From Psychrobacter sanguinis (GTDB taxonomy: Bacteria; Pseudomonadota; Gammaproteobacteria; Pseudomonadales; Moraxellaceae), in NCBI RefSeq assembly GCF_020736705.1, contig NZ_CP085990.1, forward strand, positions 744,001-808,000: a DNA stretch of 64,000 nt. The letters run 5' to 3'. Shown here one piece after another: positions 1 to 64,000 of the stretch. Each line of letters begins with the position of its first letter. Position 1 is the stretch's first letter. Under the pieces are notes generated by a model. It worked only from the letters and a program-made list of their open reading frames with translations. It did not search any database and was not told where the DNA came from. The translations under genes and the position numbers were made by a program.

Positions 1-263
1 GTAAATTTACAGCCGACGTTCTAGTAGCACATGGTCGTGATGATAGCATGGTCTCTATGGATGCCGTTGATGACCTTAAGAAAGAACTTGATAATGCAGA
101 TGTGACCTATACTGTTGATGTTTATGACAATGCCAAACACGGTTTTACCAACCCACATGCCGACAAACGTGCGGCAGACAATGGGGTCGACCTAGGCTAT
201 AACGAGAAAGCAGCCACTGAAAGCTGGAACAAAATGATTGAATTCATGCGTGAGAAGCTATAA
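1..263 (+). CDS. Dienelactone hydrolase family protein, C-terminal fragment
   Basis: The reading frame is open from the window edge (first full codon at position 3) to the TAA ending at 263, so only about the last 86 residues are present and the true start lies outside. The visible part has the two typical C-terminal features of the DLH alpha/beta-hydrolase family. One is the strand-plus-acid segment VLVAHGRDD, which carries the catalytic Asp. The other is the HGFTNP motif, which carries the catalytic His. Family members hydrolyse dienelactones or related small esters in the cytoplasm; the actual substrate cannot be told from this fragment. A hairpin terminator follows about 45 bases after the stop, so it is probably the last gene of its transcript. 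Confidence 0.85.
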   Translation, partial: KFTADVLVAHGRDDSMVSMDAVDDLKKELDNADVTYTVDVYDNAKHGFTNPHADKRAADNGVDLGYNEKAATESWNKMIEFMREKL

Positions 264-651
264 CAATTAACTAGCACAAACTAGAACTCTCGCTATTTGA
301 TTTTTTGAAAGACGTCTCCCTAACTGGTGAGGCGTCTTTTTTATGACCTAAATAATTTTGTATTAGCCACAGTTCATATTTTTACTAGACCCTTTTTAAT
401 CAACAGTTTATTACAAAATACGACACCCCTATTGGGCATATATTGTTTAAATTAATATAAGCGGGTGTGCCTGTTATTTAAGTCCTATTAATCAACCCTA
501 GCGTCTGTTCTTCAGCTATCTGTTCTTCAACTAAATATTATTTAGGTCGATAGCTAAAACTATATACACTTTCAAGATAAACCGTTCAGGCAGTGACGGC
601 TTGTGTTTTTAAGGCAATAGCGTCATTATCACATTAATTCTATAAAATGCG
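264..651. other. Intergenic spacer with a 15-bp direct repeat
   Basis: This spacer holds the DLH terminator and then AT-rich sequence up to the DUF2339 gene. A 15-bp unit, TCTGTTCTTCAGCTA, occurs twice back to back at 504-533 with one mismatch. I see no further gene and no promoter I would defend. Confidence 0.6.
308..342 (+). terminator. Rho-independent terminator after the DLH gene
   Basis: The arms AAAGACG and CGTCTTT, with extra CTC/GAG pairing inside, are followed by a T-run. It lies 45 bases after the DLH stop and reads in the same direction. Confidence 0.8.
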
Positions 652-3600
652 GTGACAGGGATGTTGTTTTTGTTCGTTTGTTTAATCGTGGCCGTTGTTA
701 TAATGGTTTACGTTAATAAGAAGTTTGCTGATTTAAATAAAAAAATCTTAGTCTTACAAGATGAATTGCAACGTGTCTCTGAACAAGTCGCCATCAATCA
801 ACAGGCGCCTAATAATGCTGCCTTGGATAAAACCACTTTAGATAAAACTGTCTTAACTGAGGACGTTAAAAACGCTTTAGATAAAATCGTATTTAACGAA
901 ACTGACACAGCCTTTACTAACACGGCCCCTATTGATGTAAGTAGCCATAGTGTTAATCAAACACCTGATAATTCTGGCCATCTAGTAACTGACAACTTCA
1001 TCCAACAAACATCTGGTAACTCAGGCCACTCACCATCTGACGATAAAACACTGGCTGACAAACCTCTTAATAAAAAGTCTATTAAAGATAGACTTACGGG
1101 CAGACGTTTGTCTTCTCATAAGCCATCAGAACCTGATGAGCAGTCTACTGCGATTGTCACCTCGGTACTGCAGTCATTAAGAAATTGGTTTTTTGGGGGC
1201 AATTTGGTGGTTCGCGTCGGTGCCATTATTTTATTAATGGGCGTGGTGTTACTGCTACGACTCTTAAGTGACTATGTCGAAGTCTCTATCGAAGTGAAGT
1301 TAATAGCGATTGGCGCTATTGGGCTTGGGTTAGCAGGTTTGGGCTTAAAACTTGTCAAAAATAGATTCACCTATGGCATGACCCTTCAAGGTGCAGGGTT
1401 AGCAATTACGTATCTCACTGCGTTTTTTGCGTATCAGGTCTATGATGCCTTATCCAGTTTTCCCAGCTTTGTCCTTTTAGGGTCTTTGTCCGCTGTAACC
1501 GTAATACTTGCTGTGCGTCAAAACGCCTTCCCCCTTGCCTTACTCGCCTTCTCAGGTGCCTTTTTGGCCCCAATATTGTCCCATACTGAGACCGGCAGTT
1601 TGACCACTTTATTCAGTTATTATTTATTGCTCAATGTGGCCATTGCCGTTATCGCGCATTACCGCACTTGGAAGGTGTTGAATTTATTGGCGGCTACGGT
1701 AACTTTTGGCTTTGCTTATTATTTGGGACTAGTAGACACGGTTAATAGTGCCAATGACTTTGATTCACAGCGCTGGTCGCTAGTGACCTTAGTGACCTTA
1801 CATTGGTTGCTGTATGTGTTTGTGGTCATTCGCTATGCCCAGCAGCTTCTTAAGTACAACGAGCATTTGGCTCATGATGCTTTAAGCCGCGATTCAGTAA
1901 ATAAGCTCAAGACTGACGCACAGCCTGTCCCTGATAACTCTCGTTTATTTGACACGTTGCGAACCTATAAAGACAGTAACACTGCTTTTATTATCCCAAT
2001 TGACGTCAGCCTAATGTTTGGCGTGCCCTTATTGGCATTTGGTTTATTAAGTACGTTACTTAGCGATATTGATAATGCACTGACTATAGCCAGTGCGCTG
2101 ATGTCTGCCACTTATTTAGGGTTGGGATCATTTTTCGTTATTAAGGATAAACGTAACCGCAATCAGAATCACTATACGCCATTGATTGAGGGCATGATGG
2201 CATTAGGATTTGGCTTCTTTGCGCTGATGATTGCAATCGCTTTCGATGCGCAATGGGCAGCGTGTGGTTGGTCTATTCAAGGATTGGCGCTGGTTTGGTT
2301 TGGGCGACATTCGCTACGAGCTTGGACAGTGCTGTTGGGGATATTATTACAATTCTTCGGTGTGGCGAGTCTGCTATCACTGTTTAACAATACGTTTGGT
2401 TATTCCGATCCAGTTCCAATAAGCAACTTATCGCTTAGCATATCTGCCATTTGTAGCATGGCCTCGTTATTTATCTTGCGTTATGAAAACAGTCCGACTC
2501 AGCCTAGTCGAGTTAATTCATCAAAAGAACAGCAGTTACTCGCCAGCATGAACGTCAAAAATCCTGTTTTTAAGATGATATGGTCAAATCCTATTCTGAT
2601 AAGCCTGTTGTGTTTCATTGGCATGTTTTGGGGGTTAGTTGTCACCGGTATCATAATTAACGACTACTTTGATTCAGTCTTTAGCAACTTTGTGGAGCTT
2701 ACTGCCTTTACCCTATTGTTAAACGCCATCTTGTATTTAGTGATAGACCGTTACCGTGAATGGAGTGATGTTCGTGCTTTAAACCATGCATTAATATCAC
2801 TTTTTTATCTGTGTTTTGCCTCAACCATTTTTGTGAATTTTGAGTTTTACACAGACAGCACGAGGCTAAACTGGCCAATATTTATTATTTCGGCGTTAGG
2901 CTGGCTTGTGATTGGTCAATTATGGCTTAAACGTTGGCAAGAGACTCAGCAATCTACTATCTATGATCCTATTGTTTGGTTAATGACCGGCATTCTTCTG
3001 ATAGCTCAGCTAAGCTATTATTTATTGCCAGACTCAGACGGGGTAATAACCGTGCTTATTACCGGCACTAGTCTGATATCGCTAACCTATCTAGGCCTAA
3101 AGCAAAAACTCAAAACTCCTTCATGGTTTGAGTGGCAAACGGCTTTATTAGGCTGTGCCCTGTTATGTATTCCAGTATCAGTTGTCTGGGCTATTTATAG
3201 TAACTGGACGTTTGAGGGAATTGTCTGGGGAGTGCCTTATCTGCCTTTGTTAAACTTATACGACCTTTCTCTACTTACTATATTGGCTTATCTGGTAGGG
3301 ACTGATTATTTGAGTTCAGGACGGAAGTATAAGCTGATAGAAGATAACAATCTCTTATTAAAGGTCGCAGGTCTTTTAGGCTTTTGGATATTATCCAGTT
3401 TATTAATTCGAGGCTTACATACTTATGTAGGGACACCGCTATGGTATCAAGGGGCTTGGTTCAATGAACAAGTGCAAACGGCTCTGACTATCTTTTGGAC
3501 CTTAACTGCTCTAGTCGCTACCATCATCTCTAGCCGATATCACAAGCGCTTTTGGTGGTTCATGGGCATAGGCTTATTGGGTATCGTGGTCTTGAAGCTG

Positions 3601-3744
3601 GTATTGGTTGATCTGTCTCAGACCGATGCGATATGGAGAGTGGTGTCTTTCCTAGGTGCGGGCAGCTTGATACTGCTTATTGGCTACCTTGCCCCTCTAC
3701 CTCCAGAACACACTGAAAAGAAGAGGGCTGAGCCTTTTAATTAA
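652..3744 (+). CDS. DUF2339 family polytopic membrane protein
   Basis: A 1030-residue inner-membrane protein of the DUF2339 type. One N-terminal membrane helix (about residues 3-21) is followed by a short coiled segment. Then comes a polar, Asp/Asn/Ser-rich cytoplasmic-type linker of about 130 residues. From about residue 180 a long chain of hydrophobic helices runs to the C-terminus, well over twenty by eye. Family function is not established; proposals centre on envelope or transport roles. The reading frame opens with GTG at 652. An ATG at 661 (three codons later) is an equally good start, and neither has a strong ribosome-binding site. It appears to be a single-gene unit: upstream is the DLH terminator, and downstream a small palindrome overlaps the stop codon. 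Confidence 0.85.
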   Translation: MTGMLFLFVCLIVAVVIMVYVNKKFADLNKKILVLQDELQRVSEQVAINQQAPNNAALDKTTLDKTVLTEDVKNALDKIVFNETDTAFTNTAPIDVSSHSVNQTPDNSGHLVTDNFIQQTSGNSGHSPSDDKTLADKPLNKKSIKDRLTGRRLSSHKPSEPDEQSTAIVTSVLQSLRNWFFGGNLVVRVGAIILLMGVVLLLRLLSDYVEVSIEVKLIAIGAIGLGLAGLGLKLVKNRFTYGMTLQGAGLAITYLTAFFAYQVYDALSSFPSFVLLGSLSAVTVILAVRQNAFPLALLAFSGAFLAPILSHTETGSLTTLFSYYLLLNVAIAVIAHYRTWKVLNLLAATVTFGFAYYLGLVDTVNSANDFDSQRWSLVTLVTLHWLLYVFVVIRYAQQLLKYNEHLAHDALSRDSVNKLKTDAQPVPDNSRLFDTLRTYKDSNTAFIIPIDVSLMFGVPLLAFGLLSTLLSDIDNALTIASALMSATYLGLGSFFVIKDKRNRNQNHYTPLIEGMMALGFGFFALMIAIAFDAQWAACGWSIQGLALVWFGRHSLRAWTVLLGILLQFFGVASLLSLFNNTFGYSDPVPISNLSLSISAICSMASLFILRYENSPTQPSRVNSSKEQQLLASMNVKNPVFKMIWSNPILISLLCFIGMFWGLVVTGIIINDYFDSVFSNFVELTAFTLLLNAILYLVIDRYREWSDVRALNHALISLFYLCFASTIFVNFEFYTDSTRLNWPIFIISALGWLVIGQLWLKRWQETQQSTIYDPIVWLMTGILLIAQLSYYLLPDSDGVITVLITGTSLISLTYLGLKQKLKTPSWFEWQTALLGCALLCIPVSVVWAIYSNWTFEGIVWGVPYLPLLNLYDLSLLTILAYLVGTDYLSSGRKYKLIEDNNLLLKVAGLLGFWILSSLLIRGLHTYVGTPLWYQGAWFNEQVQTALTIFWTLTALVATIISSRYHKRFWWFMGIGLLGIVVLKLVLVDLSQTDAIWRVVSFLGAGSLILLIGYLAPLPPEHTEKKRAEPFN

Positions 3745-3750
3745 AGGCTC
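3730..3750 (+). other. Palindrome overlapping the DUF2339 stop codon
   Basis: GAGCCTTT and AAAGGCTC are perfect 8-bp arms around TAATT, and the TAA stop (3742-3744) sits within it. No T-run follows, so it may be a weak terminator or an mRNA-protecting stem rather than a classic terminator. Confidence 0.45.
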
Positions 3751-3903
3751 GGTGAGTTCGAAAAAGATAGGTTATTTTATAGAAAAGGTAGGACAATTCG
3801 TCAGCTAGCGGTGTCACCCTTTCATCCTGAAAACCCACCAAAGTTCAGAATAGTGTAAACTTAGGCCAATGAGTTCATTTAGACGATAAAGGCAATTTTA
3901 GTA

Positions 3904-4875
3904 ATGATACAGACTCCAAGTATTCAGTGGTTCCCGGGCCATATGAACAAAGCTCGTAATGAAATTAAAGAAATCATGCCTGAGATGGATGTGGTTATCG
4001 AAGTCATCGATGCCCGCATACCGTTTAGTAGTGAAAATCCAATGGTGGCTGACTTACGTAACAACAAACATGGTGGCCAAAAACCAGTTATTAAAATCTT
4101 GAATAAAGCAGATTTGGCCGATCCAGAGATGACTGCAGCGTGGATTGATCACTTAGAGCAGCAAAGCCAAGTAAAAGCCATCGCCTGTGATGATAACAAA
4201 GCTAATGATGTGCAAAAAATCATCCAGCTTTGTAAAAACCTAGTACCGAATAAAGTGGGCACCGGTCGTCAGATTAAAGTGTTGATTATAGGCATTCCGA
4301 ACGTTGGTAAATCAACGTTAATCAATACGTTGGCAGGTCGTAGTATTGCTAAAACAGGCGACGAGCCAGCCGTAACTAAGTCACAACAGCTGATTAAAAT
4401 TGACAACGATATCATGCTGTATGATACCCCAGGTATGCTGTGGCCAAAGATTGAAAACCCGAACTCTGGGTTTCGTTTAGCGGCAACAGGAGGTATTAAA
4501 GACACCGCTTTTGATTTTTCAGACGTGGCAGGCTATACCGCTGAGTATCTGATCAAAGCCTACCCTGAACTGCTAAAAGCACGTTATAAAATTGATGAGT
4601 TGCCGCAGACCGATTGGGAATTCTTCGAGGTGGCCGGACGCAATCGCGGTTTCCTTAAAAAAGGTGGCGTGGTCGATACCTACCGTATGTCGGAGATTTT
4701 AATTAATGAGCTACGTAGTGGCCAATTGGGCCGTATTACTTTAGAAACGCCAGCAATGCGTGAAGAAGAAGACAAGCTGGTAGAAGCCTTACGTGCTCAA
4801 GCCGAAGAGAAGCGACTGGCTAGAATTGAAGAGAAAAAACTACGTAAGAGACGGGCTCGTAAAAACCGCAAGTAA
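3904..4875 (+). CDS. ylqF: Ribosome biogenesis GTPase YlqF
   Basis: A 323-residue circularly permuted GTPase of the YlqF/RbgA family, which helps late assembly of the 50S ribosomal subunit in the cytoplasm. The permuted motif order is visible: G4 NKAD at residues 67-70, then G1 GIPNVGKS at 130-137, then G3 DTPG at 174-177. The N-terminus carries the family's WFPGHM segment. The C-terminal 40 residues are Lys/Arg/Glu-rich, as expected for rRNA contact. The ATG at 3904 has only a weak upstream GA-rich site. The gene runs in the same direction as mutY, but a large hairpin separates the two, so joint transcription is uncertain. Confidence 0.93.
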   Translation: MIQTPSIQWFPGHMNKARNEIKEIMPEMDVVIEVIDARIPFSSENPMVADLRNNKHGGQKPVIKILNKADLADPEMTAAWIDHLEQQSQVKAIACDDNKANDVQKIIQLCKNLVPNKVGTGRQIKVLIIGIPNVGKSTLINTLAGRSIAKTGDEPAVTKSQQLIKIDNDIMLYDTPGMLWPKIENPNSGFRLAATGGIKDTAFDFSDVAGYTAEYLIKAYPELLKARYKIDELPQTDWEFFEVAGRNRGFLKKGGVVDTYRMSEILINELRSGQLGRITLETPAMREEEDKLVEALRAQAEEKRLARIEEKKLRKRRARKNRK

Positions 4876-4898
4876 ACCTATTTTGAAAACCATTCATT

Positions 4899-4954
4899 GG
4901 GCTGCCTGAGACTTAGCGTTTAATATCTATTTAAACTGAGTGGACTGGCAGCCC
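4899..4954. repeat. Long imperfect inverted repeat between ylqF and mutY
   Basis: The outer arms GGGCTGCC (4899-4906) and GGCAGCCC (4947-4954) pair perfectly. Inside, ACTTAG pairs with CTGAGT (one G-U) and TTTAA pairs with TTAAA around a 7-base loop. No T-run follows on either strand, so it is not a standard terminator. It could be an mRNA-processing stem or a small palindromic repeat element. Confidence 0.6.
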
Positions 4955-5009
4955 TATTGCCAAACTCAACCTCTTAATATCTCTAATACTGCGAAATAAA
5001 GGAACCTAA

Positions 5010-6206
5010 TTGCCAACACTGTTCAATCATACCGACGCTGAACTCGACAGCTTTGCCCCACGTATTCTAAATTGGTTCGATGATTACGGCCGCCATGACC
5101 TACCTTGGCAACAGCACAAAACCGACACCCCAAACCCTTATATCGTTTGGCTCTCAGAGGTTATGCTACAGCAAACCCAAGTCACTACCGTTATCCCTTA
5201 TTTCAAACGCTTTATGACCTCATTTCCGACGGTGCAGGACTTAGCCAATGCCGAATGGGATACTGTTGCCGAACATTGGGCTGGACTCGGCTACTATGCC
5301 CGTGCCCGCAACTTATACAAAGGCGCCAAACAGCTGGTCGAGATTATCGAAAAGACGGGCGACTTTCCGCAAACTGTAGAGGATTGGGAAGCCATATCAG
5401 GCGTTGGTCAGTCAACAGCTGGGGCTATTGTCGCTATGGGCTTACACAGCTACGGAGTGATTTGCGATGGTAATGTTAAACGAGTGATTACTCGTTGGGC
5501 AGGCAATGAAGGCGATATCACCAAGTCAGCAACTACCAAAGAATTGTGGGCATTGGCAGAACGCTTAACCCCTATTGAGGATAGTGGCCACTTCGCCCAA
5601 GCCATGATGGATATGGGCGCTACCCTATGCACCCGTCGCAATCCTAACTGTGAACAATGTCCTATTAGCGATGACTGTATTGCCCATGCCCAAGGGCGTG
5701 AAATGGATTACCCGGTTAAAGCCAAAAAGAAGCCAAAGCCCAGTAAGTTTAGTAATGCCTTGGTAATTACTAATGCCCGCAACGAGATACTATGGTTACA
5801 ACGCCCTGATAGCGGCATCTGGGGTGGGCTTTGGGTATTGCCCTTACAGTTTGAACAAAAAACATTAGGCAAAGATGTGGTGTCAACTTCAGAGCAAGAT
5901 TCGACTTACGAGACCGAAAATACGGTTTCTGAACAGATTGTCGATAAATGGCTTGCTAATAATAATTTAGAAGCTACTTCGATTAGCGATGACTTGTTTA
6001 ACTCCTCCCCTATTAAACATACTTTGACTCATTTCCATTGGTACCTACAACCGCAAAAGCTGGCTTTAAATGATGAACAATCACAGCAATTAACTGAGTT
6101 ACTGAAGAAGGCAGAGATCAACTTAATGTGGCTAGGAGCTACAGAGGCGGAAGCCACTCTTGGCTTACCAAAGGCAATGCTTAAAGTGTTGGAAGTTGTG
6201 GCTTAG
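5010..6206 (+). CDS. mutY: Adenine DNA glycosylase MutY
   Basis: A 398-residue base-excision repair enzyme that removes adenine mispaired with 8-oxoguanine. The catalytic Glu is in SEVMLQQT (E50). The helix-hairpin-helix GVGQSTAGAI (131-140) is followed by the catalytic Asp in CDGNVKR (D153). The 4Fe-4S cysteines are C207, C214, C217 and C223, in the C-x6-C-x2-C-x5-C spacing. From about residue 245 to the end is the NUDIX-like domain that recognises 8-oxoG. The start is TTG at 5010, chosen because AAAGGA (4998-5003) lies six bases upstream and the next residues fit the family N-terminus. The protein is slightly longer than E. coli MutY, mainly from an acidic insert near residues 290-320. Confidence 0.95.
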   Translation: MPTLFNHTDAELDSFAPRILNWFDDYGRHDLPWQQHKTDTPNPYIVWLSEVMLQQTQVTTVIPYFKRFMTSFPTVQDLANAEWDTVAEHWAGLGYYARARNLYKGAKQLVEIIEKTGDFPQTVEDWEAISGVGQSTAGAIVAMGLHSYGVICDGNVKRVITRWAGNEGDITKSATTKELWALAERLTPIEDSGHFAQAMMDMGATLCTRRNPNCEQCPISDDCIAHAQGREMDYPVKAKKKPKPSKFSNALVITNARNEILWLQRPDSGIWGGLWVLPLQFEQKTLGKDVVSTSEQDSTYETENTVSEQIVDKWLANNNLEATSISDDLFNSSPIKHTLTHFHWYLQPQKLALNDEQSQQLTELLKKAEINLMWLGATEAEATLGLPKAMLKVLEVVA

Positions 6207-6409
6207 TTTCTAATAAATGATCTATGGCGTTAACAATAGAGACTTAAAACAAGACTAAAACAGCCGTCTAAAATTCACGAATTTACGGTATCCTCTTTAT
6301 GCCCCATCGACTTTATGGCTATTTATTGATAAAGTGCTTTAACACCATCTTTATAAAATACCGTTAATGGTTTGATTTTCAACAACTTCTATGTGCGAGA
6401 CCCCTGCTT

Positions 6410-7735
6410 ATGTTCCAGACCCGTAAACTCACTACCGATAATAAAAATAAACTAACCCTGCTAAAAAGCGTCTTAACCTTAGGGCCAGCGATTGTGCTCG
6501 CCAGCTGTGCCAGTCAAGCACCCGTACAGCAAGTGCCTATAAGTAAGCCTTCGCCAGTAATTATCGTTAAGCCAAAACCAGTGCCAGCCCCACAGCCTAA
6601 GCCTACACCACAGCCAAAAGACACCTATAGCAGTTTCTCTGAGTGGAAATCTGACTTCACCACACGTGCCATGAGCCAAGGCTACAGCGCCTATGATGTG
6701 AGCCGTATTTTAGATTCTGCTCAATTAAACAGTCAGGTTATCTCTCTGGACTCAAACCAAGCTGAATTTGTGAAAATGCCTTGGGATTATGCGGATTCTG
6801 CAGTCTCTGGTGGTCGCGTAAGCAGCGGTCAAAGTAAATTCAATGATCAACGCTCGCTATTGGCACGCCTTGAATCACAGTATGGGGTGAATGCTGAGAT
6901 TATCACCGCTATTTGGGGTATGGAGTCTTCTTATGGCGCGGTCACTGGTAACAGCTACATTCCAAGCTCATTGGCGACTTTGGCCTATGAAGGTCGTCGC
7001 CGTGCGTGGGCTGAAGATCAGCTTTTGGCCTTGATTAAGCTTATCCAACATGGTGATATCTATCCTTCACAGCTAAATGGCTCATGGGCAGGTGGTATGG
7101 GACACACGCAATTTATCCCAGGCACTTGGCTAGACTATGGGGTAGATGGTGATAATGATGGCCGTCGTAGCCCTTGGGTAACGGCTGATGCGTTGTCATC
7201 CACTGCCAACTACCTAAGCAAGTCAGGCTGGGTACGTGGGTTATCGCCTTTTTATGAAGTGAGTTTACCGGCTAACTTTGACTATGGCTTACTGGGTCAG
7301 AAACTTCCAGGTTCAAGCTGGCGCGCGATGGGTATTAGCCCTATTGATGGCGCTTATCTAGAGGCAGGTACCCCATTTGAGATGTGGTTACCGGCTGGTA
7401 AAGATGGTCCTGCGCTGCTGTTGAGCCCTAACTTTGATGTGATTAAGGTGTATAACAACTCCTCAAACTATGCGCTAGGGGTCAGTTTATTAGGTCGTGG
7501 CATTATTGGCCAACCCGGTATTCAAAAATCATGGCCACGCTATGAAAAACCGCTTACTAGCTCTCAAGTTCGTAACTTACAACAACGTTTGACCAGTGCT
7601 GGTTATGATACCAAAGGCGTTGATGGCATTATGGGCACCAACACCCGTAACGCTTTTGCCCGTTGGCAAGCTGCTAACGGTCAGACACCAGATGGCTTTG
7701 TCACTTTAAACAGTGCCTCCTCTTTAATCTGGTAA
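6410..7735 (+). CDS. Lytic murein transglycosylase, MltB-type lipoprotein
   Basis: A 441-residue periplasmic lipoprotein that cleaves peptidoglycan glycan strands, forming 1,6-anhydro-MurNAc ends. The N-terminus has a basic region, a hydrophobic stretch and a lipobox (LASC, with Cys33 as lipidation site). A Pro/Lys-rich spacer of about 30 residues follows, probably spanning away from the outer membrane. The SLT-2 catalytic domain spans about residues 75-365, with the catalytic Glu (E172) in WGMESSYG and a GGMGHTQFIPGTW segment. The last 60 residues are a PG_binding_1 domain (TKGVDGIMGTNT). The SLT-2 plus PG-binding architecture matches the MltB superfamily. The exact paralogue name is not assigned. 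It ends at a two-way terminator shared with tesB. Confidence 0.92.
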   Translation: MFQTRKLTTDNKNKLTLLKSVLTLGPAIVLASCASQAPVQQVPISKPSPVIIVKPKPVPAPQPKPTPQPKDTYSSFSEWKSDFTTRAMSQGYSAYDVSRILDSAQLNSQVISLDSNQAEFVKMPWDYADSAVSGGRVSSGQSKFNDQRSLLARLESQYGVNAEIITAIWGMESSYGAVTGNSYIPSSLATLAYEGRRRAWAEDQLLALIKLIQHGDIYPSQLNGSWAGGMGHTQFIPGTWLDYGVDGDNDGRRSPWVTADALSSTANYLSKSGWVRGLSPFYEVSLPANFDYGLLGQKLPGSSWRAMGISPIDGAYLEAGTPFEMWLPAGKDGPALLLSPNFDVIKVYNNSSNYALGVSLLGRGIIGQPGIQKSWPRYEKPLTSSQVRNLQQRLTSAGYDTKGVDGIMGTNTRNAFARWQAANGQTPDGFVTLNSASSLIW

Positions 7736-7764
7736 GCGTTAGATTTTTCTAGACAGCTTAATTC

Positions 7765-7802
7765 AAAAAAGCCGTTCATTGACTCAATGAACGGCTTTTT
7801 TA
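7765..7802. terminator. Bidirectional terminator between the transglycosylase gene and tesB
   Basis: AAAAAAGCCGTTCATTGA and its partner TCAATGAACGGCTTTTTT form a long perfect stem with a tiny loop. There are A/T tracts on both sides, and it sits between two convergent genes. Confidence 0.88.
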
Positions 7803-7854
7803 ATTTTTCCAATAAACGAAGAATCAGGTTAACGGTTTATTAATTTAACGAATA

Positions 7855-8748
7855 TTAACCACGTAAACGCATTAAGCCTTCTTGTTGTACCGTGGCCACT
7901 AGATTACCATTTTGCCAAAACTGGCCGTGGTTAAGACCTTTTGAATGTGAAGTGGTATCACTCCACATGTCGTACAATAGCCAATCATTGATATCAAAAG
8001 GACGATGAAAATGCATCGAATGATCGATACTGGCCGCTTGTAAACCTTTGGTCATAAAGCTAATGCCATGTGACATAAGCCCCGTGCCTACCAGATAATA
8101 GTCAGATGAGAAAGCCAATAACGCTTGTTGTATTGCCATAGGCTGCTCACCAAGCTCACGAATACGCAACCAGTTGGCTTGCTTAGGAACCATAGGCTCA
8201 GGATAAACAGGGTCACGTGGTTTTACCGGCTTAATTTCGACATGACGAGGACGCATAAAACGTTCACGTAAAGGCTCTGGCACGCTTCCCACATGATGCT
8301 CTTTTAGCGATTGCTCAGACTCCAAATCTTCTGGTGGCGGATAGGCTGGCATCTCTTCTTGATAATCAAGTCCGCCTTCCATCGGTGAAAAAGAAGCAAT
8401 CATCGAAAACACCACTTGCTCTATCTGATTGCCTTCTTGGTCCTCTTTATATTGAAGTGCAGTCACTTGTCGCGCCGAAAGACTACGCCCATCACGCAAA
8501 TGCTCTACTTTATAAATAACTGGCTGGTTAATATTACCGCCCCGCAAAAAATAACCATGTAAAGAATGACAGGGTTTGTCCTCTTCTAAAGTATGAGCGG
8601 CTGCCATAATCGCTTGTGCCAATACTTGACCGCCAAAGATACGTTTTCCAACATAGTCATAACTCTCTCCACGAAACACATCAGGAGACACTTCAGTCAA
8701 CTGAACCGTATCTAATAATTGATCAACAAGCTGTTTATAATCAGGCAT
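7855..8748 (-). CDS. tesB: Acyl-CoA thioesterase II (TesB)
   Basis: A 297-residue double-hotdog thioesterase that hydrolyses medium- and long-chain acyl-CoA to free fatty acid and CoA. The N-terminal hotdog has the FGGQVLAQA motif (38-46) and LHGYFLRGG (63-71). The C-terminal hotdog carries residues matching the known TesB triad: D216 (SSDYYL), T266 (DTTSHS) and Q289 (TVQQEG). Length is close to E. coli TesB (about 286). The start ATG is preceded by GGAGATATAA, a good ribosome-binding site. It converges on the lytic transglycosylase gene and diverges from plsB, so the two lipid-related genes share the spacer 8749-9187. Confidence 0.94.
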   Translation of the reverse strand: MPDYKQLVDQLLDTVQLTEVSPDVFRGESYDYVGKRIFGGQVLAQAIMAAAHTLEEDKPCHSLHGYFLRGGNINQPVIYKVEHLRDGRSLSARQVTALQYKEDQEGNQIEQVVFSMIASFSPMEGGLDYQEEMPAYPPPEDLESEQSLKEHHVGSVPEPLRERFMRPRHVEIKPVKPRDPVYPEPMVPKQANWLRIRELGEQPMAIQQALLAFSSDYYLVGTGLMSHGISFMTKGLQAASIDHSMHFHRPFDINDWLLYDMWSDTTSHSKGLNHGQFWQNGNLVATVQQEGLMRLRG

Positions 8749-9187
8749 TTATATCTCCAACAACCTTTAAATAGTCGTAAACCCAAGCCACGAGCAACAC
8801 CTCATGTGTGTTGTTACCCGTTAAATATTATACATATTAACTTAGAGCAAATGATAATACTTATCATACTGTTTTGATTTGCCTTACTCTCTCAAAAACA
8901 GACCACCACACAGTCATATTAATTATCGCAATCATCGTAAATTTATGCGCAATACGTCAAAAATATTTAGTGTTTATGACTCAGTACAGGGCTAACAGAG
9001 ACCTGCTATTTATTATGCTGTGGGCTTTGGGCCTTGTCCGTTAAATTGATTTTGAATAAAGAGCATCAAAACAGTCAATGCACTATAATAAGGGATATGC
9101 TCGATATTTTCAGCGAACAACTGTATTACTTTATTGTATTTTATGGCAATATAGCCCTATCATTGTTAATAGGTTTGACGAATACTT
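8749..9187. other. Divergent intergenic region, tesB / plsB
   Basis: 439 bases between the divergent starts of tesB and plsB. It must hold both promoters, but I could not fix convincing -35/-10 pairs by eye. A short open frame at 9034-9231 has no family features and overlaps the plsB start, so it is not called. Confidence 0.5.
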
Positions 9188-12040
9188 ATGCTACCCTCAC
9201 GCTTAATGCACTCTTTGAAGACGCGCCTTAAAAAGCAGCGCCAAGCTCAAAAGAGGACTAAAAATACTCACTCAAACGCTCAGCGTCCTGATTCCAGCTT
9301 GCAGGAACATGCTGCTCAAGCCAGTTCCGCTATTTCACGTTCTGGACGAACTGTGAATCAGCTATATCGTAAGCTTTCTGGAAAAACGTTAGATTTAGCA
9401 GTAAAGCCAAAAGTATTGGGCGATTTGCCAACGATTAACACAGAGGATGACGCTCTCACTTTCTACGTGCTGCGTGAGTATTCTCGCTCCAATAGTATTT
9501 TAGTCGACTTACAAACTAAAGAGCATGGTTTTCCGCCTGCTTTAGTCGGGGTCCAAGACCGTACCCATAATATTGATGAAAATGCGGCCATAATTTTCTT
9601 AAACCATCCTGACGCTAATGGACGCAAACTGTCTCCTAGACTGGCCAGACTGGTAACCGCTTGCCGTCAAAATCCAGCGCCTAAAATTAATCTGGTACCA
9701 GTCTCCATTTTATGGGGCCGTGCGCCAGACAATGAAGACTCGTTATTTAAGCTATTAATGGCAGACAACTGGGAAGACCCCTCTATTACCAAGCAGCTAT
9801 TCAATATTGGTATGATGGGCCGTGATACCTTTGTACAATTTCACCCTCCCCAATCTTTACATGATTTAATTGATTCATTTTCGTTTCCAAACAATGAAGA
9901 TTCTGTAGGCTCTGATGTCATTGCAGACTCGCTTTTTGATGAGAAAAGCTTACAAGACAGTCAACTAACTCCTGATGAAAAAGAGCTACTTCTTCAAGCC
10001 AAACGTAATGTAGAAACTGAAACCTTATCAACATCTACCGCACTGGTTACCGCCTCAGAGGCCAACTTTAGCTTAACTTTATTGGTACAACATAAGTTAA
10101 ATGCTTATCTTGATAGCCAACGTCAAAGTATGATTGGTCCTGACTTGTCAGACAGACGTAATTTGGTGGATAAGCTTATCAGCTCACCTGCCATTACTTA
10201 TGCTTGCCAGCAAGAAGCAGAAGAGTCAAATATTAGTATTACTGAAGCCAGAAAATTAGCCCGCGGCTATGCCGATGAGATTGTGAATGACTATAGCTAT
10301 TCGGTCATCCGTTTTTTCTATAAATTTTTGGATTGGTTATGGACGCAGCTTTACGATGGTGTGGAAGTGCATCACTTTGAACGTGTTCGCAATCTTGCTA
10401 CCACCCATGAGCTCATTTATGTGCCTTGCCACCGTAGCCATGTCGACTATCTTCTACTGGCCTATATCATCTTTGAGAAAGGTCTGAGTCTGCCGTATGT
10501 CGCTGCTGGTAATAACTTAGATGTTCCGGTGATTGGTCCTCTATTACGCCGTGCGGTTGCCTTCTATATCCGCCGCAGCTTTAAAGAGAACAATTTGTAC
10601 AAAGCTGTGTTACGCGAATACTTGCATACGCTGATACAACGTAATACCCCTATCGAGTACTTTATCGAAGGCGGTCGTTCTCGTTCAGGACGTTTATTAC
10701 CTCCTAAGCTTGGTATGTTATCGATGACGGTACACAGTCACCTGCGTGGCTCTAATAAACCGTTAGCCTTTATTCCAACCTATATCGGCTATGAGCGCAT
10801 TATGGAAGGCGGGACTTATATTGGTGAGCTAAAAGGTAAGCCAAAAGAGTCAGAGTCACTACTCGGTCTTTTAAAAGTTAGCCGTAAGATTGAGCGTATC
10901 TTCGGCCACGTTCACCTAAGCTTTGGTACACCACTACACATGGAAGACTTCATGGAGAAGTTTGGGGTCGAGCCAAACAGTTTACCTCCAAATCGTACCG
11001 ACACACCGCTTGATAGTAAAACTAAGGCTATGGTGGATAACCTTAGCGTTAAAATCATGCAAAACATCAACAAGGCGGCAGTCGTTAACCCGATTGCCCT
11101 GCTGTCTTTGGTACTATTGTCTACGCCTAAAGCTGCCCTTGATGAAGACAGTTGCCGTGAGCAGCTCGCGTTATATCAAAGAATCGCCAATGGGTCACCC
11201 TATTCTGATGAGACCATCATCACTGATATGTCGCCTCAATCTATCATCGACTATGCCATCAAACTGAAACTGGTAGAGCGTACACCTCATATTCTAGGTG
11301 ACATGATTAAAGTACTGCCAAAGCAAATGGCTATTTTGAGCTACTTTAGAAATAACATTTTGCATGTGTTCATCATGTCCTCTTTCCTATGTGCATTGGT
11401 GTATAGAAATGGTCGCATTCAGCGCAAGCACTTAGACAGTATCGTCAGCCAGCTGTATCCTTTCTTACAAAGTGAGCTGTTCTTATATCGCGCTGCCCGT
11501 AACCTCCCGAGTATGATTGATGAGAAGTTAAACAACTTAATTGAGCAAGGCGTTTTGGTCGACTTAGGTGAAGGCGTACTTGGTACACCAGAGAAAAATA
11601 CCGAGCTATATCAGCAACTAGATATGTTGGCTGCTCCTGTATCACAAAGTCTTGAGCGCTACTTTATGACGTTAGCACTATTGGCCCAACAAGGTTCAGG
11701 TAACTTAACGGCAGAAGAAGTGGTCGACTTATGTCATTTATTAGGTCAGCGTTTGTCTGTTTTATACGCAGATGATATTCCTGACTTCTTCGACCGTGCT
11801 TTGTTTACTAGCTTCTTAAATGCGTTAATTCGTCTGGACTATGTACAAAAAGATGCTGAAACTGACGTCTTGACCTTTGATGAGCGGATTAACAACATTG
11901 CCCGTCATGCCCATTACATTCTAAATCCTGACATCATGCAAATATTGCAACATGTGGCCAGTTTAGATGACGAAGAAATTAAGCATGCCATCAGTGAGAT
12001 TAACAACAAAAAGATGACCAAGTTTAGCCGTAAGCGTTAA
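9188..12040 (+). CDS. plsB: Glycerol-3-phosphate 1-O-acyltransferase PlsB
   Basis: A 950-residue membrane-bound enzyme that acylates sn-glycerol 3-phosphate at position 1, the first step of phospholipid synthesis. The acyltransferase blocks are clear. HRSHVD (H415 to D420) is the catalytic HX4D. IEYFIEGGRSRSGR is the substrate-phosphate block, and AFIPTYIGYERI is block IV. It is longer than E. coli PlsB (about 807), with a basic N-terminus and an insert of mainly polar residues between about 225 and 290. The ATG at 9188 has only an AGG far upstream; the in-frame ATG at 9209 would give a protein seven residues shorter. Monocistronic, ending at a strong terminator. Confidence 0.95.
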   Translation: MLPSRLMHSLKTRLKKQRQAQKRTKNTHSNAQRPDSSLQEHAAQASSAISRSGRTVNQLYRKLSGKTLDLAVKPKVLGDLPTINTEDDALTFYVLREYSRSNSILVDLQTKEHGFPPALVGVQDRTHNIDENAAIIFLNHPDANGRKLSPRLARLVTACRQNPAPKINLVPVSILWGRAPDNEDSLFKLLMADNWEDPSITKQLFNIGMMGRDTFVQFHPPQSLHDLIDSFSFPNNEDSVGSDVIADSLFDEKSLQDSQLTPDEKELLLQAKRNVETETLSTSTALVTASEANFSLTLLVQHKLNAYLDSQRQSMIGPDLSDRRNLVDKLISSPAITYACQQEAEESNISITEARKLARGYADEIVNDYSYSVIRFFYKFLDWLWTQLYDGVEVHHFERVRNLATTHELIYVPCHRSHVDYLLLAYIIFEKGLSLPYVAAGNNLDVPVIGPLLRRAVAFYIRRSFKENNLYKAVLREYLHTLIQRNTPIEYFIEGGRSRSGRLLPPKLGMLSMTVHSHLRGSNKPLAFIPTYIGYERIMEGGTYIGELKGKPKESESLLGLLKVSRKIERIFGHVHLSFGTPLHMEDFMEKFGVEPNSLPPNRTDTPLDSKTKAMVDNLSVKIMQNINKAAVVNPIALLSLVLLSTPKAALDEDSCREQLALYQRIANGSPYSDETIITDMSPQSIIDYAIKLKLVERTPHILGDMIKVLPKQMAILSYFRNNILHVFIMSSFLCALVYRNGRIQRKHLDSIVSQLYPFLQSELFLYRAARNLPSMIDEKLNNLIEQGVLVDLGEGVLGTPEKNTELYQQLDMLAAPVSQSLERYFMTLALLAQQGSGNLTAEEVVDLCHLLGQRLSVLYADDIPDFFDRALFTSFLNALIRLDYVQKDAETDVLTFDERINNIARHAHYILNPDIMQILQHVASLDDEEIKHAISEINNKKMTKFSRKR

Positions 12041-12111
12041 TGATAAGTAAAAGTATTGGTTAAACGGTTATGATGCTTTGCATCAGTATTGTTAGAAATA
12101 TTAATACCGTT

Positions 12112-12141
12112 AAAAAAAGGAGCCCTTGAGGCTCCTTTTTA
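12112..12141 (+). terminator. Terminator after plsB
   Basis: AAAAAGGAGCC and GGCTCCTTTTT form an 11-bp stem with a CTTGA loop and a T-run. A second small hairpin (TGATGC-TTT-GCATCA, 12071-12085) lies just before it. Confidence 0.88.
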
Positions 12142-12209
12142 TTTAAATTTTGATATTAAATTAGAATGAACATCAGCAAGATTTACCGAATACTAAATGA
12201 TGGTGGCCA

Positions 12210-12295
12210 TTGGTAGCAACTAGATTATTGATAGCTTCTAGCCTATTGATAGCAATTAAACTTTATAGTAATTAAACGCTATCGCAATTGAACCG
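12210..12295. repeat. Degenerate 16-18-bp tandem repeat, about five units
   Basis: Successive units begin TTGGTAGCAACTAG, TTGATAGCTTCTAG and TTGATAGCAATTAA at 18-base spacing. They are followed by TATAGTAATTAAAC and TATCGCAATTGAAC at 16-base spacing. The array lies between the plsB terminator and the end of the aldolase gene and codes for nothing. Confidence 0.65.
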
Positions 12296-12296
12296 T

Positions 12297-13388
12297 CTAT
12301 AACGGCTCATTTCCCAAGACACCAAAGACTTTCGCCCGTTGTAACACCTCAACCGCCCAAGCATGATGAGTGGCAGGCTCAAGCATCGTATTATTGTGTT
12401 TAAATACAGCTTTTGCCTCACTGTCTAAAATAGCTTTTGCTTCCTCTAACATAGAAGAAGGCACACAGAACGCCTGTTGAACCAAAGGTATTTGGCTAGG
12501 ATGAATAACGGTCTTTCCTACCAAACCAAATGACACATCCTGAGACAATTCCTGCATAAACAGCGCGGTACGATCAAAGTATTCAAATACGGGCGCGGAT
12601 AAATAATAGCCTGCTACAGCAAATATACCGATTAATTGATGTATCAATAAACCAACAGGCGTCTCATAGATAGTCGTATTGTTGGGACGACGTTGTCTGA
12701 TAGTGGCAAACAAGTCATTGCCACCGATGCGTAATGCAAAAATTCTTTCGTCAAAAGCATGTCCCAAGGCGTTTACTAACTCCTTGTTATGAGAACTGTC
12801 AAACAATCGACCCGTCTCTAACGTAGGCATCAATAGACTGTCTTTATTTATCTCCTGACACGCTACTCGCCAATCGGATAACGTGTCCATATCTATTTTT
12901 GGCAATACATAGCCATCAACCAAATCGATATGTGGCATATCCAATAATTCTTGCATCATTTGCGGGTTTCTGGGGCGTACAAAAACCAAAGGCCGTAGCG
13001 AATGCGCATAACTCGATGTACTTAGGCCATCATCAGCGTACCATCTGTCTAAGATCTGTTGTAAATTATCTAAAGCAAACGGCACATCTGACTCGCTGAC
13101 CGCATCTTCTAAGCAAATAATAACGCTATTGAGTTGAGGTAATTTCACCCGACTAATCACCTGCCAGATATCGCCGCGAGTGGCAGGCATATATAAACTT
13201 GCCCCTAAATGATAGGGATGAATGGCTTTGGCGGACATAGTTCTGTTAGTTGATAAGGGAGTATCGATAATTAAGGAGGTTTCGCTGGTTTTGTTATAAT
13301 CTATAATTGGCTTACTGGTTAGTGTTTCAGAGATATCATCTGTGGACATAGGCAAGGACAACGTTCGTGAGGCATGGGTAAAATTCAT
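12297..13388 (-). CDS. CitE-like HpcH/HpaI aldolase family protein of the Ter module
   Basis: A 363-residue TIM-barrel lyase/aldolase of the HpcH/HpaI/citrate-lyase-beta superfamily, which makes or breaks C-C bonds on CoA-thioester or 2-keto acid substrates. Visible motifs: VIICLEDAV (metal-binding Glu-Asp), FVRPRNP, a PTLET segment with the second acidic ligand, LRIGGNDLFATIRQRRPNN, and GLVGKTVIHPSQIP near the C-terminus. The first 50 residues are polar and probably not part of the fold; conserved sequence begins near MSAKAIHPYHLGAS, so a later start (M51) is possible. It is the last gene of the minus-strand Ter enzyme module, 314 bases after the stiP-like gene. The substrate is unknown. Role in a Ter-linked metabolite pathway is inferred from context. 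Confidence 0.85.
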   Translation of the reverse strand: MNFTHASRTLSLPMSTDDISETLTSKPIIDYNKTSETSLIIDTPLSTNRTMSAKAIHPYHLGASLYMPATRGDIWQVISRVKLPQLNSVIICLEDAVSESDVPFALDNLQQILDRWYADDGLSTSSYAHSLRPLVFVRPRNPQMMQELLDMPHIDLVDGYVLPKIDMDTLSDWRVACQEINKDSLLMPTLETGRLFDSSHNKELVNALGHAFDERIFALRIGGNDLFATIRQRRPNNTTIYETPVGLLIHQLIGIFAVAGYYLSAPVFEYFDRTALFMQELSQDVSFGLVGKTVIHPSQIPLVQQAFCVPSSMLEEAKAILDSEAKAVFKHNNTMLEPATHHAWAVEVLQRAKVFGVLGNEPL

Positions 13389-13702
13389 AAAATAAGTGCT
13401 CTAAACCTACGTTTATAATTCTAGAGCCAACGAATTAAAGTCGTCGTAATCAGATTAAACATAGGTAGGGAAAGGTATCAAACTAAGGTAGTAACGCCCC
13501 ATAGCAGTTTGAAAATAATGTGACTATATTATGCTAAATTCATCACAACAGCACGCTTTTACTACCTAATTTTACTAAATTTTATAGGGTATTTTAAGGT
13601 CTCTTATCGCCCTTGTTATGATGCTAAAAGACTCTTGTATCAGTTCTGATATAAAAAGATATTTCTAACAACAAATCAGTCAAACCTATGCCTTCATCAC
13701 TA
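13389..13702. other. Spacer within the Ter enzyme module
   Basis: 314 bases between the stiP-like gene and the aldolase gene, both on the minus strand. It is AT-rich with no gene and no clear terminator. It is long for an operon junction, so the aldolase gene may have its own promoter. Confidence 0.45.
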
Positions 13703-14926
13703 TCAGTTGCGTTTTTTAATAATCGTCACCGCTTGATAAGGCAGTATGTCCTCACCGACAACCTCAACAGTGACCTGCTTTTGCTGACATAAATGTCGAA
13801 GTAACTCGGTGTCTGGGTGGTTTGATGACGCTAACAATACTTTTTCTGGATCTCGGCGCATCACAGCTCGAGTGGCTTCGGCTATCGTCGGTTTAATACG
13901 GTTAATATTGCTTACTTGGTAACACTCTGCTAGGTTTTCTATGATCGCTTGAGTCCCAAACCGAGGGGCAGAATAAGTGGACAATAAAGTCATTTCTGCC
14001 TCTTCTAATATCAGCTGTTTGCGAGCCGCATCAACTGTCTCTACAAACTCAAGACTGTGGTCATATGCCTGTAACTCTTCATAAACAATACTTCGATGCA
14101 ATCCTTCCGATAAGTCTTCACTAGCATCACTGAATAAAGTTCTAGAAATAAGACCCGATACGGTACATCCTAGCAAGCCAGAGGGAATTAACCAATCATC
14201 TGAGCTTGCTGACAGCCACGCCACGCCAGCTGGATCTGCTAATGTCAGTAAAGGGATTACCCCATGGCCTTGATGAAAAACATTATCCCTAGTAAGCCCG
14301 TCATTATGATTTGAGCTATTTGTGCTTTCACTATCTGGTTCTAAACTAGGCGCTGGATTTTTTGCCAAGCTGCGTACCAGTTCTCCATATATCGCACCCT
14401 TTCCGGTCCAACCGTCGACAAAGACTATCGGACTATCAGGGTGTAGTTGCCTAATTTTATGAAGGGCAACAGGATCCAACCCTCGATCGCGAATAATGCT
14501 TACCCCGTAATGCTCACTAGGCAGGCTATAAGAGGCAGATGAAACACTCAAAGCACGCTGCAATAATACTCCTATCGGCAATCCTGCGCGCACCAAACTC
14601 ACCAAAATCAAAGGCGCATCTACGCTCACTGTTTTAGAAAATATGGCCGCTAAGGTGGCACATAGATTATTTATATCTGTGGCGAGGCGAGTTTTACCTT
14701 GTTGCAACGCTTGCTGATACATCTGCTCATGGGCCGCTGTCGGTGCTTTCTCAAGCGTCAACATATCTGAATAATGTTGTTTCCCTGTTTGGATTAACGC
14801 CTCTTTTTGGGCCACAGGGACATTATTCACACTGTCTCTATCAACGATATCCAGCAGTAATGTCACATCGCTAGGCAGATAGCTGCCAGATTGATGAGAT
14901 AGTGTTTTGCAGTTTGTATCAGTCAT
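13703..14926 (-). CDS. StiP-like PRTase-fold protein of the Ter module
   Basis: A 407-residue protein of the family often annotated 'cysteine protease StiP'. The sequence looks like a phosphoribosyltransferase fold rather than a protease. LVSLVRAGLPIGVLLQRAL resembles a PRTase substrate loop, HYGVSIIRDRGLDP follows, and FVDGWTGKGAIYGELV fits the PRPP-binding loop position. The final 90 residues (VLLASSNHPDTELLRHLC, then VEVVGEDILPYQAVTI) look like the PELOTA-type RNA-binding domain reported for this family. It lies between the HAD gene and the aldolase gene on the same strand, 67 bases after the former. No strong ribosome-binding site is visible at the ATG. The module context suggests transfer of a ribose-phosphate unit; this is inference. 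Confidence 0.83.
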   Translation of the reverse strand: MTDTNCKTLSHQSGSYLPSDVTLLLDIVDRDSVNNVPVAQKEALIQTGKQHYSDMLTLEKAPTAAHEQMYQQALQQGKTRLATDINNLCATLAAIFSKTVSVDAPLILVSLVRAGLPIGVLLQRALSVSSASYSLPSEHYGVSIIRDRGLDPVALHKIRQLHPDSPIVFVDGWTGKGAIYGELVRSLAKNPAPSLEPDSESTNSSNHNDGLTRDNVFHQGHGVIPLLTLADPAGVAWLSASSDDWLIPSGLLGCTVSGLISRTLFSDASEDLSEGLHRSIVYEELQAYDHSLEFVETVDAARKQLILEEAEMTLLSTYSAPRFGTQAIIENLAECYQVSNINRIKPTIAEATRAVMRRDPEKVLLASSNHPDTELLRHLCQQKQVTVEVVGEDILPYQAVTIIKKRN

Positions 14927-14993
14927 TTTAGTGTCTATTTTATGGGTTAGAAATAAAGTTGCAGCACGCTGTTAAATTATGGGCCTTTAAAAG

Positions 14994-15914
14994 CTATAAC
15001 TCGCTTACTTTTTCATGCAGTTGACCGTGATTTGGGGTGCCATACCAGTCTAGTAACTGCAAAAAAGGTAAATCGGCCAAACTGTCTCCAAAGCCAAAGC
15101 TGGGACGAGACTGGTCTAAATAGCTAGCTAACAAGAATGCCACAGCATGCTTTTTATGCACCGTATGAGGCAAAATTGCTAAATTATTGGCATTGATATG
15201 AATATAAAAATCATCTGTTAAATCAGGTTCGTCAGCTTTTAACCATTGGGCGAAGTCTTGTAAGGCTTGATGGTCTTTTTGCTTATGTTTCACCGCCAGA
15301 TAAATTTGTAAGGGTGATGCCAATGACTCGCTATTAGGTGACTGCAATCCATTGGCATTTTCTATAGCCTCTGAACTATCTAAACCATCTTGAGCAGGCT
15401 GAAAGTTATCGCTATGGATGGCGAGTTTAAGACAATTATCCTTTGTATCATTATAGGCCGCAATCTTGTTAGCCAACAGCATGATTTTATCCTGTAAAGG
15501 CTGCAAAACTTCAGCTACTTTAGCTTGCCAAGCCTGTAAAACCTTACCATCTGGTTGTAAGATAACAGCCCCATGGGTAAGGACTTGCCAGCTATTGAAA
15601 GGCAGTTTAACCCGCTGCACTTCCTGTGTGTCGCGTGCCGTCACCACGATTAATTCGGTACTCGATAACAGCCAATTGAATAATATCTGCTGCCGGCCTG
15701 TCATAAAACTTAATGGCCGACCCTGCTTATCAACCGACGCACATACCAGCTGATCACGCTCACTGGTGGGTAACTGCCAAACATCAATTTTACGTTGAGT
15801 CTGAAAAATAGTGTCATCTAAATCCATTAGAGCATAAGGTTTAATGAGCGTATCCGTTTCTAAAAGAGGCGTATAAAAAGGTACCGTTTCTTCGTTCACA
15901 GTAGAAATTGTCAT
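14994..15914 (-). CDS. HAD-superfamily phosphatase of the Ter module
   Basis: A haloacid-dehalogenase-fold hydrolase of 306 residues from the start I choose. Motif I is DLDDTIF (D31 nucleophile, D33). VVTARDT fits motif II (Thr). GFGDSLADLPFL near the C-terminus fits motif IV, with the metal-binding Asp residues. The frame can be read back to 15956. I take the ATG at 15914 because it overlaps the stop of the upstream PRTase gene by one base (TAATG), a translational-coupling arrangement, and the 14 extra residues lack family character. The insert between motifs is rich in Gln, Asn and Asp. In the module it probably removes a phosphate from the metabolite. Confidence 0.87.
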   Translation of the reverse strand: MTISTVNEETVPFYTPLLETDTLIKPYALMDLDDTIFQTQRKIDVWQLPTSERDQLVCASVDKQGRPLSFMTGRQQILFNWLLSSTELIVVTARDTQEVQRVKLPFNSWQVLTHGAVILQPDGKVLQAWQAKVAEVLQPLQDKIMLLANKIAAYNDTKDNCLKLAIHSDNFQPAQDGLDSSEAIENANGLQSPNSESLASPLQIYLAVKHKQKDHQALQDFAQWLKADEPDLTDDFYIHINANNLAILPHTVHKKHAVAFLLASYLDQSRPSFGFGDSLADLPFLQLLDWYGTPNHGQLHEKVSEL

Positions 15915-17338
15915 TATTTTGGGCTCACTACCAATACATTGTCTAAACCTGACCAAACTTCATCGACACTGCTATGTGGCGTTTCTACACACAACACAAT
16001 TAAATCCCAGTCAGCAGGTTTAACATTATAGGCAAAATTAGTCATGCCCAGTCCATAATTGTCATTAAAACCCATCCTAGCTTCTATAGCCCCACCTAGG
16101 GCAATAGGAGAACGGGTTAAAGCACTAAACTTCACACTGCGTTGGCCATCTTGAGTGCGCGTCATTACATCTGCTGGAGACAGCTCAGCTTTAATCTCAG
16201 ATTCCAACCATTCAGCCAACAAAAACGGCAACCAGACAAACTCATTACTACCCAATACCAAGATTTTCTGTGGAAATGGCTTTAGACGTTCTGTTAACTG
16301 GTCTGAGTTTGGTGTTAATTGAACGGCAAACTGCTGCGCATATACTTTTTTGAATTGGGCCAAATAATCGTCAAACCCTTCAGTGCTATCAAGTGTGGGT
16401 TGTCGACCCCAGTTACCAGTGGAAAGGATGGGCTGACTACCAGCTTCAGTGGTGTCGACGCTTGGCATACTGATCGGCTCAGGATTTGGCGCATCTGTCC
16501 ACTGCCATGCCCCTGCCAATAAATGATGACGCTGAAACTTAATCCCCGGTAAACGAGTGGCAATCCGGTCATCTTGATGGGTCACTTTTGACTCATCACT
16601 CGCTGTCTGAACCTTGCCCATCTCAATATCACTGCTTTCAATATCTTGTATTTCACTATCTGACGCTTGAGCCAAAGGATTAAGTGACCAATCAACCAAA
16701 GTTGTGAGATGTACTTGCTGTAAGTTGCTTAATCCGGCATCTCTTAGGGCACTGACCACATTGACGCAAGTATTCCCAGTCGACGCCTCATCATCTACCA
16801 TGATTAACGTTTTACTGCTCAACAATAGATTTTGGATATCTGCATCCTTACTTTGATAAATAAGGTGCTTACTGGCATGGCTGTGATCTTCACTAAAGGT
16901 GGTCAGCAAAGTAGCATCCTGTTGTGCATGCCGCGTTGAATTAAGCAGTAATGCCTTAGGATATCGGGTTTGCAAAGCCTGATGGACACCGGCTGACAAA
17001 CCAACGGCGGTCTCAGCCATACCTATGACGACTATCGGCTCCGGTAAATTATCAGGGACTAAGTTAGCGAGCTCAGTAAAAGCGTGACGCATTTGACTAG
17101 GGGTAACCGGAATATGCCGTCCTAAAACTTTTGAGACAAACAAGAAGGCGCGTTTCGGGTTAATGCGCTGTGCAAATCCAAGTAAGTCATCAAGTTGATA
17201 ATCGCTGTTGGTTTGATACGTTAACTCAAGCTCGCCCCGTGGCAAGTTTATCGTTGTGGACTGGGGTTGCTGTCCGTGTTGTTCCTGCTCATTTGAATCT
17301 GATTGAGTGGCTTGCTGCTGTGGTATAAGATTGGTCAT
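15914..17338 (-). CDS. Phosphoribosyltransferase-TRSP domain protein of the Ter module
   Basis: A 474-residue two-domain protein. The N-terminal part (about 35-230) is a phosphoribosyltransferase. PIVVIGMAETAVGLSAGVHQAL fits the hood/substrate loop, and LIMVDDEASTGNT (178-190) is the PRPP-binding loop. A polar linker follows. The last 130 residues (from about LVLGSNEFVWLPFLLAEWLE to FNDNYGLGMTNFAYNV) fit the TRSP domain that accompanies this PRTase in Ter-linked operons. Its stop codon overlaps the HAD start codon. Upstream, the IS4-type element lies about 210 bases before the ATG, separating it from the ATP-grasp gene. No strong ribosome-binding site precedes the ATG. Exact substrate unknown. 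Confidence 0.85.
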   Translation of the reverse strand: MTNLIPQQQATQSDSNEQEQHGQQPQSTTINLPRGELELTYQTNSDYQLDDLLGFAQRINPKRAFLFVSKVLGRHIPVTPSQMRHAFTELANLVPDNLPEPIVVIGMAETAVGLSAGVHQALQTRYPKALLLNSTRHAQQDATLLTTFSEDHSHASKHLIYQSKDADIQNLLLSSKTLIMVDDEASTGNTCVNVVSALRDAGLSNLQQVHLTTLVDWSLNPLAQASDSEIQDIESSDIEMGKVQTASDESKVTHQDDRIATRLPGIKFQRHHLLAGAWQWTDAPNPEPISMPSVDTTEAGSQPILSTGNWGRQPTLDSTEGFDDYLAQFKKVYAQQFAVQLTPNSDQLTERLKPFPQKILVLGSNEFVWLPFLLAEWLESEIKAELSPADVMTRTQDGQRSVKFSALTRSPIALGGAIEARMGFNDNYGLGMTNFAYNVKPADWDLIVLCVETPHSSVDEVWSGLDNVLVVSPK

Positions 17339-17537
17339 TGCTAAGTTTTATTCCGTATCATTCGTCAGTAGAGGTAATATTTGCAAGCTGACGTAAAAGT
17401 GTTAGGTGATAGAAGTTAGGTCACGCAATATGGTCCGCTTTAATTTGTGGGATAGTCATAAAGAACAGTCATATTCGCCTAACTGCACTACATTGAATTA
17501 ATTAGTGACAGTGGCATGGCTTTGCTTTGCTTTATTA

Positions 17538-17546
17538 GCCTTCAGT
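17538..17546. repeat. Left target-site duplication of the IS
   Basis: GCCTTCAGT, repeated at 18730-18738 on the other side of the element. Confidence 0.9.
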
Positions 17547-18729
17547 CTCTGTACACGACAAAAATGCTCAAAGTCTCAAAGGTCGTGGACTAGGAGACAA
17601 ATAACTTATTAGAACCTCAAACACACGCCGATTGCCAGCAAAGAAATACTCACGCAAACCATCAATCAAAACATCCAAACCAATAGCAAACAAACTTTGC
17701 TGAGGTCGACCATGTTTCTTAAGCTTTCGTCTTTTAGGGTGCTGCTGTACAGTTTTAATCCCAATGCGATATGACCAACAAAATGCTAGCGCACAAACCG
17801 CCACTAACTTACTTACCCGATCCAACTGTGTAAGATGCGTATCTTCAAGATTAAACCCTCGTCCTTTAAAACAAGAAAACAAGGTTTCAATCTCCCAGCG
17901 TCTGCTATAAAGAGCCATAGCATCCGTATGATCTAAATTGTTGGTCGCTATGATGACATAATCGTTGTCAGTATCACGCTTTGCAAATAGACGAACTTTA
18001 ACGCCATATACGGGAACAGCTCTGGCTAACATAAACGTTTCATGAGGGGATAGATGACGTAACAATGTCTTTATTTGTACCAATTTACCCTGATGATTGG
18101 CTACTAGGGTGTTGTGTTTGATGCGAATGCAAAACTTTATTTGCTCTTTATTTAGCCATTGAAACCACTCTTTGCCAACAAACTCTCTATCGGCTAATAC
18201 ATACTGTATTTTGTCTGCGCCAAAGGTGTTGATGAACGTTTGTATGAGCTCACATCTCTCATTACTATTGCTGTTACCTTTTTTATCAAGTAGTGTCCAG
18301 TATAAGGGAATAGCGATTCCTTGATGAACAACGCTGAGCAAAAAGATGTTAATGTTCTTTTTACCCCATTTCCAGTTGGTTCTGTCTATGCTGATGATGA
18401 CTTCGTCTAAGTCAAAGAGTTGATAGATGAATTTGGCTAACTGGTCTTGGTCTATGTCAACTTGTGCAAAGAAGCGTTGTAGCCGTCTGTAATTACTGTT
18501 TGTCCTACCTTTGACAAATCCTCTTGCTATTTGTTTGAGGTTACTACTTTGTACTTGTATTATCGCTAGAGTAATTAAGCCTAAACACGTCAATCTTGCC
18601 TTGTTCATGGTTAGGTTTTGCGATAATATATTTATGAGCTGATTAAGGTTTGGCATAGTGTGGTTCGTAAGAAAAATTACTATTATGCCTTGTCCTTAGT
18701 CAGCTTTTTTGTTTTTGTCGTGTACAGAG
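17547..18729. mobile_element. Complete IS4-type insertion sequence (1183 bp)
   Basis: The ends are 18-bp perfect inverted repeats: CTCTGTACACGACAAAAA at 17547-17564 and its reverse complement at 18712-18729. Immediately outside, the 9-bp direct repeat GCCTTCAGT occurs at 17538-17546 and 18730-18738, the target-site duplication. One transposase gene fills nearly the whole element on the minus strand. Intact ends, an intact gene and a perfect target duplication indicate a recent and possibly still mobile copy. The host site is the spacer between the ATP-grasp and PRTase genes of the Ter module. Confidence 0.93.
17568..18656 (-). CDS. IS4-family transposase
   Basis: A 362-residue DDE transposase. 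SIDRTNWKWG carries the first catalytic Asp and LADREFVGKEW the second. YSRRWEIETLFSCFKGRGFNLE is the Y-(2)-R-(3)-E-(6)-K signature typical of IS4-type enzymes and includes the catalytic Glu. The frame is complete, with no stop or shift, and fills the element between its inverted repeats. It is transcribed in the same direction as the Ter enzyme genes on either side, so read-through into the PRTase gene is conceivable. I do not name the IS because no database comparison was possible. Confidence 0.93.
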   Translation of the reverse strand: MPNLNQLINILSQNLTMNKARLTCLGLITLAIIQVQSSNLKQIARGFVKGRTNSNYRRLQRFFAQVDIDQDQLAKFIYQLFDLDEVIISIDRTNWKWGKKNINIFLLSVVHQGIAIPLYWTLLDKKGNSNSNERCELIQTFINTFGADKIQYVLADREFVGKEWFQWLNKEQIKFCIRIKHNTLVANHQGKLVQIKTLLRHLSPHETFMLARAVPVYGVKVRLFAKRDTDNDYVIIATNNLDHTDAMALYSRRWEIETLFSCFKGRGFNLEDTHLTQLDRVSKLVAVCALAFCWSYRIGIKTVQQHPKRRKLKKHGRPQQSLFAIGLDVLIDGLREYFFAGNRRVFEVLISYLSPSPRPLRL

Positions 18730-18738
18730 GCCTTCAGT
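18730..18738. repeat. Right target-site duplication of the IS
   Basis: GCCTTCAGT, identical to 17538-17546; bases differ beyond these nine. Confidence 0.9.
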
Positions 18739-18771
18739 ATTCACTGCCACAAAGCCTGTGCTCAACACTTC

Positions 18772-18819
18772 CTATGCTTAATACTCTCCATGCTTAGTAC
18801 TCTCTATACTCAATATTCA
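18772..18819. repeat. Degenerate 16-bp tandem repeat, three units
   Basis: CTATGCTTAATACTCT, CCATGCTTAGTACTCT and CTATACTCAATATTCA follow one another exactly, between the IS and the end of the ATP-grasp gene. Confidence 0.65.
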
Positions 18820-18849
18820 AAGTGGCTTATACCGACAGTAAATAAGGCC

Positions 18850-20064
18850 CTATGCAATTTTGACACTGGTCATAATCGCGCGAACTTGGCAGGGTGTTAT
18901 GTGATTGGCTACTGTCACATCATTTGGCTTATCGATTAAGCCTAGCCAATAAGCAAACCCAATCTGAGTCAAGTCTACTCCGCTATGATTGGTATAGCCA
19001 ATGCCCCCTGAAGGTCGAGAATTGATTTCCAGTACGCAATGTTGTCCTTCACTATTCTCCTTGGTTTGTACGCTGACAATGCCATCACAATCAAATGCTC
19101 GTATTAAAGGTATGACCACTTCCATCACTTCTTTATCATAGCCAATATGCTGCACTTTACCCACTTTATATCGCGTTATGGCAGCTAAGACCTCGCCTTT
19201 CTCGCAGACGACATCAATAGAATACTCTCGGCCGCTCAGATAGGGCATTAGCAGCATCGGAATAGGTTTTTCTTTTACCATCAGACTGTGTTCATAGGCT
19301 GAGATGAATTGAGCCGTTGTTATTTTTCGATCATCGGTCAAATACAAATGCTCGAAACTATCGTAGCACTCATCGCTACTTTTACCGGTATCTAGACGCC
19401 AAAATCCTTGAGCAAAAATACCCGTTACCGGTTTGACGCACAAGGGCTGATGATCATGCTCTGCTAATAGCGCTTTAAGCTCTTGTAGGCTATCGAACCT
19501 CCACCCCTTTGCGACTGGAATATTAGAGGCCTCACAGTGCTTAATAAAAGCAAACTTGTCATCAATTTTATTGAGCATATCCGTAGAAGTGGACCCCGTT
19601 AATAACCTAATGCCTGCTTGCTCAAATTGAGTTCGGTGCAATTCGTAATCAATGCTGTTACGGCCAGTTAGCAATACTTTTGTCTGATGTTCAATGGCCT
19701 GCTCTAACACAAACTGCCAACGTGACATGATTTGCGTCCCATCGGTCTCTGCTACCAAAGACGGTTGCGCGGAGGTAGCGCCTTTAGTAATGTGTGGTTC
19801 GGTAAACGACTTATCAGCCATCTCTAAAATTTCTGGACGATGAAAACGGTGTGACGCCAGAATTCTAAAAGCAGTACCTGACACACTTTCTTCGACCAGA
19901 CCACCCTGTTCTGGGTTGCTTACGACGTCTAAATCGCTATAAACATCTAAATTTAAGGCGACTTTTTTTCTCAAATTCTGCAAGGATTCAAGCATATCGC
20001 GTTGGCTAGATTGCCCTTCTGCAAGCCAGACACTAGGACACAAACTCAAGAGCTGTTTAGTCAT
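18850..20064 (-). CDS. ATP-grasp ligase-like protein of the Ter module
   Basis: A 404-residue ATP-grasp enzyme from the start I choose. These enzymes join a carboxylate to an amine or similar nucleophile through an acyl-phosphate. HQPLCVKPVTGIFAQGFWRL contains the ATP-binding Lys and flexible loop, and GREYSIDVVCEKGEVL and VLEINSRPSGGIGY are the later ATP/metal-binding segments (Glu-x-Asn and Arg). The frame opens at 20097, but ATG at 20064 has AAAGG about seven bases upstream and begins a typical MTKQLLSLC fold start. It is the first gene of the minus-strand Ter enzyme module and diverges from terA across a 299-base region. The IS lies downstream, between it and its presumed partner PRTase. 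Confidence 0.87.
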   Translation of the reverse strand: MTKQLLSLCPSVWLAEGQSSQRDMLESLQNLRKKVALNLDVYSDLDVVSNPEQGGLVEESVSGTAFRILASHRFHRPEILEMADKSFTEPHITKGATSAQPSLVAETDGTQIMSRWQFVLEQAIEHQTKVLLTGRNSIDYELHRTQFEQAGIRLLTGSTSTDMLNKIDDKFAFIKHCEASNIPVAKGWRFDSLQELKALLAEHDHQPLCVKPVTGIFAQGFWRLDTGKSSDECYDSFEHLYLTDDRKITTAQFISAYEHSLMVKEKPIPMLLMPYLSGREYSIDVVCEKGEVLAAITRYKVGKVQHIGYDKEVMEVVIPLIRAFDCDGIVSVQTKENSEGQHCVLEINSRPSGGIGYTNHSGVDLTQIGFAYWLGLIDKPNDVTVANHITPCQVRAIMTSVKIA

Positions 20065-20363
20065 TATAAAACCTTTATGAATTAGCAAACATATCAATAA
20101 AGTCTGATGCCTTTATTGATGGTAATAGTCCTTTATTATAGGTACATTTTGAGGTTAATGATTTCTTTTTTTGATGACTAATGACCACCTTAAAACAAAC
20201 CTAATTTATTATATTTACTTGTCCTACATAAAATATGTTATAAATATTTAAAATATAAAATTGTGAGATTACAGCCAGTTTTTGAAAGTTAATTTCTTTA
20301 ATTAAAATTACAAACACTACTTTACTCTATTTAAAATCTACCCCCGTTATAAGCGAGAGTTTC

Positions 20364-21620
20364 ATGAGCCAATATTTAATTGCAGGTGCCAACGCCCCTA
20401 TCCCAACAGATACCATAACCGTTCGTATCAGTAGTGACCATCCTATTGATTGTGCCGCTTATCGACTTGCCAGCTCAGGCAAAGTTCGAGGAGATGGTGA
20501 TATGGTTTTTTATGGTCAAACACAGAGTGATGATGGTCATGTGCTTTTTAGAGGCCATGATACAGATGGCTTTTTTGACATTCAGCTCATGCAACAGCCT
20601 TCTGAAATAGAAAAGATAGCACTGGCATTTTCTAGTGACAAAACATTGGCACAAGTGGGTAATGTATCGGTTCAAGTGATTCAGAATAATTCGATATTGC
20701 TTAACTGCCAAATTGAGGCCAACAATCGTACTGAAAAGGCGGTAATAGTCGCAGAGTGTTACCGCCGTCAAGGGGCATGGAAATTTCGATTTATTTCTCA
20801 AGGATTCGATGGCGGTTTAAAGCCTTTGTCTGAACACTTTGGGGTAGAGATTGCAGACACACCCACTCCGAGCAGCTCGCCAAGTAGCCAATCAACTAGT
20901 ACGCCACCTGCTACAAACAATCACTTTAATAGCAATAACCATAACAACAATGCAGCCTCTAACTCAAATACCCCTACCCGAGCCAATTCCTCTATTAATC
21001 TATCCAAAATCAGCTTAACCAAATCACAGTCGAGCATTAATCTTAAGAAGCAAGACAGCTTTGGCAAGATGTCAATTAACCTAGATTGGAATAAAAACCC
21101 CAATAAATCAGAGGCCCCTAAAAAAGGCTTACTCAAAGATTTGTTCGCTTCTAGGTCTAAAGCGATTGATTTAGACTTGGGCGCTTTGGTAGTACTGAAA
21201 AATGGCAATAAAGAATTAATTCAAGCATTAGGGGAAAGATTTGGTCATTTACAACAGTCCCCCTACGTTAAATTACGTGGTGATGACCGTACTGGCGAGG
21301 TTGCTGGCGGCGAATGGCTAGACATTAATGGTGATGAATGGTCTCGTATCGAGGAGATTTATATTTTTGCCTATATCTACTCAGGCGTACCAAACTGGGG
21401 GCAAACAGATGGCGTAGTTACCCTGCATGTACCTCAACAGCCACCTATTGAGACTCGACTCACTGAAGGTGAAAGTAACCTAGGCATGTGTGCCATCGCC
21501 CGACTGGTCAATCAGAACGGCAGTATTAATGTGGAACGTATTAATCGCTACTTTAAAGGGCATCAAGAAATGGACAAAGCTTTCGGCTGGGGACTTAAAT
21601 GGAGAACAGCTACTAAATAG
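20364..21620 (+). CDS. terA: TerA, two-domain TerD-superfamily protein
   Basis: A 418-residue cytoplasmic protein with two TerD-like beta-sandwich domains. The first (about 1-165) ends with the conserved AECYRRQGAWKFRFISQGF and GGLKPL segment. The second (about 270-418) starts at IDLDLGALVVLKNG and has GDDRTGEVAGGEW. Between them is a roughly 100-residue Ser/Asn/Thr-rich linker, probably disordered. This matches TerA of tellurite-resistance and stress clusters. The related single-domain proteins bind calcium; here only part of the acidic ligand set is kept. It is the only plus-strand gene of the Ter island and diverges from the ATP-grasp gene. GCGAGAG upstream of the ATG is a modest ribosome-binding site. 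Confidence 0.88.
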   Translation: MSQYLIAGANAPIPTDTITVRISSDHPIDCAAYRLASSGKVRGDGDMVFYGQTQSDDGHVLFRGHDTDGFFDIQLMQQPSEIEKIALAFSSDKTLAQVGNVSVQVIQNNSILLNCQIEANNRTEKAVIVAECYRRQGAWKFRFISQGFDGGLKPLSEHFGVEIADTPTPSSSPSSQSTSTPPATNNHFNSNNHNNNAASNSNTPTRANSSINLSKISLTKSQSSINLKKQDSFGKMSINLDWNKNPNKSEAPKKGLLKDLFASRSKAIDLDLGALVVLKNGNKELIQALGERFGHLQQSPYVKLRGDDRTGEVAGGEWLDINGDEWSRIEEIYIFAYIYSGVPNWGQTDGVVTLHVPQQPPIETRLTEGESNLGMCAIARLVNQNGSINVERINRYFKGHQEMDKAFGWGLKWRTATK

Positions 21621-21641
21621 TGATTGCCTAAATCAATGTAA

Positions 21642-21685
21642 ACACATAAAAAAACGCTGAATTTCTTCAGCGTTTTTTTATGTGT
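21642..21685. terminator. Bidirectional terminator with a perfect 20-bp stem
   Basis: Two perfectly complementary 20-base arms around TTTC, with the core ACGCTGAA/TTCAGCGT flanked by A and T tracts. It lies between convergent terA and terZ and serves both strands. Confidence 0.92.
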
Positions 21686-21757
21686 CATCTTTTTTTTCAA
21701 GTGTACCGCTATTTGTTTGATAGGGCTTATAACGATAGGACTACTATCAACACCATG

Positions 21758-22369
21758 CTAAGCGTGCGGGATAATAGCAGGCATTAAGTCGTTAAAAGTA
21801 CGACCTGAAGCAATCTCACCAATGGCATGCATTTTCCACTCACCATTATGACGATATACTTTGGCCATAATCATCGCAGTATGATTGCCTTGAGAAGATA
21901 AGTTATAACGGGCAACTTCCTCGTTGTTACTGGCATTTATGATACGACAAAATGCATTTTCAACATTTGCAAATGTCTGACCAGTAAAGCTATTAACGGT
22001 AAAGACCATCGACTGTACGCTAGCAGGTACTCGCGACAAATCTACGTTAATCACTTCATCATCACCATCGCCTGCACCCGTGCGATTATCACCAGTGTGC
22101 AAAATACTGCCATCTTTAGACTTTAATTGATTAAACCAAATAGCATCAACAGGCTGCTTGTTGGCATCAAAAAGAATACATGAGGCATCTAAATCAATAC
22201 TATCGTTGCTACTTCCGCCACCACCAAAAAGACCGCCTAAAAAGCCACCTTTTTTGGCCGTTCCAGACTGAGCCACGTCCCAACCTAGTCCCATTTTCAT
22301 CTGGGTTAGTGTGCCACCTGCCTCTTTGCTTAGCGATATTTTCTGTCCTTTTTGTAAATTAACTGCCAT
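21758..22369 (-). CDS. terZ: TerZ-like TerD-family calcium-binding protein
   Basis: A 203-residue single-domain TerD-superfamily protein. IDLDASCILFDANKQPVDAIWF and [21 protein letters not shown] are the conserved acidic calcium-site segments. A Gly-rich insert (KKGGFLGGLFGGGGSS) between the first two strands, the FTVNSFTGQTFANVENAFCRI stretch and the RTFNDLMP tail resemble TerZ rather than TerD/E. AAAGGAAAATATC before the ATG is a good ribosome-binding site. It is transcribed toward terA and ends at the shared 44-base terminator. The 363-base AT-rich spacer upstream suggests it is expressed from its own promoter. Confidence 0.88.
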   Translation of the reverse strand: MAVNLQKGQKISLSKEAGGTLTQMKMGLGWDVAQSGTAKKGGFLGGLFGGGGSSNDSIDLDASCILFDANKQPVDAIWFNQLKSKDGSILHTGDNRTGAGDGDDEVINVDLSRVPASVQSMVFTVNSFTGQTFANVENAFCRIINASNNEEVARYNLSSQGNHTAMIMAKVYRHNGEWKMHAIGEIASGRTFNDLMPAIIPHA

Positions 22370-22732
22370 GATATTTTCCTTTATGATTATTTATAAGTTA
22401 TTAAAATATAACGAGATATTAGAATAAATCGCTATTAAAATGTTTAGTAATTAAATGACTAGTACTAAAATGCTTAATATTATAATAATTGATATTAAAA
22501 TTATTTAGTATTTAACAAAAAGCTTCGAACTCTACTTGCTACTTGCTTAAAGGCTTGAGTTAGCTGCAAGCCATTCGTGACCTTAAGGTCTTTAGCAGCC
22601 GTTTTGAATTTACCAAGTGGCCTATTCCATAGAGCAAATGTTATAGATTGGCGTCTATACATCAGATTGTAGGCGTTACAAACTCATTGCTAAAGCCAAC
22701 TACTAAAGCTCTCTCACTGTTAAAGCCAACTA
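22370..22732. repeat. AT-rich spacer with two kinds of degenerate repeats
   Basis: 363 bases between terZ and the AIM24 gene. ATTAAAATGTTTAGTA-like words recur near 22435, 22466 and 22494. A 30-bp unit containing TAAAGCCAACTACTAAAG occurs twice, at 22685-22714 and 22715-22744; the second copy runs into the end of the AIM24 gene. No gene seen. Confidence 0.55.
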
Positions 22733-23485
22733 TTAAAGAATGTTATCTAAAAAACCACCGCCGCCACCGCGACCGCCAGAATTAGTGCCTAAAATACTTT
22801 GAATCCACCCTTGGTAGTTGGCACGGTTTCGAGAACAGATAATAACCTTACCTTGACCAGAGAAGTTCAATACCATCCCCTCGCCACTGGTCACCGAGTT
22901 TATGATATTACTCATAAATCCTTTTTTCTTACTAGTAGACAAAGACAGTTTGTAATCTAGACTTGAATCCCAGCAAACCACATGCCCATTATCAATCACG
23001 ACATCATTGCCTGGCTCTACGTCGATCTCAAATAATGACCCAAAACCCGATACCACTAGTTGGCCTACACCTTGAGTCTTCATAATGATGAAACCACCAG
23101 TGTCACCAAATACTGCGCCGCCAAGATTACGCTGTATTTCAGCTTTGACTTCAACACTTTTTTGAGCAGCAACAAAAGCACCATCACTAAGATTATACTG
23201 TTTATCACCTACCTCAATAATCTGCATATCGCCATCAAGGGTAGGCGCAAGAAGGCAATCACCCTCACCATTTGTCGCGATAATTTCTTGTTGAAATAAT
23301 GACTCATCACTGGCAAAGCGACGGGCTAAAGACTGCATGATGCCCCCTTGCAGCTTTCCCTTAAGCTCTAAATTCTGCTCCATCATAACCATGGCATTGG
23401 CTTCACAATAGATAGAATCACCCTGTTTTAAATTACAATGTAAAAAAGGCTCGATAGTACCGATTAAGCTAAATGTCGCCGCCAT
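22733..23485 (-). CDS. AIM24 / TIGR00266 family protein
   Basis: A 250-residue beta-rich protein of the AIM24 (TIGR00266) family, whose members often accompany TerD proteins and whose biochemical role is unknown. Family landmarks visible: GDSIYCEANAMVMME near the N-terminus, GTIEP at the start, FGDTGGFIIMKTQGVGQLVVSGFG in the middle, and GEGMVLNFSGQGKVIICSRN before the C-terminus. The tail is Gly-rich (GGRGGGGGFLDNIL). GAGGA about eight bases before the ATG is a strong ribosome-binding site. It sits between terE and terZ on the same strand. A Ter-linked envelope or membrane-surface role is often suggested, but nothing in the sequence proves it. Confidence 0.87.
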   Translation of the reverse strand: MAATFSLIGTIEPFLHCNLKQGDSIYCEANAMVMMEQNLELKGKLQGGIMQSLARRFASDESLFQQEIIATNGEGDCLLAPTLDGDMQIIEVGDKQYNLSDGAFVAAQKSVEVKAEIQRNLGGAVFGDTGGFIIMKTQGVGQLVVSGFGSLFEIDVEPGNDVVIDNGHVVCWDSSLDYKLSLSTSKKKGFMSNIINSVTSGEGMVLNFSGQGKVIICSRNRANYQGWIQSILGTNSGGRGGGGGFLDNIL

Positions 23486-23573
23486 GGCTAAAATTCCTCA
23501 GAAAAGCTGTATGTAAGTGGCAAGAAAAAAAGAAAGAAGTGAATCCAAATAAACAGACAGATCTATGCGGTTA

Positions 23574-23604
23574 AAACCAACCTTAAATACTTTAAAGTTG
23601 GTTT
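23574..23604 (-). terminator. Probable terminator after terE
   Basis: AAACCAAC and GTTGGTTT form the stem, with further TTAAA/TTTAA pairing. A short T-run follows on the minus strand, between terE and the AIM24 gene. Confidence 0.55.
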
Positions 23605-23674
23605 ATTGGCATAAATAAAGACGAGAAGTTATGAGTAACTAACTAAATCAAGTAACTCAAAGAACTATGAAATA

Positions 23675-24250
23675 CTAAACAGCAACGCCATAAGACGCAG
23701 CTAATGGACCTAATCCACCGCTAAAGCCTTGACCAACGGCACGGAATTTCCACTCGCCATTGTGGCGATAAATTTCGCCAAATATCATGGCTGTTTCAGT
23801 GCTGCTGTCTTCTGACAAGTCATAACGAGCAATTTCAGTATTGCCATTGTCATTCACCACGCGAATGAAAGCATCTGCAACTTGTCCAAAGTTCTGGTTA
23901 CGGGCTTGACCTTCATAAATAATCGCACATACCGCAATTTTAGTCACATCACTTGGTACGTTGGCTAGGTTAACTTTGATAGCCTCATCATCACCGTCAC
24001 CTTCACCAGTACGGTTATCACCTGTATGCTCTACAGAACCGTCTGATGATTTTAAGTTGTTAAAAAATATGAAATCTTGATCATTGCGGACTTTGCCTGC
24101 GTCATTCAGTAAAAAAGCAATGGCATCTAAATCGAAATCTTGTCCATCTGTTGCACGAGGCTCCCAACCAAGACCGATGGTCATCTGAGTAAGACCAGGG
24201 GCTTCTTTAGACAAATTTACATTACCACCTTTTGTTAAGCTAATAGCCAT
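23675..24250 (-). CDS. terE: TerE-like TerD-family calcium-binding protein
   Basis: A 191-residue TerD-superfamily protein. GQDFDLDAIAFLLND and [21 protein letters not shown] contain the conserved Asp/Glu cluster that binds calcium. [27 protein letters not shown] is the diagnostic C-terminal segment. The ending QGFSGGLGPLAASYGV is closer to TerE than to TerD, so I name it terE with moderate certainty. AAGGAATAAAAGTC precedes the ATG. It lies on the minus strand between the DUF475 gene and the AIM24 gene, each separated by a hairpin, which suggests individual transcription units. Confidence 0.87.
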   Translation of the reverse strand: MAISLTKGGNVNLSKEAPGLTQMTIGLGWEPRATDGQDFDLDAIAFLLNDAGKVRNDQDFIFFNNLKSSDGSVEHTGDNRTGEGDGDDEAIKVNLANVPSDVTKIAVCAIIYEGQARNQNFGQVADAFIRVVNDNGNTEIARYDLSEDSSTETAMIFGEIYRHNGEWKFRAVGQGFSGGLGPLAASYGVAV

Positions 24251-24571
24251 GACTTTTATTCCTTTTTAAGTTAAATAGTTAAGTTTAATAACCAGGTTAA
24301 ATGATTAGATTAAACAAATTTCTTATCTTTTTATTGTTAAATTAATGGTTTGTATTTACCTATTGAAGCGTCAATACAAAATTAATAAGATGCTTACTTT
24401 CAGCGTTACGTTGTTCTAAAAATAAAAAAACGTGAGCCGAAACCCACGTTAACTATACTAATCCAATAGTAAATAAGCAAGGCTGTTTTGAGCCATAAAC
24501 TTAGGGTATTGGTTGTTGATTAGTTGGTTAATGTTAGCGATAAATAACGCTAATATTTCCCTTCTTTGTTT
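24251..24571. other. Spacer upstream of terE
   Basis: 321 AT-rich bases that must hold the terE promoter and the terminator of the DUF475 gene. No gene seen. Confidence 0.5.
24421..24450 (-). terminator. Terminator after the DUF475 gene
   Basis: On the minus strand AACGTGGG and its partner TCACGTT (one mismatch) close a loop and are followed by seven T and then ATTTTT. Confidence 0.7.
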
Positions 24572-25627
24572 CTATGCATGGTCTTTACGATATTTCAAAG
24601 ACCCTAAGATTGCTAAACCGATAAAGGCAATACCTATTAGCCCTGTCACCAGTTCAGGCACATGGAACTTCATAGACAGTAGCATGATTATAGCCAAAGC
24701 ACCAATCGCATAGTGCGCGCCGTGTTCAAGATAAATAAACTCGTCTAACGTACCTTTGTCTACTAAATAAATGGTCATAGAACGAACAAACATCGCACCG
24801 ATAGCAAGACCAAGCATAATGATAATAACATCATTGGTAATGGCAAAAGCACCAATAACCCCATCGAAACTAAAAGAGGCATCAAGTACTTCAAGATATA
24901 AGAATCCCGCTATACCGCCTTTCATAACTGCGCTACCGACTGCTGCCCCACCAGACTTCTCGAGCGATTCTTCTGCTTCTTCTAGGTCTCCTTCTAGCAA
25001 TCCGGACACAACTTGTACACCTAGATAAACAATAATTCCCCACACGCCTGCCATTAACACAGCCGAAGTTTGTGCTTCATTTACCCAAGTTAATGACAGC
25101 ATTAAAATAGCCAATGCCACAAACACACTCATAGCATCTACTTCGCCAAATTTAGCAAGACGGCGTTCTAACCAGCTAAACCAATGCACTTCTTTATCGT
25201 CAAACAGGAAGTTCAAAAAGACCAATAATAAGAACATACCACCAAAGGCTGAAATTTCAGCATGATGAGCCATTAACTTAGCAGAGTATTCAGTCGGGTT
25301 ATTTAAGGCCAAATCAATAACCTCTCTCATACCCATATCGGCAGTAACTGCCACAATAACAATGGGGAAAATCAATCGCATACCAAACACGGCGATCAAG
25401 ATACCAACGGTCAGGAATATCATTTTCCAAAACTTATCCCAGTGTTTTAATACTGAGGCATTAACCACGGCGTTATCAAAAGATAAAGATATCTCCATGA
25501 CTGCTAAAATTGCAGTGATAGACAGCGCACTGATTAGGCCAGTCATTCCATTTAACGAATAACCCCACCATGCGGCAACCATTAAAGCAATGGCTGTAAA
25601 AACAAAATCGAAATAAAAATGTCTCAT
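24572..25627 (-). CDS. DUF475 (TerC-like) integral membrane protein
   Basis: A 351-residue inner-membrane protein from the chosen start, with about nine hydrophobic helices. It belongs to the DUF475 branch of the TerC/LysE-like superfamily. LAVMEISLSFDNAVVNASVL and LEVLDASFSFDGVIGAFAIT carry the paired SxDNA/SFDGV motifs with buried Asp residues, which suggest metal-ion handling. The frame opens at 25669, but ATG at 25627 is preceded by AAGG seven bases away, and the skipped 14 residues are not hydrophobic-protein-like. Located between terD and terE, consistent with Ter clusters that pair a TerC-type transporter with TerD proteins. Confidence 0.88.
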   Translation of the reverse strand: MRHFYFDFVFTAIALMVAAWWGYSLNGMTGLISALSITAILAVMEISLSFDNAVVNASVLKHWDKFWKMIFLTVGILIAVFGMRLIFPIVIVAVTADMGMREVIDLALNNPTEYSAKLMAHHAEISAFGGMFLLLVFLNFLFDDKEVHWFSWLERRLAKFGEVDAMSVFVALAILMLSLTWVNEAQTSAVLMAGVWGIIVYLGVQVVSGLLEGDLEEAEESLEKSGGAAVGSAVMKGGIAGFLYLEVLDASFSFDGVIGAFAITNDVIIIMLGLAIGAMFVRSMTIYLVDKGTLDEFIYLEHGAHYAIGALAIIMLLSMKFHVPELVTGLIGIAFIGLAILGSLKYRKDHA

Positions 25628-25731
25628 TACGTACCTTATTGACATACTTAGTCTAACTGGCATAAGCACATTAAGAATGCCGAAAATCCAAAGTTTTCTT
25701 AAGTAATATCAATTAAAAAAGTGATTAATAA

Positions 25732-25759
25732 AAAAAGTGGTTAATAGTAACCACTTTTT
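25732..25759 (-). terminator. Terminator after terD
   Basis: AAAAAGTGGTTA and TAACCACTTTTT form a perfect 12-bp stem around ATAG, between terD and the DUF475 gene. Confidence 0.8.
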
Positions 25760-25810
25760 CATTGTCGTACCTATATTATATTTGTATTGATAACCAGAGG
25801 ATTAAAAGCC

Positions 25811-25877
25811 CTTGTTATCTTTTATAACCTGCTATCTTTTATAACTTATTGTCTTTTATAACTTGTTGTTTTTATAA
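25811..25877. repeat. 17-bp tandem repeat, nearly four units
   Basis: The unit ends TCTTTTATAAC and recurs at 25811-25828, 25829-25845, 25846-25862 and 25863-25877. The last copy reaches just before the terD stop codon. AT-rich and non-coding. Confidence 0.75.
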
Positions 25878-25884
25878 AAAGAAA

Positions 25885-26460
25885 CTAGATTTGAACACCA
25901 TACTGATGGCACATTGCCTGTAGGCCGCCCGAATAACCTTGACCCACTGCTCGGAATTTCCACTCGCTATTGTGACGATACACTTCGCCAAATACCATAG
26001 CAGTTTCAACTGAGTAATCTTCTGCCAAATCAAATCTGACCACTTCAACCCCAGTTTCTTCATTTACCACGCGTATAAAGGCATTGGCAACTTGACCAAA
26101 GTTTTGATTGCGCTGCTGAGCATCATGAATCGTCACTGTTACCACTACTTTATCAACATCAGCAGGCAATTGAGATAAATTCACTTTAATGACTTCATCA
26201 TCACCATCGCCTTCACCAGTACGGTTGTCGCCGGTATGCTCAACAGCACCATTGTCGGACTTTAGTTGATTATAAAAAATAAAATCGTGATCACCTCGAA
26301 CTTTACCCATGCTATTCACTAAGAATACACTAGCATCCAAGTCAAAGTCTGTACCAGATGTTGCTCGTTCATCCCAGCCTAAGCCAATCAAAAGTTTATT
26401 AAGGTTTGGGTCCGTCTTAGTTAGCGATAAGTTACCGCCCTTACTTAATGATAAAGCCAT
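25885..26460 (-). CDS. terD: TerD, calcium-binding stress protein
   Basis: A 191-residue TerD-superfamily protein, the founder type of the family. [14 protein letters not shown] and [21 protein letters not shown] are the calcium-ligand segments. [18 protein letters not shown] and the ending [18 protein letters not shown] are TerD-like rather than TerE-like. AGGA eight bases before the ATG is a good ribosome-binding site. It is the outermost gene of the Ter island on this side, preceded by a 312-base spacer with the tpsB terminator and followed by its own hairpin. Known TerD proteins act in tellurite, colicin and phage resistance; the direct mechanism is not settled. Confidence 0.89.
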
Positions 26461-26772
26461 GATATTATTCCTAATTTTAAATGATTGTGAAATTAGCTTA
26501 TTATTTAAGCTTTAATTTATTTTAGACAAGCTCTGACTCTTTTACCATAGATTGCCATTGAACTCAAAGTAAAGCTACCAATTATATAAAGAAAATATAA
26601 AAAGACTATGCATCCCCTTTAGTCATGGTTTTGGTTGTCGTTTTTGATACTCAAGTGCGACCCCACTCATGTCCAATTCATAGAATTTAGCGGATAAACT
26701 GATTAAAAAGGAACCTGCTATAAGCTGTCCCTTTTTTTGTATAAATTGTGCCGATAACCTTTTATTTAAGCA
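26461..26772. other. Spacer between terD and tpsB
   Basis: 312 AT-rich bases. They include the tpsB terminator at 26705-26738 and presumably the terD promoter. No gene seen. Confidence 0.5.
26705..26738 (-). terminator. Terminator after tpsB
   Basis: AAAAAGGAAC and GTCCCTTTTT pair with one mismatch around a 13-14-base loop, with T-runs on both strands. Confidence 0.65.
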
Positions 26773-28767
26773 TTAAAAGAACAACTGTAAAGCAGCAGAG
26801 AATTCAGTATCTTGCGTACCGTCAAAGCGTTTATCGGCATAATCGACATCCGCTTTACTAGCGCTGATATCAAATAACCAACGTCTATCAAGTGCCGTAC
26901 CTTTAACATCATATCCTATAAAATTGAGTCCTAAAGTAGCACTCATAGCTTCACTGGTATCATCTTTAAGATCGGTTTCAGATGCTTTTACTATCCCGTA
27001 ATCTGCTCCGATATAAGGCGACCAACGTATCTTTTGGTTGCCTAAGGTTAACCAATTGGACTGCATAGGCTCATAACTCAACGTATTACGTAAGGAGGCT
27101 CCAGATTCTGCAGCACTGTAAACCTTATCGATACCACGGACCCCAGAATAAGTGGACCCCAAGGATTGCTGAGAAATACCATATAGCTGGTCGTTGCTAT
27201 ATTGTCCTTGGAGCTCATGAGTCATTTGCCAATAGCCTTTGTTCTCGCCTGAGGCAATGATAGGATGCTGGTGACTCAAATACCCTGATAATAACCAACG
27301 CAAATAGTCATCACTCAACCCCTGCTTAGTGGCCGGATTATCATGATTGCCAATCCCCTGCTCCGCACTCAAATCGACTACCCAGGCTCCTGTTGTAAAT
27401 TTTCTCGGGTCACTTTTTGAACGTTTATTAAATAACTTAGTATGAGTGGCACCAATACGAGCACTACTTAGAGTCGGACTTTGAATATCTAATTGACTAC
27501 CGAGTACTTCACTGGTGACATCTTGGTGAGCCAACTGTCCATATATTGTGGAGATACTGTCTTGATCTCGATCAAAAGTATAGTCACCACGTAAATTGGC
27601 CTGCCAACTATCACCCGTCTGTTCTAACATTGAATTAAGCAATTTTGTACTGCGGGTATATTCATCTGCAGCTAACAAGGCTGACCACTGCCAACGGCCA
27701 TTAGGGATTAGCGTATAAATGCTGGCACTACGGCGCTGATTGTCCTCATCATAGCCATAATGGTCTGTCAAACTTTGTTGTATCGTCAGTGAGGTTAAGT
27801 CAGCCTGGCCAAAGACATTACGTAAAGTGCTGTGCAGCTTTATTTGATTATGACCATAGCTATCATCTGGATCGTAGCGCCACTCTATATCGCTGTTTAT
27901 TTTTCCTGACTGCTGTTGCTGAGTCACTTGGATACGAACGTCTTTACCCACGGGGAAGATATCGAGCAGTAACGGCCCATCTATGACCCGTTCACCGTTA
28001 CTTACCGCTTGATCAAGTATTGCCATATTCGCAGGCTTATTTACTAACTTTCCAAATAAGCGAGAGGTGGGTAAATCAGTCTGATTATCAATGTTGGTAA
28101 TTTTTGCCACATAAACTTGCCAAAGCGACGTCCCTTGCCCAGTTTGAACAGGGTCAATGGAGATTTTAAAAAACCCTGCTTCCAAATAAGCCGCTGTAAT
28201 AGCTCTAATTAAGTCATTGGCAGCGGTTACCGAGATACATTGAGCCTGATCAATGGCGGCGGTGGATTCGGTAAGTGGTGATATTGCCGATATTTGCTCA
28301 GCGTGTTGGCGTAGCTTAGTCTGTGCCGCTTTGCTTAATTCTGGCATTGCTCCCAGCTCAATACGCTGTATTGGCAAACAGGCGCTTCGCTTAGAATCTA
28401 AAGTTGATTCTGGTTGAATGACTGTTGTATCGGGGGTGGGCTCCAACGATTGCGACTGTCGTAATGAGTCAATACGTTGCTTTTTGAGGGAGTCTTGCCA
28501 AGCCTGTTGCTGCTCTATAGTGTTCTTCCATGTTGGTGTTGGCTGTGATGCTTGTTGATCAGGTAAGTCAGCCGCATTGGCGATGGGAGCGATTAAGATG
28601 CTCAAACTACTTAAACTTAATCCTATTGTGGTGCTTATCATTGTCCGACTAAAGCGATAACGGCTCTCATTATCCTGCATAATTTGCTTAGTAATATACA
28701 GGCCAATGGATTTGGATAGGCCAATAGATCTGGCGTTTTTTATTCTATATATAAATAACATAATCAT
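26773..28767 (-). CDS. TpsB / FhaC-ShlB family outer-membrane transporter
   Basis: A 664-residue two-partner-secretion pore that exports the large TpsA adhesin across the outer membrane. After a long basic N-terminus there is a signal segment (about residues 43-65, ending ANA-AD). Then come a Gln/Pro-rich stretch and a POTRA_2-type region starting at CLPIQRIELGAMPEL (about 132) with its second Cys in AQCISVTAA. The rest is beta-strand-rich barrel with alternating aromatic residues, ending in LQLFF with a terminal Phe typical of outer-membrane barrels. The true start may be M30 (28680), since residues 1-29 fit no signal-peptide pattern. It lies just downstream of tpsA, with a terminator between them. 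Confidence 0.88.
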   Translation of the reverse strand: MIMLFIYRIKNARSIGLSKSIGLYITKQIMQDNESRYRFSRTMISTTIGLSLSSLSILIAPIANAADLPDQQASQPTPTWKNTIEQQQAWQDSLKKQRIDSLRQSQSLEPTPDTTVIQPESTLDSKRSACLPIQRIELGAMPELSKAAQTKLRQHAEQISAISPLTESTAAIDQAQCISVTAANDLIRAITAAYLEAGFFKISIDPVQTGQGTSLWQVYVAKITNIDNQTDLPTSRLFGKLVNKPANMAILDQAVSNGERVIDGPLLLDIFPVGKDVRIQVTQQQQSGKINSDIEWRYDPDDSYGHNQIKLHSTLRNVFGQADLTSLTIQQSLTDHYGYDEDNQRRSASIYTLIPNGRWQWSALLAADEYTRSTKLLNSMLEQTGDSWQANLRGDYTFDRDQDSISTIYGQLAHQDVTSEVLGSQLDIQSPTLSSARIGATHTKLFNKRSKSDPRKFTTGAWVVDLSAEQGIGNHDNPATKQGLSDDYLRWLLSGYLSHQHPIIASGENKGYWQMTHELQGQYSNDQLYGISQQSLGSTYSGVRGIDKVYSAAESGASLRNTLSYEPMQSNWLTLGNQKIRWSPYIGADYGIVKASETDLKDDTSEAMSATLGLNFIGYDVKGTALDRRWLFDISASKADVDYADKRFDGTQDTEFSAALQLFF

Positions 28768-28793
28768 TCATCACGGTCTAAGAAAAATAGAAA

Positions 28794-28819
28794 AACCCAC
28801 ACCTAGGTAGGTGTGGGTT
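28794..28819 (-). terminator. Terminator or attenuator between tpsA and tpsB
   Basis: AACCCACACCT and AGGTGTGGGTT form a perfect 11-bp stem around AGGT. On the minus strand it is followed by TTTTTCTATTTTTC. It sits between the end of tpsA and the start of tpsB. Confidence 0.8.
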
Positions 28820-28939
28820 CCTGTTGACCTACAATTTAAAGCAATAATCTAGTATATCGTTAAATTATAAGCAGTTATAAATTAGCGATGCTTACAGATC
28901 CGTACTTAAAAATTATTGCTTACTAAAAATGCGCGCCCG

Positions 28940-31900
28940 TTATAACTGTACATTGGCTTTGGTGTTGTTTGCATCAGTGTCATCCCATTTGTAGTTTACA
29001 TCCGCATGAACTGGAATGCCAAGATCAACCGGCTTACCTTGTAATGCGTCTGTGACTAGACCAGGAATGGTGCCAACAAACTTAGGGACACTAAATGTTT
29101 TACCATCTACTGAAGCCCCTACTTGGTGCACAAAGTCGTCATTATTATTGCTAATTACTGACGCCCCATTGAGGTTAGATCCTGTCGCACTTACTTTAGC
29201 AGCATTAACATTGATATTACCGCTACCAACAGTTGTGTTTAATGTCTCGGCATTAACATTGGCTTGGTGGGTAATTTTTTGATTATCAACATCAAATCCC
29301 GCTTTACCAGCAACACTTACGCCAAGGATAGTACCATTATTAAAATCGTTTTTGAGGGCATCAATAACATTACCTGCCGTTATGTCATTAACAAATTTAA
29401 TAGGAGACCCATCAACGTTCAACCCCGTATCAACATTGACTTTAACGACTTCATCTTGAGCAGAACTTAAAGCAAGTCCATTTCCAGATGTTGTGGTTAA
29501 TGACTCTGCATCAATATTAGATTGTAAGTTAATATCGTTGCCGGTACTAATGTTTATGTTATCTGCTTTTATAGTGCCTAGACCATAGTATTTGCTATTG
29601 TCCGTTTTCACGTTTAAATGCGAACCTAACGTGTCACTTTCAAAACTTTGAGAATTAGCACTCTGTTTCACAGCACCACCAAGATTTCCGCCGATACCGA
29701 AATTCCCCACGTAATCTTTTGACTCAGCAGCGATAATATTGACATCACCTTTAGCGTTGGCATTAGATAATTCAATACTATTGGCTGTAATGTTCGCCCC
29801 ATCTACACTCAGAGCATTACCTGCTTCATTAGCGGCTACAGTTAAGTCCTTTGTACTAATAGTAGCCCCATGCGCTTTATTGCTGGTTTCATTAACCACA
29901 CCTAAATCGCCACCGAAACCCAACTCTGATAGATCTGGAGCAAAGGCTCCATTACCACTCATTGCTACACCTACAGCACGATGATTATCTTGTGCCGCAG
30001 CGATATTGGCGCGATTACCTTTAATTACCACAGTGTCAGCGTTAATAGTAGCACCATCAACTTGCGCCAACTGTCCACCTGTAGTCGTTAAGTTAGTCAC
30101 ATTAACGTTAGCTGCCTTGGCTTGAGTGTCTTCTTCGCCTAAGTAGTTAAATCCTGCTTGAGCTGAAAAACTTGGTAGAACGCCTGCCCCAGTTGACACT
30201 GCTGCCGGAATAACGGTTAAGCCTACTGAACCGCCTAATTTAGCACCACCAGCGGTAGTCCACTGTTTATCACTATCTTGAGCAATACGAGCTTCCTCGC
30301 CTGCCGTAACATTGTATTGTTTTGCAGTAACATCTTGAGCAGCAGCAGCGCGAGTATCAGCGTTAATGTTCACAGTATCTGCAGTTAAGCTACCTTTAAC
30401 CGCTTTGGCATTGCCTTTTTGCAAATATTGATAAGTACCTTTACCGCCGGCCTTAACGTTTACACTGGTAAAGTCGTTGGTGTCAGCATTAACGCTTACA
30501 TCGCCATGACCACTGTGTCTGGTGGTCACTGTTGAGTCATATGCTGAGTCACCTTTATAGTCATCAGCGCTGATATTGATTTTACCGGCTTTAATTTGAG
30601 TGCCAGAATCAACGGCCGTGTTAAGTGCTGTAATACTCACGGCATCATCTGCCACAATACCTGTGGTATGCGCTGTTTTAACTTCAGTAGTTTCACCTAC
30701 ACCATCGCCAGATAGGCTAATACCACCACCAATGATAGGATTGACACCTGCAAAGACATTTAAAGCAGCGTCACCACCAGCGACTACTTTACGATCAACC
30801 ACTCGGTCGTAAGAAGCATCGTTAATGATATCTTGTCCACTTAAATTTACGGTAGCAGCATTAATTTGTGTGCCTTTATTGGTTAATGTCTCAGCTGCCT
30901 TTAACGATGCATTGTTACCGGCATTAACAGTAGAGTTAACCGCTTGGTATTCATTATGCTCACCGATGATCTGGTCATGCCCAATACTAACGCCAACTTC
31001 AATCCCAGTCGCTCCACCTTTTATATAAGCTTCAGGACCAGTACTTTTATACACTTTACTATTAACAGCCGTTAATGCCTCATTGGCACCCGTAGACACT
31101 TGATTGCCTTCAATGGCCACATTGTTAGCCGCTTTAATATTGGTACCGTTGATACTAACGTCTTGTGCTTTTAAGTTAGCGGTATTAGCAGATAAAGCGC
31201 TACTACGTGAGCCACCTGTTCCTGTAGTGGTAAGTGTCTTGTCCCCTTTTAGAGAACCTGATGCTTCAAAGGTTAAATCTTTAGTTAATTGTGGATCTAA
31301 TAACCCTTTTATACCATTCTTGAAGTCTATGTTCGAGCTGGAATCATTTTCAGCCGTAATATCATAAGTTTCAGTTTTGGTAATATCGGTTGGATTGGCG
31401 GCATTGGTTGTTAAGGCTTTATTAGCATTGGTATCAAGCACACCCATTGCTGCCACATCACTACCAGATATTGCAATATTCTCACCAGTTAATGTCACCT
31501 CTTTAGCAGACAAATCACTGGCCACAGTGTTCTGTGCTAAACGATCGATAGCAAGCTTCTTATCTGTGATATTAAAGGCCGTACCATGACGATCTTCTTT
31601 ATAATCTTGCTCAGTCGAAAAACCATTACTGATATTGACATCGCCTACCGCACGCGCCTGTAACTTATCGCTAGCTTTAATGCCACTTGCGGTAACCTTG
31701 ATATTGCCCTCAGCATTTATAGTCGCGTCTTTGGCATTAATTTGACTGCCAACCTGCGTTGTTTGACCTTTATTATCAATATGGGTCTCACCACCGCCAA
31801 TACCGCCCCAGTACTTATAGTCTTCCTCATTTGTTTGACGATTGGTGGTAGTACTACCGGCTACTGTCAAATCTTTAGCGCTATTTAGTGTAGCTGTATC

Positions 31901-33455
31901 AGCAGTTAATTGAACCCCTTCTAAACGCTGCTCCCCACCGCTCGTTAAGCTTACGCTATTGCCGGAAATATCAGTCTGATATCCCTTTTGAGTGGCTTGT
32001 GTAATGTCATGTGAGCCTGTTTTTAAATCGGCAGTTTCACGAGCATAACGATTAATAGCGCTATGTGAATCTTCAGTATGTTCATTGGTAGCGACCAAAT
32101 CATTACCAGAAGTTAAGGCGACATTTGACCCTTTAATGGTTGTTCCAGCAAGTTTAAGGTCTCCTGCTGAGTTAACATTAATACCCTCTGCAGCGTTAAG
32201 CTGCGATTGATGATATTGCTGACTCTTATCAAGAGTTTCATTTTCATTAAACCACAGACCTTTAGTATTACGCGCCGTTGCACTATCAGTGTGGGTAGTT
32301 GTTACACCACCAATATCAATATTACTACCTGTCGCATCGATATTAGTGCCATCAATTTTACTGCCTTTAACGACCACATTGTTACCGCTAAGTGCAATAT
32401 TCTCACCTGTAATAGAGGACCCTTTAAAACTTTCAACCTCTTTATAGCCTGAGTTAGTTAACGTTACATTGTCTTCAAGCTTCTGTTGGTTTTTGTCTAA
32501 ATCTATGCGAGCGGTTTGTACCTCCCCGCCAATAGAAAGTTGTTTGTTACCAGCAAGTGAGACATTATTAGCTGAAATTTGGCTATCCGAAACTTTTAGG
32601 GTATCTGCAGCAGCATCAAAGTCTTGAGCAGCATTGAATTGACCTTGTAAAGTTTGGGTGGCATCCGTATCAGTATTGTGCAGGCGAATACGGCCAGAGT
32701 TCATACTTCCTAAGATTTGACCATCTAAAGTCACATGCGGCTGTGATCTTTCATGGCTGCTGACATCAAGTGTGTCATAGTCAATATTATTACGACCAGA
32801 AATAACATTAATGGCTTCAGAAGCCTTAATATTGCCATTGATATCAACCTTAGGAGCGAGTAGATCCAAACGCTGATTGCCATTTATGTCACCACTTAAA
32901 GCAAGTGTTTTACTAGTGCGATCGCCGACGCTAAAACCTGCCAAACGGTCTTCTGCTATCGTAGGGGTACCCACTACCAAAGACGCACGATTGGTATTGA
33001 TAAAGCCTATATCTTTACCCGTGATGCCATTTGGGTTAGCTAGCACATAGTCAGCGGCCATCCCAAATACTTCTTGTTGCCCTAACAATAATGAAGGATT
33101 CTTACTGACTACTTCATTCAGAATAATCGATGCCGTGCCTTTCAAATTACTGTTGGCATCAAGTTGACCGGCAAGCTGGGATTGTCCTGATTGCAGTGAG
33201 TTATTTAAGACTGCCCCTGATTTACTAACGTTAAAATCTTTATATTGGTTATGAGAAAGGCCTTTGGCCTTTGGCATTTGGATTGGCAATATTAACCACA
33301 TCCACGTCGCCCACTTTACTCACACTAGTTTGCCCTACTGGTCTAATATTATCAGCCAGTGCAGCGACACTTAGCATTGGCAGTATCAAAGCTAGACTAA
33401 CTGCACTTGCAATTCGACCCTGAGAAGAAAGTTTAAAACCTTTTTTAGTATTCAT
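28940..33455 (-). pseudogene. TpsA filamentous-haemagglutinin-like adhesin, frameshifted near the 5' end
   Basis: A secreted beta-helix exoprotein of about 1,500 residues, read in two frames. Frame one (33249-33455) starts at an ATG with TAGGGCG seven bases upstream. It encodes a signal peptide (RIASAVSLALILPMLSVAALA) and VVNIANPNAKG, then shifts and stops. Frame two (28940-33301, 1453 residues) continues with GLSHNQYKDFNVSKSGAVLNNS, the hallmark of the TPS secretion domain, and then long Ser/Asn/Thr/Gly-rich haemagglutinin-type repeats. The break is an extra copy of a 7-bp repeat (33261-33274); removing one copy restores NPNAKGLSHN exactly. No C-terminal toxin domain or immunity gene is seen, so it looks like an adhesin, not a CDI toxin. 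It may be dead, phase-variable or a sequencing artefact. Confidence 0.85.
33261..33281. repeat. Heptanucleotide tandem repeat causing the tpsA frameshift
   Basis: CCTTTGG, CCTTTGG and CATTTGG stand in tandem on the plus strand. The two identical copies shift the tpsA frame by one; one copy fewer would give an intact reading frame. Confidence 0.88.
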
Positions 33456-33982
33456 AATCGCGCCCTATTTAATAAAACTGATTTACTTAACCCAATTCAT
33501 TAGTTTGCCCAAACTAACGAGGGGAATGCGCAATGGAAACCCTTGCCATAGGAGTTTCCGACCTTTGAAATTATTTTTAAATTTTCAATAAAATCAAGGC
33601 CATATCTATATAATCAAATAAATATGACATTCCTATTACAGATTACATTTTGGTTACACTTACTGTTCATATCATTAATAATGATTGCTTGACCGTCAGC
33701 CTCATCTCAATTTAATCCTTTATTCTCATTAAGTTGAGCAAAAGATATACCAACTTTTAATATTTTAGATATATAAATAAAAAAATCGCTTTTAGAGTCC
33801 TAAAAGTGGCTCTTATAATCTAATAAAAGTTTTAGATAAAATGTATCGCTGTTTAAAATATTAGACTTACTTTGTTTTACATTAGATTTGTTTAATGTAT
33901 ATATAATAATTTATGGAATGATTTCTTTAGCAGGGTGGCTGTATAAAATTAACTATAAGAACATATGTCACAGGATCAAAGT
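33456..33982. other. tpsA leader and divergent regulatory region
   Basis: AT-rich, about 530 bases, between tpsA (minus) and the first zinc-ribbon gene (plus). TTAGTTTG-CC-CAAACTAA (33500-33517) is a perfect palindrome close to the tpsA start and could be an operator. GGAAAC and GTTTCC arms lie at 33535-33559. CTTTTAG-AGTC-CTAAAAG lies at 33789-33806. A TATAAT word at 33902-33907 could be a -10 box for the plus-strand gene, but I find no matching -35. Confidence 0.5.
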
Positions 33983-34321
33983 ATGGAAAACGTTTCCGAT
34001 AAAGACACGAAGTCGATTGACAGCCTCGTTACGATATTAGAGAGGCACTCAATGCAGTGTCATTGTGGTGGTTTAGCCCCGCCTGCTGCTATTGAGGGTC
34101 ACTCATATAAGTGCCTGACCTGTCATGAAAGCCAAGAAGGAATTAGTTATAATTTTAATAGATTAATACCTAGCCTTTCCCAGTTTAAGAACTCATCGTC
34201 CAAACCCAGTAATGAAATAGACTGCTTTAACCAAGCGATAGAAACATTACGTGTCAAAAGTCCCGTTATCAATACCTCTTCTAGTAAATTAAAAAAATTG
34301 TGGAAACGAATAAAACATTAA
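33983..34321 (+). CDS. Small zinc-ribbon-like protein of unknown function, copy 1
   Basis: 112 residues from the start I choose. I do not recognise the family. CHCGG (C26, C28) and YKCLTCH (C44, C47) make a C-x-C...C-x2-C arrangement resembling a small zinc ribbon. The C-terminus is strongly basic (KLKKLWKRIKH). The frame also opens at 33965, but the ATG at 33983 has AGGA about eight bases upstream and matches the start of copy 2. It is about 77% identical to copy 2 without gaps (26 differences in 112), including all the Cys residues. The paralogues and their flanks repeat at exactly 627 bases, so this is a tandem duplication. A nucleic-acid-binding role is only a guess. Confidence 0.75.
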   Translation: MENVSDKDTKSIDSLVTILERHSMQCHCGGLAPPAAIEGHSYKCLTCHESQEGISYNFNRLIPSLSQFKNSSSKPSNEIDCFNQAIETLRVKSPVINTSSSKLKKLWKRIKH

Positions 34322-34407
34322 AGCGCGCTTTTCCAAAATAGGAATTAATTGTCTAATTGATATGTAGCTACAAATAATTTTGTTTTCTATCTTTATACTA
34401 GCCCCAT

Positions 34408-34440
34408 AAAAAAAGCCACCTCAATGAGGTGGCTTTTTTT
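34408..34440 (+). terminator. Terminator after zinc-ribbon gene copy 1
   Basis: AAAAAAAGCCACCTC and GAGGTGGCTTTTTTT form a perfect stem with an AAT loop. An equivalent lies 627 bases further on. Confidence 0.88.
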
Positions 34441-34609
34441 ATTTATACCAAATTATGACTAGTAAACACATTTAATCAACTCTATTTAACATATTTTTTA
34501 AAAAGTCTATATGATAAGTGTAATAGGTATATACTATTCTCTATATTAGTTGTTTAGTACTATAGAAATATAAAATTAATAACAAAACAACAGGGGACAG
34601 GATTAGAGT

Positions 34610-34948
34610 ATGGAAAATGTTTCTGATAAAGGCATGAGATCAGTTGACAGCATCGTTACGATATTAGAAAGACACTCGATGCAATGTCACTGTGGAGGTC
34701 TAGCTCCACCTGCTACTATCGAAGGTCGCTTATATAAGTGCTTAACCTGTCATAAGAGCCAAGAAGGAATTAATTATAACTTTGATAGACTAATAGCTTC
34801 ATTCTCTGAATTTAAAAACTCATCTTCAAAAACCAATAGTGAAATAAATTGCTTTAACCAGGCGATAGACATATTACGTCGTAAAAGTTCTGTCATCAAT
34901 ACCTCTTCTAATAAATTAAAAAAACTATGGAAACGATTAAGACGTTAA
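34610..34948 (+). CDS. Small zinc-ribbon-like protein of unknown function, copy 2
   Basis: 112 residues, the downstream paralogue of the gene at 33983. It keeps the Cys pattern CHCGG...YKCLTCH, the central FKNSSSK stretch and the basic tail (KLKKLWKRLRR). AGGA at 34599-34602 is seven bases before the ATG. Most differences from copy 1 are conservative, and there are no gaps or stops, so both copies appear to be under selection to remain functional. It has its own terminator, shared with convergent pnp. The function is not recognisable from sequence. Confidence 0.75.
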   Translation: MENVSDKGMRSVDSIVTILERHSMQCHCGGLAPPATIEGRLYKCLTCHKSQEGINYNFDRLIASFSEFKNSSSKTNSEINCFNQAIDILRRKSSVINTSSNKLKKLWKRLRR

Positions 34949-35034
34949 AGCGCGCTTTTGTAAAATGCGAATTAACTGTCTAATTGATATATAGCTACAA
35001 ATAAATTTATTTTCTATCCTTATATCAGCCCCAT

Positions 35035-35068
35035 AAAAAAAGCCCCCTCATTGAGGTGGCTTTTTTTT
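35035..35068. terminator. Bidirectional terminator, zinc-ribbon copy 2 / pnp
   Basis: AAGCCCCCTC and GAGGTGGCTT (one mismatch) with A- and T-runs, between convergent genes. Confidence 0.8.
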
Positions 35069-35115
35069 ATTTTATTAAAGCTACTGGCTTTTACTTGATT
35101 AAGTACGATGACAAA

Positions 35116-37224
35116 TTAAGCTTGCTCTTGCTCAACGCCTTTCATGGTTAGCTTAATACGGCCACGGTTATCAACGTCTTGTACCAACACATTGATTTCC
35201 TGACCTTCACTTAGATAGTCAGATACGTTTTCTACACGCTCATCAGAGATTTGTGAGATATGTACCAGACCATCAGTACCTGGTAATACAGTGACGAAGG
35301 CACCAAAATCCACCACGCGTGCTACTGTACCTTTATACACTTTACCCACTTCTACTTCCGCAGTAATGGCTTCAATCTGACGAATGGCTTCTTTAGTAGC
35401 GGCTTTATTTTCACCAAAGATACGGATAGTACCATTGTCATCGATATCGATAACCGCACCAGTGTCTTCGGTTAGCTGACGGATAGTCGCGCCGCCTTTA
35501 CCAATAACATCACGAATCTTATCAGAGTTGATTTCGATTACCGCATAGTTAGGCGCATGAGCATTAATCTCAGTACGGCTGCTTGGCAATACTTCGTTCA
35601 TTGCATTTAGAATATGGATACGACCCGCATGAGCTTGCTCAAGCGCTTTTTCCATAATGTCAGCAGTGATACCTTCAATTTTGATATCCATTTGTAATGC
35701 AGTGATACCATCTTTTGTACCGGCTACTTTAAAGTCCATATCGCCTAAGTGATCTTCGTCACCTAAGATATCTGACAATACAGCAAAACGATCGCCTTCT
35801 TTAACCAGACCCATGGCAATACCTGCCACTGGCGCTTTCATTGGCACACCAGCGTCCATTAGCGCAAGACTGGCGCCACATACTGAAGCCATTGAAGAAG
35901 AGCCATTTGATTCAGTAATTTCTGATACCACACGGATTACATATGGGAAGCGGTCACTATCTGGAAGCATGGCTTGAACACCACGACGGGCTAAACGACC
36001 ATGACCGATTTCACGACGCTTAGGCACACCTTCACGGCCTGTCTCACCTACTGAGAAGTGCGGGAAGTTATAATGCAGCATGAAATGATCTTGGATAGTG
36101 CCTGCCAACGAGTCAATTAGGTTCACGTCACGTGAGTTACCTAAAGTCGTGGTAACCAATGCTTGAGTTTCACCACGGGTAAATAAGGCAGAACCATGCG
36201 TGTAAGGTAATACGCCTACTTGAATATCTAGAGCACGTACTGTGTCTAAATCGCGGCCATCGATACGTGGCTTGCCTGAAAGAATGGCATCACGAACGGT
36301 ACGGTATTTAAGATCGTTGTAAATCTCTTTGATTTGACCTTCTTTTTCCGAAAACTCTTCTGATTCAGGATCGCCTGCCAATGCTTCAATAGCAGCGGCT
36401 TTAATTTCATCTAATTTCTCATAACGCGCTTGTTTATCACTAATTGAATAAGCGTCAGCTACTTGGCTACCAAATTGAGTGGTTACTTTTTCTTTTAACT
36501 CAGCATTCAATTCAGGCGCAACAAACTGTTGTTTTTCAGTACCAACTGCTTTGGCCAATTCAACAATATTATCGATAACAATTTGCTGTTGTTCATGGCC
36601 ATATAGCACCGCACCTAACATCTGATCTTCAGAAAGCTCAGCGGCTTCAGATTCAACCATTAATACAGCAGACTTAGTACCAGCAACCACCAAATCTAAA
36701 TCGCTGTTTTTAAGCTCTTCAATTGATGGGTTTAATACGTATTCACCATTAATGAAACCTACACGAGCTCCGCCAACAGGACCATTAAATGGGGCATCTG
36801 AAATAGCCAAAGCTGCTGACGCACCAATCATTGCGGCGATATCTGCATAATGCTTCTTATCACTTGATACCACAGTGGCAGTGATTTGGATTTCGTTCAC
36901 ATAGCCTTCAGGGAATAAAGGACGGATCGGACGGTCGATTAGGCGAGAAGTTAGGGTTTCAAATTCTGTAGGACGGCCTTCACGCTTGCCATAAGCGCCT
37001 GGAATTTTACCCGCTGCATACATTTTTTCTTGGTAGTTAACGGTTAGTGGAAAAAAGTTTTGGCCTTCTTTAGCCTCACTTTTTACAACCACAGCAACCA
37101 ACACAGAAACGCCGCCCATGTGCACAAGCACTGAGTTAGCTTGTCTAGCGATACGACCGGTTTCAATAATAACTTGCTGATTGCCGTATTGAAATTCTCG
37201 AGAAATGGTATTGAACATTGACAT
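35116..37224 (-). CDS. pnp: Polynucleotide phosphorylase
   Basis: A 702-residue 3'-5' exoribonuclease that phosphorolyses RNA and takes part in the degradosome and small-RNA stability. Two RNase PH domains are joined by a helical linker. The second carries [23 protein letters not shown] and [37 protein letters not shown] domain ([20 protein letters not shown], about residue 556) and an S1 domain (about 620-690, [13 protein letters not shown]) follow. Length matches the family. AGGA lies seven bases before ATG 37224. rpsO is upstream, as usual, but a terminator lies in the 475-base spacer between them, so pnp probably has its own promoter and leader. Confidence 0.97.
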
Positions 37225-37699
37225 TAATTTTTCCTATTTTTATAGATTAGCAATATAAGGGGTAACGCATCTATTGAGACTTACTTTAGCCTCTAACGTT
37301 TGACTGCTTAACGATTGACTTAAACTTCATCAACTCATTACGATAACTTTTAATATTATAGCTATCGATACTGATGCTATGGCTAACAATGTCATGATTA
37401 TGGACAGTTTGCAGCACTCATCATAAACAAATCAAACGTTAGAAGCCCATTATTCTCACATAGACCGCTTCTTATTTTACAGGGATTTGCCATACTTGAC
37501 CAATAAAAGTCATTTAACAATTCTGACAGATTTGGCTTACAAGGATATTCCCAGATTTGGATAAAAACTTAGATACAAAAAACGGCGTGAAATATTCACA
37601 CCGTTTTTTGTTCTTTAAGGCATGAGCGTTTTAATTTAACTTTAAACCTCAATTCAGATAGCTAATAATAGAAACCCAAATTGAATAAAAAAGTTAAAA
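37225..37699. other. rpsO-pnp spacer
   Basis: 475 bases holding the rpsO terminator and presumably the pnp promoter and leader. In E. coli the pnp leader is the site of autoregulation; I could not identify an equivalent stem-loop here. Confidence 0.5.
37577..37609 (-). terminator. Terminator after rpsO
   Basis: AAAAAACGG-GTGAA and ATTCAC-CCGTTTTTT pair with one mismatch. Followed by T-rich sequence on the minus strand. Confidence 0.75.
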
Positions 37700-37966
37700 T
37701 TAACGACGCAGACCTAATTCGCTGATTAGTGACGCATAGCGAGCAAGATCTTTACCTTTTAAGTAGTCAAGTAACTTGCGACGTTGGTTAACCATACGGA
37801 TTAAACCACGACGGCTATGGTGATCACCTTTATGCTCTTTGAAGTGACCTTGTAGGTCATTAATACGAGCACTTAATAGTGCGATTTGTACTTCAGGTGA
37901 ACCAGTGTCGCCAGGAGCGCGCTGATATTGAGCAATAATTTGTTGACGATCGGTATTAGTTAGCAT
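37700..37966 (-). CDS. rpsO: 30S ribosomal protein S15
   Basis: 88 residues, the length expected for S15, which binds the central domain of 16S rRNA early in 30S assembly. The conserved [28 protein letters not shown] and [10 protein letters not shown] segments are present. The frame can be read from an ATG at 37981, but that ATG lies in front of the AGGAG that serves the ATG at 37966 (six-base spacing). The shorter form also matches the family start. In E. coli it follows truB directly. Here about 2 kb, including three other genes, separates the two. Confidence 0.97.
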
Positions 37967-38074
37967 AACTTTCTCCTGCAATGCATTGATAATATAAAGT
38001 CAATTTTATTGGGGACATCCCTGCATTACTAGAGATGACCTAAAAAAATGACTAAGTAAGCCTATTATTATAAC

Positions 38075-38106
38075 AAAAAACTACTCACGAGTGAGTAGTT
38101 TTTTTA
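38075..38106. terminator. Hairpin terminator upstream of rpsO
   Basis: AAAAAACTACTCAC and GTGAGTAGTTTTTT are perfect arms around GA. Located between the small acidic-protein gene (38205) and rpsO. Confidence 0.85.
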
Positions 38107-38204
38107 AATCATTCCCAACATAATCCAATTGAAATTTAGGTCAAATAAGATAAGTGGGTAATCTAAGACATAAATAGAGAAGAAGAGCTAGCTAGTCAGT
38201 GAGT

Positions 38205-38357
38205 TTATTTTGAAGCTTTATCTTCGGTAGCATTCCCAGCTAAGTCATCTTCATCTAAATCTGCTGTAGTCGCCTCTGCTAAACTATCGGGCTCTTGGAT
38301 ATTCTCCAATGATTTTTCGATTTCATCACTTTCTGGTGCTTGATTCGAGTTACTCAT
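38205..38357 (-). CDS. Small acidic hydrophilic protein, 50 residues
   Basis: Too short for usual length cut-offs. It starts MSNSNQAPESDEIEKSLENI and ends EDKASK, with about a third Asp and Glu and no Cys, Trp, Tyr or Phe. It is probably disordered. AAAGGA eight bases before the ATG is a strong ribosome-binding site. The next gene upstream on the same strand (38426-38590) is another tiny hydrophilic protein with the same kind of leader. Base use and the good translation signals support a real gene, but I do not recognise a family and the function is unknown. It could be a stress-induced protein, by context. Confidence 0.68.
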   Translation of the reverse strand: MSNSNQAPESDEIEKSLENIQEPDSLAEATTADLDEDDLAGNATEDKASK

Positions 38358-38425
38358 AAGTATTTTCCTTTATGCAGTTGTTCTATATGTACTGTTCGTT
38401 ATATATAGATATAGGACAATTTGCC

Positions 38426-38590
38426 TTATTTAGACTGACTTTGCTCGAGATTTTCAGCGATACCTTCCGCTGCTTTATCTTGTTCTTTATCTTTATTATT
38501 ACCTAAGTTACCTTCAACTTGGTTTTTTAAGCCAGCAATTTCTGCATCTGGTTGTTGTTGAGTAAATTTATTTTCATTAGACTGTGTCAT
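38426..38590 (-). CDS. Small hydrophilic protein, 54 residues, possibly CsbD-like
   Basis: Reads MTQSNENKFTQQQPDAEIAG at the start, then LKNQVEGNLGNNKDKEQDKA, ending SQSK. It is rich in Gln, Asn, Lys and Glu and has one aromatic residue. AAGGA six bases before the ATG is a strong ribosome-binding site. The GLKNQVEGNLGN and DKAAEGIAEN pattern faintly recalls CsbD-type general-stress proteins, but this is too weak to assign. It lies between the DJ-1/PfpI gene and the 50-residue acidic protein gene, all on the minus strand, a plausible small stress operon. Confidence 0.68.
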   Translation of the reverse strand: MTQSNENKFTQQQPDAEIAGLKNQVEGNLGNNKDKEQDKAAEGIAENLEQSQSK

Positions 38591-38675
38591 AGTATTTCCT
38601 TATTAAATTAGTATTAGATTGCTTGTTAATAGTTTATTTAATGCCTTTTAAAAAAAGCCATTAATTCAATAAAAC

Positions 38676-39206
38676 CTATTGGCTTACCGCTTTATCAATA
38701 GCGGTGGCAAAAGCTTCAATATCGTCTGGATTTCGAGAAGTAATGATATTGCCATCTTGTTGTACTTGTTTATCAACAAAGGTAGCCCCTGCATTTTCAA
38801 GATCTGTCTGTAAAGAATGATAGGCAGTTAGCGTTTTGCCTTTAGCCAAACCACTGTTAATTAACAACCAAGGGGCATGACAAATAGCAGCGACTGTTTT
38901 ATTGTTGTCATAAAAGCTTTTCACAAAATCTTGTGCTGCCTTATCAATACGAATGGTATCAGCATTTACGGTACCACCTGGCAAAACCACAGCAGCGTAA
39001 TCTTCTGCATTGGCCTCACTTAAAAATAAGTCAGCGGTAAAGGTGTCTGCTTTATCAACGTCCCCTTCCATGGCTTGAACTTCTTTTTTATCATTAGTAG
39101 TAATAAGTACCGTTTCATGACCTTTTTCTTTTAGTAAGCGGTCCACTTCGGCATATTCTGCTTGTTCAAAATGCGAATTTAGTAAAAATGCAATTTTATT
39201 ACTCAT
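38676..39206 (-). CDS. DJ-1/PfpI family protein (type 1 glutamine amidotransferase-like)
   Basis: 176 residues of the DJ-1/ThiJ/PfpI superfamily, which includes glyoxalase III, deglycase-like and stress chaperone proteins. The nucleophile elbow AAICHAPW contains C109-H110. VVLPGGTVNADTIR, SFYDNNKTVAA and NIITSRNPDDIEAF are family segments, and the last is close to the PfpI/YhbO branch. The frame opens with TTG at 39212; the ATG at 39206 has GGAGAG seven bases upstream and is preferred. Upstream is a long T-rich spacer. Downstream, in the same direction, are the two tiny hydrophilic-protein genes. A stress role is likely from the family; substrate unknown. Confidence 0.88.
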   Translation of the reverse strand: MSNKIAFLLNSHFEQAEYAEVDRLLKEKGHETVLITTNDKKEVQAMEGDVDKADTFTADLFLSEANAEDYAAVVLPGGTVNADTIRIDKAAQDFVKSFYDNNKTVAAICHAPWLLINSGLAKGKTLTAYHSLQTDLENAGATFVDKQVQQDGNIITSRNPDDIEAFATAIDKAVSQ

Positions 39207-39992
39207 TGTCAAACTCTCCGTTATCTATATAGATGGGGTAAAAGTAATACGACTTAATTTGTTTGGTAAGTTTTAATTTATAGTCTCATTATTTTTAATT
39301 ATTGCCTTATGTCCTTTATTATTTTTAGAATTATCAAACAATCTCAGTAATTTTAATTTAGATTCATTATCAAGACTAAGTAAGCATCCCGCCAATATCA
39401 TTGACTTTCATTTTCTAATTCTAATTTATTATTTTTATATTTGATTTTTATTTACTTTAAAAACAACAAACAGACTTCATTTTTATATTACTTAACCCGT
39501 TTTTGTTATTGGTTTTCTTTTTATTCTTAAGATTAAGGTTAAGCTTTTTATATTTTTCTAGTTATTAATTATTTTTAATTATTCAAATACCCAAGGGACC
39601 TAATTTTTATTTTTTTAATAGTTTTTTATTTTTTCAAATTATTAATATATTTTTATAGTTCATAATGCATTCCTTAGCTTCACTATCTAGATTACAAGCT
39701 TGTCTTATCTTGTAAAAGATACAGGTTGCAAGTAAATGTGTGCATTTGTGAAATGTGTTGGTACTAAGTAAATTAAGAGGCGTTTGTGTCTATTAAATTA
39801 AAGACATAAAAAAACCCATATCATTCAATAGGATATGGGTTTAGTGAACTTTTGAATAAGTTATGAATTATTAGATTTCCAAAACATATTACTTTTAACA
39901 AAGAGTTTTTTTAGACAGGCCAAAAAACAAATAGCTCGTTAATTAAATATATAGAGATTAATTTAATACTCATTAAACGCCTATAAACTTTC
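39207..39992. other. Very T-rich spacer between truB and the DJ-1 gene
   Basis: 786 bases, including about 380 (39280-39660) that are extremely T-rich on the plus strand with many T4-T8 runs. It also holds the truB terminator (39808-39841). No gene seen. It must include the promoter for the minus-strand DJ-1 gene. Confidence 0.55.
39808..39841 (-). terminator. Terminator after truB
   Basis: AAACCCATATC and GATATGGGTTT pair around a short loop and are followed by a T-run on the minus strand. Closes the nusA-truB transcript. Confidence 0.82.
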
Positions 39993-41027
39993 TCAACGCT
40001 GAATCATCTTCTTTGGCTGCAAACGACCATTAAGCTCGAGTTCACCCAATCCTAAAAACGATCCTTCAGCGGTAACTAGCTTAATATCACAGCTAAGTCG
40101 GTCATCACCTAAATCTTGTCCATCATCCTTCGTAAGCGACTCTTTTAAATACTGTATCAAGGTATCATCAAGTTGCTCATAGACATTGAGACGTTGTCCC
40201 ATATGTAACCGTTCACACTGAGCTTCTGTTACCGCTAGTGTCGCCACATCATTGATACAAGCGTCGATATCTTGTAATTGCTGCAGACGTTGTTCATGAG
40301 TCATACTTTCTAACTGATCTAGGGTTAAAGCCTGTTCAATATCGAAATGACCCACTTGGATACGGCGCAGAGCTGTTAGATGCCCTAATGTTCCTAATGC
40401 TTGGGCGATATCTTCTGCCAATACTCGGACATAAGTACCTTTAGAACAAGTGACTGTCAGCAATAGCTCATCCGCTACCTCTGTTAACGCCAGAGACAGA
40501 TTTTTGATAGTAATAGGACGGGCAGGACGTTCAATCTCGATACCTTCACGGGCATACTCATATAGTTTTTTGCCGTCTTTCTTAAGTGCTGAGTACATGG
40601 GCGGAACTTGTAGGATATCACCCAAAAACTTAGCAGTGACCTGCTCTAACTCTGATAATAAAAGTTTAGGAACTGGCTTTTCAGCCACAACCTTCCCTTC
40701 TGCATCGCCAGTATCTGTTTGAATGCCTAGCTTTATCGTCGCCTGATAGGACTTGTCTGCATCAAGTTGATAATGACTAAACTTGGTGGCTTCCCCCAAA
40801 CATACAGGCAGTAAACCGGTTGCCATCGGGTCAAGAGTACCCGTATGACCGGCCTTTTTGCTGTCATGTACAGGTGACTTAAGTAGATACTTGACCTTAG
40901 ACACCACCTGCTGTGAAGTCAGTCCCTTCGGCTTATCAATTAAAATGACCCCTGATACTCTACTTTTTGGAGCCTGAGTTACTTTATTAGGAGACTGAGC
41001 TGTATTAGGTACTTTATCTAAGGTCAT
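39993..41027 (-). CDS. truB: tRNA pseudouridine(55) synthase TruB
   Basis: A 344-residue enzyme that converts U55 in the T-loop of tRNA to pseudouridine. The catalytic motif GHTGTLDPMATG has D66 as nucleophile. GVILIDKPKGLTS at the start and SKGTYVRVLAEDIAQALG in the middle are standard. The last 80 residues form the PUA-like RNA-binding domain. The first 25 residues are a polar extension not needed for the fold. It lies 78 bases after rbfA on the same strand, the usual infB-rbfA-truB order, and ends at a clear terminator instead of leading into rpsO. Confidence 0.96.
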   Translation of the reverse strand: MTLDKVPNTAQSPNKVTQAPKSRVSGVILIDKPKGLTSQQVVSKVKYLLKSPVHDSKKAGHTGTLDPMATGLLPVCLGEATKFSHYQLDADKSYQATIKLGIQTDTGDAEGKVVAEKPVPKLLLSELEQVTAKFLGDILQVPPMYSALKKDGKKLYEYAREGIEIERPARPITIKNLSLALTEVADELLLTVTCSKGTYVRVLAEDIAQALGTLGHLTALRRIQVGHFDIEQALTLDQLESMTHEQRLQQLQDIDACINDVATLAVTEAQCERLHMGQRLNVYEQLDDTLIQYLKESLTKDDGQDLGDDRLSCDIKLVTAEGSFLGLGELELNGRLQPKKMIQR

Positions 41028-41105
41028 TAAAATCTACTTATTCACTTGATGCTAAACAAAATAATGGCTTAAACCAAAACAGTGTTAAAAGTTAATTTAA
41101 AACCA

Positions 41106-41531
41106 TTAAAGTGAGGCGTCGTTATCGTTATCAGCCTCTACGTCACTACTGGTTTCTGTTTGCTCAGTCTTAGTAACGGCTTTATTGATAAGGTCCATCA
41201 TATAGTTACCTTGTGCCGTCACTTCATCATAATGGAATCTTAAACGTGGCGTAGTACGGGTTTTAAGGCTGTGACTTAATTCAGTACGTAAAAATCCGGC
41301 TGCTTTGTTAAGCACCTGCAAGCTCTCTTCGTGGCTATGCTTGCTCATTGCATCATTAAGTTCAGGCTCCATCACCGTCACATAGATATCAGCGTAGCCC
41401 AAATCAGAGCTCACTTTGACACTAGAAATGGTGACAAAACCGGTTAGACGGGGATCATTAATTTCATCACGAATTAGTACAGCAAGTTCACGTTGAATTT
41501 GATCACCTAAGCGCTGTAAACGTTGGTTCAT
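41106..41531 (-). CDS. rbfA: Ribosome-binding factor A
   Basis: 141 residues with a KH-like fold. It binds the 30S subunit near helix 1 of 16S rRNA and helps late maturation, especially in the cold. RLGDQIQRELAVLIRDEINDPRLTGFVTISSVKVSSDLGYADIYV is characteristic (in two parts around the DPRL motif), and PRLRFHYDE is the conserved C-terminal motif. The extra acidic tail (VEADNDNDASL) is common in the family. AAGGA lies seven bases before the ATG. It follows infB, with a terminator-like hairpin between. Confidence 0.95.
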   Translation of the reverse strand: MNQRLQRLGDQIQRELAVLIRDEINDPRLTGFVTISSVKVSSDLGYADIYVTVMEPELNDAMSKHSHEESLQVLNKAAGFLRTELSHSLKTRTTPRLRFHYDEVTAQGNYMMDLINKAVTKTEQTETSSDVEADNDNDASL

Positions 41532-41653
41532 GGTGGTGTCCTTTCGATGGCGTTATGGCAGGAGTCTTAAGGTCACACTGCGCAATGCTCAAGGCAATAG
41601 CGTTAAATGACTCTCACTCATGATAACCCATAATAAATTTGATAAAAAATGAT

Positions 41654-41692
41654 TAAAAAAAAAGACCTAACAGGATGACCTGATAGGTCTTT
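41654..41692 (-). terminator. Terminator or attenuator between infB and rbfA
   Basis: On the minus strand AAAGACCTA and TAGGTCTTT, extended by CAG/CTG, close a loop of about six bases and run into nine T. It sits inside a normally co-transcribed gene pair. Confidence 0.75.
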
Positions 41693-41710
41693 GACTACTA
41701 TTTTAAATAA

Positions 41711-44428
41711 CTAGATAGTACGTTGAATCTCTTGGATTTCAAATACTTCAATCTTATCGCCGACTTCAACATCATAGCCGCGAACCGCAAGACCACATTC
41801 CATACCTGCTCTTACTTCATTCACGTCATCTTTATAACGACGTAACGATTGTAGTTGACCGGTAAAGACCACTTTGTCATCACGTAATACGCGGATAGAC
41901 TTGTTGCGATAGATGGTTCCTTCGACCACCATACAACCTGCTGCAGCACCAAACTTACTTGAACGGAACACATCACGTACTTCAGCAATACCCAAGATCT
42001 TCTCACGATGTTCAGGAGACAGCATACCACTCATTGCGGCTTTAACATCGTCAATTAGACCATAAATAACGCTGTAGTAACGAATGTCGATATTTGCTTC
42101 GTCCGCTTTACGTTTCGCCGCATTGTCTGCACGAACGTTGAAGCCTAGTAATACCGCTTCACTCGATTCCGCAAGTGTTACGTCTGATTCCGCAATTGGA
42201 CCGACACCTGAGCTGATGACTTTAACTTTAACTTCATCAGTAGACAGCTCATTCAGAGCGGCAAGTAGGGCTTCTAGCGTACCACGTACATCTGTCTTCA
42301 AGATGATGTTTAGGAAAGACAAGTCATCTTGACCCATCTGCTCAAACATACTCTCAAGACGCATCTTGTTCTGACGCTCAAGCTGCTGCTCACGCTCACG
42401 GTTGGCACGGAACTCAGCCACTTCACGCGCTTTCTTCTCATCTGAAACGACTAAGAATTCGCTACCTGCTGCTGGTGTATCCGGTAAGCCCAAAATCTCG
42501 ACAGGGATTGACGGACCGGCTGACTTAACACGTTTGCCTGTTTCGTCAGTCATCGCACGAACTTTACCGTAGAACTCACCCGCTAATACTAGGTCGCCTT
42601 GGTTTAATGTACCTTTCTTAACTAAGATACTGGCTACCGCACCACGACCTTTTTCAAGACGAGACTCGATAACTACGCCCTGAGCAGCGCCTTCAGTCGG
42701 TGCTTCAAGCTCCATAAGCTCAGCTTGTAAGTTAATAAGCTCTAGTAGCTCATCAATACCTTCGCCAGTTTTAGCAGAGATTTTAGCCAAAGGTACGTCA
42801 CCGCCCCAAGCTTCAGTTACCACTTCTTTAGTGGTTAACTCGTTTAGAACACGGTCAGGATCAGCAGTGCTCTTATCCATCTTGTTGATAGCAACAATGA
42901 TTGGTGTACCAGAAGCACGTGCATGGTCAATCGCTTCTTCTGTCTGAGGCATCATGCCATCATCAGCCGCCACAACTAGAACCACGATATCTGTCGCTTG
43001 CGCACCACGTGAACGCATAGCCGTAAACGCTGCGTGACCTGGGGTATCTAGGAAAGTAATGACGCCACGGTTAGTCTCAACATGGTAAGCACCAATATGT
43101 TGCGTAATACCACCTGCTTCACCTGGAGCCACTTTGGTTTCACGAATCTTATCAAGTAAAGAGGTTTTACCATGGTCAACGTGACCCATAATAGTGACAA
43201 CTGGCGGACGAGTCTGCACATTACTGCTACGCTCTTCTACCGCTTCGTGTAAATCATCTTCAACTTTAGTATCGCTAACTGGAACTGGGTTATGACCCAT
43301 TTCTTCAACGATTAAGCTAGCTGTGGCCTGATCAATAGGTTCTTCAGCACTAACAATTTCACCCATTTTCATGAGTAATTTAGTGACTTCGCGGGCTTTA
43401 ACTGCCATACGCTGAGCTAAGTCAGAAACTACTATTTGCTCAGGAATTTCAACGTTATAAACAATCTTCTCAACTGGTTTTTCAAACTTATGCTGAGAGG
43501 CTTGTGATGATTTTAAGCCATGTTTACGGTTGCGAATTTCGCGCTCTTCTTGGCCTTTACGGCGACGGCCACGAGTGGCAGTACTTGAAGAACCACGTTT
43601 AATTTCGCGACGCTCTTTTTCAAAAGACTCTTCTAAAGCTTCACCCACTAGGCCTTCAGCTAAAGGCTCATCTTTACGTACTTCTGCCACAGGCTCTTTA
43701 TCGCTGTATTTGCCTGCCATTTTGCGCATTTGCTCAAGCGTTTTCTTCTGAGCTTCTTCCGCTTGTTTACGTCGGGTTTCAGCTTCGATTTGACGCAGAC
43801 GCTCTTCTTCCACTTCACGGGCTTCACGAGCTTTACGCTCCGCTGCCGTTTCTACTTTTGGCTTCGTAGGTGCAGTTTTCTTCTTAGGCGCTTCTTTTGC
43901 TTCAACAGCAGCTTTACTGCCTTTTTTCACAACAACGGTAGACACTTCATCTTTTTTGTCACTAGATGAACTGCCACCGCCTAAGTTTGCACGCATAGCG
44001 GCCAAAGTAGCAGCTTGACGTTGTTCTGCTTCTTTTTTGACTTGTTCGCGTTTTTTAGCTTCTTCTTCAGCGCGTTGCTTCGCTTCTAAAGCGGCTTTTT
44101 CACGCGCAGCAATTTCTTCAGCCAGTTTATTTGGATCTGGCTTTTCAAATACTTTCTTCTTACGAACTTCAACGTTAACGCTTTTTGACTTGCCTGAAGA
44201 GCCAGTCACACGAGCAGTACTGGTCGTTTTAGATTTAAGGCTAATACGACGCTTCTCTTTTTGTCCGTGTGATTGCTTCAAGAAAGCTACCAGCTGTTCC
44301 TGCTCAAGCTCGGTGACCAGGTCATCCTCGCCACGAGCAGGCAGCCCAGCATCAGTCAGTTGCTTCTGTACTGCACTGACTGTCTTGCTTACCATGTCTG
44401 CTAATTCTTTGACGGTCTTATCTGCCAT
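41711..44428 (-). CDS. infB: Translation initiation factor IF-2
   Basis: A 905-residue GTPase that delivers initiator tRNA to the 30S subunit. The N-terminal IF2_N domain ([17 protein letters not shown]) is followed by a long, highly charged Lys/Glu/Ala/Arg-rich region (about residues 90-300). A second IF2_N-like part comes next. The G-domain has GHVDHGKTS (about 414), DTPGHAAF and NKMD. Domains II-IV end the protein ([13 protein letters not shown]). In the same direction and 17 bases after nusA, so translationally close. The ribosome-binding site at the ATG is weak, which is common inside such operons. Confidence 0.97.
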
Positions 44429-44445
44429 TTATAGTCACCTATTTA

Positions 44446-45933
44446 TTATTCTTCATTAAACCAAGATTCACGTGCCTTCATGATCAGCTCACCCGCAGTT
44501 TTCTCATCAAGACCTTCAATGTCTTCAAGATCAAATACTGCTTGTTCTGCTAAATCATCTAACGTGATGATGTCACGTTGAGCCAGCTTGTACGCCCAGT
44601 CGGTCGTCATGCCGTCCATTGTGAGCAACTCTTTGCTTGGCTCTTTCATATTTTGCTGTTTAACCAGTTCATCAGCAATGACTACTTCTTTCGCACGCTC
44701 TTGAATCATTTCAATTGCGTCGTCGTCAAGACCTTCGATGTCATAGAAAGTCTCAACAGGCACATAAGCCACTTCTTCAATACTGGTAAAGCCCACATCA
44801 ACTAACGCTTGAGCCAAATCTTCATCTACTTCTAGACGATTATAGAACAGCTCAAGATAAGCTTTTGTTTCATTCTGTTGACGCTCTAGGTACTCTGCTT
44901 CAAGCATCATATTTAATTTATAGCCGGTTAACTCAGAGGCCAAACGTACGTTTTGACCTTGTGCACCAATGGCGCGGGCTAACTGATCATTCGCAGTAAA
45001 GATAATGTCTGCTGTTTTGGCATCTTCATCTAGAATAATACTGCTTACATCTGCAGGCTCTAAAGCACTGATGATGTATTGTGCTGGGTCATCAGACCAT
45101 ACGATAACATCGATACGTTCACCATCAAGCTCAGACTGTACGGCTTGAATACGTGTACCGCGCATACCGATACATGCGCCGACGGGATCAATACGATGAT
45201 CATTGGTCTTTACAGATATTTTAGCACGAACACCAGGCTGACGGGCCACATCACGAATTTCAATGATTTGTTCGCTAATTTCTGGTACTTCTTTATTCAT
45301 CAACGCAATTAGCATGTCAGGGCTAGTACGTGATAACAATAATTGAGCGCCGCGATTGTCACGATTCACATGATATAGGATAGCATTAATACGAGACTTT
45401 ACGCGTAATTGTTCACGTGGCAACATTTGATCACGTGATAAGTAGCCTTCAGCATTATCCCCTAAATCAATGATATAACCATCACGGGTTTGTTTTTTAA
45501 CTTCGCCATACATCATCTCACCAATTCTAGGTTCAAAGGCATCGGCAGTTAAAGCACGCTCTGCTTCACGAATCTTCTGAATGATAACTTGCTTAGCCTG
45601 AGTAGCTGCAATACGTCCAAATTCGATAGATTCGATTTGTTCTTCTTTGATATCACCAATTGACCATTCATTTTCGTCAAGATCACTGATGGCTAACTGA
45701 CAAGCAGGCATCTCATGGTCTTCATCGGCAACCACTGTCCAATAACGGTACGTATCATAATCGCCGGTATCACGGTCAATTTCAACACGCACAGCCACTT
45801 CAGGCTGTTCGGTATACACTCTTTTTTTAGTAGAAACTACCAAAGCCTCTTCAATTGCTTCGAAGATGTCTTCTGGATTTAGGCCTTTTTCGTTACTGAC
45901 GGTTTCTACTACCGTTAAAATTTCTCGACTCAT
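44446..45933 (-). CDS. nusA: Transcription termination/antitermination protein NusA
   Basis: A 495-residue RNA-polymerase-associated factor. The N-terminal domain (1-125) binds polymerase. S1 follows (about 135-200, GEVKKQTRDGYIIDLGDNAEGYL), then two KH domains with VGACIGMRGTRIQAVQSEL and ARAIGAQGQNVRLAS. Two C-terminal acidic helix-hairpin-helix repeats (about 365-495) each contain an IEGLDE/DIEGLDDD-like loop, the arrangement seen in gammaproteobacteria. 232 bases after rimP and 17 before infB on the same strand. Confidence 0.97.
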   Translation of the reverse strand: MSREILTVVETVSNEKGLNPEDIFEAIEEALVVSTKKRVYTEQPEVAVRVEIDRDTGDYDTYRYWTVVADEDHEMPACQLAISDLDENEWSIGDIKEEQIESIEFGRIAATQAKQVIIQKIREAERALTADAFEPRIGEMMYGEVKKQTRDGYIIDLGDNAEGYLSRDQMLPREQLRVKSRINAILYHVNRDNRGAQLLLSRTSPDMLIALMNKEVPEISEQIIEIRDVARQPGVRAKISVKTNDHRIDPVGACIGMRGTRIQAVQSELDGERIDVIVWSDDPAQYIISALEPADVSSIILDEDAKTADIIFTANDQLARAIGAQGQNVRLASELTGYKLNMMLEAEYLERQQNETKAYLELFYNRLEVDEDLAQALVDVGFTSIEEVAYVPVETFYDIEGLDDDAIEMIQERAKEVVIADELVKQQNMKEPSKELLTMDGMTTDWAYKLAQRDIITLDDLAEQAVFDLEDIEGLDEKTAGELIMKARESWFNEE

Positions 45934-46165
45934 TACACACCTATCCTCGCCTACTTATAATTTAAAGTAGCAAATAATTATTAAATTTATTTTTATCTTA
46001 GGCCTAAAAGCTGTGAGGTTTAAGTTCATTCAAAAACGTTGCTTACTATTATCTATTACCTCAGCCTAAATTAATATATAAGATGGGTTAACAGTTAACA
46101 GTAATTGACCGTATCAAATCAAGTTAAATACAATAGTAAGCTTTAGATCAACTTATATGCCAAGA

Positions 46166-46666
46166 TTACAGATCTTGATAGATTAAATTTGCTTTATCAA
46201 TATTATCAAGGGCAATATCGAATTGCTCGCCTTCGGGTGTGACTATAGACAATTGTTTATCGCCTAATTGCTCAAGCTTACCCGTCACTTTACGACGTTT
46301 TGAACTCCCTGCCCCTACTGCTTGAATTAAGCGTAAATTAAGGGTTTGACCCACATAATCGGTCATTTGCTCAGGGGCAAAGAAAGGTCTATCAAGACCT
46401 GGAGAGGAAACTTCAAGCACATATTCACCCGCAATAGGATCATGTACTTCAAGCACACCGCTAACTTGGTGAGTAACCGCCGCACAATTCTCGATAGTGA
46501 CTTGCTTATCAGCGGCTTTGTCTTCTGGCAAAGATTCAATATATATGCGTAATAATGAACGCCCACCTTGCGGTAAGAATTCCACACCCCAAAGTGCTAC
46601 ATCACAAGCAGCCACAGCTGGGGCAATAATGTCGGTTAACTGAGTGACTTTATTAGATAACTTCAT
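46166..46666 (-). CDS. rimP: Ribosome maturation factor RimP
   Basis: 166 residues, two-domain protein needed for 30S assembly. WGVEFLPQGGRSLLRIYIE and YVLEVSSPGLDRPFFAPEQ are the family signatures in the N-terminal domain; the C-terminal domain is an Sm-like barrel with KVTGKLEQLGDKQLSIV. First protein gene of the nusA cluster, 140 bases after initiator tRNA-Met on the same strand, as in E. coli (metY-rimP-nusA). Confidence 0.95.
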   Translation of the reverse strand: MKLSNKVTQLTDIIAPAVAACDVALWGVEFLPQGGRSLLRIYIESLPEDKAADKQVTIENCAAVTHQVSGVLEVHDPIAGEYVLEVSSPGLDRPFFAPEQMTDYVGQTLNLRLIQAVGAGSSKRRKVTGKLEQLGDKQLSIVTPEGEQFDIALDNIDKANLIYQDL

Positions 46667-46752
46667 GACTTGTTTTTTAGTCCATAAATAGAAGTATCTA
46701 TTATAAATGCATATTATGACTATTAGGCAATATTAAAAATAACAGATACAAA

Positions 46753-46778
46753 AAAACCCACAAACAATATGGTGGGTT
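46753..46778 (-). terminator. Terminator after initiator tRNA-Met
   Basis: AACCCACC...GTGGGTT with a T-run on the minus strand, about 30 bases after the tRNA. Confidence 0.7.
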
Positions 46779-46806
46779 AAATAAAAAGTAAGATTGAAAT
46801 AAAAAA

Positions 46807-46883
<77 letters not shown>

Positions 46884-47063
46884 TCAATCTAGGCTGACTA
46901 TTATATGTAGAATCGAATGGGTTGTCAAGCATTAAACTGATTTAATTTAAAACTTTATCAAACACCTATCAAATCGACCAAGGTAATAGCCTTACCTATA
47001 CTACTTTACTCTTTGGCTGCTTAATTGTCACAGCCTTATAGTCAACATAACCGACCATAATAT

Positions 47064-47148
47064 TGGTGCGATTGGAGGGACTTGAACCCTCACAGCTTGC
47101 GCCACCACCCCCTCAAGATGGCGTGTCTACCAATTCCACCACAATCGC
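47064..47148 (-). tRNA. tRNA-Leu (GAG)
   Basis: 85 bases with encoded CCA and a long variable arm (GGCGCAAGC type), as in leucine tRNAs. Anticodon loop TTGAGGG gives GAG, reading CUU/CUC. Sits between secG and the initiator tRNA, equivalent to E. coli leuU beside secG. Confidence 0.95.
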
Positions 47149-47438
47149 AATCTCTAATTCACTATCTGTCTTTATGAACAAGAGCTACCCTGATAGTTGT
47201 CATAGTTAAGCTTGAGGAAGCGCTATTGACGGGTTAAGCTCTTTAAACAGTGAGTGTTTATTCTAAATTAGGTTGCACATTCTACTCGTCTTTGACATAG
47301 GGTGCAACCCATTTCAAAAATGCTAACAATAAGGACTGGCGTTAATCTTGTTGTTTACTACACCGGCTACTGCACATTATTCCAGGTATCAGTACTTTAT
47401 TTAACTTATCACTTACACTCAAGTCATCACTAACTATT

Positions 47439-47756
47439 TTACTTAGAAGACGTTGGCGCAGGTGAGTTTCCTGTTACTGGTGCTTGTGAAGACGCAGGCA
47501 CATCTAACTTATACTGGCTATCTGCTTGTTTACGGGCATGAACGGCCAACGTTAAGCTGGTGGTAAAGAAAATAACTGCTAATACTGCCGTGGTACGCGT
47601 TAAGAAGTTGGCACTACCAGCTGCACCAAATACAGTGCCTGAAGACCCTGCGCCAAAAGACGCCCCTGCATCAGCCCCTTTACCGTGTTGAATTAAAATC
47701 AACCCAATCATGGCAATAGCAACAATAATATGAATGGCTAGGATAACGTTAAACAT
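47439..47756 (-). CDS. secG: Preprotein translocase subunit SecG
   Basis: A 105-residue inner-membrane subunit of the SecYEG channel. Two hydrophobic helices (about 3-23 and 54-73) flank the conserved GASFGAGSSGTVFGAAGSANFLTR loop (split here as GASFGAGSSG and TVFGAAGSANF). The tail is Gln/Pro/Ser-rich and periplasmic. Downstream of tpiA and upstream of tRNA-Leu on the same strand, the usual tpiA-secG-tRNA order. Confidence 0.94.
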   Translation of the reverse strand: MFNVILAIHIIVAIAMIGLILIQHGKGADAGASFGAGSSGTVFGAAGSANFLTRTTAVLAVIFFTTSLTLAVHARKQADSQYKLDVPASSQAPVTGNSPAPTSSK

Positions 47757-47800
47757 GCTTTGCCTTACTTAATCTTAAGAGTTAAAAGACGAAAAAATCT

Positions 47801-47918
47801 GGGTACTACTAATTTGGTTAATACTAATTTGGGTACTACTATTAAGCGACTGATATTTGAAAGCCTGTCATTAATCGCCTGCTATTATCAATCGCCTACT
47901 ACAATCGTTTACTATAAG
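47801..47918. repeat. Two short degenerate tandem repeats between tpiA and secG
   Basis: About 15-base units sharing TACTAATTTG run three times at 47801-47846. A second set sharing ATCGCCTACTA runs three times at 47869-47918. Non-coding. Confidence 0.55.
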
Positions 47919-47976
47919 CTATAAACACTATATATAGGCAATTGAATAAATTTCTAGCACCGGCATTAAGATTACT

Positions 47977-48771
47977 TTATTTAGAAAAGGCTTTGGCAAT
48001 GTCAATAAAGCTGTCTGCTTTTAAGGCAGCACCGCCAACAAGTACGCCATTAATCTGTTCTGAGGCAGCAAAATCCTGAGCATTATCCGGCTTCACACTA
48101 CCGCCATAAATAATTGGTGTAGCAGCAAGCGTGCTGTTAAAAGACTGCAAACGCTCACGGATAAACTGATGAACTGTCGTCACTTCTTCAACACTTGGCA
48201 CTTTACCAGTACCAATTGCCCAAACAGGCTCATAAGCGATCATCAGTTTATGGGCAATATAGTCATCCGCCTCTACAGCATCTAACTGCTGCAGGAAATC
48301 AGCGACAACGGTCAATTGTTCACCCAATACTTGGGTCGTGCTTCCTGCTTCAAAATCAGCTTCAGACTCACCAATACACAAAATAACGCCGACACCTTGA
48401 GAAGCACAATTTAGCATCTTCTTTAATAAGATAGCGTTTTGTTCATTAAAGTACTGACGACGCTCAGAATGGCCAATAATGGCCCATTGAACGCCTAAAT
48501 CTTGTAACTGCTCTGCTGAAACATCACCCGTATAAGCGCCAGAAGTAGCAGACAACGCTGATACATCCTGACAGGCTAACTTAATACGGGTTGAACGCAG
48601 AGTAGCGTCCACTTTAGCCAAATGCAATAAGCTAGGCGCGACCATAATATGGCAGGCTTCTAAGGCACTACTTTGAGTGTTTACCCCATCTACCAAGTCA
48701 TCTACTAAGGCCTGCACTTCATTTAGCGAGGCAGGATTTAGTTTCCAATTACCGATAACCCAAGACTTCAT
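47977..48771 (-). CDS. tpiA: Triose-phosphate isomerase
   Basis: A 264-residue TIM barrel that interconverts dihydroxyacetone phosphate and glyceraldehyde 3-phosphate. Catalytic residues: K10 in GNWKLNP, H101 in IIGHSERR and E181 in AYEPVWAIGTGK. The phosphate loop YGGSVKP and GVLVGGAALK are present. Family length. GAGTGTGTT precedes the ATG (a weak site). It diverges from pilB. Confidence 0.97.
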   Translation of the reverse strand: MKSWVIGNWKLNPASLNEVQALVDDLVDGVNTQSSALEACHIMVAPSLLHLAKVDATLRSTRIKLACQDVSALSATSGAYTGDVSAEQLQDLGVQWAIIGHSERRQYFNEQNAILLKKMLNCASQGVGVILCIGESEADFEAGSTTQVLGEQLTVVADFLQQLDAVEADDYIAHKLMIAYEPVWAIGTGKVPSVEEVTTVHQFIRERLQSFNSTLAATPIIYGGSVKPDNAQDFAASEQINGVLVGGAALKADSFIDIAKAFSK

Positions 48772-49052
48772 AACACACTCTCAATAAAAAAAATTCAACG
48801 TACAACCAACTTATAGTGGTCACTGTAAAAATATGATAGCCCCATATTATATCATAGTCTCATAAGACAAAATTAGCCTTTATTATTTGGTAACCGCAAA
48901 ATATAAAAATAAAAATAAACTTAAGGTAAGCTAATGGAATTTAAACCTTGTTAAAGGCTTAAAAGTAAGGTTTACTAAAAACATTGCTCTCATTGTCTGA
49001 GACAACCTCCACATTTTACGTCAAGCAGCAATCACCCCCTATAGGATGCCCC

Positions 49053-50411
49053 ATGTCTGACGTTACACCCTCTATCCACGCCCATTCAATACGTGATAAT
49101 CCTCATCAAACTCCTTTGGCCACTCCTATAACGGTCAGCCTTAATGCAGTGGATAATGATCCGGTGGTTAAATTGGTCTATTCCTTGCTTATCGATGCTG
49201 TACGTCTTGGGGCATCGGATTTACACTTTGAGCCGTATGAACATGTTTATCGAGTTCGTTTTCGAATAGATGGGGTACTCAAGCAAATGGCTATATTGGA
49301 CCTTCAGCTAATTCCTCAGGTTTCAGCCCGCTTAAAAATTATGGCGCAAATGGATATCTCTGAACGTAGGCTCCCACAAGATGGCCGCATCACCCTTAAA
49401 ACTGCCGACAACAACACTCTAAGTTATAGAGCCAGCGCCCTACCTACTTTATTTGGGGAAAAAATTGTGCTGAGGGTAATTGATGCTGCAGAATCACTCG
49501 CAGGGATTGACGATTTAGGACTAGAGCCGGATCAGAAGCAAACCTTTTTGAAAGCGTTACATCAGCCTCAGGGCATAGTACTTATCACTGGACCTACTGG
49601 TTCAGGCAAAACCCTATCCCTATACACTGGTCTAGGCCTATTAAATACAGACAGTACCAATATCTCAACCGTTGAAGATCCTGTAGAGATTACGCTAACC
49701 GGCATTAATCAAGTCAGTGTTAACCCCAAAATAGGACTCAGCTTCGATACCGCTCTGAAGTCGTTCTTACGTCAAGATCCTGATGTGGTCATGGTCGGTG
49801 AAATTCGCGATTTGGAAACCGCAGACACTGCCATAAGAGCCGCTCAGACCGGACACCTTGTGTTGTCTACTTTACATACCAACTCTGCCGCAGAGACCTT
49901 AACCCGCCTGCATCACATGGGCATTGCTTCTTTTAATATAGCTACCGCTATCAGTTTGGTTGTTGCTCAGCGGTTGGCAAGACGGCTGTGTGAACATTGT
50001 AAAAAACGAGCAGACTTTCCAAAATTAAGCCTGCTTCAAATGGGATTTTTAGAAACTGATTTTAAGCCCTCTCCTATCAGTCAATCCGATCCGAATCAGT
50101 CTGGTTTAGGCCAATCGATGCCAAAGCAGCCCCTCGTAGAACAATTAGATTCAAGCTCAACAGCCTCTACTATTTATGAAGCAGTGGGCTGTGAACATTG
50201 TATAGAAGGCTACAAAGGTCGCGTAGGTATCTTTGAAGTTATGTCTATAACTGATGAGTTGGCGGAATTGATTATGCAAGGCGGTAATGCCCTACAAATT
50301 AAGGCGCTGGCGGAACAGCAAGGATTTTATAGTCTGAGACGTGCTGCCATTTCAAAAGTCTTGCAAGGTACTATTAGTATCCGAGAAATGAATAGAATCA
50401 CCGTGACTTAA
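49053..50411 (+). CDS. pilB: Type IV pilus assembly ATPase PilB, N-terminally short
   Basis: A 452-residue hexameric motor ATPase for pilus extension. Walker A GPTGSGKT at about 180-187, Asp box and Walker B (DPDVVMVGEIRDLETAD), His box (STLHTNSAAETLTRL). Two CxxC pairs (LCEHCKK and GCEHCIEG) form the zinc site, spaced unusually far apart by a Ser/Gln/Pro-rich insert. The ATG at 49053 is chosen for its AGGA six bases upstream; an open TTG at 48984 lacks one. Typical PilB is about 560-570 residues. Here the N-terminal MshEN/N1 domain is missing, and nothing in the 280 bases upstream encodes it. First of a pilB-pilC-pilD set. Confidence 0.88.
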   Translation: MSDVTPSIHAHSIRDNPHQTPLATPITVSLNAVDNDPVVKLVYSLLIDAVRLGASDLHFEPYEHVYRVRFRIDGVLKQMAILDLQLIPQVSARLKIMAQMDISERRLPQDGRITLKTADNNTLSYRASALPTLFGEKIVLRVIDAAESLAGIDDLGLEPDQKQTFLKALHQPQGIVLITGPTGSGKTLSLYTGLGLLNTDSTNISTVEDPVEITLTGINQVSVNPKIGLSFDTALKSFLRQDPDVVMVGEIRDLETADTAIRAAQTGHLVLSTLHTNSAAETLTRLHHMGIASFNIATAISLVVAQRLARRLCEHCKKRADFPKLSLLQMGFLETDFKPSPISQSDPNQSGLGQSMPKQPLVEQLDSSSTASTIYEAVGCEHCIEGYKGRVGIFEVMSITDELAELIMQGGNALQIKALAEQQGFYSLRRAAISKVLQGTISIREMNRITVT

Positions 50412-50536
50412 GCTATATAGCCAATTAAATAACCAACTAAATGTACAGTTAAATGACGTACTAAAAGATAAGTTAAATAAAAAACAGGCATTAAAAACAC
50501 ATTAACCCTAACTATCAACATAATCCTTAAGGAAAA

Positions 50537-51763
50537 ATGGTGGCTCAGGCAAGGAAAGATACCCTACGCACTTTTGAATACCAAGGCAATAACAGTCAAG
50601 GGCAAAAGGTAAAAGGCGAGTTGAGCAGTAGCAGTCTACCTTTGGCCAAGGCCCAACTGCGTAAAAAAGGTATTGTATTCAACAGCATCCGCCGTAAACC
50701 CAAACCAGTTGTTATCGTTAAGAAAAAAATCAGAGCCTTAGATATTGCGGTGTTTGCCCGTCAATTGGCCACCATGACCAAAGCAGGCGTGCCCTTATTA
50801 CAATCGTTGGACATTGTGATTGAGACATTGACCAAACCTAGCATGATTGAAGTGGTAGAACAGCTAAAATACAGCATCGAATCAGGTACTCCTTTTGCGG
50901 CAGCGTTAAGCAAGCATCCTAAACAATTTGACAACTTATTTTGTGCGTTGGTCTCAGCGGGCGAGTACTCAGGCTCGCTTGATATTATGCTAGAGCGCAT
51001 TGCTACCTATAAAGAAAAAAGTGAGCACCTTAAAAGCAAGATAAAAAAGGCCATAAAATACCCTATTGCGGTTATTAGCGTGGCGATTATCGTTAGCTTA
51101 ATTTTACTGCTCAAAGTAGTGCCCGTATTTAGCGAATTATTTGACTCTTTTGACTCACAGCTGCCAGCATTTACTCAACTTGTGGTCTCTATCTCTGAGG
51201 GGCTACAGCGCTGGTGGCTAGGTTTATTAGGGGTTACCAGCATGGCTATCGCAGGGTTTTTCCGTGCCAAAAAAAGCAATACAAAATTTGCAGCGTTTAT
51301 TGACCAAGTACAGTTAAAACTGCCCATAGTTGGCCGCATTACCTACCAAGCCATTATCGCCCGCTTTGCACGCACATTAGCTACCACTTATGCCGCGGGT
51401 GTGCCTTTGTTACAAGCTTTAGAGGCTACAGCAGCGGCTACCGACAATCAGCTATTTTATAAAGCCACCCAAAAAATAAAACAAGACGTTGCCACCGGTC
51501 AGTCCTTAAACTTTGCCATGCGTAGCAGTCAATTGTTTCCTACCCTGGCCATTCAAATGGTGAGCATTGGAGAGGAATCTGGTAGCTTAGACGACATGCT
51601 TGATAAGGTGGCGGTATATTATGAAAATGAAGTCGACAATGCAGTCGACGGTCTGACCAGCCTGATGGAACCAATAATTATGGTAGTGCTAGGGCTACTG
51701 GTCGGTGGTCTTGTCATCGCCATGTATTTACCTATTTTTCAGTTGGGTTCAGTAATGGGGTAA
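50537..51763 (+). CDS. pilC: Type IV pilus inner-membrane platform protein PilC
   Basis: 408 residues, GspF/PilC family, the inner-membrane base on which PilB acts. Two GspF domains (about 70-195 and 275-398) each carry the LATTYAAGVPLLQAL / LATMTKAGVPLLQSL and SIGEESGSLDDML / SAGEYSGSLDIML motifs. Three membrane helices (about 172-195, 220-240, 375-400). AAGGA four to five bases before the ATG. Between pilB and pilD in the same direction. Confidence 0.95.
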   Translation: MVAQARKDTLRTFEYQGNNSQGQKVKGELSSSSLPLAKAQLRKKGIVFNSIRRKPKPVVIVKKKIRALDIAVFARQLATMTKAGVPLLQSLDIVIETLTKPSMIEVVEQLKYSIESGTPFAAALSKHPKQFDNLFCALVSAGEYSGSLDIMLERIATYKEKSEHLKSKIKKAIKYPIAVISVAIIVSLILLLKVVPVFSELFDSFDSQLPAFTQLVVSISEGLQRWWLGLLGVTSMAIAGFFRAKKSNTKFAAFIDQVQLKLPIVGRITYQAIIARFARTLATTYAAGVPLLQALEATAAATDNQLFYKATQKIKQDVATGQSLNFAMRSSQLFPTLAIQMVSIGEESGSLDDMLDKVAVYYENEVDNAVDGLTSLMEPIIMVVLGLLVGGLVIAMYLPIFQLGSVMG

Positions 51764-51842
51764 AACCATTTTAGGGTATTAAGGACAGGTTGCGATATCT
51801 TTTTAAGTTTAATCAACTGTGTCACTTTAAACAGGCTTCTTT

Positions 51843-52748
51843 ATGTATTATTGGCAGTTTATTCATTCGCTTCAACAAAACCTGTATTTGGCGTTGGTGA
51901 CTTTTGGGCTCATTGGACTGTGTGTGGGCAGCTTTTTAAATGTATTAATTTATCGTACCCCACTTACGTTAATGCAGCAGTGGCGGCTTGGCTCGGTACA
52001 ATTATTGGAATCTCAACCAGATATTCCTGCAGAGGTGATACAGCCGATTGCAAAAATTGTGCAACAAGATCTACTGTTATCGCTCTCTACCCCTGCCTCA
52101 CATTGCCCTGACTGTGGCCAACGTCTGCGTTGGTATCACAATATTCCTTTATTAAGCTGGATAATACTCGCGGGTAAGTGCGCCCACTGTGAGCAAAAAA
52201 TTCACTGGCGCTATCCTTTAGTTGAGCTCAGCACCGCCTTATTATCGATGTTGGTTGTCTATCGGTTCGGTGTCACGTTACAAGCAGTTTTTGCTTTGAT
52301 TTTTGTCTGGACGCTAGTTGGATTGGCCGGTATCGATTGGATCAGCCAATACTTACCTGACAAATTAACATTTCCTTTGGCAGCTTTAGGCTTGGCGATA
52401 AACAGTGAGGCTATTTTTGTGACCCCAACCCAATCCATTTGGGGCTTGTTACTGGGTTATTTAAGCTTGTGGACGGTGGTAAAGGTTTTTTATATATTCA
52501 CTAAAAAACAAGGAATGGGACAGGGCGACTTCAAGCTATTAGCGGTCATTGGGGCCTGGCTGGGTCCTATGATGTTGCCTTTTGTGATATTGCTCTCGTC
52601 ATTACTCGGTTCGATCATTGGGATAGTACTGATGCATCACCGTGCCGAAAGCCGTCCTTTTGCTTTTGGTCCTTATCTGGCTATTGCCGCAATCGTAGCT
52701 CTACTTTACGGTGAGTCATTGATACAATGGTATCTTGACTGGCCTTAG
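51843..52748 (+). CDS. pilD: Prepilin peptidase PilD
   Basis: A 301-residue inner-membrane aspartic protease and N-methyltransferase that cleaves and methylates type IV prepilins. Zinc-binding cysteines C88, C91, C113 and C116 (CPDC and CAHC). Catalytic aspartates D165 (GIDWISQYLPD) and D229 (GMGQGDFK). About seven hydrophobic helices. Third gene of the pilB-pilC-pilD set, 79 bases after pilC. Confidence 0.95.
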   Translation: MYYWQFIHSLQQNLYLALVTFGLIGLCVGSFLNVLIYRTPLTLMQQWRLGSVQLLESQPDIPAEVIQPIAKIVQQDLLLSLSTPASHCPDCGQRLRWYHNIPLLSWIILAGKCAHCEQKIHWRYPLVELSTALLSMLVVYRFGVTLQAVFALIFVWTLVGLAGIDWISQYLPDKLTFPLAALGLAINSEAIFVTPTQSIWGLLLGYLSLWTVVKVFYIFTKKQGMGQGDFKLLAVIGAWLGPMMLPFVILLSSLLGSIIGIVLMHHRAESRPFAFGPYLAIAAIVALLYGESLIQWYLDWP

Positions 52749-53147
52749 CTATTACTATCAATAATTAAGCGATAAGCCGTATTTGAAAAATGCTGGGTAA
52801 CACCCCGTTGAAATTAAGCACACGAATTAATACAAATAAATTGCCATAACATGCTATTTTTATCGGTTAATTAATATAGCCTGAAGGCCACCTTAATTTT
52901 CAGACTTAGAAGAAATTTAAGCTTCAGAAAAATTAAATGTCATTGTTTCAGTATCTGGGCCTTCCCTTTATTTGTTTTTCTAAGGCTATACTATATTTTT
53001 AATATGACACTATGTTTTCAAGACTACGCTATGTTCTTTAAGTAGCGTTGGGTAATAGGCTACGGAATTTTTCAGCGGCCCTGTATAAGCCAACTATGTT
53101 CACTTCCCTCTATAATTTTATAGCGCGCCTGTTTTAAAGGTATTGAT
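52749..53147. repeat. pilD-coaE spacer with a 19-bp tandem repeat
   Basis: 399 bases. A degenerate 19-bp unit (CTATGTTTTCA-type core) runs three times at 52983-53040. TATAAT at 53111-53116 may be the -10 of coaE. No gene seen. Confidence 0.55.
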
Positions 53148-53864
53148 ATGATATATGACACTCACCTCCACTCCGAAACTAACTCCGATATCCCAAAAGA
53201 TGATCGCGATATTGATCCGCCTCAAAAGTTTCAAACCTTTTATGTGGACAAGCCTGTTATCGGTTTAACAGGGGGAATAGGCAGTGGAAAAACAGCAGTA
53301 TCTGACTGGTTCGCTGCCAAAGGTATTGATGTGGTAGATGCTGATGTGGTGGCGCATCAAATCATGCAAAAAGGCAGTCCTACCCTGCAAAGGTTAGTGG
53401 AAGCTTTAGGTGACTGGGTTGTGGATGGCTCAGGGGAGATGGACAGACGCGCAGTACGTGAGCACGTCTTTGCCAATAACAAAGCGTTGTTAACGTTAGA
53501 GTCGATTACCCACCCCGCCATCCGTCAAGAAATTAAAAACCAGCTCAGCCAAGTCACCTCCGACTACGTTATTTTATCCGCACCTTTATTGTTAGAAAGT
53601 TATGAAGCAGGATTGGTCTCCTTATGCGACAGAGTACTGGTGGTAGATGCTTCAGAGGAAACGCAGTTACAGCGTGCCAGTAGCCGTGATACCCAAACGG
53701 TCGATAAAATTAAAGCCATCATGGCCAATCAGTTGTCACGACAAGCCAGAGTTGAACAAGCCGATGATGTGGTCTGTAACAACGGAGATTTAGAAGCCTT
53801 ATATGCTCAACTGCAGCCGCTACATGAAAATTATTTAGCATTTAAAAAACTGCCACAGTATTAA
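53148..53864 (+). CDS. coaE: Dephospho-CoA kinase
   Basis: A 238-residue kinase for the last step of coenzyme A synthesis (phosphorylation of the 3'-OH of dephospho-CoA). P-loop GGIGSGKT at 42-49, followed by the family's VVDADVVAHQIM and ITHPAIRQEI segments. The first 35 residues are a polar, Asp-rich extension absent from typical CoaE (about 200-206 residues). The start is supported by AAAGG seven bases before ATG 53148; an internal start near the P-loop would lack such a site. Downstream of pilD, as in many gammaproteobacteria where pilBCD and coaE are neighbours. Confidence 0.95.
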   Translation: MIYDTHLHSETNSDIPKDDRDIDPPQKFQTFYVDKPVIGLTGGIGSGKTAVSDWFAAKGIDVVDADVVAHQIMQKGSPTLQRLVEALGDWVVDGSGEMDRRAVREHVFANNKALLTLESITHPAIRQEIKNQLSQVTSDYVILSAPLLLESYEAGLVSLCDRVLVVDASEETQLQRASSRDTQTVDKIKAIMANQLSRQARVEQADDVVCNNGDLEALYAQLQPLHENYLAFKKLPQY

Positions 53865-53905
53865 GATATAGATGCGCTATTAACCTATAATACGAGTAGA
53901 ACAAC

Positions 53906-53931
53906 AAAAAGAGCGCATCAGCGCTCTTTTT
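53906..53931. terminator. Bidirectional terminator, coaE / rlmB
   Basis: AAAAAGAGCGC and GCGCTCTTTTT form perfect arms around ATCA, between convergent genes. Confidence 0.92.
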
Positions 53932-53961
53932 ATTGGTTTGCTAAAAGCTACCACAAGCCTT

Positions 53962-54750
53962 CTAAGGCTGATGGCGTTGACGGCTTACTTCATATAGCAC
54001 CATGCCCGTGGCCACACTGACATTGAGACTCTGTAACGAGCCATGCTTATTACCGGTCATTGGAATATAAACCAATTCATCGCAGCGCTCCGTGGTTAAG
54101 CGGCGCATTCCCTCGCCCTCTGATCCCATAATAATCGCTACCTTGCCTTTTAAGTCCACATCTGGCAATGCTTTGGCTGTTTCATCAAGGGCTGTACCAT
54201 AAACGAACACACCTGACTGCTTTAAGTTTTCAATACAGCGGGCCAAATTGGTCACCGCAATCACTGGCATAATTTCCATTGCCCCAACAGAAACTTTAGC
54301 CACGGTTGGCGTTAAGCTGGCGGAATGATGTTTGGGACAAATGACTGCATCAACGCCCATGGCAGCAGCGGTACGTAGACACGCCCCTAAATTATGAGCA
54401 TCGGTAATTTGATCGAGCACCAAAAACAAAGCATCTTCTGCCTTGGCCAACGTCGCTATTTCGCCTTCATCCGCCATCGCTAGAGGACGTGCATTTAACA
54501 CAACACCTTGGTGCTGCGGACTACCACAGAGTGCGGTTAATTTATCACGGCTGGCTTGTTGGATACTCACGCCCATTTGCTCAGCAAGCTGCAAAATCTC
54601 TTCAAAAGTAGAGTCAGCTTCCTCAGCAGTGTTGTTACCCTCTTTACCACTTCGCCCTTGCTGGACAAACAGCGCCATGGCGTCGGTAGGACGATGAGTC
54701 AACAAAGCGTGGATAGCGTGAATGCCATAAAAATGAACTGGCTTAGCCAT
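53962..54750 (-). CDS. rlmB: 23S rRNA (guanosine-2'-O)-methyltransferase RlmB
   Basis: A 262-residue SpoU/TrmH-type knotted methyltransferase, which methylates the 2'-OH of G2251 in 23S rRNA. The N-terminal substrate-binding domain starts YGIHAIHALL. Catalytic-domain motifs: VLDQITDAHNLGACLRTAAAMG (motif 1), IIMGSEGEGMRRL (motif 2) and GSLQSLNVSVATGMVLYE (motif 3), the pattern of RlmB. Two-way terminator shared with coaE. Confidence 0.95.
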   Translation of the reverse strand: MAKPVHFYGIHAIHALLTHRPTDAMALFVQQGRSGKEGNNTAEEADSTFEEILQLAEQMGVSIQQASRDKLTALCGSPQHQGVVLNARPLAMADEGEIATLAKAEDALFLVLDQITDAHNLGACLRTAAAMGVDAVICPKHHSASLTPTVAKVSVGAMEIMPVIAVTNLARCIENLKQSGVFVYGTALDETAKALPDVDLKGKVAIIMGSEGEGMRRLTTERCDELVYIPMTGNKHGSLQSLNVSVATGMVLYEVSRQRHQP

Positions 54751-54888
54751 AAAATAACCTTTTTAACTGTATTTAATGTGACGTTTAATATTGAATTTAA
54801 CGTTCGATTAGAGTGTTAATAATTTTGATGTTTGACGTAAGCAGTTCCATATCATTTGATACAAGCGGCTGAATACATCTAAGACACA

Positions 54889-54920
54889 AGAGCACCCAAA
54901 GTATACACTGAGGGTGCTCT
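54889..54920. other. Hairpin with 9-bp stem between ppnP and rlmB
   Basis: AGAGCACCC and GGGTGCTCT are perfect arms around a 14-base loop. No T-run follows on either strand, so it is not a clear terminator. Confidence 0.55.
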
Positions 54921-55016
54921 GAATATCATAATAATATTTAACAGCATGACAGGAGGCAATAAAGAAGGCGTAGCAATAAAACCCTACTTTAACCTTAACC
55001 TCTCACGTCATTTACA

Positions 55017-55352
55017 TTAGCCTTCAAGGTGACAGATATACTGTACAATTTGTTCAGTACGTAAGGTAAAGCTGCTGTCGCCTGCTACCACAAAGGCTTG
55101 GCCGGCACGATAATAGGTAAAGGCGTCTTCACCGGTGATTTTGACCTCGCATTCGCCGCCAGTAATCTCCATTCTTTCAGAGGTATGCGTCGCAAACTCA
55201 TATTCACGTACGTTTTCATCACAAGGTAGAATGACACCGAGCATTTTTTTGCTTCCGTCTTCAAATAACACCGTGTGGCTACTACATCTACCATCATAAG
55301 AGATGGTGGCATTTTTTACGACAGAAACCTGGTCATAAGTCGTCGTCGGCAT
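55017..55352 (-). CDS. ppnP: Pyrimidine/purine nucleoside phosphorylase PpnP
   Basis: 111 residues of the PpnP (formerly YaiE/DUF1255) cupin family, which phosphorolyses several nucleosides. SVVKNATISYDGRCSSHTVLFEDGSKKMLGVILP is given here by its key parts: YDGRC near residue 19, DGSKK at about 32 and GVILP at about 39. HTSERMEITGGECEV and AGQAFVVAGDSSFTL are also typical. The length is slightly above the E. coli protein (94). Monocistronic on the minus strand. Confidence 0.92.
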   Translation of the reverse strand: MPTTTYDQVSVVKNATISYDGRCSSHTVLFEDGSKKMLGVILPCDENVREYEFATHTSERMEITGGECEVKITGEDAFTYYRAGQAFVVAGDSSFTLRTEQIVQYICHLEG

Positions 55353-55926
55353 GATGACTTCCTCAATCTTAGTCTACATAATAATAGTCATGGGCTAGCG
55401 ATCAGATGGTACTAATTTTACAGCCCTGCTTTTTGATGCTACTTTTTTGTTATTCAATGCTACCACAATATTGCTGAGAAAATTATGACAGGACAGGTGT
55501 TTTTTAAATATTCGCTATTCCAAATCGTCATTAGCCTTTGTTATAGACCTTTTGCATTATAGCAGTCACTTACTTTTTAATTCACATACTTTTTGAATAC
55601 AGTCAGACTTTATTTTACTCGCAAAAAATAAAACACTTTATAATCAATGACAGTCACATTCGATTGATGCAAAATATCTTGTATTAATATTAAAATGGCT
55701 CTATATATCGCCTTACTACTAATGGAGCAAAGGCATCTTATAGCTTCATTAAACCTCTAAATTACCCTGTTTATACGGTTACTCTTATTTGGGTAAAGAG
55801 GTGAAATTAATCGCTCTAACCGTGTGGCTTTGTTTGCTTTTAGGTGGTCATAACGATACGATACGGTTACTATTTTTGTCCGTTTTTTAGTGTTTTTTAT
55901 AACAAACACCCTTATTGAGATTGCTG
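55353..55926. other. Divergent spacer, ppnP / recN
   Basis: 574 AT-rich bases. TTGTCC (55876-55881) and TATAAC (55898-55903) with a 16-base spacer may be the recN promoter. No LexA-type box recognised. A minus-strand open frame at 55757-55945 has no family features and is not called. Confidence 0.45.
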
Positions 55927-57690
55927 ATGCTAACTTCTCTGACACTGCAAAACTTTGCCTTAATTAACCATCATGAGCTGTCATTATATGACGGTTTTAA
56001 TGTGATTACCGGGGAAACCGGTGCAGGTAAATCGTTACTGCTTGATGCGTTATCATTATGTATTGGTGGACGTGCTGATACCAGCATGGTTCGTCATGGT
56101 AAGGACAACGCTGACATCTATGCTCAATTTGAATTTGCGATAAAAAATTATTCAGCAGGTGACGCTGCTAAAGAGCAGACAGACAATACAGCGGCTGCCG
56201 TCAGTCAATGGTTCGCTGATCATGAGCGCGAATTTGAGGGTGACGTATTAATCCGTCGCCAATTAAGCAGTAATGGCCGTTCAAAAGCATGGCTTAACGG
56301 GGTTCCGGTTAGCCTGACTGAGCTAAAAGAGCTGGGGGCAATGCTGGTTAATATTCACAGTCAACATGCGCAGCAGGCCCTGTTAAAGCCGGCATTTGTG
56401 GTGGAATGGTTGGACAGTATTGCCGGGTTACAATCTTTGGCAAGTGATACTGAACAGGCTTATAAGGCCTATCAAAAGCTAAAGCGTCAAGCCGCAGAGA
56501 TTGCCGCCAAAGAAGCTCATCGTAATGACCGTATTGAATTGCTAAATAGCCAATTGGCAGATATCTCGCCTTTGTTGGCGGTAGATTATGAGCAAATTGA
56601 AGCGGAGCATGATGAGCTATCTAACTTAGAGGCACTTATGCTAGAGGCCAGCCATGCGGTGCAGTTATTAGACAATGACTCAGATGACCCTGATGCTATG
56701 GACTTATTGGGCAAAGCGATTCGTTTGTGTGAAAACCAATCAGAAGTTAGCCCTACTTTCAGTCAAGCCAGTGAGTCTTTATATTTGGCACAGCAGCATG
56801 TGAGCGAGGCCTCAGCCTTATTGGCCGACTATGCCGAACAGCAACTGCCTGACCCTGAGCGCCTTGAAGAATTAAATGCTTTAATCAGTTTGGGTCATCG
56901 TTTGTCGCGTAAGCACGGCTTACCTACTATTAACTTAGTAGAAGAGGCTCAAGTCTGGCAAGAGGAGCTAGATAACTTAGTCAATCAGCCTACCTCTGAA
57001 GTGTTAGAAGCACAAATCCAAAGTGCTTGGGAAGCATTTACCGCCTTAGCCATTGAGTTAGGTGAGGCACGTCAACAGGTGGCCCCTAGTATTAGTGAAA
57101 AATTGGTGGCACAGCTACAGCCTTTGGCTCTGCCCAATGCACGCTGTGAGTTTGTTTTCACTGAGAGAGCGGAAGATAACTACAATGCTCAAGGTCAACA
57201 TGACATTGAGCTGATGTTCAGTGCCAACGTTGGTATGCCCATGCAGCCTTTATATAAGATTGCCTCGGGCGGTGAATTGTCACGTATGGCACTGGTAATG
57301 CAGGTATTATTGGCAACACACAGTGGCCACAATAACGGGACAACAGGTAACTCGCCCGCAGACGCGTCTGAGCCTATGCTAGTGTTTGATGAAGTGGATG
57401 TTGGTATCAGTGGCGGCACTGCGCAAGTGGTTGGTGAATTATTGCGTCAACTTGGGGCTCATCGTCAGCTTCTGGCCATTACTCACCAAGCTCAAGTCGC
57501 CGCACAAGCGCATCAGCATATTTTAGTACAAAAACACCATGACAATGAAGAAGGTCAAACTAGCAGTGAAATCGATATTATCGAAGGTGATGCTCAGGTT
57601 AATGAATTGGCCCGTATGTCAGGCGGGGTAAATATTACTGATATTACTCGAGAGCACGCCCGTAGTTTACTTGCCGATGTCAGTAAGTAG
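55927..57690 (+). CDS. recN: DNA repair protein RecN
   Basis: A 587-residue SMC-like ATPase for double-strand-break repair. Walker A GETGAGKS at 29-36, long coiled-coil middle, signature SGGELSRMALVMQ and Walker B VFDEVDVGISGG near 485, and AITHQAQVAAQAHQH after it. The frame opens with TTG at 55915, but MLTSLTLQNFALINHHELS starting at the ATG (55927) matches the family N-terminus. Divergent from ppnP. In relatives recN is DNA-damage inducible; no damage box seen here. Confidence 0.96.
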   Translation: MLTSLTLQNFALINHHELSLYDGFNVITGETGAGKSLLLDALSLCIGGRADTSMVRHGKDNADIYAQFEFAIKNYSAGDAAKEQTDNTAAAVSQWFADHEREFEGDVLIRRQLSSNGRSKAWLNGVPVSLTELKELGAMLVNIHSQHAQQALLKPAFVVEWLDSIAGLQSLASDTEQAYKAYQKLKRQAAEIAAKEAHRNDRIELLNSQLADISPLLAVDYEQIEAEHDELSNLEALMLEASHAVQLLDNDSDDPDAMDLLGKAIRLCENQSEVSPTFSQASESLYLAQQHVSEASALLADYAEQQLPDPERLEELNALISLGHRLSRKHGLPTINLVEEAQVWQEELDNLVNQPTSEVLEAQIQSAWEAFTALAIELGEARQQVAPSISEKLVAQLQPLALPNARCEFVFTERAEDNYNAQGQHDIELMFSANVGMPMQPLYKIASGGELSRMALVMQVLLATHSGHNNGTTGNSPADASEPMLVFDEVDVGISGGTAQVVGELLRQLGAHRQLLAITHQAQVAAQAHQHILVQKHHDNEEGQTSSEIDIIEGDAQVNELARMSGGVNITDITREHARSLLADVSK

Positions 57691-57897
57691 TCTGGACTGT
57701 GATTAGGTCGCTATTGAGGCCCTATCAACCTCCATTATTGTGTATAGTCTTATAGCGAGTGTACTTAGGCAATATACAAGTTAAACCGTAACAGGCTAAA
57801 TAGCGATCCGCTGAGTCTAAATTGGCAGCCCGTTGCTTTAATTAAACATTGCCCCCATGTTATTAATTCCCTATTTAATATTGAGTTTGCCCAGTCT

Positions 57898-58461
57898 ATG
57901 ACCCTTGATAATTTAACCCATCATTTTCTAATTGCCTCGCCCAATATGCCAGATGAGCGTTTTGCGCAGACGCTGGTCTATATTTGTCGCCATGACAAAC
58001 ATGGCGTATTAGGACTGGTGGTCAACCGCCCTATCAACGAGACCCGTGTTGGTAAGTTACTGGAAAATTTAGACATTGAGGTCACTGATGAGTCGGTGAT
58101 GGATGATCTGGCCTTAGATGGTGGTCCTATCTATCCTGAAGTGGGGTTTGTACTGCATACTGGCCAACCAACTTGGGCCTCCTCTTTCGCTATTTCTGAG
58201 AACATCTGTATTACTACCAGTAAAGATATCCTACAAAGGATTGCAGCGGGCGAAGGCGTTGGCCATTATCATTTATGCTTGGGTCATGCCAGCTGGTTTA
58301 GAGGTCAACTGGAAAAAGAAATCAATCAAGGCGACTGGTTGGTTAGCCCAGGTGATTTGTCTTTGTTATTTGAAATCCCTTTTGAAGAGCGTTGGCGTCA
58401 TGCGGCTTTAAAAATCGGGGTTGATTTAGATTTTCTGAGCGATGACATAGGTCATGCCTAA
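57898..58461 (+). CDS. YqgE/AlgH family protein (UPF0301)
   Basis: 187 residues. [29 protein letters not shown] (key part FLIASPNM) and GLVVNRPI open the conserved fold. [14 protein letters not shown] and [19 protein letters not shown] are the other signatures. The family was linked to alginate regulation in Pseudomonas, but the biochemical role is unknown. Directly upstream of ruvX, as in many gammaproteobacteria (yqgE-yqgF), 97 bases apart. Confidence 0.93.
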
Positions 58462-58495
58462 CCTCCTCATTCTTTGCTGCTGTTAGTTACCCTAA

Positions 58496-58545
58496 CCCTG
58501 TATTTATAATCTCTGTACTTCCCTATATTTATAATAGTCTGCTAA
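58496..58545. repeat. 25-bp direct repeat before ruvX
   Basis: CCCTGTATTTATAAT at 58496 recurs as CCCTATATTTATAAT at 58521, a 25-base period in the algH-ruvX spacer. Confidence 0.55.
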
Positions 58546-58558
58546 TAAAGCGATACTT

Positions 58559-59143
58559 ATGCCTATGTTGAATCCCATGTTAGACGATAAAGTGTTAGAC
58601 AGTGAAATGTTGGACAACGAAATATCAGACAATAAAATATCAGACAGTGAAGCTGTAGAGACTAAAAACTCTAGTCCAGAACAAACGGTGCTTTTGGGCT
58701 TAGATTATGGGGTCAAAAAAATGGGAATGGCCTTGGGCAATACTGTCACTCAAGATGCCCGTCCGTTTGATATATTGGTTATGAATAATGGTCAGCCTGC
58801 CGATTGGGACAATCTACTGGGCATTATTGACACCTGGAAAATTGGTCGAGTGGTGGTGGGATTACCGTTGAATATGGACGGTAGCAGCTCTATGATTGCC
58901 AAGCGGGCGCATAAGTTTGCCCGCCGTCTGGCCCACCGCTTAATGGAACAACGTATTCATGTCCCGGTACAGCTATTTGATGAAAGATTGACCTCGGTTG
59001 AAGCACGGGAGATGGCATGGGAGCTTGGTCTAATCAAAAATGAACGAGACCCTATTGATGATATTTCAGCCTGTTTGTTATTACAAAGCTATTTGGCTAA
59101 TCCAGAGCACGCAGAAGATATTGCCACCTATAAAGCTGAGTAG
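58559..59143 (+). CDS. ruvX: RuvX/YqgF, Holliday-junction-resolvase-like pre-16S rRNA nuclease
   Basis: 194 residues. The RNase H-like fold starts near residue 43: LLGLDYGVKKMGMALG (catalytic D49), VVVGLPLNMDGSSS, QLFDERLTSVEAREM, and DPIDDISACLLLQSYL with the later catalytic Asp. The family has roles in 16S rRNA 5'-end processing. The first 40 residues are an unusual extension with a five-residue repeat (MLDDK, VLDSE, MLDNE, ISDNK, ISDSE, AVETK) encoded by 15-base units. Later ATGs exist within the repeat. No strong ribosome-binding site at ATG 58559. Follows algH/yqgE. Confidence 0.92.
   Translation: MPMLNPMLDDKVLDSEMLDNEISDNKISDSEAVETKNSSPEQTVLLGLDYGVKKMGMALGNTVTQDARPFDILVMNNGQPADWDNLLGIIDTWKIGRVVVGLPLNMDGSSSMIAKRAHKFARRLAHRLMEQRIHVPVQLFDERLTSVEAREMAWELGLIKNERDPIDDISACLLLQSYLANPEHAEDIATYKAE
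58577..58666 (+). repeat. 15-bp coding repeat in ruvX
   Basis: Six degenerate units encode the pattern (M/V/I)(L/S)D(D/S/N)(K/E). Gain or loss of a unit would keep the frame. Confidence 0.75.
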
Positions 59144-59155
59144 TTGTAGTGAACC

Positions 59156-59209
59156 CAGTGTATTTATTGCACCTACTGTATTTAGTGCACGTACTGCATT
59201 AAATGCATG
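59156..59209. repeat. 18-bp tandem repeat after ruvX, three units
   Basis: CAGTGTATTTATTGCACC, TACTGTATTTAGTGCACG and TACTGCATTAAATGCATG follow one another exactly. Confidence 0.75.
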
Positions 59210-59335
59210 GCTAAGAGATCTGGGCTAGAAACTAATTGCTTTCATTGTTCATAGCCATGACCCGTTATCGACTAGATTTTCCTATTTTATATCCCTTATT
59301 TTATTGATATTTTGACAACCTATAAGCCTAACGCT

Positions 59336-59821
59336 ATGAGTATAGACACTGAAAAAAGCGCCCCACAGCAAACAGCTTTTGCTTCTAAAGGCAGTATTGC
59401 TGGGTTTCCCGCTGCCGCTATTAAACTGCTACGCGATGCGCAGAAGATGAATAAACTGTCTATATTGTGTATTGTATTGGCGATTTTTGCTTTTGTGGTA
59501 TTTGGTACCCTTGCCAGCCTAAAGATGTTCCATGGCAGCAAACAGATGTATTGGCTGTTCCACTATTTGCCTTACATTCTAGTGGGTCTGACCATACCTT
59601 TTACTTTATACCAAGCCTTTTTGGTGTACCGTTATCGCTTGAGCCAACCTTCGATGTTGGTCACCAGCGTCGGTGGCGCCAGTCTTTTGTTGATTGTATG
59701 TTTGCTGTTTTCACTATCAGATTGGTTATGGCTGGCCATGTCGGCGTGGATTGGAGTGGCCTATTGGTTCCAAGCGACGTTTAAGCGCTTTTTCAATTTT
59801 ATAGAAGCCAAACAAGCCTAA
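59336..59821 (+). CDS. Small four-helix membrane protein of unknown function
   Basis: 161 residues from the ATG I choose; an open TTG at 59312 would add eight. After a polar N-terminus of about 35 residues, four hydrophobic helices: LSILCIVLAIFAFVVFGTL, YLPYILVGLTIPFTLYQAFL, ASLLLIVCLLFSLSDWLW and AMSAWIGVAYWFQATF. No motif I recognise, so I give no function. Located between ruvX and the TusA-family gene in the same direction. Confidence 0.7.
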   Translation: MSIDTEKSAPQQTAFASKGSIAGFPAAAIKLLRDAQKMNKLSILCIVLAIFAFVVFGTLASLKMFHGSKQMYWLFHYLPYILVGLTIPFTLYQAFLVYRYRLSQPSMLVTSVGGASLLLIVCLLFSLSDWLWLAMSAWIGVAYWFQATFKRFFNFIEAKQA

Positions 59822-59976
59822 AATCCAGACCAAGTAAGAAGAGCTGGAAATAGTAATAGAAAGCCTAATAAACGACCTAAAAAGCTGAATATTATGCTAA
59901 GTAAAACCCAATTAACCACCGACGGCTTTAAGACTAAAACCTTTTCAACCATTCACTTAATTGACGTTTAAATACT

Positions 59977-60270
59977 ATGACAAATAATGATACACAGCCT
60001 ACGCCTTCTATTGACCATCATTTAGACACTCAAGGTCTTATCTGCCCTGAACCAGTGATGCTGTTGCATCGCACCATACGTAAGGCCGAGGGTGGGGAGT
60101 ATATTGAGGTATTAGCTACAGACCCTGCGACCACCCGCGATATTCCAAACTTCTGTCGCCATTTAGGTCATACTTTGGTTTCTCAATCTGAGGCAGACAA
60201 TCCTGCTGGTGATAGTGAGATACATACTGACAAGCTTTATCGTTATGTTATTCAGAAAAAAGCTTCTTAA
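59977..60270 (+). CDS. tusA: TusA-family sulfur carrier protein
   Basis: 97 residues of the TusA/YedF/SirA fold. LDTQGLICPEPVMLLHRTIR carries the CPxP motif with the active Cys at C23. ATDPATTRDIPNFCRHLGHTLV is the second conserved strand. TusA passes sulfur from IscS toward tRNA thiolation; the family also has regulators and other sulfur carriers. I name it tusA by similarity to the canonical protein, with some doubt because other TusA-like paralogues exist. Extended by about 15 residues at each end compared with E. coli TusA. Confidence 0.85.
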   Translation: MTNNDTQPTPSIDHHLDTQGLICPEPVMLLHRTIRKAEGGEYIEVLATDPATTRDIPNFCRHLGHTLVSQSEADNPAGDSEIHTDKLYRYVIQKKAS

Positions 60271-60728
60271 CATCGACTTTAATCTTCTTTGAAATTTTCT
60301 TTATCTCCTTCTATATAGAGAAGCGGTTGATGGCCTAACAGGCAGTACAATCATCGGTATGATTTTCAGTACCACTATAACTTTGTAATATTAACTATCA
60401 TTAAGCCCTTATCAATAGTCATTTGATAGGGGCTTATTTGTAAGTAATAATTGGCAATCATCCGTTACTTTTAATCAACAAGAGTCTATTATCAGTCTAC
60501 AAAAATCTTTTTTTCCTGTGATAGCATGAAGATACTTTATTAATCCGATGCCAATTTAACTTGCTGCTGAGCTTCTCTAATACTAAATAGCGTTAAAGTA
60601 GCTTTGGCCTCCCTAAAACATTTCAGCGACTTGTTAAATTTTCAATACAGTCTATTTTCATAATAAAAACAGTTACTTAAACATAAAAAAATTACTTAAA
60701 CAAACTATCGACTATCAAAGGATATTTT
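60271..60728. other. tusA - aldehyde dehydrogenase spacer
   Basis: 458 bases. A terminator is at 60402-60436; the rest is AT-rich and presumably holds the promoter for the dehydrogenase gene. No gene seen. Confidence 0.5.
60402..60436 (+). terminator. Terminator after tusA
   Basis: TAAGCCCTTATCAA and TTTGATAGGGGCTTA form a long stem (one G-T pair) around a short loop, followed by TTTG. Confidence 0.68.
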
Positions 60729-62240
60729 ATGAGCAACCCTATAGATAATAATAAGAACACTCAATCATCTACTGCCACTACCACTTATAATAATTTTGAC
60801 TTACAGTTTATTGCTGGTAACTGGGTAAAAGGGAAAGATGAAAGTATCAATCACAATACCAACCCATACAATGGTGAGGTCTTGGTAGAGATTCAACAAG
60901 CCACAAAAGAGCAGCTAAATGAAGCTTTTGAAGCCGCAGAACAAGCTCAAAAAGAATGGGCGAAAACATTGCCCGCACAGCGTACAGCCTTATTACAAAA
61001 AGTAATTCAGTTAATGGATGACCGTCATGATGAAATCATTGATTGGCTTATTAAAGAGTCTGGCAGCACCCGTATCAAAGCAGAAATTGAATTAAATATT
61101 GCAAAAACGGTTACCGTAGAGGCTGCGACTTACCCTAACCGTGTACATGGAGAAATCCGACCTAGTAACACCCCCGGTAAAGAGAACTATGTCTTCCGTG
61201 ACCCACTCGGTGTAATTGCCTTAATTAGCCCTTGGAACTTCCCCTTACATCTTACACAGCGCTCACTGGCGCCAGCTATCGCTTTAGGCAATGCCGTGGT
61301 ATTGAAACCAGCCAGTGACACCCTTATCACTGGTGCTCTATTATTGGCGAAGTTATTTGAAGAAGCAGGTCTTCCTAAAGGCGTTTTAAACGTGGTGATT
61401 GGTGCAGGCAGTGAGATTGGTGATGCTATCGTCACTCACGATACTCCAAGCTTAGTATCGTTCACAGGCTCGACACCGGTTGGCAAACACATTGGTGAGC
61501 TGGCGTTCAGTGGAGACTATATTAAAGATGTGGCGTTAGAGTTGGGCGGTAATAACCCCTTTGTGGTGCTAAAAGATGCCGATCTTGATCAAGCAGTCGA
61601 TGCCGCTGTGTTTGGTAAATTCTTACACCAAGGTCAGATCTGCATGGCCATTAACCGTATTATTATTGAGTCAGACATTCATGATGCCTTTGTCGAAAAA
61701 TTCAAAGCCAAGGTAAAGACTTTAAAAGTAGGCAATCCTAGCGAAGAAGATACTTTCATTGGCCCTATTATCAATAAAAATCAACTAGAGTCATTACAAG
61801 ACAAAATTGCCACCGCACAAAAAGAAGGGGCTAATTTAATCTTAGAAGGCCGTATCGATGGTCAGTTGGTGTCACCTTATATCTACACCGGCGTTACCGC
61901 TGACATGGACTTGTTCCGTAACGAAATATTTGGTCCGCTAGTGGCCATCGTTAAAGCCAAAGATGAAGAAGAGGCATTAAAACTGGCAAATGACACTCAA
62001 TTTGGCTTATCTAGCGCAGTCTTCACCGGCGATATGCAACGCGGCATGAACTTTGCTAAACGTATGCAAGCTGGCATGACCCATATTAATGATATGCCAG
62101 TAAATGATGAAAGTATGGTGCCTTTTGGGGGCGTAAAGAACTCAGGTATTGGCCGCTTTAATAGCGATCAAGTTTTAGAAGAGTTCACTAGAACTCACTG
62201 GGTATCGTTCCAGAATGAACCCCGTGATTATGGGATCTAA
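60729..62240 (+). CDS. NAD(P)-dependent aldehyde dehydrogenase family protein
   Basis: A 503-residue aldehyde dehydrogenase. Catalytic Cys C305 in QGQICMAINR, general base E271 in VALELGGNNPF, N170 in SPWNFPLHL, and cofactor-site GSTPVGKHI and KPASDT are all present. The GQICM and GGNNP variants resemble the benzaldehyde/vanillin dehydrogenase branch; the substrate is not determined by sequence alone. AAAGGATATTTT gives a good ribosome-binding site before the ATG. Monocistronic, with a terminator on each side. Confidence 0.93.
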   Translation: MSNPIDNNKNTQSSTATTTYNNFDLQFIAGNWVKGKDESINHNTNPYNGEVLVEIQQATKEQLNEAFEAAEQAQKEWAKTLPAQRTALLQKVIQLMDDRHDEIIDWLIKESGSTRIKAEIELNIAKTVTVEAATYPNRVHGEIRPSNTPGKENYVFRDPLGVIALISPWNFPLHLTQRSLAPAIALGNAVVLKPASDTLITGALLLAKLFEEAGLPKGVLNVVIGAGSEIGDAIVTHDTPSLVSFTGSTPVGKHIGELAFSGDYIKDVALELGGNNPFVVLKDADLDQAVDAAVFGKFLHQGQICMAINRIIIESDIHDAFVEKFKAKVKTLKVGNPSEEDTFIGPIINKNQLESLQDKIATAQKEGANLILEGRIDGQLVSPYIYTGVTADMDLFRNEIFGPLVAIVKAKDEEEALKLANDTQFGLSSAVFTGDMQRGMNFAKRMQAGMTHINDMPVNDESMVPFGGVKNSGIGRFNSDQVLEEFTRTHWVSFQNEPRDYGI

Positions 62241-62306
62241 GCATATTTTCCGTTTTTAACATCAGCCTAATACATTAGTGAATATAGGCTCAGTGCTTTT
62301 AGCTCA

Positions 62307-62337
62307 AAAGAGGTCACTATAGGTGGCCTCTTTTTTA
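62307..62337 (+). terminator. Terminator after the aldehyde dehydrogenase gene
   Basis: AAAAGAGGTCAC and GTGGCCTCTTTTTT pair (one G-T) and end in a T-run. Confidence 0.85.
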
Positions 62338-62456
62338 TTTATAATAAGACCGGTAGTATCAGGTACGTAAGGCCGTTAAAGACGACCCTTACCCACTTTT
62401 GTGATATATTCGAATCTTTATTATTTAGAGCCTAATCAAGATGTTGAGAGTGCACC

Positions 62457-63395
62457 ATGAGTCGTGATCGCGCCGTACAGCCTAGACAACCTAAAGCTTT
62501 AGCCGTCGATGATGAGCCGGCGTACATTACAGAATTTCGTCAAGCCATGCTGGCGCGGGGGCTGTCCACCCGTACTCGTAACGCCTATGTGCGAGATTTA
62601 AAGCACTGCGAAACGACCAACCCTAAAGCTTTAACGCTTTGGGATGATACGGATGTCATGCAATGCCTCACAGCACTTAATAAGCAAGGAAAAACCCCGC
62701 GCACTCAAGCTCGTATGCTATCGAGCTTACGTCAGTTCTACTTATGGATGGTCGGTAATGAACGCCGAGAAGACAATCCCTGTGAGCGTATTAAAACCCC
62801 AAAAATTGGACGCTCGCTGCCTAAGGATTTGTCTGAGAATGATGTGGAAAGCTTGATGTCTGCCCCTGATACTAGCACTGCTTTGGGATTACGTGATAAA
62901 GCAATGCTAGAAGTACTCTACGCTTGCGGACTTCGAGTCAGTGAACTGATGAACTTATCTTTAGAGCAAGTCAACCTCAACGCAGGTTGGCTACAAATCA
63001 CTGGCAAAGGTAATAAAACACGCCTGGTACCGTTAGGAGAATATGCCAGTGAAGCCTTGGATGATTACTTGAGTCATGCTCGAGGTGAGTTGGTAGCACA
63101 TCTAAAGTCTGGCAACTGCCAAGCGGTATTTTTAACCACACAAGGGGGCTATATGACCCGCCAAAACTTTTGGTATATGATTAAAAAATATGCCAAACAA
63201 GCGGGCATTGAAAGCGACTTATCACCGCACACTCTACGCCACGCCTTTGCCACCCATTTACTCAATCATGGGGCTGATTTACGCAGCGTACAGTTACTAT
63301 TAGGCCATAGTGACTTATCAACCACGCAAATTTATACCCATGTCGCTACCGCTAGACTGCAACAGCTTCATGAGGCGCATCATCCGAGAGGTTAA
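62457..63395 (+). CDS. xerD: Site-specific tyrosine recombinase XerD
   Basis: 312 residues. With XerC it resolves chromosome dimers at dif under FtsK. Catalytic residues R160 (CGLRVSE), K184 (GKGNK), H258 and R261 (HTLRHAF), H284 (GHSDLSTT) and Y293 (QIYTHV). LPKDLSENDVESLM and the ending LQQLHEAHHPRG point to XerD rather than XerC. The first 20 residues are a polar extension. It is converged upon by the partial rlmA-like gene. No terminator hairpin is obvious in the short spacer. Confidence 0.96.
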   Translation: MSRDRAVQPRQPKALAVDDEPAYITEFRQAMLARGLSTRTRNAYVRDLKHCETTNPKALTLWDDTDVMQCLTALNKQGKTPRTQARMLSSLRQFYLWMVGNERREDNPCERIKTPKIGRSLPKDLSENDVESLMSAPDTSTALGLRDKAMLEVLYACGLRVSELMNLSLEQVNLNAGWLQITGKGNKTRLVPLGEYASEALDDYLSHARGELVAHLKSGNCQAVFLTTQGGYMTRQNFWYMIKKYAKQAGIESDLSPHTLRHAFATHLLNHGADLRSVQLLLGHSDLSTTQIYTHVATARLQQLHEAHHPRG

Positions 63396-63460
63396 AAAGT
63401 TGAAAGAAATTTATCAGTTTTCTTAAATTGGATTAGGTATAGGCTAACTCAGTTTATTGG

Positions 63461-64000
63461 CTAAATTCTCACCAAATCATAAACCACAAAGCGAGCAGTA
63501 GTCTCAAACGGCTGATGCTCAGTAGAAGCCAATAACGCCTCACGCTTTTCAGCTTTAGCCCGGTAAGAATACGGGGTCATAGTTAATAAATCAGCCAAGG
63601 CCTGCTTTTCAAGCACCAAATCTGCCGATACCTTATGCGTTGCCACCTCCTTAAAGTAAGGGGCTAGCTCCTCTAAAAACTTATCCGAATCATGCGGACG
63701 CACATCATCAAACAATGCCTCACGCATACTTTGCAAATGCCCCGCATCTGGCTTGGCAATAATTAGACGCCCCTCCGACTTTAATACTCGAGCAAATTCT
63801 TCGGGCAATATCGGACTAAAAATAGTGCTAATGCCATCAATACTCTTGTCTACTAAGGGTAAGTGCGAGGCGCTGGCCACCATAGGATAAATGGCGGTAT
63901 TTTTGGCCGTCGATTTATCTGCTTTAAGCTGATACCAAAGCTGCTGGTCTTGTTTTGCTACTCTCGCGGTTGTGGCGACCGCCGGCTTACTGATATCCAG
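63461..64000 (-). CDS. RlmA-like 23S rRNA (guanine-N1) methyltransferase, partial
   Basis: The frame stays open beyond the first internal ATG (63883) to the window edge, so the 5' part is missing; about 179 residues are visible. DISKPAVATTARV, then IYPMVASASHLPLVDKSIDGISTIFSPI, EFARVLKSEGRLIIAKP and HLQSMREALFDDVRPH fit the C-terminal half of RlmA (RrmA). That enzyme methylates G745 of 23S rRNA, using a zinc-finger N-terminus and an AdoMet fold. The last strand (FETTARFVVYDLV) closes the fold. Other class I methyltransferases are less likely. Confidence 0.82.
   Translation of the reverse strand: MDISKPAVATTARVAKQDQQLWYQLKADKSTAKNTAIYPMVASASHLPLVDKSIDGISTIFSPILPEEFARVLKSEGRLIIAKPDAGHLQSMREALFDDVRPHDSDKFLEELAPYFKEVATHKVSADLVLEKQALADLLTMTPYSYRAKAEKREALLASTEHQPFETTARFVVYDLVRI

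What the first reader, a model, noticed from the sequence alone, without database searches (positions are those of the whole stretch)
33249..33301. Heptamer duplication frameshifts the TpsA adhesin: possible on/off switch
Two identical CCTTTGG copies (33261-33274), next to a third imperfect one, put the signal peptide and the TPS domain in different frames. Deleting one copy restores NPNAKGLSHNQYKDFNV, exactly what the family shows. The rest of the gene (more than 4 kb) stays open, so the gene has not been decaying long. Slipped-strand change in copy number would switch secretion on and off.
Basis: partly seen in the sequence, partly recalled or inferred. Interest (0 to 1): 0.72.

Follow-up and report, generated by a model that had tools for sequence, protein, structure and literature searches.

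The report
Seven-base duplication silences a secreted adhesin
In this Psychrobacter genome a seven-base tandem duplication splits the gene of a large secreted adhesin-like protein into two reading frames; the same break appears in one other database sequence on a slightly different gene version while intact versions also exist, so it looks like a variant carried by part of the population and possibly a slow on/off switch, but not a proven one.

Summary
On the minus strand a 68-codon ORF with the signal-peptide region (33455-33249) and a 1,453-codon ORF with the rest of the TPS domain (33301-28940) lie in different frames, split by a perfect tandem CCTTTGG pair (33261-33274). The five genus orthologues found lack the seven bases, and a 96%-identical protein (P0001) is full length. 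One database ORF (P0121) has the same shifted tail but differs from the window at two residues, sharing one derived residue with intact P0001. So the duplication is very likely real, polymorphic and on two haplotypes, through recurrence, reversion, recombination or a second change at residue 31. The gene body shows no decay (no gaps against P0001; 23 against 17 derived replacements).

A dedicated phase switch is not shown: about 2.4 repeat units, no repeat tract in the five orthologues, no reads to test for mixtures. Best reading: an OFF allele made by a short tandem duplication, reversible in principle at low rate, like the short duplications known in pneumococcal capsule genes. The genome has a second, intact TpsA elsewhere and one TpsB, so secretion capacity is probably kept.

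The parts
33261..33274 (-). perfect tandem heptamer pair (CCAAAGG twice on the coding strand) that breaks the frame
   Evidence: seven columns absent in 5 of 5 orthologues
33259..33275 (-). full period-7 run of 17 bases, about 2.4 units; imperfect further unit at 33275-33281
33249..33455 (-). short ORF, 68 aa: signal-peptide region and start of the TPS domain, ends in the shifted tail AKGQRPFS
   Evidence: database relative P0121 with the same tail
28940..33301 (-). TPS-body ORF, 1453 aa, without the signal-peptide region: most of the TPS domain plus haemagglutinin repeats
   Evidence: PF05860, PF13332; TIGR01901
26773..28767 (-). tpsB: ShlB/FhaC-type outer-membrane transporter, open, 664 aa; the only match to PF03865 in this genome
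28791..28822 (-). terminator-like hairpin (14-pair stem, T-rich tail) between tpsA and tpsB
   Evidence: consensus match only; 7 such sites found in the region, 6.4 expected from shuffles

Best explanation
This is a natural OFF allele of a two-partner-secretion exoprotein gene (tpsA) in Psychrobacter. A seven-base tandem duplication, probably a replication slip at a stretch coding for the conserved NPN-AKG motif, put the signal-peptide region out of frame with the body. Translation from the normal start gives a 68-residue peptide; the body is not secreted, because its own frame offers only a start without a signal peptide (inference). The allele exists beside intact alleles in the same or a very close species and occurs on at least two haplotypes. 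Loss of one unit is physically possible at low rate, so the change is potentially reversible, but it is not a built hypermutable switch. Shown: duplication, frame break, open body, intact relatives, a second ORF with the same shifted tail. Inferred: slippage origin, the DNA cause in the second ORF, loss of secretion, low-rate reversibility.
For: Frames and repeat. Seven extra bases against 5 of 5 genus orthologues. Signal-peptide region in frame in 14 of 14 database proteins at 50-96% identity, P0001-P0014 (by eye). P0001 is 96% identical, 1502 aa, cluster of 62 sequences. P0121: 68 aa, 66 of 68 identical, same tail; V24 and T31 as in P0001, D50 and V54 as in the window. No decay: 1441 aligned residues without gaps, 51 differences, 23 derived in the window, 17 in P0001, 11 unpolarised (two-sided binomial p 0.43). 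dN/dS of the body 0.093-0.103 against four relatives, 0.125 between two relatives without the window. Precedent for short tandem duplications inside an ORF: pneumococcal capsule genes (PMC4022640, passages).
Against: Its cluster has two members, one of which may be the window's own ORF. The 62-member P0001 cluster (90% identity) may include shifted body ORFs, so allele frequencies are unknown, and that P0001 is of the same species was not tested. A very recent loss would also leave no trace of decay. The dN/dS values mostly measure the time before the duplication and are rough: synonymous change against three of the four relatives is near saturation (dS above 2; 0.82 against bin7), and against bin11 it could not be computed.
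Confidence: 0.66

Rival explanations
1. A true phase-variation switch: gain and loss of a heptamer unit turns exoprotein secretion off and on within populations and is maintained by selection.
For: Shifted and intact alleles coexist, and the duplication is not congruent with a nearby substitution (residue 31), as expected with repeated gain or loss. Related TpsA adhesins are phase-variable elsewhere: HMW1/HMW2 with 7-bp promoter repeats (PMC13192263, passages), FHA with a G tract (PMC7446907, passages). The shifted site as single-stranded DNA can form a hairpin (z -2.14; 8 of 200 shuffles fold as well).
Against: About 2.4 units, far below usual tracts (general knowledge); no repeat tract in 5 of 5 orthologues; recombination or a second change at residue 31 explains the haplotypes as well; no reads or colonies tested.
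Confidence: 0.15
2. A one-way loss-of-function allele at the start of pseudogene decay, spread by descent or recombination.
For: The frame is broken near the 5' end; the second intact TpsA could relax selection; 23 against 17 derived replacements lean slightly this way.
Against: No stop in the 1,453 codons and no gap against P0001 in 1441 residues; the 23:17 excess is not significant.
Confidence: 0.15
3. Assembly error in the window genome.
For: No reads could be inspected.
Against: The same shifted tail is in a database sequence that differs from the window at two residues and so is not a copy of it, though its source is not shown; the assembly is 4 contigs, rated 100% complete with 0.19% contamination.
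Confidence: 0.02
4. Programmed ribosomal frameshifting joins the two frames, so that the gene is ON in spite of the duplication.
For: The two ORFs overlap (33301-33249).
Against: A +1 (or -2) shift would be needed; reading the overlap by eye, without a tool, I see no canonical slippery sequence. 5 of 5 orthologues and 14 of 14 database proteins need no shift.
Confidence: 0.02

Closest known systems
Pneumococcal capsule phase variation by spontaneous tandem duplications (cap8E/wchA, tts, type 3 locus; Waite et al. 2001, 2003, which I saw only as cited in PMC4022640)
   Same: short tandem duplication inside an ORF; loss of one copy would in principle undo it; PMC4022640 expects a reversion frequency of at most about 1e-5 for up to nine bases
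   Different: there phase variation is in the titles of the cited papers (that rates follow duplication length is recalled); here no reversion was tested, and the gene is an exoprotein
HMW1A/HMW2A adhesins of Haemophilus influenzae (PMC13192263, passages)
   Same: TpsA adhesin genes with 7-bp repeats
   Different: repeats in the promoter and graded expression; here about 2.4 units inside the coding frame
FHA (fhaB) of Bordetella pertussis, G-tract phase variation (PMC7446907, passages)
   Same: frameshift in a TpsA coding region makes exoprotein-negative variants
   Different: homopolymer of 10 G; mixtures in all 49 clinical strains of that paper; here no tract and no read data
neuO of E. coli K1 (PMC9659370, passages)
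   Same: heptanucleotide repeats within a coding sequence, slipped-strand mispairing
   Different: a repeat region in an acetyltransferase gene; not an exoprotein
MchA1/MchA2 with MchB in Moraxella catarrhalis (PMC3045334, passages)
   Same: two TpsA proteins with one named transporter in a related genus (sharing of TpsB is inferred here)
   Different: no frameshift is mentioned in the passages I saw

Membership tests
TpsA two-partner-secretion exoprotein | TPS domain and haemagglutinin repeats | tested here: met
   PF05860 E 3.5e-31, PF13332 E 4.4e-20
TpsA two-partner-secretion exoprotein | signal peptide and TPS domain in one reading frame | tested here: not met
   not met in this allele; met in 5 of 5 genus orthologues and 14 of 14 database proteins (by eye)
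TpsA two-partner-secretion exoprotein | cognate TpsB nearby | tested here: met
   ShlB family protein directly downstream
TpsA two-partner-secretion exoprotein | secretion and adhesion activity | not testable with these tools
   family names only
Simple-sequence-repeat phase-variable locus | multi-copy repeat tract | tested here: not met
   17-base period-7 run, about 2.4 units
Simple-sequence-repeat phase-variable locus | copy number varies within the species | tested here: inconclusive
   intact P0001 against shifted window and P0121, by protein only, species not tested
Simple-sequence-repeat phase-variable locus | hypermutable, mixed populations, reversible | not testable with these tools
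   no reads, no colonies
Short tandem-duplication switch (pneumococcal capsule type) | exact short tandem duplication inside an ORF that breaks the frame | tested here: met
Short tandem-duplication switch (pneumococcal capsule type) | spontaneous precise reversion | not testable with these tools
   homoplasy with residue 31 is suggestive only
CdiA contact-dependent inhibition toxin | C-terminal toxin domain | tested here: not met
   only TPS and haemagglutinin families matched in Pfam and NCBIfam scans; an undescribed domain is not excluded

The most novel reading that the evidence does not exclude
A minimal, two-unit heptamer works as a reversible switch of one of two TpsA exoproteins that share a single TpsB, so that the cell changes which exoprotein it exports without any visible repeat tract; searches for phase-variable genes that look for long repeat tracts would miss loci of this kind.
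Probability: 0.15. Interest if true: 0.62.

Novelty: new member of a known kind. Interest (0 to 1): 0.38.

Why it matters
Short tandem duplications are easily written off as pseudogene mutations. A case in which the same seven-base break appears on two haplotypes beside intact alleles, in an otherwise unharmed exoprotein gene, is a concrete place to ask whether two-unit repeats act as slow switches. It would also bear on how one transporter serves two exoproteins.

Tried and rejected
Assembly error: held unlikely because of P0121. Long-standing pseudogene: rejected, no decay. Programmed frameshift: considered, no support. CDI toxin: no toxin family matched. Hypermutable tract: not present, none in 5 orthologues.

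Led nowhere: a search with the first 150 residues of the body ORF to find shifted fragments (27 hits at E up to 1e-20 among 75 candidates, highest identity 71%, so none from this species); a viral-contig scan with a 24-base piece (0 matches); plasmid matches of contigs C2 and C3 to name the host (best full-length match a Psychrobacter sp. plasmid; no species name for the window). One search had two loci in the wrong orientation (L004, L007) and was replaced; no count rests. Paper searches: (phase variation, two-partner secretion, frameshift: 21 papers, 20 listed), 36, 37, 43, 47 and 50 for precedents; (Psychrobacter with two-partner secretion, 5 papers listed; Psychrobacter with phase variation, 7 papers listed), where no listed title is on this locus; of these 12 I opened one (PMC3045334, passages). 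Papers opened, all by passages found with terms: PMC12817950, PMC7446907, PMC13192263, PMC3045334, PMC9659370, PMC9248902, PMC4022640; of PMC8339072 the abstract and outline. PMC12817950, PMC9248902 and PMC8339072 carry no argument here.

Full report
What is there. On the minus strand a signal-peptide ORF (33455-33249, 68 aa) runs into a stop just after the repeat, and the body of a TpsA exoprotein follows in another frame (33301-28940, 1453 aa). The signal peptide is called by eye; no predictor was run. The body carries Pfam TPS (from profile position 26) and haemagglutinin repeats, NCBIfam adhes_NPXG, and matches 12 distinct sequences of solved structures, 11 named Hemolysin and one Filamentous hemagglutinin. 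A ShlB-type TpsB follows (26773-28767). 'Adhesin' rests on family names; adhesion was not tested.

Is it more than chance? Tandem heptamers as such are not rare: 4 lag-7 runs of at least 7 matches in the window, 3.7 on average in 100 simulated windows; runs of 10 or more occur in 12 of the 100. The weight comes from comparison. Of 105 genomes of the genus, this one included, 19 had a match. In 5 of 5 the alignment shows a seven-column gap against the window at this place, and the frame is open from the signal-peptide region into the body (in bin11 the contig ends inside the gene). The other 13 matching genomes hold more distant TpsA genes (30-40% identity, over the N-terminal part) and were not used. 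In the protein database (778 proteins at E up to 1e-3 among the 7,998 candidates scored, 120 listed) the 14 relatives at 50-96% identity (P0001-P0014) all begin with a signal-peptide-like region in frame; I looked at the N-termini of 27 of the 120, and the other 13, at 34% identity or less, were not counted.

Intact and shifted alleles. P0001 is 96% identical over the body, 1502 aa, with 62 member sequences. A search with the 68-residue ORF had one candidate and one hit, P0121: 68 aa, 66 of 68 identical, with the same shifted tail, one 530-base contig, two member sequences, source shown as '-'. The tool uses '-' for proteins that the window itself encodes; P0121 is not letter for letter the window's, so I take the window's ORF to be the other member (inference; the second TpsA of this genome is likewise listed as P0079 with '-', nearly identical by eye). 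P0121 has V24 and T31 as P0001 does, but D50 and V54 as the window does; the outgroup P0002 has V24, A31, G50, V54. So T31 is derived and is found with and without the shift, while the window has A31 with the shift. The duplication must then have arisen or been lost more than once, or recombination or a second change at residue 31 has mixed the pattern within about 100 bases. Proteins alone cannot resolve this. It does make an assembly error very unlikely.

No decay. Over 1441 residues the window and P0001 differ at 51 positions without gaps; 23 are derived in the window, 17 in P0001, 11 unpolarised (p 0.43). dN/dS of the body against four relatives is 0.093-0.103 and could not be computed against bin11; between bin7 and P. 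lutiphocae, without the window, it is 0.125. For the N-terminal piece (61 codons) it is 0.078-0.143 in four relatives and not computable against G045. tpsB gives 0.046 against bin7 and is not computable against two others. dS is 0.82 for the body against bin7 and above 2 against the other three, so these ratios are rough, and they mostly reflect the time before the duplication.

Why there? Among the relatives, lag-7 matches in the block are 4 to 9 of 16, the longest run being 5, in P. lutiphocae. The conserved NPN-AKG codons thus give some self-similarity, and a slip is a natural origin (inference). The shifted strand can fold a hairpin as DNA (-8 kcal/mol, z -2.14, 8 of 200 shuffles as good), a modest, post hoc observation.

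The second exoprotein. The genome holds another TpsA, open from its start (L035:6109-10464, 1451 aa), with no TpsB next to it and one PF03865 match in the whole genome, the window's. Of the five relatives, G073 and G032 likewise have two TPS proteins and one TpsB; G039 has four and three; G045 and G074 one each. So TpsB is probably still needed for the second exoprotein (inference), which would explain why it stays intact. A terminator-like hairpin lies between tpsA and tpsB (such sites are not more frequent in the region than in shuffles), so how tpsB is transcribed is open.

What it works like, and what it is. It works like the short-tandem-duplication variants of pneumococcal capsule genes; a paper on those expects reversion at no more than about 1e-5 for insertions of up to nine bases (PMC4022640, passages). 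It is not a member of the repeat-tract class (HMW promoters, PMC13192263; fhaB G tract, PMC7446907; neuO, PMC9659370), because the tract is missing. Phase variation of TpsA proteins is thus known in kind, and this is a new instance of a frameshift allele, with switching unproven.

Limits. No reads, no DNA for P0001 or P0121, no named strain, no test that P0001 and P0121 are of the window's species, no count of alleles. The 62-member cluster may mix intact and shifted genes.

Noticed in passing
L035:6109-10464 (own genome C1, about 76-80 kb): A second, open TpsA (1451 aa) without a TpsB beside it; the genome has a single PF03865 match, the TpsB in the window.
   Followed up: partly
28791-28822: Strong terminator-like hairpin between tpsA and tpsB; a similar sequence is visible by eye after tpsA in L004 and L007.
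   Followed up: no
33965-34321 and 34610-34948: Two small neighbouring ORFs (118 and 112 aa), 77% identical to each other, with a CHCGG...CLTCH cysteine pattern; no Pfam or NCBIfam match.
   Followed up: partly
L036 (own genome contig C2), 10365-15000: Stretch matching, in two overlapping parts at 99.9-100% identity, plasmid records with tet(H) in Psychrobacter, Moraxella and Acinetobacter.
   Followed up: no
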